A DNA stretch of 64,000 bases from Physcomitrium patens. Its lineage: Eukaryota > Streptophyta > Bryopsida > Funariales > Funariaceae. Position numbers and translations under genes: made by a program. The stretch spans positions 4,724,620 to 4,788,619 of the forward strand of contig NC_037256.1 of assembly GCF_000002425.4 (NCBI RefSeq), written 5' to 3'. Below the pieces are notes generated by a model, which was given only the letters and a program-made list of their open reading frames with translations, ran no database searches and had not been told where the DNA came from. Below, piece by piece: positions 1 to 64,000 of the stretch. How positions within the stretch are numbered: the stretch's first letter is position 1; each line of letters starts with the position of its first letter.

Positions 1-1240
1 GATCCTTGTGCCAGCAAGGCACGACAACTTGTCTGAATATAAAAGGATGGAAGATGTTTTAGTTATTCATACAGTATTATGTAAAAGCATTTTTAGTTTT
101 TATTTTATATTATTATTATTATTATTATTTTGTTGATAAAAAATTTCAAGAAAGATTTTTTGTTTGTTTGTATGAACATATGTACATACATATGTATATA
201 AATAAATCATGGAATAAAAAAATAGAAAAATATATTAGAAATAAGGTGATTATAAGATAGATTATGTTTTTAAAAATTTTTTAATTTTTAGGAGAAGTAG
301 CTATAGTTATACTTTATGTGTCATGTTATTTTATTACAGCATGTTATAATTTATTTATTTTTAGGTTATTCTTCTCTAATTCCTAATTGGAGTAGTTTGA
401 TGAATTTGATTTTCTTAAAATTCATTATAAAAGAAGAAAAAAGTTGAGTGAAAGACTTTGGATAAATCTTTCTATTATATGTATATTGTTGCTTATAAAA
501 TCTTTAAAAAAATTATCATTCTAATAGAAGATCTCAAATAATTATGCTTCCAAGTGAATAGTTGGTACTAGAGACACATTGTTAAGCATTTATGATTTGT
601 AGATGGATGCTTATTATTATTGAATTTGATTTTTAAACAAAGAAAAAACAAAAAGAAGAAATTATAGTCTATCTTCTACTCTAGCAAAAGCCTATAAGAC
701 TAATTAAATATTTAATAGTATATGTGACCAAATAAATTTATAAGCACTTTTTAAATTATCTATCTATCCATGTATTTTATATATTATAATAATAATTTTA
801 GATTTATTTATTTTCTACAAAAAAAAATCTATCTTTACCATATATATATGTGTATATATATATATATATTTATAGAATTTGAATTGCCATTTACTTTCTT
901 AATTTCATTTTATAAACTTTTGCAATGATCGAGAAAAGATATTTTGTTCTTTTATTACATATAAAGTATACATTTTGTGCATACTAATCAATCATTTAAG
1001 CAAATAAATAGGCAAAATTACAATTATTAAGAAATACTCAACTATTTGAAGAATTGAAACATTAATACTTTTAATTTTGATATTTAGATTTTTTATTTTT
1101 ATTTTTTATATGTCTAATATGCTTATTATACATCCTTTTCTATCATTGTTTAAAAAAGAGTGCAATAAAAGATACTTGATTTACTTAAATCACTCCCTCA
1201 TTTCAATACTAATAATATTACATTTATTTCATTTCTATTG
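1..1240. other. AT-rich intergenic DNA, no gene seen
   Basis: Very AT-rich sequence with a short AT/GT microsatellite around 841-870 and many homopolymer runs. The first 60 bases are less AT-rich and contain a small inverted repeat (GTGCC...GGCAC at 8-22), too short to interpret. Open frames here are short and of biased composition. Confidence 0.6.
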
Positions 1241-1806
1241 CTGTGTAAATAATGATCATTACACACAACACATTGAGTGCTACAAATCAATCATAAAATA
1301 TGTAATTTAAACCAAATACAAATGTATACCCAACATACTTTCAAAAAAAGATTAAAAATCTACACCAAACTAAATCAAGCTATCTCTCATATTATAAATG
1401 GAGAATCCAAGAATGCAAGTATAGAAATAAGAGAAATCCTAAAGCTTTACTAAAATAACTAAAATACCATAGCTAAGCAAATTCTTACAATAAGTTCTCT
1501 TACTTTCAAAATCACTTATAAGACTTGACTTGATAAGAATGTCCAGTTAAGGATTTTTCTCCACTTAAGTACTCAAATTCTAATTCATATGAAGAAATCA
1601 ACTAACGGAACAACTATCAATGGATGAAAAAATACTAATCAAATTAAATTACATACATCTAATGGAATTTGGCATCCAATGCCATATCACATGACAATTG
1701 TTGTATAAACAAAGATTGTTACATACAAAACATTAACTACTATAAACTAATCATAAAGTATATAATTTAAATCAAATACAAATGCATACTCAACACACTC
1801 TCAAGT
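1241..1806. repeat. About 105-bp direct repeat flanking the left LTR-like segment
   Basis: The segments 1241-1346 and 1702-1806 are diverged copies of each other, sharing the run from TAATCATAAA/CAATCATAAA through CAAATACAAATG to a CAACA...CTCTCA/CAACATACTTTCA end. They bracket the segment that carries the LTR-like repeat. They may be nested LTR pieces or a local duplication. The sequence alone does not decide. Confidence 0.45.
1347..1530 (-). repeat. Left direct repeat, probable 3' LTR remnant
   Basis: This stretch matches 11621-11795 over about 180 bp in the same orientation, with shared words such as CTAAATCAAGCTATCTCT and CCTAAAGCTTTACTAAAAT. Because the coding part is on the minus strand, this copy would be the 3' LTR. 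The match fades on both sides, so the termini are not defined. Confidence 0.6.
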
Positions 1807-2899
1807 GTCCTTCTAGTTGATTAAGAGCCCCTTTAGTCAATTAGGATTATAAAACACACATCATGAAAGATGAATGCCACTATAATATGAATGCCAAACG
1901 ATACTCCTCCAAATTGGTGTTGTAATCATTAGACCACCAAAGTGTATGACATGCACAATAGAAGAAATCTTCAATCCTTATAAAGAGATGAGGCATGACT
2001 AGAAGATTTCTTACAATGAGAGCAAATCCAAACTCTTAATGGGAGAGTCAAAAGAAGTAGTATTAAACATGCCATATGCCATCCATATTGGCATTGATCA
2101 TATAAAAGCATGGTTGTAGCCTATTTCTTTTCATCACATATAAAACAAAAAAGACCAATTACCACAATTGTCAATTTATGATGTATAGAGTTGTCATTGT
2201 CGTTTTATTTCTTCCGCAACTAATTACCTAGAATAAATCCGTATATGTGGGTTTGAATACGGGAAAAGACTAATTCACACAAGATTCACACGTTACTGTC
2301 ACTCAATTAACTGAAGACTAACTAGCTGAAACTCATTCTTTTATAATTACAAACATCCAAAGAATGTTATATTGCAACCTACATTTTATTGATTTCCTTC
2401 TAATACAATCAAATATTAAAATCGATAAACCTATCTCTTCCAATTTCTTCTTTGATTCACTCTTCTTTTCTCCTATATTATAATAATAATATGAAAATTG
2501 TTGCATATTCTAAACAGTCAGCATAAACTGATTCAACAAACCAAACACTAAAAATTCTCATTGTCCCAAGTTTTAAAACTAATTTTTCCTTTTGATATTC
2601 TAAAATTGATATGCCAATCTTCAATTCTTCTACAAATAAAAATAATGTAGGTAGCACGAAGCTTATCCTAACTCATGACTCTCATAGTTTAGTCCACTAT
2701 ACTTCCACTCTAACCATTTTATACCTAAAATAGAGATTTCAATCAATATTTCTAAGTTAATCACTTTTCTAGATTAAATCATCTATCTTGCTTCGTGAAT
2801 TGATTGCTCGATGGATGATCAATCTATTTTACTTATATCTAACTATTATCCTATAGAAACCAATTTCTATCCATTCTACATAGTCCCACTTTTCATTTT

Positions 2900-4649
2900 G
2901 TAGCGCCCTTGCAAATACAATATTTACAACACGGCCTACCAAAACTCTCTCTAATATTTCAATTGACTTTTTACCCATTGATTCATATAATATGTCCTAC
3001 TGATCTTCATCTACCTCAGTTCTTCGAAATAATTCACTGTCCATATCTTCTACTCTATCCAATTCTTTCTTCAATTGGGCTATTAAATCTTCATTATATG
3101 TTTCCAATTTCCAAATCTAGGATTTTAATTATAAGATCTTGGTCTTTCTACTCTCTAATTGCTTATGTTGTTGTTCCACCTACTTCTTTAATACTTCCAC
3201 TGCTGATTCCGTTAGTATGAAATTCTCGACCTGCTTCCTATTAGATAAATCATTTTTTATTTTGCATATAGTGCCTTTCAAATTTCCAATTTCTATCTAC
3301 AATGTTTCTTTTTGATGTGTCCATTGCTCAATCAATTTCTTACATTCTACCTCTAATTTTGCCACTTTTTTACTCTCAAAGGTCTATTTCTCTCTCAATT
3401 TCTTGTATTCATGTTTACCAATTCCTAATGCTTCTTTTATAATTTATTTTTTTTCTAGTCTATGCTCCTTCTATCATCTTATATTGTCTTTCCATTTGTA
3501 ACTGGTTCTCCTCTTGCTGAGCTACAATGCAAGTTAATTCCTTAATAAGTTGATTCTTCTTATCTAGAATTTTTTTACCTTTCTCCACTTTCCTCTTCAA
3601 ATTATTCTTTCCATCCAATTGGCTGACCATCATCTAGAATTGAGAAATCTGTAGCAACATCTCCTTTAAACACATTCTTTGCAGCCTTGTCTCATTTTGA
3701 GCTACCAATTGATAAAGCTCCACCGAAATAGGTATGTCTTGCCTCAAATTGGCCTTATGGCAAACAATCTCTTGTCTTGACATCTTTACATTTAGTGATT
3801 GTAATTCTAGCTTGGTATTGTACTCACCACCTTCTCCTTGTCCTACACTTAGCCTCACTATAGACAATGCCATATTTCTCTCAAATAATTCAAGCATACA
3901 TGGTTCAAACAATCCTGGTGATACCACCTTTTTTTTTTTTCTAGTGCAGATTGATTCATTGTATATCTGATTGTTGCATGCACGTAATTGGAGCATAACA
4001 AAGAAACACACTTTTCTTACTTTTGCTTCAACTCTAATTCTGCATGAAACTTTATTGTTATGTATGTTTTCCAATTAAACAACATTTTCTCCATTATTCC
4101 AATTACTGCAAATAAAAGCTTCTTCCACATATAAATAGTATGCTAATTCAACTCCAACTGCTTTTGCACAAATCACATTCATTCACCAAATATTGGCGTA
4201 ATTGCTTCTACCACCTTCTAGCCTTGATTCTTCTCAAATACATACTCTTTGGTCTTGAAATAACTTCTCCACTTGAAATCTGTGGATACTTCACTTCCTA
4301 TCAAAATTTTGCAAATTGAAAGATATAACACACTTTGCAAGACAACTGCATCTATTCCAAAAATCTGTCCAGATACTATACTAGAACCATCTTCTAGGTT
4401 GTAATTCTGCACATACTCCTCTAGGATGTTTGCATCAATTACTAACAAATTATCCGACCTCCACAAGAATTCATATACTTATGCATTCTTAAACTCCTTC
4501 TAAGGCAGTGGAGACCAACAAATATCCAACCGGATTGGCTCCATATTGATTAAAATCACAATTTTTAATGGCACTAATTTTGTCCAAGCCTTCATATTCT
4601 TTTGTTTGTCTTTCTTATCTATGTCTCTCTTTGCATTCTTAATCGCCAT
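2900..4649 (-). pseudogene. Extra reading frame downstream of Gypsy integrase, C-terminal coiled coil
   Basis: From an ATG at 4649 the minus strand carries a broken reading frame of roughly 580 codons, between integrase and the presumed 3' LTR. The N-terminal part begins MAIKNAKRDIDKKDKQKN and continues in the same frame into an open stretch at 4466-4218 (residues such as LLVIDANILEEYVQNYN). After frameshifts it continues through 4074-3634, a 146-codon open stretch. It ends in a Lys/Glu/Gln-rich part typical of coiled coils (for example KRKVEKGKKILDKKNQLIKE). I do not recognise the family. Its place and strand suggest an accessory ORF of the element or a captured host fragment. It is not an intact gene. 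Confidence 0.5.
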
Positions 4650-4999
4650 GATACATACTTTATAAAGCTCTAATTCTTAATGCTACTCTCTAATATTCTC
4701 AAAAAAATAAAAAATTACAAAATAAAAAACAATAGAATACAAAACTACAGAATGAGCTTAAATTGGTGCCCCACTCCTAATCTTTTATCCAGTGGTGATA
4801 ACAACAACATGCTAACCATAACATCCTCTCCCCTCCCCTCCTTCCCTATTCTATCTAATAATGATTATGGCCCTAATTACTCTTTCAGCTACCTTTTTGC
4901 CCTAGAATACCTACACCAATAAGTAGTTTTATCACAATTCCATGTAGAATCACCTCCTTAATAACCAATTTAAATCCGTCTTGGATTTAAGTATAATAC

Positions 5000-6060
5000 A
5001 ATTGTAATTGATTCTTGTTAATTCATAGGATAAGTTGATGACTCAAAAAATCCTCCAATTAGAGTGACTCATTGGAAAAACCTTCAACTACACAATATAG
5101 TCTATGCCATCAGATTTGAATTTTTTAAAAAAATTTGTAAAAACAACTATCATAATGTAGTACTAAATCATTGGGCATAAAACTTTTAGATCTCAATTTA
5201 TTGTGGTAATAACTTTTTTATCTTTTTTGGATAGCTACTGTTGTTAAAAGAGTAGTAGTCTTAATTTCATCCAATTTTTTCAATTACGCTAAGCAGTATT
5301 GCAAGGACTTTTTATCACCCAATCATTCATCTAATATAATTCGTAAACTTTGGACTTTCAATTCAATTGGAAATATTGCTTCTTGCTTATAAATCAATTG
5401 GAATGGCATAGAATTAGTAGTCACTTTATATGTTGTACGATAAGTCTATAAAACCACAAATAACTTGATATTCTAATTCGTGCTTGTCTCCAAAATAGTT
5501 TTAGTTAAAATCTTATATAAAATATTATAAGTCTTTTCAGTCTACCTCTTGATTTGGAGATGATAAGGAGTTGTTTTTTGATGTTTAATCTCATATTTAA
5601 TCGTCAATGCAACAATTGTAGCATTAGTGAAATGGATTTTCTAATCACTTACCAATTTCTTTAAACATCCAAATCAAGTAATAATATTCTCATACAAAAT
5701 ATTCCAATAATATTTGTATTATTAATTTTTGTAGCTATCGCCTCTGCCTATTTGGTGACATAATTCATTGTGACTAAAATATATCTCTTTTATTTAATTT
5801 GTGAAGCTGGTGCAATGGATCCAAGAAAATCAATATTCTATTTTTTAAATGGTGCTTTTGCCAAAATTGGTACCAATGGCATGGCAAACTGTTTGGTAGG
5901 ATGGCTAATTCTTTGATATGGATCACAATAGCATACATATTGGTGTACATCAAAAAACATTGTAGGCCACCAATATCCTACCATTAAAGCTTTACGAGCA
6001 ATACTATTATCGGTAAAATGTCCTCCATAACTATCTAAATAATAGCCATTCAATATGGTA
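5000..6060 (-). pseudogene. Gypsy integrase remnant
   Basis: The stretch 6053-5838 encodes an HHCC-type zinc-binding region: GGHF, then YWWPTM, VHQYVCYCDPYQR. Below it, with several stops and shifts, the integrase core can be followed: a YILVTMNYVTK.AEA segment, LVSDQKIHF, and KTTPYHLQ near the third catalytic block. This is the standard order for Ty3/Gypsy integrases. The frame is interrupted repeatedly and cannot make a working enzyme. Confidence 0.85.
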
Positions 6061-6259
6061 TATACTTTACTCTAAAATATACAATGTCGTAAAATTCTAT
6101 TCTTTCTTTATTTATATAATGCATTACTAATCATTGTATATGGCATTTTTTTTTTTAAGATTAAATATTTTTTAAGTTTCTCATGATATATAAGGTGAAA
6201 TGTTTAAAAAATCAAATATTGAATCAATTTTTATATTTAAGTGTGATCACATCAACAAC

Positions 6260-6700
6260 AAATAATTATGCATTAGGTAATGCATCATTGATAGGCTCAT
6301 TTTCCATTATATTCGATAAACAAGACATGTGGTTCATATTGGTATGTTTCTTTATTGGTCTAACATTGATAGTAAAGTTAAATTTTTGAAGTAATAACAT
6401 CCATTGAGCAATGCAATCACTCAATTGAGGTTTATTAATCATATATTTAAGCAAAAAATACTTAAATTTCTAAACAAAATAAATCATTTCCAAAGCTTTC
6501 CATTTAATTATAGAATAATTTCGTTCCGAACCAACTAATTATTGACTAGCATAATATATTCAATGATTCAAATCTTTTTTGTCTTTTTGATTTAACACAA
6601 ATCCAATAGCAATATTTGATGCATCAATATAAACATGAAATGGTTTTGTCCAATAAGGTGCAACCAATACTAGTGTAGACACCAATTTTCATTTCAATTC
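6260..6700 (-). pseudogene. Gypsy RNase H remnant
   Basis: On the minus strand the motif HVYIDASNIAIGFVLNQ (first catalytic Asp region) is followed by ERNYSIIKWKALEMIYFV and then KYMINKPQLSDCIAQWMLLL, which is the usual RNase H to tether transition of Gypsy pol. In-frame stops lie between the blocks. It lies directly between the RT and integrase remnants. Confidence 0.85.
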
Positions 6701-7750
6701 CTCAAATGCAAGTGTACATTCTTCAGTTCAAATTAGATTAGACTCATTTGATGGTGGTTTCTTTAAGAGATTAGTTAAAGGCTGATATATGACTACAAAT
6801 AAATGAATAAATTATTGATAATAACTGATATGGCTTACAAAACCATGATTACTTCACACTATTTTTGGCTTCAATAATGCCAATATATGCATAATTTTAT
6901 CTGCATTAGTAGCAATATCAGCCAATAAAATGATGTATTTCAATAATTTACTAGATAATATTTCAAATTGGCATTTCTCCAAATTCAAAGAGATCTCTTA
7001 ATAGGCACATCGATCCAAATACTTATCCAGATATTCCAAATGATCAATCTTTGTACTAAATGTGCAAAAATTATCTAAAAATATCTCCATTTATTATTGT
7101 AAATGATCTTGAAAAGCTTGCATCATCATCTTTTCAAATGTGGCTAGGGCATTACATAAGCCAAATGGCATAACTTTATAAACAAAGGTCTCTCAATTTG
7201 TAGTAGAAGTAGTCTTAAGTTGATCTTCCTTAGCAATTTTAACTTGATTATAACCCAAAAATCCATCCAAAAAAGAATAACAGTCATGCTCGGCTATCAC
7301 ATCTAACATATTATCCATGAAAGGTAAAAAAAGAAAAAAATGGTCTTTCTTAGTAGTTGCATTTAATTTATAAAAAACTTGATATATCTGGATTTTTCCA
7401 TTCTTTTTGGATACCATTAAAATTGATGAAATCCATTCACTATATAGAATTGGATTAATAAAACCTACTTCAAAAAGTTTGTCTAATTCCTCCTTAACTA
7501 TTAAAGAATATTTTAGATTAAGTCAATGTTGCCATTGACAAACTAGTTGAGCATCCACTTCTAAAATAATTTGATGCTCACAAATTTGAATAGGAATGCC
7601 TTTTAAATCCACATATGACATCATAAAAGCAAATTTATGACTTAGAAAGAAAGCCTTCCAATTTGTTAGGTCAATATCCATAATTCCATTATATACCTTA
7701 ATAATTTGCAATATTTTATTGATTCCCAAATTAAAAGATTGGCACACAAG
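6700..7750 (-). pseudogene. Gypsy reverse transcriptase remnant
   Basis: The open stretch 7417-7193 reads VSKKNGKIQIYQVFYKLNA...KKDHFFL...FLDGFLGYNQVKIA, which corresponds to the VPKKNGKWR...LN..T.KD..PLP...FSGYNQI blocks of RT. The active-site block is at about 7066-7083 and reads FLDN, not FLDD, followed by a segment ending LEKCQFEI. A further conserved linker between protease and RT is at 7747-7523. Several stops are present. Confidence 0.85.
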
Positions 7751-8097
7751 TCCCTCAACAATCTTTGATTTGATTTTCTTTTCTTACTCTGAATCCTTCA
7801 TATAATTCAACAAATTGGAATTATCCAATTGTGGTTCTAATGTACTAACTTCATTAACCGCTGGATTATTCATCCAATCGGCGATAGCATGATTCGAGTT
7901 CATTGTATCCTCCTAATATATTAAATATTCTCGAAGTCCTCTATATTGATATATCATGTCTTGCTTCTGTATGTGAATTGGGTCATTATCAACTTGCATT
8001 GCATTAGTAACTTTATCATACTCCATATCAAATTAACCCTCATCGTCAAATGTGATAGACCTAATAAGATTGGATAGGATAATGTAGAGCTTTGTAG

Positions 8098-8358
8098 TCA
8101 AAAGATAATATAATCAATTTCGTATATGATTTTAGTAATAGTAGTATCAATACTACAAAGAATATCTATATACTTTATTCGACTAAGGTTAGCTATTTTC
8201 AATATCAATGTCGTAGATAACAACTTAGCTAAATCCAAATTCTCTATTGTATGAGCAGTCATGAAATTCATACTAGAGCCCCTATCTACTTGAATTCCGG
8301 AAATAAGAATACCATTGATGGATATATTAATAGTTGGTGTACCTAGATCCAGATTCAA
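8098..8358 (-). pseudogene. Gypsy aspartic protease remnant
   Basis: An 86-codon open stretch contains GIQVDRGSSMNFM, which fits the retropepsin-type catalytic block D-S/T-G-S with the second position changed to Arg. The change would be expected to abolish activity. It lies between the zinc-knuckle region and RT, as expected for Gypsy. Confidence 0.7.
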
Positions 8359-8559
8359 ATTAACTTCAAAATTTTTTTTATTAAAAGCTTTACATCATAT
8401 GAATAGGAAATTCAATGTAAAACAATATTTCGGCGTGACTGCTAACAATTGCTTCATTAAAATTAAAGGTTTAAATGCATCCAAATCTTTCAAAATATCA
8501 TACTGTTCTATATTGGTAGTGATTCTTAGGACCCTCTTGTTTTTCATGGATTTCAACTT

Positions 8560-10400
8560 AATTCTTTAAGATAATATATCTTTCTTCACAAGATTCAAAA
8601 TTGAAATAGGCAAATGAACTTTTTTAGAATGTCCATCCATAAGATCTTTTAATGGATAATATGGCTCTTGGAACTTCATAGATAATAGTATTGGTTTAAA
8701 TTGAACCAATACCTCGATACTAGGAACATCATTGGATTGCATAGATGGACCAAGTTTTATTGTTGGTAATATTCCTAATACATGTATTGGATTTGGAATT
8801 TCCATAATTAAGTTGAATTGGTCTTTTGCAATTGGTGCACCCAATTATTCAATTGGATCTTTTCTTTTTTGCTGGTCTCTGATAAGTATTGCATAAATGC
8901 ATTCCATCTAATTTACTAGAGAATCTTGTGGGCCTTGATTATTATCTTCCATCTTATTATGCAGTTGGATCTGTTGATGTCGATTATTAAAATTAAATGG
9001 AGCATTGTACTATTGATATGTATGTCCTGATTGCTTACAATTTCCACATACTCAAGCATATTCATCATAGGCTCTTGAATTGAGACATTGATTAGCATAA
9101 TGTCATATCTGTCTATAATGATAACATCAAAGTTATCTTCTTCCAATTCCATCAAGAATTTTTGATGTTTCTACTAGTATATATCAGTTGGGCATGTTCC
9201 AGGTTAGATAAATAAATGATCTCGGCTCTCTAATTGATATTGTAGAATCTAAAATTGATTTCTGAATAGGTAGATATTCAAAATATCTTTACTAGTTTTA
9301 TACAATATCTTAAGAATTGGATCTATATTCTTGATTATACATAGAATTTTAAAAATTAGAAAAATTTATAATTTATTTATTCGAATAATTCTCACTCCAG
9401 CCAAATCTATTTTCAATCTGGACTTAATTAACATCTTACAAAGTTGATTGAATCATGGTCTGATTATCAAATTGTTATTACTTTCATAGATTCCAACAAT
9501 TGGTAGTAGCATGCTTACCTCCATAAAATGTACATTCCACAATCATTTGGAGTAGTAAAGAATATTCTATTATCAAATGGCCTTATCTTTCATAATTATT
9601 GCACCAAATATTGGGATGCATATTGATCAATTTATGCCTCTTTTCCTTATCTTTTGCCAAATTAACATCCAATTTATATATCTTCTTTGTCAATGTTAAG
9701 AACAAGGTTTCATTTCGATCCTTCAATACTAGTTCATTAAGTAAGTCTTTTATAAGTACTGATTTTTGATAGGGAAAGTATGAAGAATACTGAACTGCTG
9801 TTGTTGGTAGTACAACTTGCAATTGGACAATATAAACTATTCTCTTTGGATTGGCACTAAGATTTTTACTGTAATCAATCATTCTTGGACAACTATCCAT
9901 TGCTTCATTCTAGGCTAGCATTTGATAATCTCCTTGAGATGAAATCATCATTGCTCATGTAGTTAAGAATTGGTCATAATAACATTCTTTCTATACCTTA
10001 GCTCAATCAAATGAAGAAGCGACATTGGCTAATTAGACCTCCTTCACAAATATCTTCAATTCAGGTAGATATAGTCTGTTAATTAATATAGATAAAACAA
10101 ACGAATTTGGCATTTAGTTATTTGGCCATTGACGAAGGATATCTGCTACTTGGCCATAATGTGATTGCATCGCTTCTCTTGGTACTATTCTACTATTCAT
10201 TAATCTTTCTTTAAGATGCTTTTTGAATCCAATTGATCAAAAATGGATTAAAAATATATTTTTCAATGCCTCTCAATTAGAAAACTGGCCTACAAGCTCT
10301 CAATTATATCATTTAAAGGTTATATCTTTTAGTATTACTGGCAGCCATCTCAACCAAATATCTTCATTTTTTCTTTTATTAGAGATACATGCAATTAAAA
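8560..10400 (-). pseudogene. Gypsy gag with zinc knuckles, remnant
   Basis: At 10200-10050 the minus strand reads MQSHYGQVADILRQWPNN, a stop, then VLSILINRLYLPELKIFVKE, matching the conserved retrotransposon gag core (Y..R...L, F..GL.PEL...V). Around 9100-9000, with one stop, two CCHC-like knuckles appear (H..ANQC, then CGNCKQSGHTYQ). The open stretches at 9900-9583 and 8844-8566 are probably the gag C-terminus and spacer. The reading frame is interrupted many times. Confidence 0.75.
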
Positions 10401-10989
10401 ATTAGGCTAAATATTGATTAAGGTTGCTATTTGGCCATCTATTAAAAGTTGACAATGGGGTTATACTAGTACTACAATCATCCAGTGCTCCCATTAGAAA
10501 TAAAAAGGATATTATATTTTGGAGAATTTCATGAGTTTGGTAGTAGATCTATAGTTCAAATTTTGAAAACTTATGTGAATAGTTGTCTAAAAGATATGCT
10601 ATAAGTTTGAGCATGATCAAAAAATTGAATTGAAGGTTATTGAATTTGAAGTAGGTTGAGGTTTCAAAAATTAGACTTTAAGGGGTAATTAGGGTTTCTA
10701 AGATCTTCAACAATCCACTAATTGGATTGAAGTAAAATTTATGTATAAAGGTAATAGACTTGATTTGCTACACATATGTATATTTTGAAAATAATTGGAT
10801 AATTTGAAAAAGAAATATTGGCATTAAAAATTCAACATTTAGATTGGAATAAGAATCCAGCCAACACCTCAGTGGATTTTAGGATTTTTCTTCTATTTGA
10901 TAAGTATAATTATTTTTAAATTTGTTGTACTATTTTTTAACTAAGAGGTTGAGAGGTGTGTAAATTTTCAAGTAGGATCAATGATTTTA

Positions 10990-11225
10990 TCAATAGATAT
11001 TAGGATTCTAATCTGCCTTAGGATTTGATCTAGGATTTAAGATTTGTTTAGGATTTGATTTAAGGTTTAGGATTTATCTAAAATTTGGTTTAGGATTTAG
11101 GATTTTTTTAGGATTTGGTTTAAGGATTGATTTAGGATTTAGGATTTATTTAGGATTTGATTCAGGATTTAGGATTTTTTTAAGGTTTATGATTTGGCCT
11201 AAGGTTTGATTGAAATTCATTAGGA
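10990..11225. repeat. Degenerate TTTAGGAT-type tandem repeat
   Basis: About a dozen variants of TTTAGGAT, TTTAGGATT or TTTAAGGTT follow one another with irregular spacing. The unit resembles the plant telomere repeat TTTAGGG but keeps only two of its three Gs. It lies between the gag remnant and the right LTR-like repeat of the first Gypsy element, so it may be part of that element's leader. Confidence 0.7.
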
Positions 11226-11620
11226 TTTCAATTAGAATTAAATTAAGACTTGATTGAGATTTATTTAAGATATATTTATGATTATTCTAATATTTTTTTT
11301 AGGATTTTTTAAGGATTCTTTTAGAATTAAAATTTTGTTGTTGCAATTTCCATTCTACCTTCTACAATCAAATGCCTGATGTATTCTTGAGCAAGACTTC
11401 ATGTAATATAACACCACGATGACCAATACAGTTACACATAATAGTGCAACAATGCAACCTAGTTGAGTTCCAAAGCCTAGCATAGTAGTACTCAATACAA
11501 ACCAACCAAAAAAATCCAAATTGTAATTATTTTATTTTATTATATTATATTTTATTTCTATGTTATTCTAACTTCCTAAATCACAAATTAAAGAGAGTGA
11601 AAGATTCTTGTCAAGTGAAA

Positions 11621-11795
11621 GATTAGAAATCTATATCAAACTAAATCAAGCTATCTCTTATATTACAAATAGAGAATTCAAGAGTACAAGTATGAAAATA
11701 AAAAAAATCCTAAAGCTTTACTAAAATGGCTAAAACACCATAGCCAAGAAAATCCTTACAACAAGTTCTCTCACTCTCAAATTCACTCAAAAGAA
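11621..11795 (-). repeat. Right direct repeat, probable 5' LTR remnant
   Basis: This is the partner of the 1347-1530 repeat, about 10.3 kb away. It carries the same ordered words with scattered substitutions. It ends at an AT-rich stretch with no further similarity, so this LTR may be truncated. Confidence 0.6.
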
Positions 11796-11799
11796 CTTA

Positions 11800-12543
11800 T
11801 ATTTAATATAGAAAATATAATTATAACTAAAAATAGATACATTAAAAAAATATATTAATATTAGATAATATTGATAATATCTTATATCAAATAATATAAG
11901 ATACAAATTTTATAATATTAGATGTTAATAAAGGACATGAAAAATGGCTTCAATTCTTGTATATATTGTAGTTGTACAAGAAATGCATCCTTATATTTAA
12001 CAATTAAGAAATATTCATTGTTGTCCTAGACAAGTATCGCAACTAGAAGCGAATTATTTTATATTAGAAGATACTTAGATAGAACAATATTATATTGTGA
12101 TGAAATATTCTACATTAGGAGAAATAATACATTAGGAAGTAAAAAATGATAATATCAATAAATAAATGAAATAATTTATTATAATTATTACTATTATTTT
12201 TAATACTTAAAATTTATTGCATGTTAATTTTTGAATCATAATTATATAGTTTATACAACTGCATAATACATATGCTTTGTGATATGACATTGTACACCAA
12301 ATCCCAATAAAAACAATATTTGATAGATAAGGTATTATCATAAAAATGTTGATATAAAACTATTTTATATGATATTTTAAAATTTATATAAAAATAAAAT
12401 ATTTAATCATAATATATTTATAATATTAAGTTTTAAAAAAATATATATATTAACTTCAATAATACAATCAACACATTATTTTTAAACCATTACAAATATT
12501 AAATCTTTCATATAAATTTATTATTTTATAAATTTATATTTTT

Positions 12544-12583
<40 letters not shown>

Positions 12584-14231
12584 CAATTGAATTTATTATG
12601 ATTCAAAATATTATATTAATTAGAATATATATGACTTATTTGACAAAAATTTATAATGATGTTGATGACAAGATTCTTGTTTTTGTATTAATAATTGTGC
12701 AAAAATATATTGTGCAATATTTAATCAACTTGCATACTTAGTTATGCTTGTGTATTCTCTTGTTCTTTCAACAATTGCACCTACAAATTCTATAGTCTTT
12801 GAAAATAACTTTTTAATATACTAATACAATTTTTTATTCTATTTTTATTCTAATAAATGCAAGATAACTATCAAAAATAAAAATTGTGGTATTAGTATTT
12901 TAAAGATGTTTTCTAATAAAAATAAAAAATGAAGATAAAAAAAATATACTATTTACAAGAATATTCTGATTATCTAAAAGAAATTACATAATATGGTATT
13001 TAATTATATATAGCTATTATGAAAAAATTAAGATATACATCTTTCTTATACATAAGGCATTTTGTTTTAGATTTTTTAATACAATTTTTTTTTTTGAAAA
13101 TAATAGACTGTATTAATATTAGGAGGTTTATTTTTAAAAAAAATAATATACATATTAATAAAAATATCAAATATCCAAAACAAATCATTGTTATAAAGAT
13201 ATAATTTTATTAAGTTTAAATTAAAAAGACAACTCAACTCAATATTAAAAATAGGAGAATATTAAATAGACCCAAGTTTTTACTAAACTGACCTACTTAT
13301 GATGAAGAATATAATAATCATAATTGATATAATTTTTTTTATTGGTTTTGGATATTATAGCAAAAAAATGAATGTAGAGGTCTTTTTTCTTTTTTCTTTT
13401 TTTTTCCATGATGGTTGAGATGGGTGGGTCAATTAGTAAAATTTTGGGTCTATTAAACATTCTCCTAAAATATTGCAATACATTATATTATTTTGAAATG
13501 CAACATATGATAATAAAAACTCAAAGTTTTTATTTTCTATTTTATTTATTAATTCTTTTTATTTTTACTTCAAAAATAATATTTTTATAATTTCTAAACC
13601 AATACAAAAGAATTATCACTTCACTTATTTATAAAAAATTGGTGTTGAATTATAATATCTAAGATGAAATAAAATAAACAAAAAAATTCTATTAAAATTT
13701 TTCTTTTAAAATAACATAAAAATGACCAAATATTTTAATATGAAATAATTTGAAAAATTCATAAATAAATAGTAATTAATAAATATACTTTATTTATTTT
13801 ATAAAAATATATAAAGTGAATATCAAAATAAATTAATAATAATTTTAGTAATAAAAAATTAATAATATATTATTTTAAAGTTAACTAAAATTGACATAAC
13901 TTTGGTTGATGAATAAACCACTTGTGTGTTTCTACTAAAACTTCTATACAATTAAACCATGCACTTCTGCTATACAAGTAGAATCTCTTTTAGCTACTTA
14001 TAACTATTTTTAATTTCCTATTATTAGCTTTGTAATTCCTATTTTGTTAATTGATTAAATTTTATTCCAATAATATATTTTTCTTTGATTTTTGATAAAT
14101 AACTTAAACCAAACCTTCTTCTATACACATAAATATTGCAAAAACCAACTTACTTACTTTTTATTACTATTATTATATACGTATGTATATATATATATAT
14201 ATATATATATCTACCATTGATATCTTAGAGC

Positions 14232-14262
<31 letters not shown>

Positions 14263-14280
14263 TCAAAACAGTTTTCCACT
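11800..14280. other. AT-rich intergenic DNA with (AT)n arrays, no gene seen
   Basis: Extremely AT-rich, with long AT dinucleotide arrays at about 12546-12582, 14187-14210 and 14232-14252. The open frames here (for example at 13000-13590) encode Ile/Lys/Phe/Asn-rich strings expected from composition alone. No domain, RNA gene or transposon motif is recognised. Confidence 0.65.
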
Positions 14281-15460
14281 CAGGTTAGTGTGTGAGAAGA
14301 CAAGCATGGAAATGCCAAATGCAACCTTTCCTTCGTTCCCTTCCTTTCCTGCATGACATCTTCTCACATTAAATTGTCAGAGTTCCATGTCACAGCTCTC
14401 AAAGGCACTCACTGCCATGTGGGTCTTTTCTTTCTTACTTTCTTTCTTTCTGTTTTGTGTTTTACAACCAGCTTCTTCATGGTTGTGCAATATCAGCTTT
14501 GCAAGGGGCTCTCAACATGGTGAGTGCGAAGTTTCAGCTACATGCACTCTAACTCTGCTGATGTCAAACTACTCCTTCACTCCGCCATCGCCATTGCCTA
14601 GGCTGCTACTTCGGAGGAGTAGTAGAAAGAGGAAGAGGAGGAGGAGGAGTGCGACATAACGTCACCGTGACTGTCTCAGTTGCGAAGATGAAGACCACAC
14701 AGAATAAGTGGAATGCAGTGTGAGCTTACAGTGAGTGAAACCATGTCTCGTTGGTGTGACATTTGACGCTCGCTGTTAGCTTGGAAGCTTGCCGAAGCTC
14801 AACTCATGAGTGGAAGCGATTACTTGGCTGTCCTGGAATTAGTGCTTCACTCGAGGATATCTAACCCAGATTGTCATGGATCTGGCCAAGCTCCTGCCCG
14901 AGATGAACCCACTTTCCTGAAGCTAGACCAGATCTCAGGGGGTCTGGAATCGATGCTTGTCACCAGTGTGTCGTTGGTTGCATGCTAACGGAAAGGAGAC
15001 CCATTCCTTTCCTCCATCGCAAGTGCATATCGCCAGGAGAGGTCGGATCTTGCCACCAAGCAGGTCAGCAAACTCCTCGCTGGGTTCCAGTTCCAAGCGT
15101 GCTAGTTGGTCTCCACAGCGCGAGCTTCTGACGAAGCAGAACGCTGCATCAGCGCCGTGTGTGATCGATCACCGAGAAATGGAACAGTGCCGCTGTGGGG
15201 TGGTGTCGTGTACTGGGGATGCCACAGTCTCCGTGACATGAAAGAGGCCACTCTGATCTCACTTGGAGGATGTCTGGATGATGCAGTGGAATCCCAAGTT
15301 GCCTACGGCGACAGTGTTGATGTTTAATGGCATGCGATTCTGATTCCGGTTCTGAGGGTGCGACAAACGGTGTCTGACGCCGTCGACAACGACGCAGATC
15401 TTTTGCAGTTGCTGCAGCACTACTAGATTCATCTGCCAATCTGTCAATATGTCTATCAAT
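14281..15460. other. GC-rich island, possible unrecognised transcript
   Basis: Base composition rises sharply against both flanks, as it does at the real genes in this window. The longest ATG-started frame is 14387-14659 (+), 90 codons, with a hydrophobic N-terminus that could be a signal peptide and an Arg/Lys-rich end. Further short frames follow at 14806-14988 and 14957-15241 (+). None shows a family I know, none links to the next by an obvious splice pattern, and the minus strand offers nothing better. It may be a non-coding transcript, a gene with a short lineage-specific product, or a gene relic. Confidence 0.35.
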
Positions 15461-15989
15461 GGCTATCTCTCTTTATTTGTTTATATATATATATATAACT
15501 AAATGTGTGTGTGTGTGTGTGTGTTTGGATGTATTTTTCATTGATTATGCTTGGTTGTAAGCACTGTCAAGCTTGTTTGTTCAAGAATGATTCTATTGCC
15601 AATTTTGTGAACATTTCAACTTCGACTCTTCATCGGGATTGATGCTGCTCACCTGACCACCATCAGGGAATTTGCTTATTTTATTTGTTCTTTTGGGACA
15701 TGAGAGAGTCATTAGTAGGCGTCAGAAATGACAGAAGAATGGTGTTTTGTCTAAAGTTTGTATCGTTGTTTTTTTCAAGAACAAAAGTAGAGGTGTCAAA
15801 ATCACCTTTTCAGGTAGCAAAGGATTGTATGGATGCAAACAAAACAAGTGGACTATCTTCTTCTTCTTTAATTAAATTTTTGTTTTATTTGCCTGGAATT
15901 TAGAATCTAGATTAAAAATCATCAAGTAACGAACAAGAAAGAATTGATAAGCAAAATAAATGAAGAAATAAAATGGAAAATGAATAAAA

Positions 15990-16042
<53 letters not shown>

Positions 16043-17907
16043 ATTCATACATACATGTCTGTGAATTGTTATCAATTTCTTTCAATTAACTAGGAATGAA
16101 CAAAGTACATCCATTACAATCTTGCACACATTTCTTCTCAATATACTATTCATTGTAGAAAATATATATACATATCTAGCACTTAGATGATTATTTCTTC
16201 ATCAGATAAATGTAAATTCAGAATTTGTACATGATTCGTTTTTCTTAAATGGTGTTCGTTTCAAGTGAATGGAGCTGTTAAAAATTTTGAGCTTCAACAA
16301 ACGTAACAAAATGCTTCTTTATTTTTTCATAAAGTTGCTTGTACCTAAAATATTAGTTGTTTTTTTTATCATTTAAAAATACATAAAATTCAACCAACTC
16401 TATCAAGTAATTAAAGCTATATATTGCATTAGTTCTTCAAGGTCATACAAAATTTTGCAACATGGGTTGGGTTAAACAAATTAAAAGATAACCAAAGTTC
16501 TTTGAGTTCAAAATTTGAAAATGACAGCAATTAAAATGGAATTTAAAAATTGCATCTGGTCTATTTGTAGGATTGATTAAATTATTATGTGATATTTTAA
16601 ACAATTATTCTCTGATATATATATATATATATATATAGTGCAAACAGTTTTGTATCCTTAATTTTTTTTTTATCCTACTTATTCAAATATGTATAAGTGT
16701 TTTTGTGTTAATGACATCTTAAAATCAAACCATCTATTACATGTTTATAAATTTTATGATTAAAAATATATATTATTTTAGATTTTTTATTCCATAGTGA
16801 TAGAAAAAAATTTCAATTGTAACATACTGATATTTATATATATATATATATATATATAAATTGGCAACAATAAATTTCAAGTGCTAATAAATTCTTTGTC
16901 ACTTTTTATAAATATTAAAATATTAATTAATAGTGAAGTAAGTTTATCAAAATATAAATAAATGATATTGAATGTCGTTCAAAACTTGTAGTTACACTTA
17001 TGGTCAAGGGTACATTATTCCATAGTAAAGTTTTTTCTTAATCAAATGTGAATAGATATCATTTCAAAATTGACAATGTTATTATTCAGTTTAGACTTGT
17101 TTTGTAATGATTGCAGAAATGATTGTTCGAACTGTTGATTTTGACATTAAAAATTATTTTACTGAATATCTGTTATAATCTGTAAATGCAATTTTTTTTG
17201 TTTTGTTTTTTTGTTTTTTTGTTTTTCTTTTTTCTTTTCTTATGTTTTTTTTACAAAAAAAAAAAAAAAAAAAAAATCTAACAAAAATTTGTGTGTAATG
17301 CTTGTTGTCCAACATACATATACATGTAATTTATGGATACATAATATTATTTAAATTTTATTCATTTGTGCCATAAGTTTTGAATATTAAAGATTTCCTC
17401 ATTTTTATTTTAAAATCTTCATAGAATATAAGTATGTATATATCAGTATTTTTTTGTTTAGTTAAAATTATGAAGCTGTGTTTGCAATAGAAACTACTTT
17501 ACTGATATAATATATTTTAGATGAACTTGGTAGTAGATATAATGATTTTCAAAAATGATATGGTTGTAAGAATATTTTATTTACTTATTCATAAAATAAT
17601 CAACAAACTTTTGATTGATACTAATGCACTAAAAAGAAACCTGAAAAATTGACTATGCATTTCAAAAATTATTGGCACAGGAAATAATATATTTATTGCC
17701 AGTTAACTTGATTTATATGATGGATTTAGTAATCAAAAACTAATTTTCATTTCTGTGAGATCAAATTTGTTTTGATATTATGTATATAAAATTTATTTAT
17801 TGTAAAAATATATGTAATATGTATTCTAAAAGGATTACAAGCCCTTCTGTCTTTTTAAGAATGAAGTGTAAGTTTTTAATTTAATCAGATATGTGTATGT
17901 GTGTGTG

Positions 17908-17951
<44 letters not shown>

Positions 17952-18480
17952 TTAAGTGCTCCAAATTTGAAATAGAACTTTACATGCATTTTAGAATAAT
18001 AAACAATATTATTACACTCTCTAGATATGATAGTTATAATATATAATTTATGCCTTCGGAAATTTTCTATGTGTCTTGTTTTTTTATTTTTTTTTACTTT
18101 AATAAAAATCCAATGAAAGCCGAAATGAAAACAAAGAGTTTATCTCCTTTCAAGAAATAACAAACAAAGAGGGATGAAAAATAAATTGTAATTCTTTATA
18201 AAAATCTGTTAAAAGCTTGCATTGCCGAGTATAGCAATAGTTCATATGGACTTCAATCAAACTTTCAACTTCATAGTCAATCCCTTTCAATAGAATGAAA
18301 CGTTCCAATTTAATAAACTAGAAATGGAAATTAATGGTTCAACCAAATAAGAGGGCTAGTTACATCCCCAACATCATCCATCTCATGTAAGAGAATCTCT
18401 CCCTCACCACCACACAAAACTCAACACAAAACCCAATTCAATGAACACGTAATTAGTTTCATTAAATTAAATTAAATCAA
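15461..18480. other. AT-rich intergenic DNA with microsatellites
   Basis: No gene is seen. It holds (GT)n at about 15505-15522, a compound (AT)n(GT)n array at 15993-16042, other AT arrays near 16617-16637, 16837-16858 and 17912-17944, and an A22 run at 17255-17276. The last 200 bases become less AT-rich towards the REV7 promoter. Confidence 0.65.
15993..16042. repeat. Compound (AT)n(GT)n microsatellite
   Basis: About 14 AT units run directly into about 11 GT units. The array is translated in one frame as an artefactual Tyr/Ile/Thr/His string, which I do not count as coding. Confidence 0.9.
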
Positions 18481-19014
18481 ACTGAACCGAAAATAAATGA
18501 GCGCACATGGTGTCCCACAACAACGCATGCATGGCATTGTGCCAGCGTGGCAACACTGACCCAGAAGAATGCCACCGAGAAAAGTCGCGTAAAAGTAAAT
18601 AGTAATGAAAAAGGTCGAGCCCCCTTCAAAAAAAGACGATGCGCCGCCAAAAGGAACGGATCCGCAGCCCTTGGATTGAATTTCTAAAACGGGGGGAGCA
18701 ACATCCGAGGCCACACTCCCTCTCTACTCTTCTCTCCCTCACTCTCACACACACATTCAGTCATTGTGGTCTCCATTTCATGTTCATCATCTTATGATTC
18801 ATGATTTTTATGATTTGAGGTTTTGGGGACGGAACCCAACTCGAGCATGTTACGGTGTTGTTGTTTGAGTTCTTGGCTCTCGTGCCCGACGCTTCGTTGC
18901 CACCAGCAACGGATTTTCGTCGGGGACACATCACGGCAGCAGCGCAGAGAGAGGGGAAATTGCTTGTGCGTCGGGGTTCGTCACCAGTAGTAGCAGATTG
19001 CGCGTGGGTGTTCA
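18481..19014 (+). promoter_or_regulatory. Probable promoter and 5' leader of REV7 copy 1
   Basis: Composition rises to that of genes about 500 bases before the REV7 copy 1 start codon. A pyrimidine-rich CTCTCT/CTCACTC tract at 18718-18755 is a plausible transcription-start neighbourhood, as CT-rich tracts are common near plant start sites. No clear TATA box is seen. An ATG at 18847 opens a short upstream frame. Confidence 0.4.
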
Positions 19015-20486
19015 ATGGAGGTCGTTCGTCTCGCTGATCAAGGTGGGGAGACATCCGTTGCCATGTGGTTGTGAGCATTGCGGTGGAATTGTGTTGTGGG
19101 TTTTTGGGGGTTGCTTGGATGGTTTCTCTCATTCTCACTTGGTGCTTATGAGATTTGAGCCTGTGTTGGATCTCGTGGTGATGCTGTTGCGGGTGGGTGG
19201 GCGGGCATGCGTTGCAGGAGATGTTGCTGCGCTGTTTTGCGAATTCTTGGAGGTTTGCATTCACCAGCTTCTGAGTGTGCGAGAAGTGTACCCGCCAGGT
19301 TAGTTCAGTTGTGTTCTTCCTTCAGTTTTTTTATTTTATTGTGTGGTGGAGAAGGGGGTTCTGTTGCTGTGGATTTATGGTCTCGCTTGCCAGGGTTTGT
19401 GTTTTGGACTCTGTGAGAATTGATGTTGGTTTCGTTGTTGGGAGCCTGTCTGCAGCGATCTTTGAAAGGCGGCGGTATTTTAATGTTCCTGTACAGTGGG
19501 CTCGTCATCCTGATTTGAGGGAGTACATACATTCAGCGGTCTCCAACCTCCAGACTTGGATCCAGCAAGTAAGAATGTTCAATCTCTTGGTGTAATATGG
19601 TGAAGGGTTGGTGCTTGGTGTTTTGAATTCCCTAATAGTTTCTACTTGGCTGTCGGTTCTCTGAATATGTAATCTCTTGGCCATCTCGTGTCCCATGTAA
19701 GGTCTCTAGTATCTTCATCAGGAGGGATTTTGATCTTGAAGTAAAGTGGTATCACACTCGAGTTTAAGCATTGTAACGACTAAGCGAGGAACATAATCTC
19801 AGGGTGCAGCGGAGAAAATCGCAATAAAGTTTCTGGACGCTAACCAAATTCCAGTGGAGAAGGTTATCTTCAAGTTGTGTCTCAAGAAGCTGACAGGGAC
19901 AGGATTGCCCGCACAACACCTTGAATTCGCTCTTCGAGGCTTCCTCCTCAAGATCTGCGTTAGTAACTCTGCGCTGCCACCTTTACCTCCAGGCACGATC
20001 GCATCTGCTCGCTTGAACTCCTTTCAATTGATTCTCGTGACCCAGTGAGATGAAGATGAACGAAAGGCACACTTCTATTGCCTTAAGTGATAACAATCTT
20101 CATCTTGGTTGATTAAGATGATGACCTTTAATCGAGTTTTAAGTTATGCTATTGTTGGACGAGCCATTCCAGGCTCGGTCATATTCCTCGAGTGTCTCAT
20201 TAGTGCTCACGGAATTAATATTTGTGGTGCGGTATCCACCCAGTTGACGCGGCGTGTATTCGCTGTGACAGACTGTTCGTGGGAGCTGGTTGCTTATATG
20301 AAGTCACTCTCTGCTGACAATGCCAGCAAATCTCAGTTCTGGATACCTGCTGATCCTAACGACCGTTCGAACCAGAGCTTCACAATCACAACCATCAAGT
20401 CAATGCGTAGCAGCTACTTGGACATGCAGTTGTACGTCGAACGCCCTGGAGTAGAACCTCAAAAAGAGAGTAAAACGGAGCCTTAA
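19015..20486 (+). CDS. REV7: REV7/MAD2L2-like HORMA protein, tandem copy 1
   Basis: Five coding exons: 19015-19042, 19218-19298, 19456-19568, 19803-19992 and 20272-20486. They join to 627 nt, 208 residues, close to the roughly 210 usual for REV7. REV7 is the non-catalytic subunit of DNA polymerase zeta; its HORMA fold binds REV3 and REV1 in translesion synthesis. The sequence shows CEFLEVCIHQLL, REVYPP and FERRRYFNVPVQWARHP, then DLREYIHSA, PVEKVIFKL, LEFALRGFLLKI and DCSWELVAY, which match plant REV7 blocks in order. The C-terminal MQLYVE segment is the HORMA end strand. The start is set by an ATG whose exon ends one base into a Gly codon, exactly as in copy 2. Intron 4 begins with GC instead of GT (CCAG|GCACGA). 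If it were retained, the frame would end about 17 residues later. The gene lies about 750 bp upstream of copy 2. Confidence 0.92.
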
Positions 20487-21236
20487 TGGAACGTGTGGGT
20501 TCTGGAGCTCAATCTCTCGTACGTGTGTTCATTCCAAACGTGGCATGGGTACCTGTAGCAGTCGTATTCTTCGCATCTTCGCATCTTCGCTTTTGGAGAA
20601 ATATGATTCTGTTACAGAAAGCGCTTTTCCAGGAGCTTTTTGTGGATACACAGGGTTTAGAAATTTAGGTTGGGGTTAACATTACACTCTTTGTGGCGCG
20701 ATCCTGAACTTTAAGTTGCAATCCTTGTGGAATTTAGTTGCACTGACGGGGTTTTGCTCTTTTTATTTTCTCGGATTTTGAAAAAGAAAAATGTCTAAAT
20801 TTCCCCCTTCTACTAAACCTTGGCGTTAACTTGGAATTAAATAAACAAATCTCATTCTTTTCGAAGACCCGACGTTCGGAGGTTTCGGAGCATCGACAAT
20901 TGAAAATCAGATGTGGTGGGCTTTTTGGAGGTTTTCGTGACAACCCTGTCTGTGATTTGTTCTTTCTGCAGCTCATTTGCGAAAACAATACGAATGTAGG
21001 CAAGCAGTCCAAGCCTCCTTTTTGGAATCCTGAAATCATTAGTAAATGATCGAACTTGTATTGTACGTTTATTTATACCGTACGTTCTGTTCAACCTCTC
21101 CATGACGTTAGGGTTTGGAGGTTGAATGGGTCGAACCAAGAAATTTATTGATCGGGACGGGAGTAAGTACTCTAACAAGAGGTCATATTTCTTCTAGCAC
21201 CAACTCCAGAAGTCCAATTTCTTAATTTTGGAGTCT
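20487..21236 (+). promoter_or_regulatory. Intergenic spacer between the two REV7 copies
   Basis: This 750-bp stretch must hold the 3' end of copy 1 and the promoter and leader of copy 2. It contains a short triple repeat of CATCTTCG-like units near 20570-20590. Overlapping open frames on both strands at 20734-21178 show no known domain. No TATA box stands out. Confidence 0.4.
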
Positions 21237-22594
21237 ATGGGGGTCGTTCGCCTGTGTGATCGAGGTATGAGATCGGCAACTTCATTGCTTGCTGCCTTAC
21301 AGGTGTTCAATGCTGTACCATTCCTGTACAGTTCTGTTGGACTGCGTTCAATTTCTCTTTTTGTATTTCGCAGGAGATGTTGGAGAACTTGTTTGCGAGT
21401 TTTTGGAGGTTTGCATCCATCAGCTCTTATGCGTCCGAGAACTTTACCCACAAGGTGTGACGAATCTCCCTCTCAATTCCATCCTTTTGCTTAAGAAGAA
21501 CCATCTCGAATCGTAAATCGGTAGTAAAAATCTTTTCCTATGTATCAACTGCTGCAAAGAGTTGGAAGTTCTGTAGGATGGTATCGAACACTGTCAGTTT
21601 CTGAAGAATCAAGTGTGTATGCAGAGATCTTTGAGAGACGGCGATACATCAATACCCCTGTGCAGTGGGCTCGGCACCCTGATTTGAGGGAGTACATACA
21701 TTCGGCAGTCACTAACCTTCAACCATGGGTTCAGCAAGTAAGTACCTTATGATTCTCTTGTGAGAATTTGGTTGATGTTTTTGCTTTCTGGTTCAAAGCT
21801 GGCAAAAAGCCACACGCCTGTTATGATAACTTCCATCATTTCGTTCCTTCTCTCCATGTATTTTCAGATGATACTGTTGGTGTTGAATAAAGCTTTGGAT
21901 CCCTTCTGATATGTCAGAACTTAAATGACAGGGAGTTGTAGACAAGGTCACTCTCTTAGTGATGAACAAGAATCGGACACTGGAAGAGAAGTTTGTGTTC
22001 TCTTTCGGCCTCAAGCAGCTGTCCACCGCAGGAGTACCAGCACAACACCTTGAATTTGCCCTTCGAGGGTTCCTTCTTAAGATATCCGTTTCTGATTCTT
22101 TCTTGTCGCCTTTACCCCCTGGTAAGAATTATACCCTCCATTTTTGTTCACTTCTGCCCTAATTTAATAAAGAATTCTTTGTATTGTGGAACTGTATTAC
22201 TCTTAGGCTACTCGAGTCGCTTTTTTAAAACTGCCGTGTGAGTGGAGAATATTCCTGTCTGAAACATTTTGACAAATCTTGCTTCATGTGACACTGTCCT
22301 TGATTTGTTTAACTCCGCCCTTGGACCTCAAATCCTTTTTTCTCTTCAATTCTAGAAAACTAAGGAATTGAAGCTATCTTATTATTATTTTTTATAGATT
22401 GTTCGTGGGAGCTGGTTACATACCTGAAGTCATCTTCTCTCGACACCATTAACAAAGACCAACCTTGGGTACCGGCTGACGACGAGGGCTGGGACCAGAA
22501 CTTCATAATGACATCCATGAAGTCAATGCGTAGCAGTTATCTGGACATGCAGCTCTACGTAGAACACTCCGTTGAAAAACCCACGGACGAATAG
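21237..22594 (+). CDS. REV7: REV7/MAD2L2-like HORMA protein, tandem copy 2
   Basis: Five coding exons: 21237-21264, 21374-21454, 21625-21737, 21932-22121 and 22398-22594. They join to 609 nt, 202 residues. The first four exons have exactly the lengths of copy 1 (28, 81, 113 and 190 nt) with identical phases, proving tandem duplication of a whole gene. All introns are GT-AG here, including intron 4 (G|GTAAGA). Motifs are MGVVRLCDR, CEFLEVCIHQLLCVRE, FERRRYINTPVQWARHP, LEFALRGFLLKI and DCSWELVTYLK. By eye the two proteins are about 75-85% identical in exons 2-3 and in the second half of exon 4, but only about 29% in the first 34 residues of exon 4. An open, intact frame argues for function. Whether both copies act as polymerase zeta subunits is unknown. 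Confidence 0.92.
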
Positions 22595-22665
22595 ACCACT
22601 TGACCGTGACCGAGATTATATGCTCAACAAAGCAACCGTGATCTGTATGCGAAACGAATGTATAA

Positions 22666-22671
22666 AATAAA
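22666..22671 (+). terminator. Candidate polyadenylation signal of REV7 copy 2
   Basis: A canonical AATAAA lies 72 nt after the stop codon of copy 2, in the local context TATAAAATAAAATTCC. The distance is plausible for a plant near-upstream element. Chance occurrence cannot be excluded. Confidence 0.45.
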
Positions 22672-23350
22672 ATTCCATTGAAAACCTCATTCCTAGCACA
22701 GTAGCCAAGTTTACGTTGCAGACATTGTGGTCTCTGAACTAGAACTAGGTAAGCTCAATCTGGAGGTGCTATAACGAGTTACAAAAGAGTTCTGAGCGGG
22801 AGTTAATGCTTCGAACTCTTTTGAAGTTTTTTTTTACTTCTCAAGACCTCTGCAACATCAAATGTGCACTACGGCTCTCTAGTCACCGAATGCTGTTTTC
22901 AGTTCAGACAAGTCCTGACATTGCAGTAGTACTGGAATCGCTGAAGCACATTGCAAGCTCCAGGAAGCAACGGCGCTCAAAATCCTGTTCCGTTTGAAAA
23001 TATTTCTAGACCTACTTATCTAGGCAGTTCTTTGAGCCCCTGTTTCTGTAGAAGCTCACCATCACATTGATAGCCTGGAAACCACAACCTACGTCTACAT
23101 TGGGGGCCCCTCTTCTTCTTCTTCTTCTTTCTTTATTTTTTATTTTTTTTATTTTGGGGGGAGAGGGGGGGAATTGGATGTGTGCTGGCGGAGTTACCGA
23201 GGCACCGAACTAGAACTGATGGGGTATGAATTGGTTGTAGATTTTTGGGACTTTTGGCGGTGTGGGTTTGGGTTTTTGCTACTAACTGCTTCAACCCATT
23301 CAAGGGCTCTTAAGCCTGTGAAGATCATACGGTGTTGGGTATGTCCTGCA

Positions 23351-23472
23351 TTTTTTTTTTTTTTTTTTTTTTTTTTTGCACTTTTTTTCACTTTTTTGGA
23401 GGACTTTGGGATGAAGGGCAATTTAACTACATTTGCACGATTAAAAGAAGAAAAAAAAAAAAAAAAAAAAAA
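23351..23472. repeat. T27 ... A22 inverted homopolymer pair
   Basis: A run of 27 T is followed, 73 bases later, by a run of 22 A. A transcript crossing it could fold into a long A-U hairpin. The frames predicted across it are poly-Phe/poly-Lys artefacts. Confidence 0.85.
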
Positions 23473-23624
23473 GAAGGTGTACGCAAGGATTTGCAATTCC
23501 TGAATATTTTTTTAATTTTCCAAGTGTACTTTGTTTGATTGTTTTGTAGGGTTGTAGTTTTAGAGCTTTTTCATTGTTTGCAATCGTGCTTGACGCTGTC
23601 TGAATCAGTGAATTGTGTTCATCA

Positions 23625-23662
<38 letters not shown>

Positions 23663-23807
23663 CTAATTTACTTCATTCTAATTTAGCACAAGACAATTTA
23701 AACATAACCAAATTTTAGACATTAATAACTTTAAATGTTGACTACAATATTAAAATTACATCTTTTAAGGAGAAAAATAAGTTAGTAATTTTTTTAAATG
23801 ATTCTTC

Positions 23808-23843
<36 letters not shown>

Positions 23844-24315
23844 GATTTTATTAAAGGCTTGTGCATGAGAAGAACAAGTTGCTACAACTTTTCTAACTTT
23901 GCTTCTACTTTTACTAACACTATCTTATTTATGACCTTGTAAATTGACGAAAAGTTAATTAATAAGAAAATTTAAGTTCTTAAAAATATCTTTTGGTTTA
24001 TTCAAATCTTCTATTTATTTGGCAATTTTTTTATATAAGTACAAAGAACTTAACTACAATCACTAAAACTACAAAAAGAATAAAAAATTGAAAATACAGA
24101 ATTGATTTAAAGTATTAAAGACTAATTAATAAATAAATTGAACTTTGATATCTTTTCAAATAGATAGAAAAAAATCTATTGGATACAAGTTGGTTTTTAT
24201 AATTATATAAAATTTATATACATAAGTAGAGCAATAGAAAATTCAAAAATTAAAAAGTAATATTTTTCTAACGATATTTTTTTAAAACAAATTGATAATA
24301 TCAAGGTATATCAAG

Positions 24316-24355
<40 letters not shown>

Positions 24356-26607
24356 CAGTTAAATAAAAGACTATATATTGAAAGATTTAGCATTTAGCAA
24401 TTGTAAGTTTTTCAATATCATCTATAGACTTGAACAATTTTCATAGGCCATGGTACATAAATATAGGTGAATACATTTTCTTCAATTTTTCTTTTTTTAA
24501 ATACTTATATATTTTATTTTTTTTAGAATAAATAGTGAATTCCACTTTATGTATATGATTTAATAATAGATTACTACAATAAGGTATTTTATCAAAAGAC
24601 AAATAATTATTTAGCCAAAAAAACTTAAATAAAGTATTTAAAAATAAACTATTATATTTTAGAGGTGCATATTACTAACAATTTTTAAAAACCACACAAA
24701 TTTCTTCTATTGAAAAAATATCATAGAAAGATACTTAAATAGTTTAGAAAAGAAGATTTAGATGCGGCACACATGATGATCAGAAAAGAACACAAGACAC
24801 TGTTTATTTCTTAGTTAAAACCACACCATCTCTGACCCAACACTATCCTAACTTGTGATGCTATTGCCCAGAATCCACTAAGTACTATGCTAATTCTCAA
24901 CTATCCCATTGTGTTTTTTCTAACCATTAATTTTGGCCGTCTTGTAATAGCAGCTTAGTGTTCTTCTAATACCATGCTATGAGAGTACTTTGGTGAATAT
25001 CATTTGCCAGTGGGCAACAGACTCTTATAGCAAATTGTCAAGAACTCAAGTCTATAATATTTTAAAGGAATTAAAGACTATCTTATTATTATATAGTTGG
25101 TAAAGATTGGAAATTTTTAATCAACACATGGTTAATTTTTGTCCATAATGTTAAAGAAATATTTAAAAAATATACATAATAAGTAATGATTTTTTGATGA
25201 TTTTTTTAATTTACTTATAATGTGATACTACAATCTTCAAATATATGTATACATTTATTCATAAGAATAAGTTTTTCTGTAGTAAATTATATATATATAT
25301 ATATTAAAGAAAAATTTGTAGTAGTTCAACATTATTGATTTTTACATGTTTGGCTGGAATATTGTTTATTAATTTAGAAGTTAATTTATATAATTCTTCT
25401 TTATAAATTATAATTATTTATATATACTGACTAAATATATATAAATTATGTTTCATGAAGATTATAGTTTTATAAAAATATTCTATGAAATTATTATACA
25501 CTTGTTGATATACTTATTTAAAGGTTTGAGAAAAATATGATAGAATTTTGAAAACTATCAATGTTACTTCAATTTAAAATTATTTATTTAATTTTAAAAA
25601 ATAAAAATATAATAACGTTGATTACATTCTAATCAAGATTTTTTTGAAATCAATGGATTCAATGGATATCAAACATTATTATTCAGAATTCAAAAATATG
25701 AAGTATTTGGTGTTAGCCTTCAATAATAAATAAATAAATAATATTCTTTAATTTTCTACATGTATTTAATTTTAGATCGAATTCTTAAAATTTATGAAAA
25801 GTTATTCCCTTAAGTTTATTGTTATTATCCAAATTTTAAAACTTCAAAAGACTCTTGCATACAAAGTCTTCCAATGATGGGAAGCACTTTTTGGTGTTGG
25901 AGTTGCGAGACAATTGAGCTCTAATTTTAAGATACTAATCTGGTCTCACTCAGCTGAAGCATCTTGAGTCTTCATATTTGTGTATGTATGGTCTTCTTTC
26001 TGTTTTTAAGTGATTCCATGTCAGCTTCTTATTTTAAAATACATTTGTCACAAGAATAGATGTTCAATTTTAAAGTGACATCACATTCAAAGTAGAAAAA
26101 CGTGAAAATGCAAAGAGCTTCTCCACTAATGCTCTTTGGTGTGATGCATGCATGGATTCCATCTAATTTTAGATTAAATATATAAATATATATTTTTAAC
26201 TAGTTAGCTCCATTGAATACCAACCTTGGTAAAGAATGTTTATTTTCATATTTACATGTAATTTGATTTGATTTGATCATATTTTTGTTTTGTTTTATTT
26301 TATTTTATTAAATGTAATGAATTGGTATGAGATAGCTATGCAATAATTTTGGTGTTGTACAAAAAAGCATGGTTCAGGTTCATGCTAAAGACAAACTCTT
26401 AATGTGTTGAACTTGCAAATATATATATATATATATATACATGTAGGATTATTTAGTTAATTGGCAACATCACCAGGTTTCTGGTATTTATCTAATTTTA
26501 TTTATTTATTGATAATATATATATATATATATATATATATGTAATTTACAGAACCCACCTAAGAAATGATAAAAAAAATCATCAATTTTTCAAAACACTT
26601 GTTGATG

Positions 26608-26992
26608 GTCAAGGTCAACAAAAGTTAAGAAAAATTTATCAACACCCATCAATCAATGGAAGGTAATGAAACTGGTCTCAAGCACTGAACACTGTTAGTC
26701 AACACATTTGACTGATTGAGACCAACCATTTTAAAATCATCATCTTATTCATTCAAATGCTTTGTGCCATTAAGAGCCGCTTCACAAGGCCTCCTTTGGT
26801 AGTAGCCATGTGCTTCACCTTGGCATCATCTCCCTTGACCATTTGACTTATAAAAAATGGTATAATTTCTGCAGTTTTAATGACCCAATTTTTCATTGTA
26901 CGGTCAAATGGGTGGAAGCTATTGAGGAATGAGCAGGTAGAGAGGTCTCTCCTTTGACCATGTTATGTTTGGACTTGAGTGATGTGGTCAAA
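26608..26992. promoter_or_regulatory. Cluster of nine W-box motifs (TTGACY)
   Basis: Within 385 bp there are nine matches to TTGAC[C/T] in either orientation: 26608, 26613, 26698, 26708, 26835, 26844, 26902, 26954 and 26986 (approximate starts). WRKY factors bind this core. In DNA of this composition fewer than one match would be expected by chance, by rough reckoning. The nearest recognised downstream gene on the plus strand is the BES1-family gene, about 4 kb away, so the target is unknown. Confidence 0.5.
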
Positions 26993-27419
26993 CCCTAATT
27001 TCAAAAAAAAATAAGAATGAAAAATCATGTGGATTTGGGCTAAGATAGGCAAATGTGAAGTAATTCTCTCTGGAAATTTTTTTTAGGGTTTTAGAATCGA
27101 AACCCATGTGATTTTTGTAACTGTACAATTTTTATTCTTATCCTTTCAAAGGTACTCTGAGAGTAGTAAAACAATTGTAGAATGAGTACCCATTTTGGCA
27201 ATCAAATGATGCTGATGGAATATTTATATTGTTATGGTGCAAGAGAAATAATGCTTTTCAGGCTATAATGGTGTTGTATTCATCCCTTATTAATTTTCGG
27301 TACATAAAATACAAAAAAATAAATAAAGATAATACTGTTTAACCAAGATTGTTTTTTTGTAATGGCCAATTCATCAAAAATAAAAATAATAATAATGCTG
27401 TTGTATGCATTTAGAAGGA

Positions 27420-27453
<34 letters not shown>

Positions 27454-28980
27454 CTCACAAAGAGGAACCTAAAAAAAAATGAACATATGGGATTTTTTCT
27501 TTAATTTTAAAGTTGAAAAAACATTTCATTCTCAAGAGTGACAACTAAAAAAATCTGTGTGTTGGATCAACAGTTTCTTCCTCATCCAAAATTCACTCCA
27601 ATTTGAAAATTACATCAAAACTGACAATCAGCAAATACACCAATGCTTCAATAAACGCATTTATTGAAATAAATTCCCTTTTCAACATATACAAATAAAT
27701 AAACAAACAAATAAGAGTGATGTGTGGTCATACACACATGGATTGGTCAAAATGGGGAATGAGGAGTCCAAGGTATTTGACATGCAAGAAGTGATAAGAA
27801 CAATAAAAGTAGAAGTGCTGTAAAGACATAGAATGCTCTGGAGTATCATTAAATAAACGAGAGCATTCTAGAGCCCAGTGCCCTTCTTGGGATTACACTG
27901 TTCTCCCGATTTGTCTCTCTCTTGGCCTTTGTTTCTCTGTGTCCGTGTGTAAGTGTGTGTGTGTGTGTTTCTCTGTCTGTTTGTGAGTCTGTTTTGTCTT
28001 CTTATTACTTACTGGTGGGCAGGGAGGGGCCCTTTCCATCTTGAGACTTTCCCTTCATTTTACTAATTTATTTAGCTTTGCAATATGGGTTCTTTTTAGT
28101 GTTTATAATACATCTTTTGTGCAGGAGAAGGCTCATAACATGATGATGCATACACAAATCTCAAAATGTGCTGTCAGCAATTGTTTTAAGCTTGAGATTG
28201 AGCCTGCTCAAAGTTTAATTTTTTGGTTTGTTTGTGTGTATTGATTGTTAAGTGTATTTTTCAAGTTGGAATTGTGAATTTTAAAGCTGACATGTCCAGT
28301 GCAGAAGATTTTATTTTGTTTTGTTTGTTCATTGTGATGGATGGATGTGAATGAAGCAAAAAAGAAAAAAGTAAAAGACATTGGTGAGACTAGAATGTGG
28401 GGAATTAATCACCATTAAAGAAATTTCAGGATTCGTCCTCATACCATTTATCATCATCTTACACAATCCATTCATACTATGCATTGCAATATATTAAATA
28501 AACTGAGTAGAAGTAAATTCAAACACAAAATTTATATTATATTTAAATCTTAAAATAAGTCATATATTTTTATAATAATTTGTTGAATATGATTAAATCA
28601 CTCAAATATTTATATAGCAAACAATAATCCAGTGCTACATAGAATACCTTTTTTTTTTCTTTTTTTTTTTTCAATTAAAATTTTCATAAGTTTTCATATC
28701 TTATGCAATCTACTTGTTGCAAAACTATCATGTTTTGCAATGACCTAAAGTTTAAACCTGGGAAACATTATCATACAACAAGCATGTATTGCAGAGCTTG
28801 TGTTGAGAACAAAACAATACTTCAATACATGGGTTTATGCAATGTGTAACAATGTCACATTCTGTACAAGAAAAATGTCATTCTCTTCCATACCCATTAC
28901 TCTGAGTGCAAACAGAAACATGAAATTTTACTATTATATAAAGCCAATGCTTCTTTCCACTATTATTCTTATTATTATTA

Positions 28981-31185
28981 TCAGAAACTCAATCAAGGAA
29001 CCAAACATCAAAGGCCTGATCCCTCCTCATGTGGGCCCCTTTAATGACAGAGCAGCCAGGTGGTAAGAGGTAGTGGCTCCCCCCCCACACCCCCATCTCA
29101 ATGTAGAGCCTTCATATTTCATTTCCCACATCATGACATGCCACAATATATCATCATCTATCTGAATGAGCATCTTAAACTCAGTCTGCATGGCTAGACA
29201 ACATTCCTTCATTCATTCATACAACAACACAAGCCAGGAGGAGGAGGAGGAGCCAGCTTCATGTTTGCTTGTGGGGTAGGCATGTATTTGTGTGTGTAAT
29301 ATCACCTGCATTGTAATGTTACTCTTACTGCCTGACTGCCTTTGTCTTTTTCTTCTTCTTAGTGGCTGTGGAATTAGGAGATGCCTGAAGCAACTGCATA
29401 ATGTTTGCATCATTAAAGGGAAAAGGGGCATTAAAAACTGTTAAACCCTCCATAAACCAGGAAAGCCCCCTTTTTCCAGCTCACGTGGTCATAGGGTCTC
29501 CTTTTGACTGTGGACTGCTGCCATTGCCCACCCCATGACCCCAACACCCACCCACACTCAAAAACCTCCAAGACCCGCGTCCGATGGACCAATTCATGAC
29601 CGCATGGTATCGGATCGCCAGGGTATCAGCATCGCGGTGTGAAGGCAGCGGGGTGGAGCTGGTTGGGCGGGTATAGGGGGCTGCTGGACGGGCCACGCAG
29701 CGACAAAGTAGTTGCTGGAAGAATGTGCACTCACCATCGCCGCTCTCTCTGTCTCTCTCTCCCTCTCTCTCTCGCTCTCGCTTGGGGCCAAGTGTTGTGG
29801 AGTGAGGATTTTGTCACTGCGGTGCATGTGGTGGAGTCATTGATTGAGTGTGTTCAGCTACAGTGGCTCTGCGGATGCTACCAACGATCACAACATTCCT
29901 TGAGTGTGGCAACTGTGAGCGTGTTTCTGGTGAGCAGGAGTGGGGGAAATTGAGGTTTCTGTGAGCAGATTTGCAGTAGAAATGAATGGCATAGTCGTGT
30001 CCAAGAAAAAGTGTTACTGAGGTGGCTTATGGTTGTCAGAATACATCGCTTCGCCTGTATCATCGGAGTTTATGAATACTTTCTGCGGTGTTGTAGTCGT
30101 CAACAATTGTTGTGCATCTCTGACAACTCATCGTGAAGTGGGATTTTGTTTTATTCTAACGAACCCCACATGAGCTCTCGCTGTGACGGGCTTACGACCT
30201 CGAGCAGACTCCTTGAGCCCTAATCCGAGCCTCGTCACTGTCTTGGTCAAAGCCCATGATGGCAGTCCCTCCCAACAACTTAGTCGTGCTGTGAGTACTC
30301 GGGGAGAGACATACGTGAAGCCCATTCCACATTTGACTCTGCTGGAGAGATGGCTCTGCAACTGTAATTTGGTATCCGTCTCCAGTTATATCCACTGTGC
30401 TTTAGCTGCGGCAGGCAACGAAGCTGAGATCGCACTGCTCCTCACCCGAGGGGGATTCGTCATAGATGGCTGGTTTCTTCAGCTGGACAGTAATCAGTTA
30501 AATGCTCTGTCACAGGAGTTGGCTGGTTTTTACGCATTATCCTCCACTAGGTTTGCTTCCGACGTTGTGAACCAGGCAGTCTAGGAGGCTCTCTACCGAC
30601 ATCAGCACATGATCACTGCAGCGGTGCTAGGGTGAACTAGAATGGTTTTTTCCTACGGCGCAAGGAGGGAGCTGGAATACAATATTTCATAGGTTATACG
30701 TGAATTTTTAGAGAGCCGACGGGAAAGGTGTGTGTGTGGGCGGCGCCTCAGTAGCGCTGAGGTTCTGAAAGCGCCAGAAGAGATAACTCTTGGTTTGGTT
30801 TACTACGGGACATGTGCACGACCTCAGGAGTGAAAGTATGTCTCGGAGGTGAAGCTTCTCGAGCAACCAGAACTTGGCGGTGAGTCTGATGCTCTGTTCT
30901 TTAAACATTTTTTGCACTGGGTATACTTCACGTATTCATCTCGGGGATGGACTCAAGTCATTAGCACATTGGACAGGATGGTACGAGTGCTCTCTGCCCT
31001 GACCTTGCACGTCAGCAGCCTGAAAAGGAATTTGATGCATATCGTACTTGGTGTTTTTCAGTCCGTTGTCCAGCAATGCCTGTCCATGGTACGAAATATT
31101 TTTAACGCCATCACCATAGAATTTTAGAACCCGAAGAGCGGTGGAAATAAAAACAGTAGATTCTGCTTATCGGCGTCGTTTGGTA
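28981..31185 (+). promoter_or_regulatory. Probable promoter and long 5' leader of the BES1-family gene
   Basis: Composition rises from about 29.0 kb on. A CT-rich tract at 29741-29781 is a plausible transcription-start region. From there to the start codon at 31186 I find no recognisable protein, only short frames with several ATGs, for example one from about 30258 within the open stretch 30183-30584 (+) and one open stretch at 30849-31127. This fits a long leader, perhaps with introns and upstream ORFs that could damp translation. A separate small gene of unknown family cannot be excluded. Confidence 0.4.
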
Positions 31186-32720
31186 ATGCCGAAAGAGGCT
31201 CCAAGTGAGTCTAACTCCAAGTCAGGGACCAGTAGCATGGCGAAGTTAAGCGCAAGCGAGAAGGAGAAGACGAAGCTAAGGGAGCGGCAGAGACGAGCCA
31301 TCACTACTAAAATTTTTGCTGGCCTCAGAAAATACGGGGGTTACAATCTGCCCCCTCGCGCTGACATTAATGACGTTTTGAAAGCTCTGGCCTCCGAAGC
31401 CGGATGGGTGGTGGAACCCGACGGCAACACTTATCGCTCCCAGGTAACCTCCATGCCCGGGCCTTGCGTCCATTCCTTGGGATTCTCAATGCACAACGTT
31501 TTAATTCATTTAACTGCGCGCTAATGGTGTACTCTTGCAATCAATGAAAGCAGCTCTCGCTAATGCTCTTAGCTAGATAAATTTAAGTCCAAAGCTTCAA
31601 AATCTTATTTATTCAATGCAAGGGGATTACCCCGTCTGTGTCAAAAAGGAGAAAAAGAAAAGAAAAGAAAGAATCCTACTTTTTTGTTAAAGAATTTGAT
31701 AGTTGCCCTGAATTAGGGCTGGTGAAGGATACTTCAAGTTGAATGAGTAGCGACCAAGTAGAATAATCGTGATTGATCATCAATTATTCAGCCACCAGAC
31801 CAGAAATCTTGCTCTTGTTTGACTTGATTGGATGTAGTAATTTTCTGCATCTCAACTATATTCACATTGATGTATCTTGTTTGTTTCGTTGTGTTCAATT
31901 GCAGCATCTCAAACGCGTCCATGTATTGTCTGAGCAGGGATTCTCGCAGCCTTCGAGCAGCCTGCACCACTCCCTTCGTCAGAGCAACCCTGCCATGAAT
32001 CGCCTGCAGCAGCTCATCCAGCCTCCGACCACGATCAATGCCGGGTTCAACTGCACGCTAGCGGGGCTCATGGGGGACGCAGGGGAGCTTCGTGAGGGCA
32101 ACTGCTCGACGACCGCCTCTCCGAGCCACCACTCCATGGGCGGGGCCGCTGGTCACCACTCCAACAGCTCCTCAATGACCCTCATGGGCTCCGGGTGCAT
32201 CTCCAACTCCCCCTTCGCCTCCCCGGCGTCCAGCGAAGGCGGCGCCCCGAGCCAGCGTCTCTCCCAAGGAAACCCTTACTTTACAGGCCTCTCCAACGGT
32301 TTCCTCCCCTCCTGCGGCCAGGTTCTCTCGGATTGCCACGACGGCGATTCCTCAGGGATCAAGGAGGAATACGCAGCGGCAGCGACATACTTCAGCGCCG
32401 ACACTCTCGACGCCCGAGACTTCCAGATGCAAAGAGCCACTCTGGACGTAGCTCCACACCTTCTCAACTGCCGAGACTTCTCAGGCAGAGGCTTTCTCAA
32501 CCACACAACCACCTCCATGAATAATTCAATGTTCTTCAACACCGCAGCAGCAGCAGCAGCACAACCAGCGCCAAATCGGTTCAGCAGCTCGCGCGCCGCC
32601 GATCCGCATCTGTCCAGCCTCATGATGCTGAGCGCGGGGCACCCGTTGTTCTTGCAAGAACAACGGGCGTCTAACCAGAACACCCCCTTGGGATCACCCC
32701 GGCTTCAAGACCCCCACTGA
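31186..32720 (+). CDS. BES1/BZR1-family transcription factor
   Basis: Two exons, 31186-31443 and 31905-32720, join in phase 0 (CAG|GTAACC ... TTGCAG|CATCTC) to 357 residues. Residues 25-86 form the BES1_N (BZR-type, bHLH-like) DNA-binding domain: [56 protein letters not shown]. The intron position just after the domain is typical of the family. The rest is Ser-, Asn-, His- and Ala-rich and probably disordered, with an Ala run near residue 310. Many Ser/Thr-X3-Ser/Thr patterns could serve a GSK3-type kinase. I see no LxLxL repression motif at the C-terminus. The basic region resembles that of the BAM7/BAM8 beta-amylase-type BZR domains more than Arabidopsis BZR1, by memory of those families. 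The start is the first in-frame ATG. An alternative Met lies at residue 18. The coding sequence contains a 26-bp palindrome at 32642-32667. Confidence 0.93.
32642..32667. repeat. 26-bp perfect palindrome in BES1 coding sequence
   Basis: The half-site CCCGTTGTTCTTG is followed with no spacer by its exact reverse complement. It lies about 50 bases before the stop codon and codes for the segment around LFLQEQR. The flanking bases do not continue the symmetry. Confidence 0.95.
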
Positions 32721-32726
32721 TTGATA

Positions 32727-32751
32727 CCCTCCCCTCCCCTCCCCTCCCCTT
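32727..32751. repeat. (CCCCT)n array just after the BES1 stop codon
   Basis: Five C-runs of three or four separated by single T, starting seven bases after the stop codon. The minus strand therefore has a G-quadruplex pattern (GGGG-A repeated), and the plus strand an i-motif pattern. Structure formation is inference. Confidence 0.85.
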
Positions 32752-33923
32752 CCACCTAGGTAGGTTCTCCAGGATCCCCACCCACTCTCATCCCCCACCC
32801 CCACACTCACCGTCGCCGTCGCCGTCGCGGAGTAATCCTCGACGGCGCTCTGTCGCTTGCGCTCGAGCTCCGTCCCGTTATCCGGCGGGATCCAGCCAAG
32901 CTGCGGCACGAGGCCCCCGTTTTTGGTGACGGAACAGCTTGTGGGGGCGCTGGATTTAGACTTGTGCGTGGTGTTTTTGCTGCCAGCATCCCTGATCCGT
33001 TGCATGGTCAGGACGCTTGAGGGGCTGTTCTTTTGGCCATGAGCTTTTGCCCTTTGCTCTAGTTTCCGAATGGGTGATTTTCATGTTCCGATTTCATCTA
33101 TTTATCGAGCTGAATATATAAATATTCACACATTTGTGCGTACATGTGAAGGAAGAGAAATCAGAGGGAAGAAAAGTGAAAAAGCAATAGAAAACATTAT
33201 TGCTCTTCACAATATTTTCTTTTTGTTCTTTAAATAAAAATTTTGAATGCGCATACTGATGATTTTTTATTTCATGTAGCTTTCCTACTTCACCTAGAAT
33301 AGTGCCATTTTGGTCTACCAACAAAACAAAACACAAAACTAAGCTAGAAATTGCTGATTTAAGCAACAATGCACAAAGTGTTTTGTGTAAAAATAACATA
33401 GAACAAAGGTATCCCGAATTTATCAAGGTATGCTAAGAACTTTCAAGACATTTATTGAAAATAAAGAAAAAAAGAGAACACACACACACACATACAACTT
33501 TGCAACATGTTAGCACAACCAAACTTTTAGCCCCTTTTCTTCTTTAAAAAACACTTGTCAAACCATATTTTGTTACCCAAAATGTGAAACAAACACCAGG
33601 GGATCAAAGACGAAGCTCAAATGTGCAGTAGTTTGGAAATAAATTTAAAACAACAATATCTTCTGGTTTTGTAGACGCAAAGCACCGGACAGGAGACAGT
33701 GGCCTCGGTGCTCTAGCTCCACCCTCACTAGACAGAACAGACGCACTCAGATACACTCACCCCACACACACCCACACCCACTTCCCAAGTCTAGACGCAA
33801 AATCACACACACAGAGCCTCGCCAGCTCAGCCCAGCACAGCCCAGCTCAGCACGGACACAGGTCCAGATGAGGGAGGCTCTATTGGAACCAGTCTGTGGG
33901 ATTTGGCGATGACTCGTCTGTAC
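32752..33923. other. Convergent 3' region between BES1 and MYB-CC genes
   Basis: Holds the 3' UTRs of two genes facing each other. A plus-strand AATAAA at 33233-33238 and a minus-strand AATAAA (TTTATT on plus) at 33451-33456 are candidate polyadenylation signals, leaving about 200 bp between the ends. There is a CGTCGC triplet repeat near 32810-32830 and a CA-rich stretch at 33725-33790. Open frames at 32694-33005 and 33094-33426 (-) show no known family. Confidence 0.45.
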
Positions 33924-36910
33924 TCACGCCGAAGTTTGCATGGGCGCCGCGGCCGCGCCGTCGTGCTGCATCGGGACGCAGCCTTGCGGCCGGTTGACGT
34001 GCCGCGAGGCTGGCATGGCGTCAGCGTCACCTCTGGGTGCTGCCGCTGCTTGGATCGCTGTGTTGCCCATCTGCGACAATGGGTCGATGTTTGCGAATGG
34101 AGCTGATCCATGCGAACACGATGTTTCTGCAGGCATGGTGTACTTGACTTTTGGTGCGATTTTGGGTATGAGAACTAGTGCTGGCACTTCGACGCGAGTG
34201 CGTTTGGGTGGGGGACCTGTGCTGGTGCTCGCAGTGTGCGTCCACGAGGTGGGTTGTTGGGAGAGTTTGGAGGGAGTGATGCCCGGGAAAAGGTTCGAGG
34301 AGTCGGAGGGGTGGAGCGCCTGACTCACGGCGTTTGAGAGGAGTTCACCGTTGGTAATTTGGTCCGAAGGGATCCCCAGAGCGTGCCCTGCGATGACTTG
34401 CTCGATGATCATTCTCTGGAGGTTGGCACCCTGCTCTTCAATCCGCAGCTGAAGCTGCCGCTGGGTCTGCCATCGATCAACACCAACACACTCTTAGATA
34501 CGATTGAAGGTTGCAGCAGTTTTGAATTCGGAATTCTAACTCGTAAGCTCATGAATGCACGAATTGTTAGATTTCAATACAATGGATCAACATGTTCTAG
34601 ACCTCGAGCTGTTCGTGCAGACGCTTTTGTACCTCCATTTGCATCTGCAGTGCTTGGGACATCTTCGTAGTGCTTTAGGGAACCAACCAAAGAGTTAGAC
34701 TCTCGAACGTTTTAAAGTTCATAAGAAGTAAAAAAAAAACAGTATGAATCACATCGCAAGAGGGAGAGGTAACTTACGAGGTTACGTCGAAACCTCCTTG
34801 GCAGTGATTGTGGCGCTTCCGCTCACACTTGGATTCTGCATTTCCAAATCCCCCGTGGACAGCAAAGTTTATTTCTATCACTTTGCGCTCCATATTCAAA
34901 TGAAGCATTCATGGTAAAAATTTACGATGAAGTCATGAGATGAGTGAGAATACCTGCAGTGGACGTCTCAGGGATAAGCCGGTACTTCTGCAGATGACTC
35001 TTGACATGATAGATCGTAATGTCGTTGCATCCCATCAAACGCAGCACTGACTTAGGCGTTGCTCCTGCGAGCCATGTGATCAACCTATGTCAGTACCTAG
35101 TATTATAATGATGGGAGAAACCACAGAAGAGCTCTCGACTTGGACGAGTTCCAAACCTGTAGGATCTATATGGAATGAGAGTTGAGTAGACAAAGGCTGC
35201 GATTCGCTTACGATCAGGACCACCGAGCTTGGCAACAGCCGCGACAAACTTTTCGTGTAGTGCAGGAGTCCACCGTAAGCGAGCCTTGGCAACCTCAGCA
35301 GCTGAGAACATTGGTGTAGCTTCGATAGAGGGCCCTGGACTCCCTCCTGATGTTGCTACTGTAAGTTAAAATAAAATAAAATAAAATAAATAACAGGATG
35401 AATGGTGAGGGTGATCGCCAGGTTCAACTTTCCTACAACCTCTTCCTAAACTTTACTGAATTGGACCAAATTTTGAATGGGACAATGTGCACGGTCGGGC
35501 GCAGACCAGTTGATCGCTGTGACTGTTCGGCCTGCGGGTGTTGGGTAGATAGCAGAGGGGAGGAGGCCACCGTCTGAGGAGCGATACTGGGCTCCTGGAG
35601 CTGCAATTGAGCACAAATACACAAATTGAACACACTACAGCCTTTCGTAACGCAACACACCATTCTCAGAACTGCTTTCGACAATGTCATGCTACAAGAA
35701 GTTTGAAATCCTCAACAGTTGAATTGCAGAGAATCTGGAATCATCGAAAAACGACAGTCTTACCATGTCAGGAGGATTAGCCATCTCCCTCCGATGGATG
35801 AGATGAGGCCAGCCGGAGGTTTCCCATTCAGACTTTAGAATTGGACTCTTGACTGGCTGTGACAAGTTACTGCCGTCGGGTTGCTGGGAGCTAGAAGCTT
35901 CAGCTAGTAACACCTACAGCCACGAGTAAAACCCAACTCACACAGCATTAGAATCTAATCCATCCAACTTGATGCCGTGCACATGTTTCAGATTACGCTG
36001 ACAATGTGCGACAATATGCAATCCGCGGTCGACTGCTTGTAAACTAGTGAGAATTAGCATGACCTCTTCATCGACATGATACTGTAAGAGGCGGAATCAT
36101 TGCTTGTAGCAGAGGACTGGATCAAACTTTTACGCCCAGGGCATGTTCGTGTGCGGTGCACAATTACAGAGCTTTAGTAAATGGTCTCACCTGAAATGAA
36201 TCAAGGCGCGTGTTTGTAGTCGCCGCGGGAACTTTGGCAGTGGCTTCTTGTGAACTGACAAAGTCTGATACTGCAACTGGCATCATTGGAGAGGGTTTGC
36301 GTAAAGCTGATTCGGATGCGGGCTTGGCAAACTGGGTGTAGGGGCAATTCCAGAGGGGGTTGGTTTCAGCTTGGAGGGGGAGACTGAGCGTTTCTCCTTG
36401 AGAATGAGTCAAGGCTAAACTGGGAGGACTACCAGGCGCTAGTACATTTGACGTCTCAATGGCCGAAGGTGCGCCTTGCCATGGCGGAGCGCAGTTAGGC
36501 TCTCGGAACTGCGAATTGTTATGTTCGTTCCTATGAGACCACTCCGGTGACTTCAGTTCCGAAGCGGAGTCGGCTAGAATCGGAACCTGCTGCCGGCTGC
36601 CATGTTCATGCGACGCCATTGCAACGTTCACCACGTACTGGAGGTCGTAGTCCTCATGGAATCCTTGCGGTGCCACAAAGAAGCTCTGCCCTGATGAGGC
36701 CTTTGGCGAAATCACCTGGCTGCCGCCAAATACCTCAGATATGCTTTGCGCCCGGTTGAGACTTAAACTTGTGCCATCTTCCTGTCGTGAGACAAAGCGC
36801 GCAAGGGGTGCGACGCACTCCTCGCTAGCACCTGCTACGCAACTTTGCGATGCTGGCACATGAGACGCAGAGGCGCTTGAGATGGGTGCCATGCTGGCGA
36901 CCACGCACAT
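33924..36910 (-). CDS. MYB-CC (PHR-type) transcription factor
   Basis: Coding exons on the minus strand: 36910-36191, 35913-35764, 35600-about 35507, 35358-35212, 35064-34954, 34835-34778, 34672-34603 and 34466-33924, giving about 630 residues. The single MYB (GARP-like) repeat reads [36 protein letters not shown], then [18 protein letters not shown], with the SHLQKYR signature. After a short spacer the MYB-CC coiled coil follows: [34 protein letters not shown], containing the LHEQLE core. Proteins with this pair of domains include PHR1, which binds P1BS sites and controls phosphate-starvation genes and is held by SPX proteins. That role here is by family only. The long N-terminal exon (240 residues) is low-complexity. 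One weak point is the end of exon 3: the strong donor at 35456 gives the wrong phase for exon 4, while the donor at 35506 gives the right phase but is weak. A 5' UTR intron (about 36930-36998) is likely. Confidence 0.92.
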
Positions 36911-38460
36911 GAGATCCCTGCTCTATAACCTGATAAAAATCCCAACCACTTTCTCCCACTAGCACGCTTCTGGAGATGAAATTTCAGTGAGTACTCACCC
37001 CGGTTGATGCGCCTGCCCCTTGGCAACTACGATGACCGATTCTCCAAGTATTCACGCAGAAACGATACACTTGTGTGTTGTCGTTGGGGTATCCGAAAGT
37101 AGCTGGAGCGATGGTAGTCTATGGTTGAAGAAACCAAGCGATCAATCACCAACAAGGTTCTTGTGCAGCTGTGTAATCCTTCACCAACTCCTGCCCAGTA
37201 CACAGACCAATCCATTTGCAAGCTCACGCTCATCCTGTACGGTCTCTCCTCATGGCTCATCAATTCACGTAAATCTCGCAAGATCTAATGACTCGTCCCG
37301 TCCGCAGGAAAAATTTCTCGGACTCACGCAGAATCTGCATAAACTTGTGAGATGCAGACTCCATGGTTACCGGCCATGGACGATCGGCTTCTCGTTAAGA
37401 GCTAGTCATTGCATACAAGGTGTGTTCTTAATCCAAAGCGCGCAGACCCTACAATCGACACTCCACCATCATTCACCACCACCAACCTCAATCGCGGCCA
37501 CCAGTGCGAAATCCCTTTGCACCACCCTCTCCTGTCCATATACTCTCCCGTGGTACACGCTCTGCTCCTTTGTCTACAACCTCGCAAGATGAATTTTTGA
37601 GCACTCTAGAATATCACTCGGACCTCATCGCACTAACCTTCTCTGAACTACACCAAGACGAAATCCGAATTCGTCGCGATCGCTCAAAAAACACCACTTT
37701 CCTGATCTGAATCCAAAGTGTCCACGGCACAACCACAGACGGACTCTACAGAAACCAATCATCACAACCGTAATACAGTCGATGGAAATAGGGACGCAAG
37801 GGGGGATGGTTTGTCTGCGAGACAGTCGTTTTCTAGCGCTCAGCACACCTCGGTGAGAGAGATCAATTGTAGACGGGGCACGACTGCGGAATGGCCCTGT
37901 CACTCCCCAGCAAACACTCTGACACGAACACTAACTTCCAAGGAGGCTTGAGGTTGTCAGGGCGACGGATGCACAACATCAGGACTCGTCGCGAATATCA
38001 TCGACTACGAATATATTGGGGCTGTTACTATTGGGCATCAACCAGCTGAATGGGAGCATCGCCGACACGGAAGGAGTTCACGAAGCGCAAAGGAAGAGCT
38101 GGGGCTTTGATTCTTCACCGGGGGACGAAACGGAATGACTGAAGGGGGGGATGTTTAACCTTGAGTCCGGACGAGAGTGGAATCTTTCTAGGAGGGCGGT
38201 ATCAGCGGCAGCTGGTGCTTTGCTCATCATTTGCATGAGCAAAGGTTGCTGTGCCAATATCCACCCCGTTCCTCCTCGACACTTTAGAACGCAACGTCCA
38301 TGTGGTAGCACCAGCCCAGCCCACCATTTGACTCGCCCTTTTTTTTACAGCGCGACCTGGCTCACTCACTCACTCTCTCTCACACTCCCATGAGCGACAC
38401 GAGGTCGATACGAGGGGGAGCAGTGAGGCTATTATTATAAGTATTCTGACGATGTCGAAA
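36911..38460 (-). promoter_or_regulatory. 5' leader and promoter region of the MYB-CC gene
   Basis: A minus-strand donor (GG|GTGAGTAC at about 36998) and acceptors near 36930 imply an intron in the leader. GC-richer sequence continues to about 38.6 kb and carries only short or antisense open frames. The open plus-strand stretch 37020-37592 shows no domain and lies antisense to the leader. No TATA box for the minus strand is evident. Confidence 0.4.
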
Positions 38461-39051
38461 GTGGAAAGCAAGGTGTGACGACTTGGCCTTCCAGGAAGGG
38501 ATTCTCTCTCTCACGGCGACCACCCCCCCCCAAACCACCGCTTTTCCCTTTCCTTCCCGCTACCGCTACTTTTTACGCTCTCCTTTTCCTTAAATTTTTT
38601 TCTTTTCTTTTCTGCCCGTCTGCCCGTCTGTCTGTCCGGTGTGCATAGTATGTGGCATGTATGTGTGTGCTGACTGCAACAATGTGCATATATATATATA
38701 TATATATCTATAAAGGGGGGCAGGGCTTCTTCTTATTGTGTGTGTGTGTGTGTGATGAGGACAATGGTGTGCTTAATTTAATTTAATTTAATTGGGGATG
38801 GGTGTATGAATGGATGAATTTGGAAGAACCCTCCTTCTCTTGGCTGGCTGAGCATACATACATATATTGCCTTTTGCTTTGCTGATAGCCACAGTTGACT
38901 GTGCTCACAGTGCCATTCATTCATTGTTCATTATTCATTTCTCAACACATGGTCCCAATTTTGTGTTCACTTTTTAAATTTTATTATTTTATTTTGATGG
39001 ATTGGAAATGGTAGAAAGAGAATATTTAGGTTGATCCACTTTGGTACAATA
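38461..39051. other. Spacer between MYB-CC promoter and Gypsy LTR
   Basis: No gene is seen. It contains C- and T-rich tracts at 38520-38600, a short (AT)n at about 38690-38706, (GT)n near 38740-38755 and an ATTTA repeat near 38775-38795. Confidence 0.55.
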
Positions 39052-39392
39052 TGTAGGGATAAGCTCTTGCCCAACCATAATCCTATTCATGCCAATTAGT
39101 TAGCAATTACGTCCTATTTAGGCAAATGAACTATTGTATTGTTGCTATATATTAATGAATGAAAAACTTGGAAGATAGGTAGTTGAGAAGTTAACTTGTA
39201 TATTAAGAGCAGCTAGGATTTGATCCACAAACACCTCCTTGTAGCTCAAGTGGATATACTGTAGAGGTTGTCTAAATGCATACGTCTTGGTCTCACAACT
39301 GCTCCTAAAAAGTTCTTGATTATTGAACACATATAGCATAAAACTAGAATTAAGAATCTTTGCTACTATTGGATAAGATTAGGGTCGAGCCA
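39052..39392 (+). repeat. 5' LTR of the second Gypsy element
   Basis: Matches 45479-45817 along its length. Shared words include ACCATAATCCTATTC, TTGCTATATAT, CTCAAGTG, CTCACAACT, and GATTAGG near the end. It starts TG and may end at GAGCCA. The exact end is uncertain. Confidence 0.85.
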
Positions 39393-42300
39393 ACCCTTTG
39401 GTGGAAATGTTGAATATGTGTGAGGTCAAAATATGACCAAAGAAGATGAAGGCACTTAGATAGGTGTATATGATTTGAAAATGATCAATTATATAGTATG
39501 GAAAATTTTGAGCTATACAAGGGCAACAAATGATTGACTTCAACCACTTTATAATGGTGAGAAGAAAAAAAATTGGAACACGAGTAGAGAATTTGAAAGA
39601 TACAAATGATCAAGAAAGGCAACTTCAAGCAAATGCAATTCTACAAATTACCATCTCAAATATTTGAGATTTTATCAACTTGAGCTCATGGAAAAAAGTA
39701 AAGTGTGAAAGATAAACTTTGCATAAATATGAAAATTTCCATCTTCAATCTTCTACAATCACCCACTCATTTAGTGACCAAGCAGTAAATTCATAACATC
39801 AATGATTGAGCTTTTACAAATATATAAATCATAGGAATATGATTTGTTTCATTTTAAGAATCTTTCTTAGTCAAGTTTTTTTTATCATTTATCAAATAAA
39901 TAAGAGAGCCGCTCTATTTGAACATATTTATATTATTCATTTATTAAGTTCTATCATATGCTATTATTTATTTTAGATATAGAAGCATATTCTATCATAT
40001 AATAGGTAGCTAGCCACCTTTTCCTAATTTAAATGATATATAATCATTTAAGCACTTTGGATCTAATACAATAATTTAAAAATCATTCCAAACATAATCA
40101 ATCTATTCTAATTAAGACATTGGGATGTTGGTCACATTGATGCATCATCCTTTGGCTTTCACAATATATTAATCAATCTTTATAATAAGCCAACATATTT
40201 TCACCTATTTACATGGCAATGTGTCCAGTAAGGGTTTGTACAATGAGGCAATGTCTTATTTAATAAGACATTTATATCTTTAGACTTTAAAATTTTAGAC
40301 TTGACATGAAGTAACTATCCAATTTATAGAGATCACATTGAATTGTAGGAGCAATTCAACTCACAATGATTCCAAAATCCAAAAAACTACCTATCTCTTG
40401 GAACTTAAATGGAAAAACAACACATCTAAAATATGAAATGACAAATGGCTTCTCCACCATGATGGAAGTTATAATGCTAACTTCTTTCAATGATTCCATG
40501 GATGATAAACAAGAAGTAATGATATGCAATGATACATCTCAAATCTACACAACTATAGTTGATATAATTTGACAAGCTATACTTATTATGATGCTAAAAA
40601 AACAAGCCCAATTCATCCAATCTAGATCTTTATCATCAACAAAATTGACTAAATAGGCATCATCTATACCATTTCTAATCATTTTATTAATCAATTTCAT
40701 TCCTATTATAACATTGATTGTCAATAACATCATAAATATGAACATTCATTTCTCAAGGAATCAATAGTAGTGACACTTGATCATAGTTTCATCAACATTC
40801 TAGGCCGATTATAGTATGAATTACCTTCATGCATTTTTTTTTAGCAATTATATCCTTGTCTAAGACTTTTTAGCCTTTTTATGCAACTTCAATATAATTA
40901 CAGATGCATATCTTGCCCTCATATCATATTATACCTTCTACTTCAAAATAAGGTTACAATTGGATACCAAAGACTTATTTGAGTCTTGCATAGATTCCAT
41001 GATACTTAGCAATTGGATCTTGGTACAAAATCTTGGCAAGAAATTCTTTGTTCCAATTAACCAATGTAATGTAGCTTTGAATTTTCTTAGTAGCACAAAG
41101 TATAATTTGGATAACAACCTTGAGCTTCATTGCTCACATTTCATTATGCAAACCAAACTTGCCACAAATAATAAAGAAAAATTCATACAATAAATAACAA
41201 AGCCTACTTCATAAGTTCTTTTCTTCTTAGTCTCATGCAAGAAATAAGAGTCAATCAATTTTTTTTTAGATGTTGCTATCCTCAACTATATCAAGATATG
41301 CCTAGGATTCTCTTGTGAGAGTGATTTGATATACACTACTTCCAAATCTAGGACTACAACTATCATACTCTTTAATTTGTTTTCCGAGATAATTATTAAT
41401 GATAACAATAAGGACCTTGATTTTAATACTATAATTGTACATATTATAAAATAGCTACATTCACTTTAAACTACAACAACATGACAACATTGAAGCGATG
41501 GCAAATCCATAAAATGACCAAAACAACCACCTTCTATGTAATGATTATTGTCATGTAGTCTGTATTGTGACATAGGACACAATACTATGGAATATCTTCT
41601 ACAATCCTTCATGTTTAAAATAATCTTCAAGTTTTCATGATTGCTTGCTAAATAGGCCACAACCAAGTCTTTAAACTAAATAGCACATTTGCATCATCAT
41701 GTAGCCTAGATATGCATATTGTCAAAAGACCATGAATTCATGCTCTAATATCTACCACCTTCTTTGTGCTTAATTGCTCAGCACCCTCTTGTAAGTTTAT
41801 TGTAGTTCAATTATGGATAGTAGTAAGACAGATCAACAACATGAACAAACAATATATCATTGATACAAGCTATAACCTTACTATTGTCCTCTATACACTA
41901 ATATAATTACTAAATCCCAAAATCAAATTTATTCATATTATAATAACCATCGTAGATGGCACCACATATCAATCACTTGAAAATATGGTAGTCTACATAT
42001 TAGCCACAAGATAGGAAACCATGATAGAAGTGATTAAGAGTATTGGAGAATAAATCTTCTTAGAATTGGACTAGCTTATCCAAGTTATATACGTGCTTAA
42101 TATTACTTGCCACGAGTTGACACTCAATGCATTAGGTCTTGATCCTAAAATTATATTCATGATAGTAATAATCTTCTAATCTAGAACATATCTTCTTAGT
42201 GTCATTTATATCATTCCAATTCATATTACTATCTATAATGACTAAAACATCTTTTTTAAATATAAACCTATAGATAATCATCTCTATATTTGAATCATTC

Positions 42301-42760
42301 CATCTATTGATACAAAAAATCCTACCTTACTAGCTTTGACACATAGGACTATGTTCAAATACACTTCCAATCCAATCATGGTTTTGTCTCATTTATAGGA
42401 TTTAGTTGCCAATGGCATTGTAGTAGCTTGCATTGTTGCATGCTACTTATAGATAGATTTTTGGCATCAACTTGCTCAACATGACATGAGGTTCATAGTA
42501 CATGGCATATATGACTACCACTATTGGAATATAATCAAACTTCTAATTATAAAATCTACTTCCACATCATTCCAATTAGTGCATAATCAAGTAGTTACAT
42601 GTTTCATTGTTGTTAAAATATCTTTGGTAGTCCAACTGCCGCTTGTACCAAAAGTATGTTTAAAAATAAAAATAAAAAACCATATAACTATCTAAATTTA
42701 ATAACTATATGAAATGACACCACTTTGCCTATAACTTTTATAAATCAATCCAAAGCACAT
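39393..42760 (+). pseudogene. Gag/protease region of the second Gypsy element, not resolved
   Basis: By position this interval should hold primer binding site, gag and protease. Short open stretches occur (40366-40572, 40960-41193 and 42486-42695, all +) but I recognise no gag core, zinc knuckle or protease motif with confidence. No primer binding site resembling the initiator Met tRNA is seen after the LTR. Confidence 0.45.
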
Positions 42761-42769
42761 CAAAAATTT

Positions 42770-43260
42770 AGTCTTCTATTAAGGCCATTCAACTTGATTG
42801 TAATTAAAGCTATTATTAAAAAAGATATAAAAAACTCAAAGCTATTATTAAAAAAGATACATATTCACTCTTCTGCATCAATAATACTTTTGATTAATTA
42901 GCAATAGTAATCATATTCTTATCTATTGATTTAGTAGTCGACTTTTGATAAATTCTCATCATCAAAATAGCCAAGGAAAAGACTGCCTTCATTTGTTGCA
43001 AATAATTATTCTATTTTAGCACAATATTGATGGATCTATGTGATACCACTTACACTTTTTAATGTTTGATGGACATGATTCTTAGCTATTTCAAATGCAA
43101 GTGATTGTTAGTCTATGTAGATGATATTGATATCTATTCTTAAAATTTTGATACTCATCTTATTGATCTCTTAAAGATATTTGATGGCATCTATTTTGCC
43201 AAATTTAAGCTCAAAGTATGGAAATATATATTAAGACTTCTTGAACTCATGTATTTAGAA
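42770..43260 (+). pseudogene. Reverse transcriptase remnant of the second Gypsy element
   Basis: Plus-strand fragments in shifting frames correspond to RT blocks: a LNLIVIK-like start near 42790, FLSIDLVVDF.QI near 42930, and the active site VYVDDIDIYS at 43111-43140. The active site is intact (YVDD), but stops and shifts surround it. Confidence 0.85.
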
Positions 43261-43419
43261 CAATCATCTTTACTTTTGGAGCTTATCCCAATTTAGCAAA
43301 ACTACAAGTTGTCATGGATTTTTTATAATCCACCAACTTCAAATGTATACAGTCATTCATTAAGCTTATTAATCACTATAATAATTTTGTCTGTAGCTTT
43401 GCTATATTGCCTATCCTAT

Positions 43420-43640
43420 TATATTGACTTATAAAGAAATATTTTGCTTTTGTTTGGAGACCCAATGAATAACTTGCCTTCAAGTAACTTAAGACAGTCC
43501 TTTGTAATGCTTCTCTCTTCATTTATCCATGTTTTGTTGTTTCCTTCCTCTAATAAACTGATGCATCTAGAAACACTATTGACGCTATTATGAGTCAAAT
43601 TATCAATTACAAAGAGCACATGGTGGCATATGCATTATGT
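43420..43640 (+). pseudogene. RNase H remnant of the second Gypsy element
   Basis: Fragments read FAFVWRPNE, a damaged block where the catalytic TDAS would be, and a terminal HMVAYA-like end (heavily frameshifted). These are the usual marks of the Gypsy RT-RNase H junction and RNase H start. Confidence rests mainly on order between RT and integrase. Confidence 0.65.
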
Positions 43641-44729
43641 TAGTCTTCAAAGGTAAAATAAAATTATAATATTAATGATAAAGATAACTTTGCATAAGTA
43701 TTTGAAATGAAGCACTATCAATCCTACTTACATGGCTCTTACTTTACTATTAAACTCATCATATCTCCCTTTATGTATACTAGTGATCATTTTCCACTTG
43801 ATTAGATGACTAATACATTGGGCCTTGTCACTATGGTCATACAAATATACTATAATATATGAACTTGGCCGCATACATAAAAATATTGATGTACTTACTA
43901 GAATCATGTATATTATATTTGAACTAGATTCAACTTTTTTCAATCTAACCACAAACACTTCAATCAATGACAACATCCAATCTAAGATATTCATTATCAT
44001 ATGATTGAAATGATCATAAACATGCACATCAATGATCATTCATAATACACATTAAACTGAGTAGTTAGTCACTTAAGCCTTGATTCATTAAAAGCCTACA
44101 TAATTTGGCTTATTCTATTATTGTACATAATTTTTTAGCAATTATACTTATCTTTAATAATCTTCTATTGTAGCATCTTTCTTCTATCAAGACTTATAAT
44201 CTCTTAATTTAGATAGAAAACCTTATGCTTAAAAAATTAATTCACATAACACTATACATCCGTAACATCTATGAGATGTAGCAAACCAATCATCCAATGC
44301 ACCACAGTTCTATTTTATTCAATATAGTAGTCAGAGTAGTCCATTCTTATAGCTAGTACAATACCCAATCTGCCTTAATTATTGCTTCTTAATAATCATT
44401 GATTATGTCTATGTGCACTCCTTATTTTGACAATCAAATCATACATTTAGGACAAAGATCACTTTGAACAGCCATTCTTCATCCTACCTTCATCCAAATT
44501 GGTTGCTCTCTTTACAACTTGCAGAAAGCCATGGAAAAAAGTGATGTATAAAGCTCTATTAGCTACTTGCTTAACTAGATCTATATCCAAAAGCACAAGT
44601 GTCACCATGCAAAAGAGAATCTAGTATCATCTCTTCTACTACATCACCTAAGGTGATACCTTGTTCTATCAAAAAAACACTTGTGAAGATTGATACAACC
44701 TTCAAATAGCAAAGCAGTCAGAAGTTGAA

Positions 44730-45450
44730 GGTATCTTGGAATTATTTCATGCAAGTCGACTAGTTAATCATCAACCAAACCCTATCTAGAATCTATGAAG
44801 TGTACTATTGAATTGACATAGTCATAGATGTAACAAATTATAGCAATAAATGTACGACCTGTAAGATAAAACATAACTATTTTAAAGTGATAAATCTACA
44901 ATTATTCATACTCATTGTAGTATTGGCTTCCTTTATCCATGTCTATATGGATTTAATACGGTCTCTAATTCCATCCATAGAGAATCATAATATGTCATTG
45001 TCGCAATATATTACTTCATAAAATAGATCAAGGTAAAGCCATTCCTATTAAAGGCCTATAATTTAGTAGTCTAGTTCTTTTTTGATCAAATTATAATGTT
45101 CTACAATAGTACTATTGAAATTCTTATCAACAATGGAACAAAATTTTGCATTGTTCTCATAGATGTCTTTGCAATCCACATAGGTGCCAAACACAAGACA
45201 ACAACCTCATACCACCTTTAGTGCAATGGACTCATAAAACACTTCAACCACACCATGTGTTCATTAATTGAAAAAAATGGTAGTTATTATGAGAATTGAT
45301 ACATCTCTTTGCCTACCATCATCTTTGCATACAAAATGAGCACATATTCTAATATGTACTTGTGTCCATTTGAATTACTATATGGAAGAAAATCAAGACT
45401 AGTTATGGCCTCAACGTACATCACACCATGCTCACAATTCAATTTGATAG
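44730..45450 (+). pseudogene. Integrase remnant of the second Gypsy element
   Basis: Near 44740-44880 a zinc-binding region can be followed (H..RLVNHQ ... CTTCKIKH, with shifts). From 44930 on come HVYMDLI, damaged catalytic blocks, and at 45309-45420 PTIIFAYKMSTYSNMYLCPF followed by ELLYGRKSRL, the well-conserved W/AY.TS...G.SPFELLYGR.ARLP region of Gypsy integrases. Several frameshifts make it inactive. Confidence 0.88.
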
Positions 45451-45466
45451 GAAAAAAGGGAGAAAA
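45449..45466 (+). other. Polypurine tract of the second Gypsy element
   Basis: An unbroken purine run of A and G (with GGG inside) lies about 12 bases before the 3' LTR start. This is the position where plus-strand priming occurs in LTR elements. Confidence 0.6.
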
Positions 45467-45478
45467 TAGCCCTACACA

Positions 45479-45817
45479 TGTAGGGATAAGATCTCCTTTA
45501 ACCATAATCCTATTCTAGCCAATTAGATAGTGATTATGTCATATTGAAGTAGATAAACTCATGTATCATTGCTATATATCAATAAATAAAAAACCTAAAA
45601 GATAGATAATTAAAAAATTAACTTATATCTTGAGAGTGGCTAGGATTTTTCACACACTTGTCTCCTTGCAACTCAAGTGAGTATGTTATAGAAGTTGTCC
45701 AAACGTATATGTGTCGACCTCACAACTACTCCTAGCATGTTCTTCATTATTACACATATGGTGTACAACTAGCACTAAGAATCCTTACTATTCCTAGACA
45801 AGATTAGGATCGAATCA
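45479..45817 (+). repeat. 3' LTR of the second Gypsy element
   Basis: Partner of 39052-39392. It starts TG directly after a purine-rich tract and CCCTACACA, and ends near GAATCA. The start may lie a few bases further left. Confidence 0.85.
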
Positions 45818-45837
45818 ACTCCTAGCTCTATACAATA

Positions 45838-47015
45838 CTTCTTTAGCATGCATTAAAAGCATGACAATTTTTTGTTGTAAAAATTATCAATGGCAACTTT
45901 GTTATTGTTGTTGTTATTCTTTTTGTTTATTTTTGTTTTGTTTTATTTTGTTTTTTTTTTTTTTTTGAGAGAGAGAGAGAGAAGAGGAGAGGGATGTGTA
46001 TACAAATAGGTAGATTAAAGCATTAAATAGAATAATAAAAGTCACAAAAGTTTGGATCCAATCCAATATGAACTACAAAGACTCTTATTGAATTACAGAG
46101 ACTCTTCTTGTTTAGTTGTCTGTGACAATTCATGATTCACAGCCTCCAAACTTTACAAATTTTTTCTTAATTCTAATCAAGATTAATTTGAATTCTATAG
46201 AGTATACTTCTTACTTCCAAAAATGTGGCATTGGATGCTGAAGCTTTTGGTCATAGTTTCTTATTTATTGATCATAGTAATTTTCACATAAATCTATAGT
46301 TACCAATTATAATAGCGGTTGGTCATTCTTACATTCATCAGTTATATTATTATTATTAATTATATGCTTTTTGTAACTTATAGATATTCCCTATTTATTG
46401 AATTTCATGTCATGATAATATTTGTGTAATTTATGTACTAGCTTTTTAAAATGCTTTGGCATCCTGGTATGAAGTCTCTTTCTAAATACATTTAAAGTCA
46501 ACAATTCTCTCTATTTTCATCAAATTTGAATAGTAAAATAAAAAAATAAAATAAGACAAAATAAATAAAATGAATTTTCTTTTCTATTAACATTAAAAAA
46601 AAAAAAAAAAAAAAAAAAAACACATATACACACACATAGTGCTATAGAAATAATGAAAAGCCTTATCTAATTTAAAATCTATTTCACATTTTTATTAAAT
46701 TAACTTACCTATAATGAAGAATATGGTAATCATGATGAGTGTAGTTGGTTTTCATTAGTTTCAAATCTAGTAGTAGGGAAATGAATCTTGAGGTCATTTT
46801 TTTTTAATGATGGTAATGATGGATGGATAAATTTAGTAAAATCCTAGATCTATTTAAGATTCCAATATATATATATATATATATATATTACCTTAGTCTT
46901 TCTTGAAAAAATTGTACCAAAAAATTATTGTAGTATAATTTGGATTATTTTTACATATTAAGCCTTGACAATTTAGCTTAGTATACCAATTCTACTTCTT
47001 CTACTTATTTAGTTA

Positions 47016-47050
<35 letters not shown>

Positions 47051-47446
47051 TTTTATTTCTTAATATTTTACAATTGGTTTTCAATATAGCATAATAAAAA
47101 TTCTATCATTATTAGAATATAAAAGAAACAATCATGTTCAATTTATGTATACACACTCAATAAATTTCTTATAAATTCTTAATTTTTAATAGAACCTACT
47201 ATGCATTCCACTCAAATATTTATAGAACTAAGATTTTTTTTTTTTTAAATCATATCAAACCAACTTTTTTATTAACCACGTAACACAAAGAAAAGATTCT
47301 TGAAAGACATGTAACATGTGACTAGCATGCACATACAACAAAGGAAGTTGCTCCATGTATCACTTTTAATTTTTCTAACAAACAACTAAAATTCTATCCC
47401 TATTAAAATTGGATCAATTCCAATGCTTTAATAAACATTAATCTCA

Positions 47447-47482
<36 letters not shown>

Positions 47483-47550
47483 TTAGATTAGAGATTGCAG
47501 TGAAGAAAAAGGGGGTCTCGATTTGGATCATGACACCAACAGCATTCATT
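45838..47550. other. AT-rich intergenic DNA, no gene seen
   Basis: Holds T-rich and GA-rich tracts near 45950-46000, A26 at 46595-46620, and (AT)n arrays near 46865-46888, 47018-47046 and 47452-47480. No coding signal is seen. Confidence 0.65.
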
Positions 47551-48860
47551 CTACATCTCACAAATAAAAAAAAACAAATAACAATAATAGCAATAATACA
47601 CTATTAATATTATGATGATGACGATGAGGAAGGACAAAAGGAAGATGAATGTGTTGTGTGTGGGGGATTAGAGAATTGGGGGTGGAATTATCTAAATTCG
47701 TGGGTTGGTTGAACAAGGGACTCTGTCTGTCCCTTTGGAGATACCACATTCCCCCCTTTTCATACCCTAATTCCTAATTAATTCCTCGATTTAAGAATAA
47801 GAACTCTGTATTTATATTTATGTATTGTGTGCGTGTGTGTGTGTGTGTGACTTTGAACCTGGTCCTTGTCTCCCCCCCCCTGTGTGTATGTTACTTTGAA
47901 CCTGGTCCTTGTCTCCCCCCACCCCGCATTGTGTTCTATATATATATATATATATATGTATATGTTACCAATCTCTCTTACTCTCTTTCTATCTCCGAAG
48001 CCTCTCTCCTAGTTCGCACCCCCGTATTACAAGCCCAATTCCTCATCGGGAACGTCACCTCGAAATCCGTTACCAAGTTCCGACCCCCTGCTTTAGACCT
48101 CGAAGCTTCGAGGAAGAAGATACAAGAGAGGGTTGGATTGGTGTAGTGGGTGGGTACGTGGATGAATGAGAATGAGTGGATGTGTGGATGGGTGGATGGG
48201 TGGATGCCCGATTTTGATGGAAAGCATCCACCAGATGCCAAAAGTGATATACAGTCTTACCCAGCTGGCACTTCATCGCTGGGTCGGTGTTAGGGGCCTC
48301 TTTCCCTGATTTGTTTTTTTAAAAAAAAAAATTGTACTGCTTGTCGGGGCTCTTCACCGCGCTCGTAGGGGAATTGAAAAAGTGAAAAGACGTGGTTGGC
48401 TTTTTTGTTTTATTTCTGTGCTGGGAGGGGACATTCAAGTGCACTGGCTTTGATGCTGGTCAGTGTTTTCATGATTATTATCGTTATTATTGGGATGGTG
48501 GAAATCAAATGGAAAGCAGAGGTAAAATAAGAATAAATAAACAACCAACTAAATAAATGGCCCCTTCTCCACCCCTCTACTGCTTTGCCTTTTTCCGCTC
48601 ACTTTCACTTTTCCGTTTCTCTCCCATTTTATGCGATGAATGAATTCCCCACATGAATCAGGCTTTCTAAGCACGCTCTTCATGCCAATCCAGAACCCAT
48701 GGACGAAGGACATTCAAATGGATGAATGACGAATCTACTTTTTAGTGGATGGGGGAGCATCTGGGCACGAATAACCAGACAAGAGGTGGGTCCTGTTCAC
48801 ACCGGGGAGGGGGGCACGAGTCTTTTCCGTCATGGCAGCCACATGGCTCAATTCTCTTTT
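47551..48860. other. GC-rich island without recognised gene
   Basis: Composition rises as at genes. The longest plus-strand frame is 47820-48146 (108 codons), but its first part is translated microsatellite. The last 55 codons or so (SEASLLVRTPVLQAQFLI, then SVTKFRPPALDLEASRKK) have ordinary composition and no family I know. A 28-bp sequence starting ACTTTGAACCTGG occurs twice at 43-bp spacing (47850 and 47893), and a GGATGGGT repeat lies at about 48186-48206. It could be a non-coding transcript, a small lineage-specific gene or a gene relic. Confidence 0.35.
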
Positions 48861-51800
48861 TTCATTCTTTTCGATAGAGTAACTTACTTTTATTACACTT
48901 TATTATTAATATTATTCATGACTAATTTTGTAACTATTCTTAGTTATATCAATTTTACTCATTTTGTAAAAGAAAAGCCATAGTAATCAGGACTCTAAAT
49001 GGGTGAGATTTTGGAAGAATACTTACGCTTTCACTTATGTTTTTATTTTAAAAAATATTGCCGATTGAAGATATTCTTTATCATGAAATTAAAAAAATAA
49101 AATAAATTAAGATGAGCCATACGCCAATTATTTCAGTTCCATTTACAAATATAATTGATCAAAGTACCATTTTATTCTTAAAAGTGTAGAAAACCTTGAG
49201 TTTTGCATACAAATCATGATACATGGATAAGAATTTGGATTTTTGATTCTTAATTTTTGCTCAGAGCTGTTATTTTATTTTCTTGTACTTAGAATGCTTT
49301 GTGGAAGTTTAATCTCTTTTTTCATTAAATATTAGAATAGGCTGAAAGAATCAATTGATCATTCAGTATTTTTGGGATTTTCAATTGTGAACATGCTAAA
49401 TGCACATCACATTGTGGAATTAATATTTTGTTCATGTGATGTGTATGTTTGAAACAAAGTGGTTTTCTGGGTTTGTAATTTTAACAAACATTATTAAAAA
49501 AGTTTGTTGAATTGATTGTTGCTTGTGATTGATTAAATAATTGTGCAAATAATAGACTTCATAAAAAATGAAAGGTTATAAGGTGTTGTTGGTTTTTGGA
49601 AAATACTTTCAGAAATAAATAATGTATAAGAATTAGAAGTTTCAATACACGATTTAAGGCATTGTACCATTTAAGGCATTGTACCATTTTACATGCCTAA
49701 TATGTTTTAAGAAATAGATATTTTCTACATTTATGAAAAATTTAAAATTCGATGTGTCAAATAAAATCTTCAGTCTTTTCTTCTCAATACATTGATATTC
49801 TTTCTTGAATGATTTTGACCAAACCTGATTATATATTTGAAACAAAAACAGAATTATGAAATTGATATCTTAGTTTATAAATGAAATACTATAATTGAAA
49901 AATATGAATATGCTTAAAATGATGTTTATATATATATATATATATATATTATAGTAGACAAATATTCAAATATATACATGTGAGTAAATTTTTTAGTGTG
50001 ATCAAAGTGTAATCATATCTCACATAATGAGAAGAAAAACAGTTATAACCACTTTTATAAGACTTTTAAATCAAGAAGTTTAAAATAAATTAACATGGGA
50101 AAGTGAGGTTATGATGGTAAAAACATATATTGTGTTTTCATTTTTCTTAAGTTTGATGACAATAACTACTTAAAAAAATCAATGTAGTGAATATGTTAAA
50201 AGGTTCCAGTTATGATTTTATTATTTGAATATAAAACATGTTTAATAGATGAGCACCCATTAGAATAGAACATGAAAAATTTAAATGGTTAGTTTTTACT
50301 TAGATAGATAGAATTTGATTTAAGGTAGAGATTGGTGTACTAATGTCTTGTATTTTGGTCTTTCTATGGAAGAGGGAGCAAGTGCAAGATTCTTGTTGTA
50401 TGGTGAGAGTATTTTTTGATAAGCAATTATAAGATCTTGTAGACAATCTTTAAGAAGTTTAGCAACTCTTGTACCTAGTTTGATAAAATTACAAATTGTG
50501 TGTGAATTTTGATTTGATTTTAGTAGAACAAAATCATTTTTTATATATTTATTTGATCACATGAAGCGTATATTTCATTTTTAAGTTAAATAAAATAAAA
50601 TATATCAATTAGTTGTTTAAGCATAAGTTTATTTATTACAAATAGCAGAATTCTTACTTAATGATGCATATTAGAATATCACAATAATTTTTTATATACA
50701 AATTTTAAACTTAGTAGTTTTAGATGTAAAATAAAATTTAAAATTTTATAATTTTAATCATTTAATTTATTAGATAGTTTTTATTGTTTTGTACATATTG
50801 ATTTTTTTACTCTATCCATTATAAGAAGGAATGTTAGGCATGAATATAATTAAATAAAATATTTATAATAAAAATTATAAATTTATATAAATAGATAAAT
50901 ATAAATTTACAAATATATGTAACTGATAAAAATTATTTTATTTTATATAATTATATATTAGTAAAAAAATAAATTTCAATTTAAAAAATAAGTATTTCAA
51001 AAGAAATAAAGTTAACTATTTTACTTCTTTGAAGAGTTTTAAAATGATAACTTTAGCAAATATACAAAGTGAAACCATAGTGATTTCTAACAATTTAGTG
51101 GCTAGTGGTAACTATAGATTCTTTTTAACAGTTTAAGTGTAGTTTTATAAATATTGTTTTTACAGACATTAATAAGATTAAATGTAATTTTTTAGATTAT
51201 GAAACTAATTAAAATCAAAAAAATGTGCATTGAAACAATTTTTCTAAAATAAACTGCTTACAAAGCATATAATTGTTGGATTAATTATTATGATTGTAGA
51301 TATTAATCTTCATGTGTATTTAAAAACAGAGAAGTAAATTTATAGAATAAATTAATATTTTTTAGGATTTGTTTTACTAATAATTTGTATCAGATATATT
51401 ATGAAATTGTATCACCAAATTTTTATTGATGTATTTATGCATAAAAACATATATATAGATAAATAGATATATGTAAATAAATTTTATCTTCTGTTTTAAT
51501 TACTTGTATATCATTACAATTTAAATCACCTTTATTTATATCAAGGTATAGGTCTTTTATATAATAATTAAATACCTTAACATGTGAAGAGAATAGAAAT
51601 ATATTGCAATTGAGTAGTGGATAGAAATTAACTTCTGCTGAACTTTAGTTTTTAATTTCTTAAATTGTTGAATCTTTTTAATGTCCTTGGCATTTCGTGT
51701 TGGATGTCTCAAATAAAAGAATAATAAATATTTGGGCCACATTTTCTTTTTTACTACCACCGCATATATAATTTAAAAATAAAATAAAATAAAATAAAAA

Positions 51801-52250
51801 CAATGAAAACATTAGAGGTAAAATACGAGGTTACATTTCTATAAATAAATTGACAATTTAGACACAAGACAATAGAGTCATGGTCCAGTGGGACCAAATT
51901 TTCTCATTTTGAATTAATCAAATGAACACACAAAGTTTAACCAACATGCATACCATGAACATGCAAATCATATTTTCTCTTATTTTGTCCTTCAACTTAG
52001 AGAACCTCTTTGACAAAGCTTATGAAAGTTCAATAATAATATTATAATGTATCTACATTCATGCACACGTTCATTGAAACTGAATTATTAAATATGATTA
52101 CAAGTGGTTGTGAGGAACATTTGCTCAAATTATTAATTCAACTCCAAAACTTTGTGAGAATTCATCTGTTTGAAAACTTTGGACATGCTCCATTCATGAG
52201 GCAGTACTTGAATGACAATACTGGTAACAATTCAATGCATACCTGACCGT
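48861..52250. other. AT-rich intergenic DNA, no gene seen
   Basis: Low-complexity, AT-rich sequence with an (AT)n array near 49926-49950. A 17-bp word (GGCATTGTACCATTTTA, with variation) is repeated in tandem near 49660-49690. Open frames such as 51557-51760 (-) and 52061-52246 (+) show no domain. Confidence 0.65.
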
Positions 52251-53109
52251 ACACATGTGTCAACAATTGCAACATATTGGACTCGCAATTTTTGAAATTA
52301 AAGGACAATGTGATTGAATGTGAAGACATTTAGGAGTTGACTTCATCTGGATAACATTGTCCTCTGCTACAGCAACACAGCACAGGAGTGAAGCGATTCT
52401 GAAAGTAACCTGATCAACAGGAATCTTTCTTGATATCACTGAATGAGAATCCGCACCCTATGCATGTTGCTCAGTTCGGACTGCAACACTCCATAATAGT
52501 TTAAGAAACCCACACGACATTTCTCAATGGATGACTCAGCAGTACAAAAGTTGTATGGGGCAAATCAAGTTGAACAACACATGGGGATAAGGGCATTTAC
52601 ATCCAACTGTAAAAAACACAAGGAGACAAAAAAGATTCTGGCTACTGCCAAGTCGCGACCGAAATGCAGAACCTAAGACGGACAATCTCAGCCAACCAAG
52701 GATTGGATGGAATGAATCATGTTTATTAATATCCTGTAAGGCATTCGTAGTCAACCACCGAAGGCACGAGTAGACAAAATCCTAGTCATTTCCACTTAGT
52801 ACTAGAGTACATAGCCTGGTACAACGATTTCAGCTAAGATAGCGAACCTTGCAATGGTAACAGCAGATGTTACGATGGCCAATATAAGATGCCTCTCAGC
52901 ATTCTCCAGAACAAAGTCCACCTCTTTCAAGAAAAAACATTTCATCATGCCCATCGGCACCACCAGCATCCGATCCTGTTACGGGTTAGATTTAGAGCCA
53001 GAGGTGGTATCTGTGAGTTGAATTGAGCTGGAGCGGACAGATTAGGCAGTGGCAACATGAAACAATGAGAACCAGGGAGTGTCAATAATTTCAAAAATAT
53101 AAGATCATA
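52251..53109 (-). other. Probable 3' UTR and downstream region of PP4R3
   Basis: GC content rises from about 52.3 kb into the PP4R3 gene. A minus-strand AATAAA at 52727-52722 lies about 385 nt after the stop codon and is a candidate polyadenylation signal. No other gene is seen. Confidence 0.45.
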
Positions 53110-56100
53110 CTATCGGACAGTGTTAGGCTCTATTTCAGTACCTAAGTTGGTCAGTTTGTTGCCTTCACTACCTAAATTCACATTGTGCTGCTGTGGAACA
53201 ATTTTGTTGCCGTCATTGACACCTTTTGTGGGTAGAGACCCAAGACACTCTGAGCTCTCGGATGCAGATCCATTACAATCTTCAACTGAGCAACAATCCA
53301 CTCCATTCTCGGTAGGACCACTCCCTGTGGCCAAAGTACAACCCACTTCCGATGATCTATTGAGGCTTTCGCCTCCGTTTGCACATTCCACTCTCACCAC
53401 ATTTCCTGTTACATCGTGAGAACTCATGTCCTCATCAGGACTTAATGATGCAGCAACTTTTTCACCTTTAATAGCGGCTAATACAGCCGCAGTTTCTGCG
53501 GATTCATGTGACAGATGATGGTCACTAGGAAGCGTAGCACTGGTGCCTGAAGGAGCTGTGTCCAAATCCTGATGTCGAAGTTCGCTGCTCGTGTCAGGAG
53601 TCCCTTCATTCGAGCTGGATGGCTGATGTTCTGCACCTGATACAGGTAGATCTGCGGAAGATGTGCCGAAAACTTTTGCTTCGCCTACATTCAAACTAAT
53701 ATCCTGCTCAGCTATAGATTCAGGACTCAGCGTTGTAGATTCTGACAGGCTCAGTTCTTCTGAACTCTTTGTACAAGACCCAACTCTGCTGGTGTCAACA
53801 ATACCAGAACGACTAGACTGGGCATTGGGAAGGTCAACTGAATGACCATCCTCAGGTTTCAGTCTCTTGGACGCAGTCGCATCAGTTTCCTCCAACGTTG
53901 GAGCAAGAGGAGTCTTTCGCTTGGTTGGAGTTCCATCTTCTACTCCATGCCGAACAGGGTCTGTAAGTGGAGCAGCAGGAAGTGGATTCTCTGACCTCTC
54001 CACCACCTCACCTGGATCCTTGCCATTGGTGCTCACTGTTGTAGGCATATCTTCATCCTCATCCTCATAATCTACGAGCCCAATGGCGCTTCCCCTGTCG
54101 AATCAAAATTCAGCTAAAATTAAGAAACGAACTGTGGGAGGGCATTAACACGACTCCATAACCTCGAGCATAAGAAATAAAAGAAATGTGACAACAAGAG
54201 GTAGTAACCTGAAAGGTGCACCATCCACATCGCCATCATTGATTACGACTGCCTTTATTAATTGAGGTTGTGAAGCTGTGCTAACTCGAGCAGTTACCGT
54301 ATCTTCTTCGTCGTCTCTGTCCAGATAGAAACGAAATTACAAGTCACATGACCATGATTCACCATGCAAAAGTACCTGAAGTCTCGACACCAAAAAAAAT
54401 CTCTGCATATAAGTGAAACTTCGATAAAGTGATAATTACCTATCCTGGTTGAAATAGTCCTCTTCATCTTTGTCCAATTCTCGTTCGTTCTTCCGCCTGC
54501 GGCTATCGGAAAAGCCTGCTTGATTGTGCCTGTCACGAAATGAGCGTGAACCATGATCGGGGCCGCCGCTTGCAACAGCACCACCTGCATCTCTTGTGCC
54601 AGGTGAAGGACCCTCCAAAAGCTGAAGCAAACACAAGAAATCGGAGTTAATGCCTTGAGCATTCCCTGCACATGCTAACTCGACTGCCCCACATTCTTAT
54701 CAAGATCAGCAGAAGTAAATACATTTCAAGTCGCTGAAATTCTTGAACTTCATGTGAGGATATCATGTAATACCAGGCCCAAACTCACGCTTTTCATTAA
54801 ATTTCAAATCCATCAAACTGAGTTTAAAATGTACTTCGCATCAATGTACATTTGATCCACCATTTCACATTCATCTGATGTTGACCTTGGTACCATGATG
54901 GATGAAAGCCCATTCGAAACGTATCTAGGATTGAGTATTAATCACTACGAATTCAAACACTTTACAGAATTAGAAAAATATTTTGACACGTGTGTGGAAC
55001 TTCTTGACAGGATGCGGTACCTGCATATCATATTATTTGCACTACTTCTAGTGATTTTTCGCACCTAACCAATTTCTCAAGTTTGATACTCACCTGTTCA
55101 TATTTCACTTTCAGGGCTCGAAATGTGTCGACGTAATCAATGGATTCAAATTTTAAAGAATATTTCTCGATCAAATGTACTATGAGAGTTTTGATGCCCT
55201 CCTGCACAAGTTGCGTTATAAATGAGTCAAATCACCGAATCGTAGTTTGACAGTATACATATACAGTTCAAAAAACAGGCAATAATATTCGACTGATGCT
55301 TAATCAAATCGTTGCCCTATGATGGCGCCACAGTACAGAAACGCCAGTTTTTATCCTAGAACGAAGGACTAACTCCAAAAATCTTAATTGTTGCACTTAA
55401 ATCGCATATGCAAAAGGAGGTCCAACTCCGTGTGCTGCACAAACGTGCGCTACAGGGAAAGACTAATGAAAAGCTCTATTCTGCACACATGGTTAATTGA
55501 TAGCATCAAAAAGCAAGAACAAATATTTACATACTATCTACCCAGGAGAATAAGAGCCAAGAAATGATGTAAACAGGGGACACACCTTTCGGATGAAGTC
55601 AACGAGCTCCAATACAGTCGAATTGAGGAGATTGTAGCGATTACCATTCGCCACGAAAGCTCCAATAATAGGTTCAAACAAATTGTGCTTCACAATGTAC
55701 CGATAGTAAAATTCGTCCTGCGATTCATCACGACATTTAGCAGGAGCAAGATAACCAGCGTTCATTACCTTGTTGAAGCCTTTCCATGATTAATTCAAAG
55801 CATCGATGTCTTTGCAAAACGCTATTCAGCAGCAATCAACCAATTAAGGAAACTAGAGCTAACAAACTTCACATACATCAAACCCTGCAGAGAACACTGA
55901 ACCCAAATAAATAAATAAAATTTGTCCCTCAAAACGATGATTTTATGTTCATTTTTCATCACTGTTAGGCACAACTAACCTCTCCATCCATTTTAACTCA
56001 AAAGAACTTGCTCTAGATGATAATACTCATAATGCACCTACGAAAGGCAGACTTCCAACAGAACTAACCTTTAAAGCTACACATGTCCTTAAAAATCGTA

Positions 56101-59100
56101 CAGCAGCTACAACCAGGTACTTTTCCTTCCTACGAGTTAACTTCAATATTTTCTCCACAACATGATTTCTCATCACATAATACCTGTAAAGTGACAAAAA
56201 AACAATTTATTAAAATTTTTAAATTTTTTTAACAAGAACAGAACTATGTGCATCACAATTCAACTTACGATCAAAAGTGAAATACAGAAGAAATGAAAGT
56301 TAATCAACTACGTACAAAGGATCAAAATGAACAAGAGATCTAGCCGCCATGACTTTTGAGGTTTGTTGCCTACTATAATACCAAAAAGTTCATAGGTTGA
56401 TGTAACCATCTTCACCCCAACCCTACGCTTAATAAACAATTCGAAAATAGCAGTAAACTTACTTGATTCTGAACCGATGATGCTGGACACAAAAACACAT
56501 GAGCTCGCAGATGTTTCCAAGAATTTCTGGAGCAACGGCCCGCCTGGTCTGTTTCCCAAAATCGGTTGAGGAGCCATAAGTGGACTGTGTCCTGCATGAT
56601 TCTGGTGGACAACTGTCTGTAATAATCTGAACCATTTGATCCATATATCTTTCATAAAATATCTCCAGAAAAAGGCTTTTATCAACAAGCGGCTGTAATC
56701 ACGTGAATGGCATAAATCAGTGACTGTTACAATCAGAAATCGAATTTCGTACACACATCATAAAAAGAGCAGTTAAGGAGCAATGACTATAAACTGTACA
56801 CTAATACAAACTCAAATTTCTTAAACATTTGTGAACTAAACTGCTGGCAAAAAAATGTTTTAGCTTAAGTCCACGCATTCTAAGATGGAACAAAAACTGC
56901 AATTACACAGGCAACTACAAACCGAACCAAATTTAAAGACTTACTGAATCCATTGTCTCTGAATCCAGGAGCATCCGCATAATTTCCAGCAGCTGTGCTT
57001 GCAATCCATCTTCACTAGGAGTTAACATCCCTTCTACCTGTACATGTGATCAAGATGTTAGTGCAAGATCTCTAGTCGTCATCAACTCATGATCCAATAC
57101 ATTTCGAAATAACTCATCCCGATTCACTACATGTGCATACAACATTTTTGCTCTACAAATTTTAGGACATGTCAACTGTCATGAATCCAGGGTTATTTTA
57201 AAGAATTCGACGAATAAAGATTTAAAAATTAATCTCTTAAAATTTGCAACTGTCAATGAACCTAAGTGACTAGACTTACATCTTAAGTCGATGAATTACA
57301 TTTTAAGTCGATGAATTACATTTTAAGTCAACCAGTGAAAGACATCGACTTAAAATGTAATTCATTTCCAAAGTGTTAATAAAACAATTCTCTTCAATCA
57401 CTGACTGAAATGAGCTGGAAGTGAAACTTTCAACGAAACTGTCAAATTCAAGACCACATATCAACATCAAAGCACATGCCGCCCACCAGTTCACCGAACA
57501 ATGTGAGATCCGATTGGTGCACGAGAAACGTCCGTAGTAATGTGGGATCATGATTCAGAATTACAAGTAAAATATCACACCTGACACCAAAGCACCCCAA
57601 CTCGTGCAAATCAATTCGCCTGCAAAATCAACTGGAATCTGGCCTGTCTCTGAGTATATAAACAGAAAGAGCTGATAATGAGAGACACCTAAACAAACTA
57701 GCTACTATCTTACAAATGTAGCTACTAGGAGCAGCGAAAACAATTCTATGCCACAACATGTGACATTACAAGTCATGATGGAAGAGGCTCACCCACTGAG
57801 TCGGACAACCTCGTCTGACTCCTTGAGTATGTCCTTCACAATATCAAATAGTCCTTCTTTGACAAGTGTACTGCCAAGAGGAACAATTACAATGTCTGAC
57901 ATAAGTAAAATGGTTCAGAAGGACGGCAACAATCCAAAAATAAACAATCTAGCTCTTACTAACCACAAAATTGATCTCCGAAAAAAAAGGAAGGACATGA
58001 ACTCAACCAAAATAATCACTGAACGCCTCAAATAAAACAAGTGTCATGTGAATACAAAGATCGGTTAGGTGAAAGCGTACCTGAAGAGCTGACCTCGCAT
58101 TACCGGTTGAAGATGTTTGCTCAGGTTGCAGAACTCTTGAACAAAAATAACCTACATCAACGATATTTACACATATACCAAAAAGAGAGCTTATAAGTGT
58201 CTTAACATCACCACCATCGCTTTCTTCTGAAGACTAACTAGTATTCACAGATTAATGCATACAAAAAAGAATGAAATTAGTTCTTCTGTGTCATGACACT
58301 TACCAAGTCCCGCCTATTTCTCTCGGGAGTTTCGGGAACGCGGAGTCTTGCGAAAAGCTCCGACAGGAAAGCAGGATCGTTGTGAAGCGCAGTCACCACC
58401 TGCATGAAGGATATGTAATATAAAGCATCTTCGTTCCAAATGACCCGAAGCATAATGTACAAATACGCATATACAAGTACTATTCCACAGGAAGTACATA
58501 ATTATGGTAAGGAGTTTTCCAAATAACCTTCCAACAAGGAAACTTACCGAAACATTGTTGAAAAGCATGATTGAGTTGATTGTAGCATAAGTTGCATCAT
58601 CAAGCACCCTAGGTAATATTACATCCTGTATACAAGAGCATATACATTTAAAGTTGTGAATCACAAGTAAACAAAAGCATTAGGCGGAAAGGATCCACAA
58701 TATTACAAGAACACACTGGCCAAAAACCACCGCAGTTAAATTACAGTAATGCAATATGTGAAACCTTAATATAGCCGATACGATATGTCTGGTGGATCTT
58801 CGACAAGATTACCGGATCACGAATAGGAACAGCCTGCTTATCCAAATAACATCCACATGAGACTATGAAGCCTGAAATTGAGCTGACAAACATACATAAT
58901 GAAGCATATCCTTATCTATAAAGACATTAGGGACAATGTTAACCTTTGCTGCATATCATGAAAACCTCTACGACAGTTGTTCATGACAAACTTCTGCAGA
59001 TTCCAAACTTTCAAAACCTCAGGGCAAGTAGAGAAGAAACTTGGCGGCTCTTAGGCAAACGCAAAAACACGTCTAGAAACGTACAATAATGAAAATGAGA

Positions 59101-62100
59101 ATGTTTCAACCCTACTTACCTCCTTGAAATTAACTTGATCCTTGAGGAAAGTACGGTGCTTATGGAAATTTGTAGCGTCAGGATCGTCTAAACACGAAGA
59201 AATAAATAAACAAATAAATTCAAAAATATAAAAATCTATCATTAAGAAAAAAACACGCGCTAACTAACTGAGAATGTTAAAGTGGGTAAAATAAGAAAGA
59301 GGAAAACGTACAAGACACTACAAGCCCTAAATATAAGGACTATAAGAAAAATAGAAAGAGAGTACTCACATTCCAAAGCTCCTACAATATCCATTATGTA
59401 GTCGTCACTGAAGATAATATCAAATATGAGTCCATCATTCAGTGATACTGCAAATAGATAACACAGAATACAGTATTAAAAAAATCGCCTGAAATAGATA
59501 ACTCGGTATTCTTGATCGAACACATAAAAACAAACTCGATGTGATATTAAGGGGTTTCACCTAAATACTGCAGAAACCCTGCAACTATACTCCTGTCACT
59601 TGGAGAAAACTCTTCAAAAATCATAAACAGAGCCACAGATAGACTACAGTCACCATAACCTAATGCACAAACTTCGACATACACAAAAGAAAAGAAAATC
59701 GAAAACCAGTTCCATCTAATAAAGATTGCCTGCGATCCCTAACGCTAGTCGATTCATAATCAAATTCTACTGGTGCCTTGGCTTGGTCAAATCATGGTGT
59801 GTACTCGCCATGGTTAAATAAAAACGGAATGTAACACGAAATTCTCGGAAATAAACAAGAGAAAAGCTAATAAAGAACATAAAAGAGTCAATTAGAAGGT
59901 GATATTGTAACTCACTGATTCCTTTCACAATCTTGAATATCAAACGCAAACATTCAAGATTCTCGAGGTCTTCGCAAGTGCGAAAGAGCTGCACAAGTTT
60001 AGGTATGTAATTTTGCTGGACATAACGAGCCACAAACCCACTTCATCAATGTCCACACTTCCGGCATAAAAGTTACAAAGGCACATGTAGTACTTTGATG
60101 AAGGAATTCAAAAAGAGGCACTAATACATTATTCAATTTCTCTTTGAAACTTATGAGATGACAGTTATAACTTAAATGACGCGCTTGTTCTGCTTACATC
60201 TCGAACAATCATGGAGGCCACTCTATCACGATCGAAAGGCATAACTTCTGCAACCGTCTGCAATGCATTACAAACCAGGGGTACAGTTAGAAACTGCAAC
60301 AATACATGCATCTGGAATGAAAACATTACTCTCCAACAGCGAAGCAATCTACAAGTTAGAGTTTCACAAATCTAACTCCTATCAAAAAGGATTGTGCCCA
60401 AAGAAATTGCAACCAGACTATGTTTCAAATTGCAAAAGACGCTTATAAGGAGGTAAGAAAAAAAACTAACTGCAAATAAGGAAACACGCTGAATGCTAAT
60501 TGAACAAATAATTGAACTAAGGTATAACTTATGAGAGTAGAAGAAATAAGCATATAAGCGGCACATGTATAGCAATATGGCTATGTCCTAAGATATGAGC
60601 AGACTATGTGGGTCTGAAGTATGAAAAGAAGTAGAAGTATGAATTTCTTTGCTCTAATTGTTTCACACCTTAGCAATAAGAGGAAGGTTGGAGAGCTCCG
60701 CTGGCGGAAGTTCCAAAACTTCAGGGCCTCCACTTTCACGAAATGCATCATCTGTGACCAAATGACATCATGAGAATATTCTACATTTGCAAACAAGTCG
60801 AATTGTCTGTATACAAAGTTGATGCTTTGGCTATATCCAAAGGGATCAGCACCCTGATCGGGTGTGCCCGCAATAAAAGCTTTTTGAATGACACCATCAC
60901 TGGCTTACCATCATCTTGCGAAGTACCAGAATGTTCCAAATCATCACCGACTGGACGTGTATTTCTCTCCATGCCTGTAACATGATTAACACAATTTTTG
61001 TACCGCAACTTAAATGTAATTTCAGTACTAGAAATCTGAAATGTTCTAATGTGAACAATAACATTTGTAGACACTAACCATAACTCTAACAACATAGACA
61101 CTTGAGCTCTCTGTATGTCAGTCCCAATGATTAACTCTGGTTGCAGCATAATACCAATATAAAAAGTCTCAAAGAAGCTCGAAGAGTATCAAAAGGTCTA
61201 TCATTCATAAAAACTTCTTCATTAAAAAAGCTATTGAGAAATCGAGAGCATGCACTATAAATGGCATAACGTCAGACGGAGAGCGTGGACAGATGTCTTA
61301 AAGCAACCCACAGCGAAGGCATTGTAGAGAGTGTAGATTCCAGCATCCACCTCTCTCATAGTAAAGTAAAGATAGAGCACACTAATGCAACAATCGCAAA
61401 CTTACCACCCACTGACATTAATTGCACTGAGCGTTGCACACTGCATATTTGATCCCTGCAATATCAACGACGTACAGCTCATATTTAATACAAAGCAGTG
61501 TCACTTTGAAAAAATACATCAAAAAAGCATTTCCATTTAGTTTATCAAACAATAGAAAGACCACATGAACTTGAGAAGCCACAAGAAACAACCCACCCAG
61601 GCGATACGTTACAGTGAAGCCAGAACTATATTTCAGACTCACATCCTCAACGGATCAAACCTCATACAAATCAAGTGTTCTGAAATCCAAAACCAAACAG
61701 CTTCAGATGCGCAAATAAAATGGTTCAATTCCCACAAAAGCTACACTTCTACACTTTCAATATAGAGAAAATGAAGAAGCATAACCGACTCCAAATATGA
61801 ATGTCAGCTATAACAGACTCCGCAACACTCCAAGAACACTATGTCGTACCATGATCTTACCATATAAATGAACAGCCCATGGTCTCTTGGAAACTGAGAG
61901 CCAAATCTGTGGCCACTTCTGGATCCGTCCATGATATGATAGTGTCTACAGCAACCGCATATACAATTTAGCAACACACACGCAAACTGCATCAACACCT
62001 GCGTCTACTAACAAATTGGACTATCACTGAAACTGAACAAGCAACAACCATCACACTGATTAAGACCAATCCAGCTGATCAGGTTGCAGGATAGAGAGTA

Positions 62101-63202
62101 ATAACTAAAATAAGATGAAATAAACCTTCTTGTCGCCTGTAAATGTCATCCGCTGATATCCGATGGACTAATAAAGTTTGATTGTCTTCCTCGTCAATAA
62201 CCACTAAACCCACGGCATCCGAGCGCTGCATCGACCAACAAACACACTGATCAACATATCTCGAGTAATGTACCCCAAATGGTTTTGTAAATCGATCCAT
62301 TATACCAAGAAACACACATTAGATCGAACCTCGCGCCTGACAACAACATATATGCGTAGTCTATGCACTTGTTCAGAGCCCCTGACATGAGTAACAATCA
62401 GTTTGCCTATGCCTTGCACATTTCCTCAGACCATGTCCTGCGGTTCGGTTGTTTGAAAACACAGCAGACCGATGAGGCTCAAAAGACCAACATAAACGAA
62501 GGCTACACTGCGCCCATTAAGAAAGCGCAAGCCCCAGACTGAGCAAGGAAAAATTCCTAAAGAGAGAAATAGAAGTACGAACGTATTCAACTCAAGATCT
62601 GACGTTCGTGAACAGAGTTCAACCAAAAGCTTGTGAAGCTTCCCAAAAAATTCTGATTGCCACCATCCCCAGTCTTAGCATCCAACCAGGGCACCTCAAA
62701 GGAAAGCAACACCTGATCGAAACTGGTGGTCAACACACGACATCTTAGCGAGTAGTTGCTCTTACTGTCGTAGATAAGTTTTCGGTGGTGGCGGCAAATA
62801 CATCAGTTCCTCTAAAACACTAATTGAATATAGATACAAAAGCCACCTGAGTTTCAGGACTCTGCCACCGTGCTAGAGAGAGGGCGTGGCCAATTGCAAT
62901 CCCATAAGTTAGCTCATTGTCCTGCTCCCCAAATGAGATCCACCAGCGTAAACTAGAAGACCTGAGTAGATAGATGGTGTTTCCAATGACCTGAATTCTT
63001 GGAAGCCTTACTTGATTTTCGTTTTACGATTTTCAATGAATTTATTTTGCTTTTTAATTATTCCGTAAAGTACTTACATTAGGAACACTGCAACATGAAA
63101 AAACAAAGGCACGAAAAATACCTCTAAATATTCAACAGATACATGGCCTGTTCCTTTGTCGTCCCATTTACCTTCGTCATTGAGGCGGTAAACCTTCACT
63201 CG
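53110..63202 (-). CDS. PP4R3: Protein phosphatase 4 regulatory subunit 3 (SMEK/PSY2-like)
   Basis: Twenty-four coding exons resolve with consistent phases: 63202-63122, 62225-62126, 61945-61861, 61455-61406, 60974-60909, 60751-60669, 60257-60198, 60015-59916, 59447-59370, 59187-59120, 58833-58765, 58625-58548, 58399-58304, 58151-58081, 57870-57793, 57580-57487, 57037-56945, 56692-56463, 56183-56069, 55717-55586, 55201-55094, 54621-54440, 54316-54209 and 54094-53110. They total 3210 nt, 1069 residues, with one stop at the end. The protein starts in an EVH1/PH-like domain ([50 protein letters not shown]), which binds substrates in this family. It continues with the SMEK/ARM-repeat region ([96 protein letters not shown]). 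It ends with an acidic DYEDEDED stretch, basic TKRKTPLAP and SKRLKPED patches that may be nuclear signals, and a Ser/Glu-rich disordered tail. It targets the PP4 catalytic subunit. The start codon must lie in an upstream exon that I could not identify. Confidence 0.95.
57283..57365. repeat. 23-bp inverted repeat with 20-bp tandem units in a PP4R3 intron
   Basis: A 20-bp unit starting TTAAGTCGATGAATT occurs at 57283 and 57303 in perfect tandem. The 23 bp at 57291-57313 are the exact reverse complement of 57343-57365, leaving a 29-nt loop. All of it lies inside the PP4R3 intron 57038-57486. Confidence 0.9.
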
Positions 63203-64000
63203 CTGCAAAACACAGGGAGCAACATCAAGTACTATTCCACAGAAGTTTCATTTATTCGCAAGATAAAAAAGACACAATCAAACAAACAAACAAAAAAAAC
63301 GACGAGCTCCAATTACGAACATCTTTAGACGGTACACTCCTAAAACAAGAGTTTATTACCAAGTATCAGACGGATTTTATCAAGTTTCCTTGAACAGTAA
63401 AAAGAGTCAAAGTTGCTCATTCGTAACATTTATATCGCTCAGTTTTAATTTAAAGTCAATGCCAATCTCAATGTAATATATCCTTTTGATTGATGTGTTC
63501 AAGGAACAATCAAACACATACTCAATGATGGAACGATGTCCCGAAAAGAAAGAATTTAAAAACAAACAAACAAACAAAGCCGCTCAGAATTGAAGAAACA
63601 CTTGCCTTTATCAAGGTGCTTTCAAAGTTCAACCAAACTCTAACCCTAAACAAATTCTAGAGGAACCGAGCGTTGCACAGACCTTCACTCATTGAATGAT
63701 CAAGAGTTGTATCTCTTAATGGCCAGCGCAACGCTCTGATTTTATCTCCCGCAACGTAACAGAATTCATTCTCTCTAAACCTCCCTAAACATCTCCCTCC
63801 ATATTCTGCAGCCTAGTACAGATAGAACTCTGGACCCCTTCGTATTACACAGCACCAGCCAAATACCCATCAAGACTTTAAGAACGAAACTGTTCACATA
63901 TTTTAAGTGTAACTTCCCCTTGAGTAGCAATTACATATTTCGACAACCCAGCTGAGAAAGAGTAAAATTTCGCAAATGTTGATGGTCAATTTCTAATCGT
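63203..64000 (-). promoter_or_regulatory. Upstream region of PP4R3: leader, missing first exon, promoter
   Basis: The first recognised PP4R3 exon starts at a good acceptor (TTTTGCAG) in phase 0, so an exon with the ATG and a phase-0 donor must lie upstream. Candidates on the minus strand include an ATG with residues MNS before a GTTACG donor and one with MEGD before GTTTAG, both near 63760-63820. Neither donor is strong. A good-looking GC donor (AAAG|GCAAGT) near 63605 fits a leader exon. The true start may also be beyond the window. Confidence 0.35.

Follow-up and report, generated by a model that had tools for sequence, protein, structure and literature searches.

Two complete, co-linear REV7/MAD2B genes (copies A and B) lie in tandem in the stretch of Physcomitrium patens DNA analyzed here (64 kb, referred to as the window) and, as judged from their sequences, the pair is a real, old, and conserved set of tandem duplicates from an already known family. 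The best explanation, which we regard as highly probable, is that a whole REV7 gene was duplicated in tandem at or before the moss WGD1 and that both copies, each still encoding a REV7-type HORMA protein, have been kept through dosage or modest specialization.

Gene Models

The spliced models place both genes on the forward strand, with 749 bp between the stop codon of copy A and the start codon of copy B (Table 1), in agreement with an earlier note on this DNA, which had described two complete same-strand REV7-type genes approximately 750 bp apart. The same note had reported equal lengths and phases for the first four exons, and this is what the models give (28, 81, 113, and 190 bases with phases 1, 1, 0, and 1, in A and in B alike), the fifth exon being 216 bases long in A vs 198 bases in B. 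Its further statement that both frames are open holds for copy B with GT-AG boundaries throughout, and for copy A on the condition that a GC donor is used at intron 4; over the two genes, 7 of the 8 introns are GT-AG. The spacer contains one forward AATAAA at 20840, a candidate poly(A) signal of copy A, which does not exceed the chance expectation of 1.155 for both strands. No third REV7 copy was found in the 64-kb window by tblastn at an E value of 0.01.

Table 1. Coordinates of the two REV7 genes and of their parts in the window
Feature	Position	Strand	Remarks
REV7 copy A	19015..20487	+	5 exons, 208 aa
Copy A exons (stop codon included)	19015-19042, 19218-19298, 19456-19568, 19803-19992, 20272-20487	+	spliced model
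Diverged block, copy A exon 4, residues 75-108	19803..19904	+	10/34 identical to B
Copy A intron 4	19993..20271	+	GC-AG boundary, CAG/GCACGA ... GACAG
Copy A exon 5	20272..20487	+	residue 138 onward; falls on the safety-belt (C-terminal) part in the alignment to human REV7
Spacer between A and B	20488..21236	+	749 bp
REV7 copy B	21237..22595	+	5 exons, 202 aa, introns 4/4 GT-AG
Copy B exons (stop codon included)	21237-21264, 21374-21454, 21625-21737, 21932-22121, 22398-22595	+	spliced model
Matching diverged block, copy B, residues 75-108	21932..22033	+	

Identity of the Encoded Proteins

The best PDB match of both proteins is human MAD2B/REV7 (123.2 bits, E 1.2e-34 for A; 124.9 bits, E 3.8e-35 for B), to which they are homologous over nearly the whole length, with REV3-pocket and dimer residues kept. 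An identity as MAD2, the HORMA protein of the spindle checkpoint, was considered and ruled out: the domain family is common to MAD2 and the moss proteins, but the sequence similarity is weak, the MAD2 matches in the PDB reaching at most 32.2 bits for A and 36.4 bits for B, approximately 88–91 bits below REV7. The Pfam HORMA profile scores 25.8 bits in B and 22.5 bits in A, vs a curated cut-off of 24.

A search of the assembly (470,438,890 bases, 101 contigs) with the HORMA profile returned three matches elsewhere and missed the REV7 exons of the window, so that its matches do not provide a count of REV7 copies. A match at C4:9703590-9704120, on the same contig as the REV7 pair, is an open stretch closest to MAD2A, and two HORMA pieces at C5:3118301-3118968 appear by eye to be meiotic HORMAD-like; the one C5 piece tested had six PDB matches with E values of 1 or lower, none of them to a HORMA protein.

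Divergence, Age, and Constraint

The proteins of A and B are identical at 131 of 202 aligned residues (65%), and the Nei-Gojobori estimates for the pair are dS 1.23 and dN 0.23. For the first 195 codons, the dS estimate is 1.18, a value near saturation whose bootstrap interval (0.82–1.89) overlaps the Ks of WGD1, and 92% of the bootstraps exceed 0.90. The Ks peaks of P. patens are given in the available text of PMC9247546 (citing Lang 2018) as 0.75–0.90 for WGD1 and 0.50–0.65 for WGD2, with WGD1 being interpreted there as common to P. patens and Pohlia. Set against the WGD1 peak, which was possibly obtained by a method other than the one used for the pair, a dS of about 1.2 suggests that the two copies probably split at or before WGD1. 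A recent duplication is ruled out by dS.

The dN/dS comparison proposed in the earlier note gives a pairwise value of 0.18 over the first 195 codons (bootstrap 0.11–0.27), which points to purifying selection averaged over A and B, the pairwise value being a mean of both branches, in which it could go unseen that one copy has recently lost constraint. Faster decay of one copy was considered as well and is ruled out by the relative rates with human REV7 as the outgroup, as 11 of 187 sites differ in B alone and 10 in A alone.

Where the Copies Differ and Whether They Divide Labor

Residues 75–108 are identical at 10 of 34 positions. The most diverged 34-residue segment of the alignment, of a length picked after the alignment had been seen, holds 25 of the 66 differences of the first 195 codons, which was equalled in none of 5000 permutations; the second most diverged region spans residues 138–175 (20/37 identical). 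At the positions to which roles in the REV3 pocket (37, 63, 146, and 171) or in dimerization (35, 44, 124, and 129) are assigned in the available text of PMC8468184, PMC7181697, and PMC7272641, A equals B in 8/8 cases, and the human residue is also kept at six of these eight. Both copies have the pocket residues Y37, Y63, and W171 and the dimer residues E35, R124, and K129, and both carry W in place of F146 and R in place of K44. Among the residues that face REV1, Q200 and Y202 are kept in both copies, and L186 is replaced by I in A and by M in B; A differs from B at 5 of 12 REV1-facing positions, which equals the background rate, and both copies are as human at 5 of the 12. Against the background (121/187), the P values are 0.17 for the REV3 pocket, 0.17 for the dimer positions, and 0.42 for the REV1-facing ones. 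Since no residue set departs from the background, selection is not claimed to single out the REV3/dimer or the REV1 surface.

A division of labor between A and B is plausible. A true one, with one copy serving Pol zeta and the other a mitotic or double-strand-break-type HORMA role, seems to us unlikely, although the long retention of both copies (dS, dN/dS) and the clustering of their differences in residues 75–108 would fit with it. It also has an analogy in HTP-1 and HTP-2 of C. elegans, which are described in PMC13381836 as 82% identical and specialized mainly via seven changes; the change there, however, affects the safety belt, while the block in which the moss copies diverge most lies outside of it and is possibly just a tolerant surface. 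The differences on the REV1-facing side do not go beyond the background rate, and with A and B agreeing at every REV3-pocket and dimer position tested, the sequence assigns no different partners to the two copies.

Intron 4 of Copy A

The GC donor at 19993, which takes the place of a GT in copy B, has 6/9 matches to the GT donor consensus. No other GT or GC site between 19900 and 20259 reaches six matches, in a scan that listed sites from 6/9 upward, a level which two GT donors of the pair itself (A1 and B2, 5/9) do not reach. Introns of the GC-AG type form a minor but recognized class. By conceptual translation, RNA in which intron 4 is kept would yield from copy A a product of 155 aa, with the stop before the safety-belt exon, and from copy B a product stopping at 150 aa.

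Copy A could from this be taken for a gene on its way to a pseudogene or to a truncated-protein gene, in which the GC donor would leave intron 4 in much of the RNA and the product would be a REV7 core lacking the belt, and the HORMA score of A, below the Pfam cut-off, is consistent with such a course. We nevertheless hold this to be quite improbable, given that exon 5 of copy A is open and keeps W161, Q190, and Y192 (human W171, Q200, and Y202), that the closeness to human REV7 is equal for the two copies (70 identities for A vs 69 for B), that the intron class, albeit minor, is an established one, and that donors of the GT type within the same pair score lower than the GC donor.

Proposed Model

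In the model of an old whole-gene tandem duplication, which we favor, an ancestral REV7 would have been duplicated whole and in tandem, resulting in two co-linear paralogues that are both of the REV7-type HORMA class. REV7 is described as wrapping its safety belt round a motif of REV3 and as dimerizing (PMC8468184, PMC7181697, PMC7272641), and the safety belts of A and of B would each close on the REV7-binding motif of REV3, with both proteins connecting Pol zeta with REV1, like REV7 elsewhere. Since A and B agree at the dimer-interface positions tested, the two may form heterodimers besides homodimers. The most likely cause of retention would be dosage or a modest specialization, either in expression or in the preference for REV1 or another partner.

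A further reading, in which moss Pol zeta contains an obligate REV7A–REV7B heterodimer and translesion synthesis is tuned by an intron-4-retention switch, the belt-less REV7A dimerizing and providing no clamp on REV3, is in its combined form very improbable. For Arabidopsis, a REV7 homodimer and a REV3 with one REV7-binding motif are reported in the available text of PMC6794406, which implies that a second REV7 gene is not in itself required.

If the favored model of an old tandem duplication is correct, the pair would offer, in a plant amenable to genetics, old natural paralogues through which the roles of REV7 would become separable by single-gene knockouts, and would reveal if a heterodimer can stand in for the REV7 homodimer. 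The moss is known for efficient gene targeting, and to our knowledge REV7 is one protein with several partners wherever it has been studied.

Mode of Duplication and Surroundings in the Window

The introns lie at matching places in A and B, which argues for a duplication that was DNA-based, and the tandem duplication claimed in the earlier note is borne out. An assembly artefact, that is, a single gene represented twice, which the note had named as speaking against its claim, has no observation in its favor and can be dismissed with near certainty on the divergence of the copies (only 65% protein identity, synonymous sites near saturation, differing intron lengths, and A/B alignments near shuffle scores in intron 1, z 0.8, intron 4, z -0.1, and the flanks, z 1.6 and 1.5), which rules out a young copy as well. 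Introns 2 and 3 retain some likeness between A and B (z 2.5 and 4.7 vs shuffles). A wider segmental duplication was considered and rejected, as blastn of 18000-20899 vs 20900-24000 gave four matching pieces, every one of them exon-centered. The repeat search recovered the REV7 exons as families D5–D7, and the only repeat family flanking the pair on both sides was D1, an AT-rich simple repeat.

A motif scan near the genes (SOG1, E2F, and four others) gave little: the region upstream of A has a single E2F-like site, vs 0.195 expected, and AATAAA occurs there four times in forward and once in reverse orientation (1.475 expected). Rfam had no match in the 64-kb window at gathering scores. Elsewhere in the window, a BES1/BZR1 exon, from a gene for a plant transcription factor, was seen at 31120-31521 (+; Pfam E 4e-35, PDB match BRASSINAZOLE-RESISTANT 1), the gene possibly extending into the open frame 31773-32717, which has no Pfam family match. 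The MYB-CC LHEQLE motif is matched weakly at 33927-34493 (-; 20.8 bits, cut-off 29.1), and a PP4R3 match falls just below its cut-off at 58317-58679 (-; 26.1 bits, cut-off 27), while the open frame 53113-54102 (-), without a Pfam family match, resembles a PP4R3 tail by eye. A degenerate run of TTTAGGAT-type repeats (family D2) at 11013-11216 (+) is like interstitial telomere-like sequence, and dispersed direct repeat pairs were found at 39051-39332/45478-45759 (75% identity, D3) and 1347-1523/11618-11794 (86%, D4).

Relation to Known Systems

Among the titles and abstract openings of the literature matches listed, none reports paired REV7 genes from a moss, which is not proof of absence, and the terms MAD2, HORMA, polymerase zeta, and translesion are absent from the main text of PMC4990234, on the moss double-strand-break response. 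The description of REV7 as usually single-copy in the earlier note agrees with Arabidopsis, for which the available text of PMC6794406 lists one locus, At1g16590, vs the two diverged tandem genes of P. patens; it does not extend to a bdelloid rotifer, for which PMC6264785 gives two REV7 copies, in a genome with 2–4 copies of most loci.

The pair resembles the tandemly arrayed genes of Physcomitrella in consisting of tandem gene copies, but differs from them in that those arrays are described in PMC3729371 as identical or nearly so, whereas A and B are only 65% identical. With HTP-1 and HTP-2 of C. elegans it has in common that duplicated HORMA genes have both been retained; those are, however, meiotic HORMADs with a demonstrated specialization (PMC13381836), whereas the moss proteins are REV7, for which specialization is only possible.
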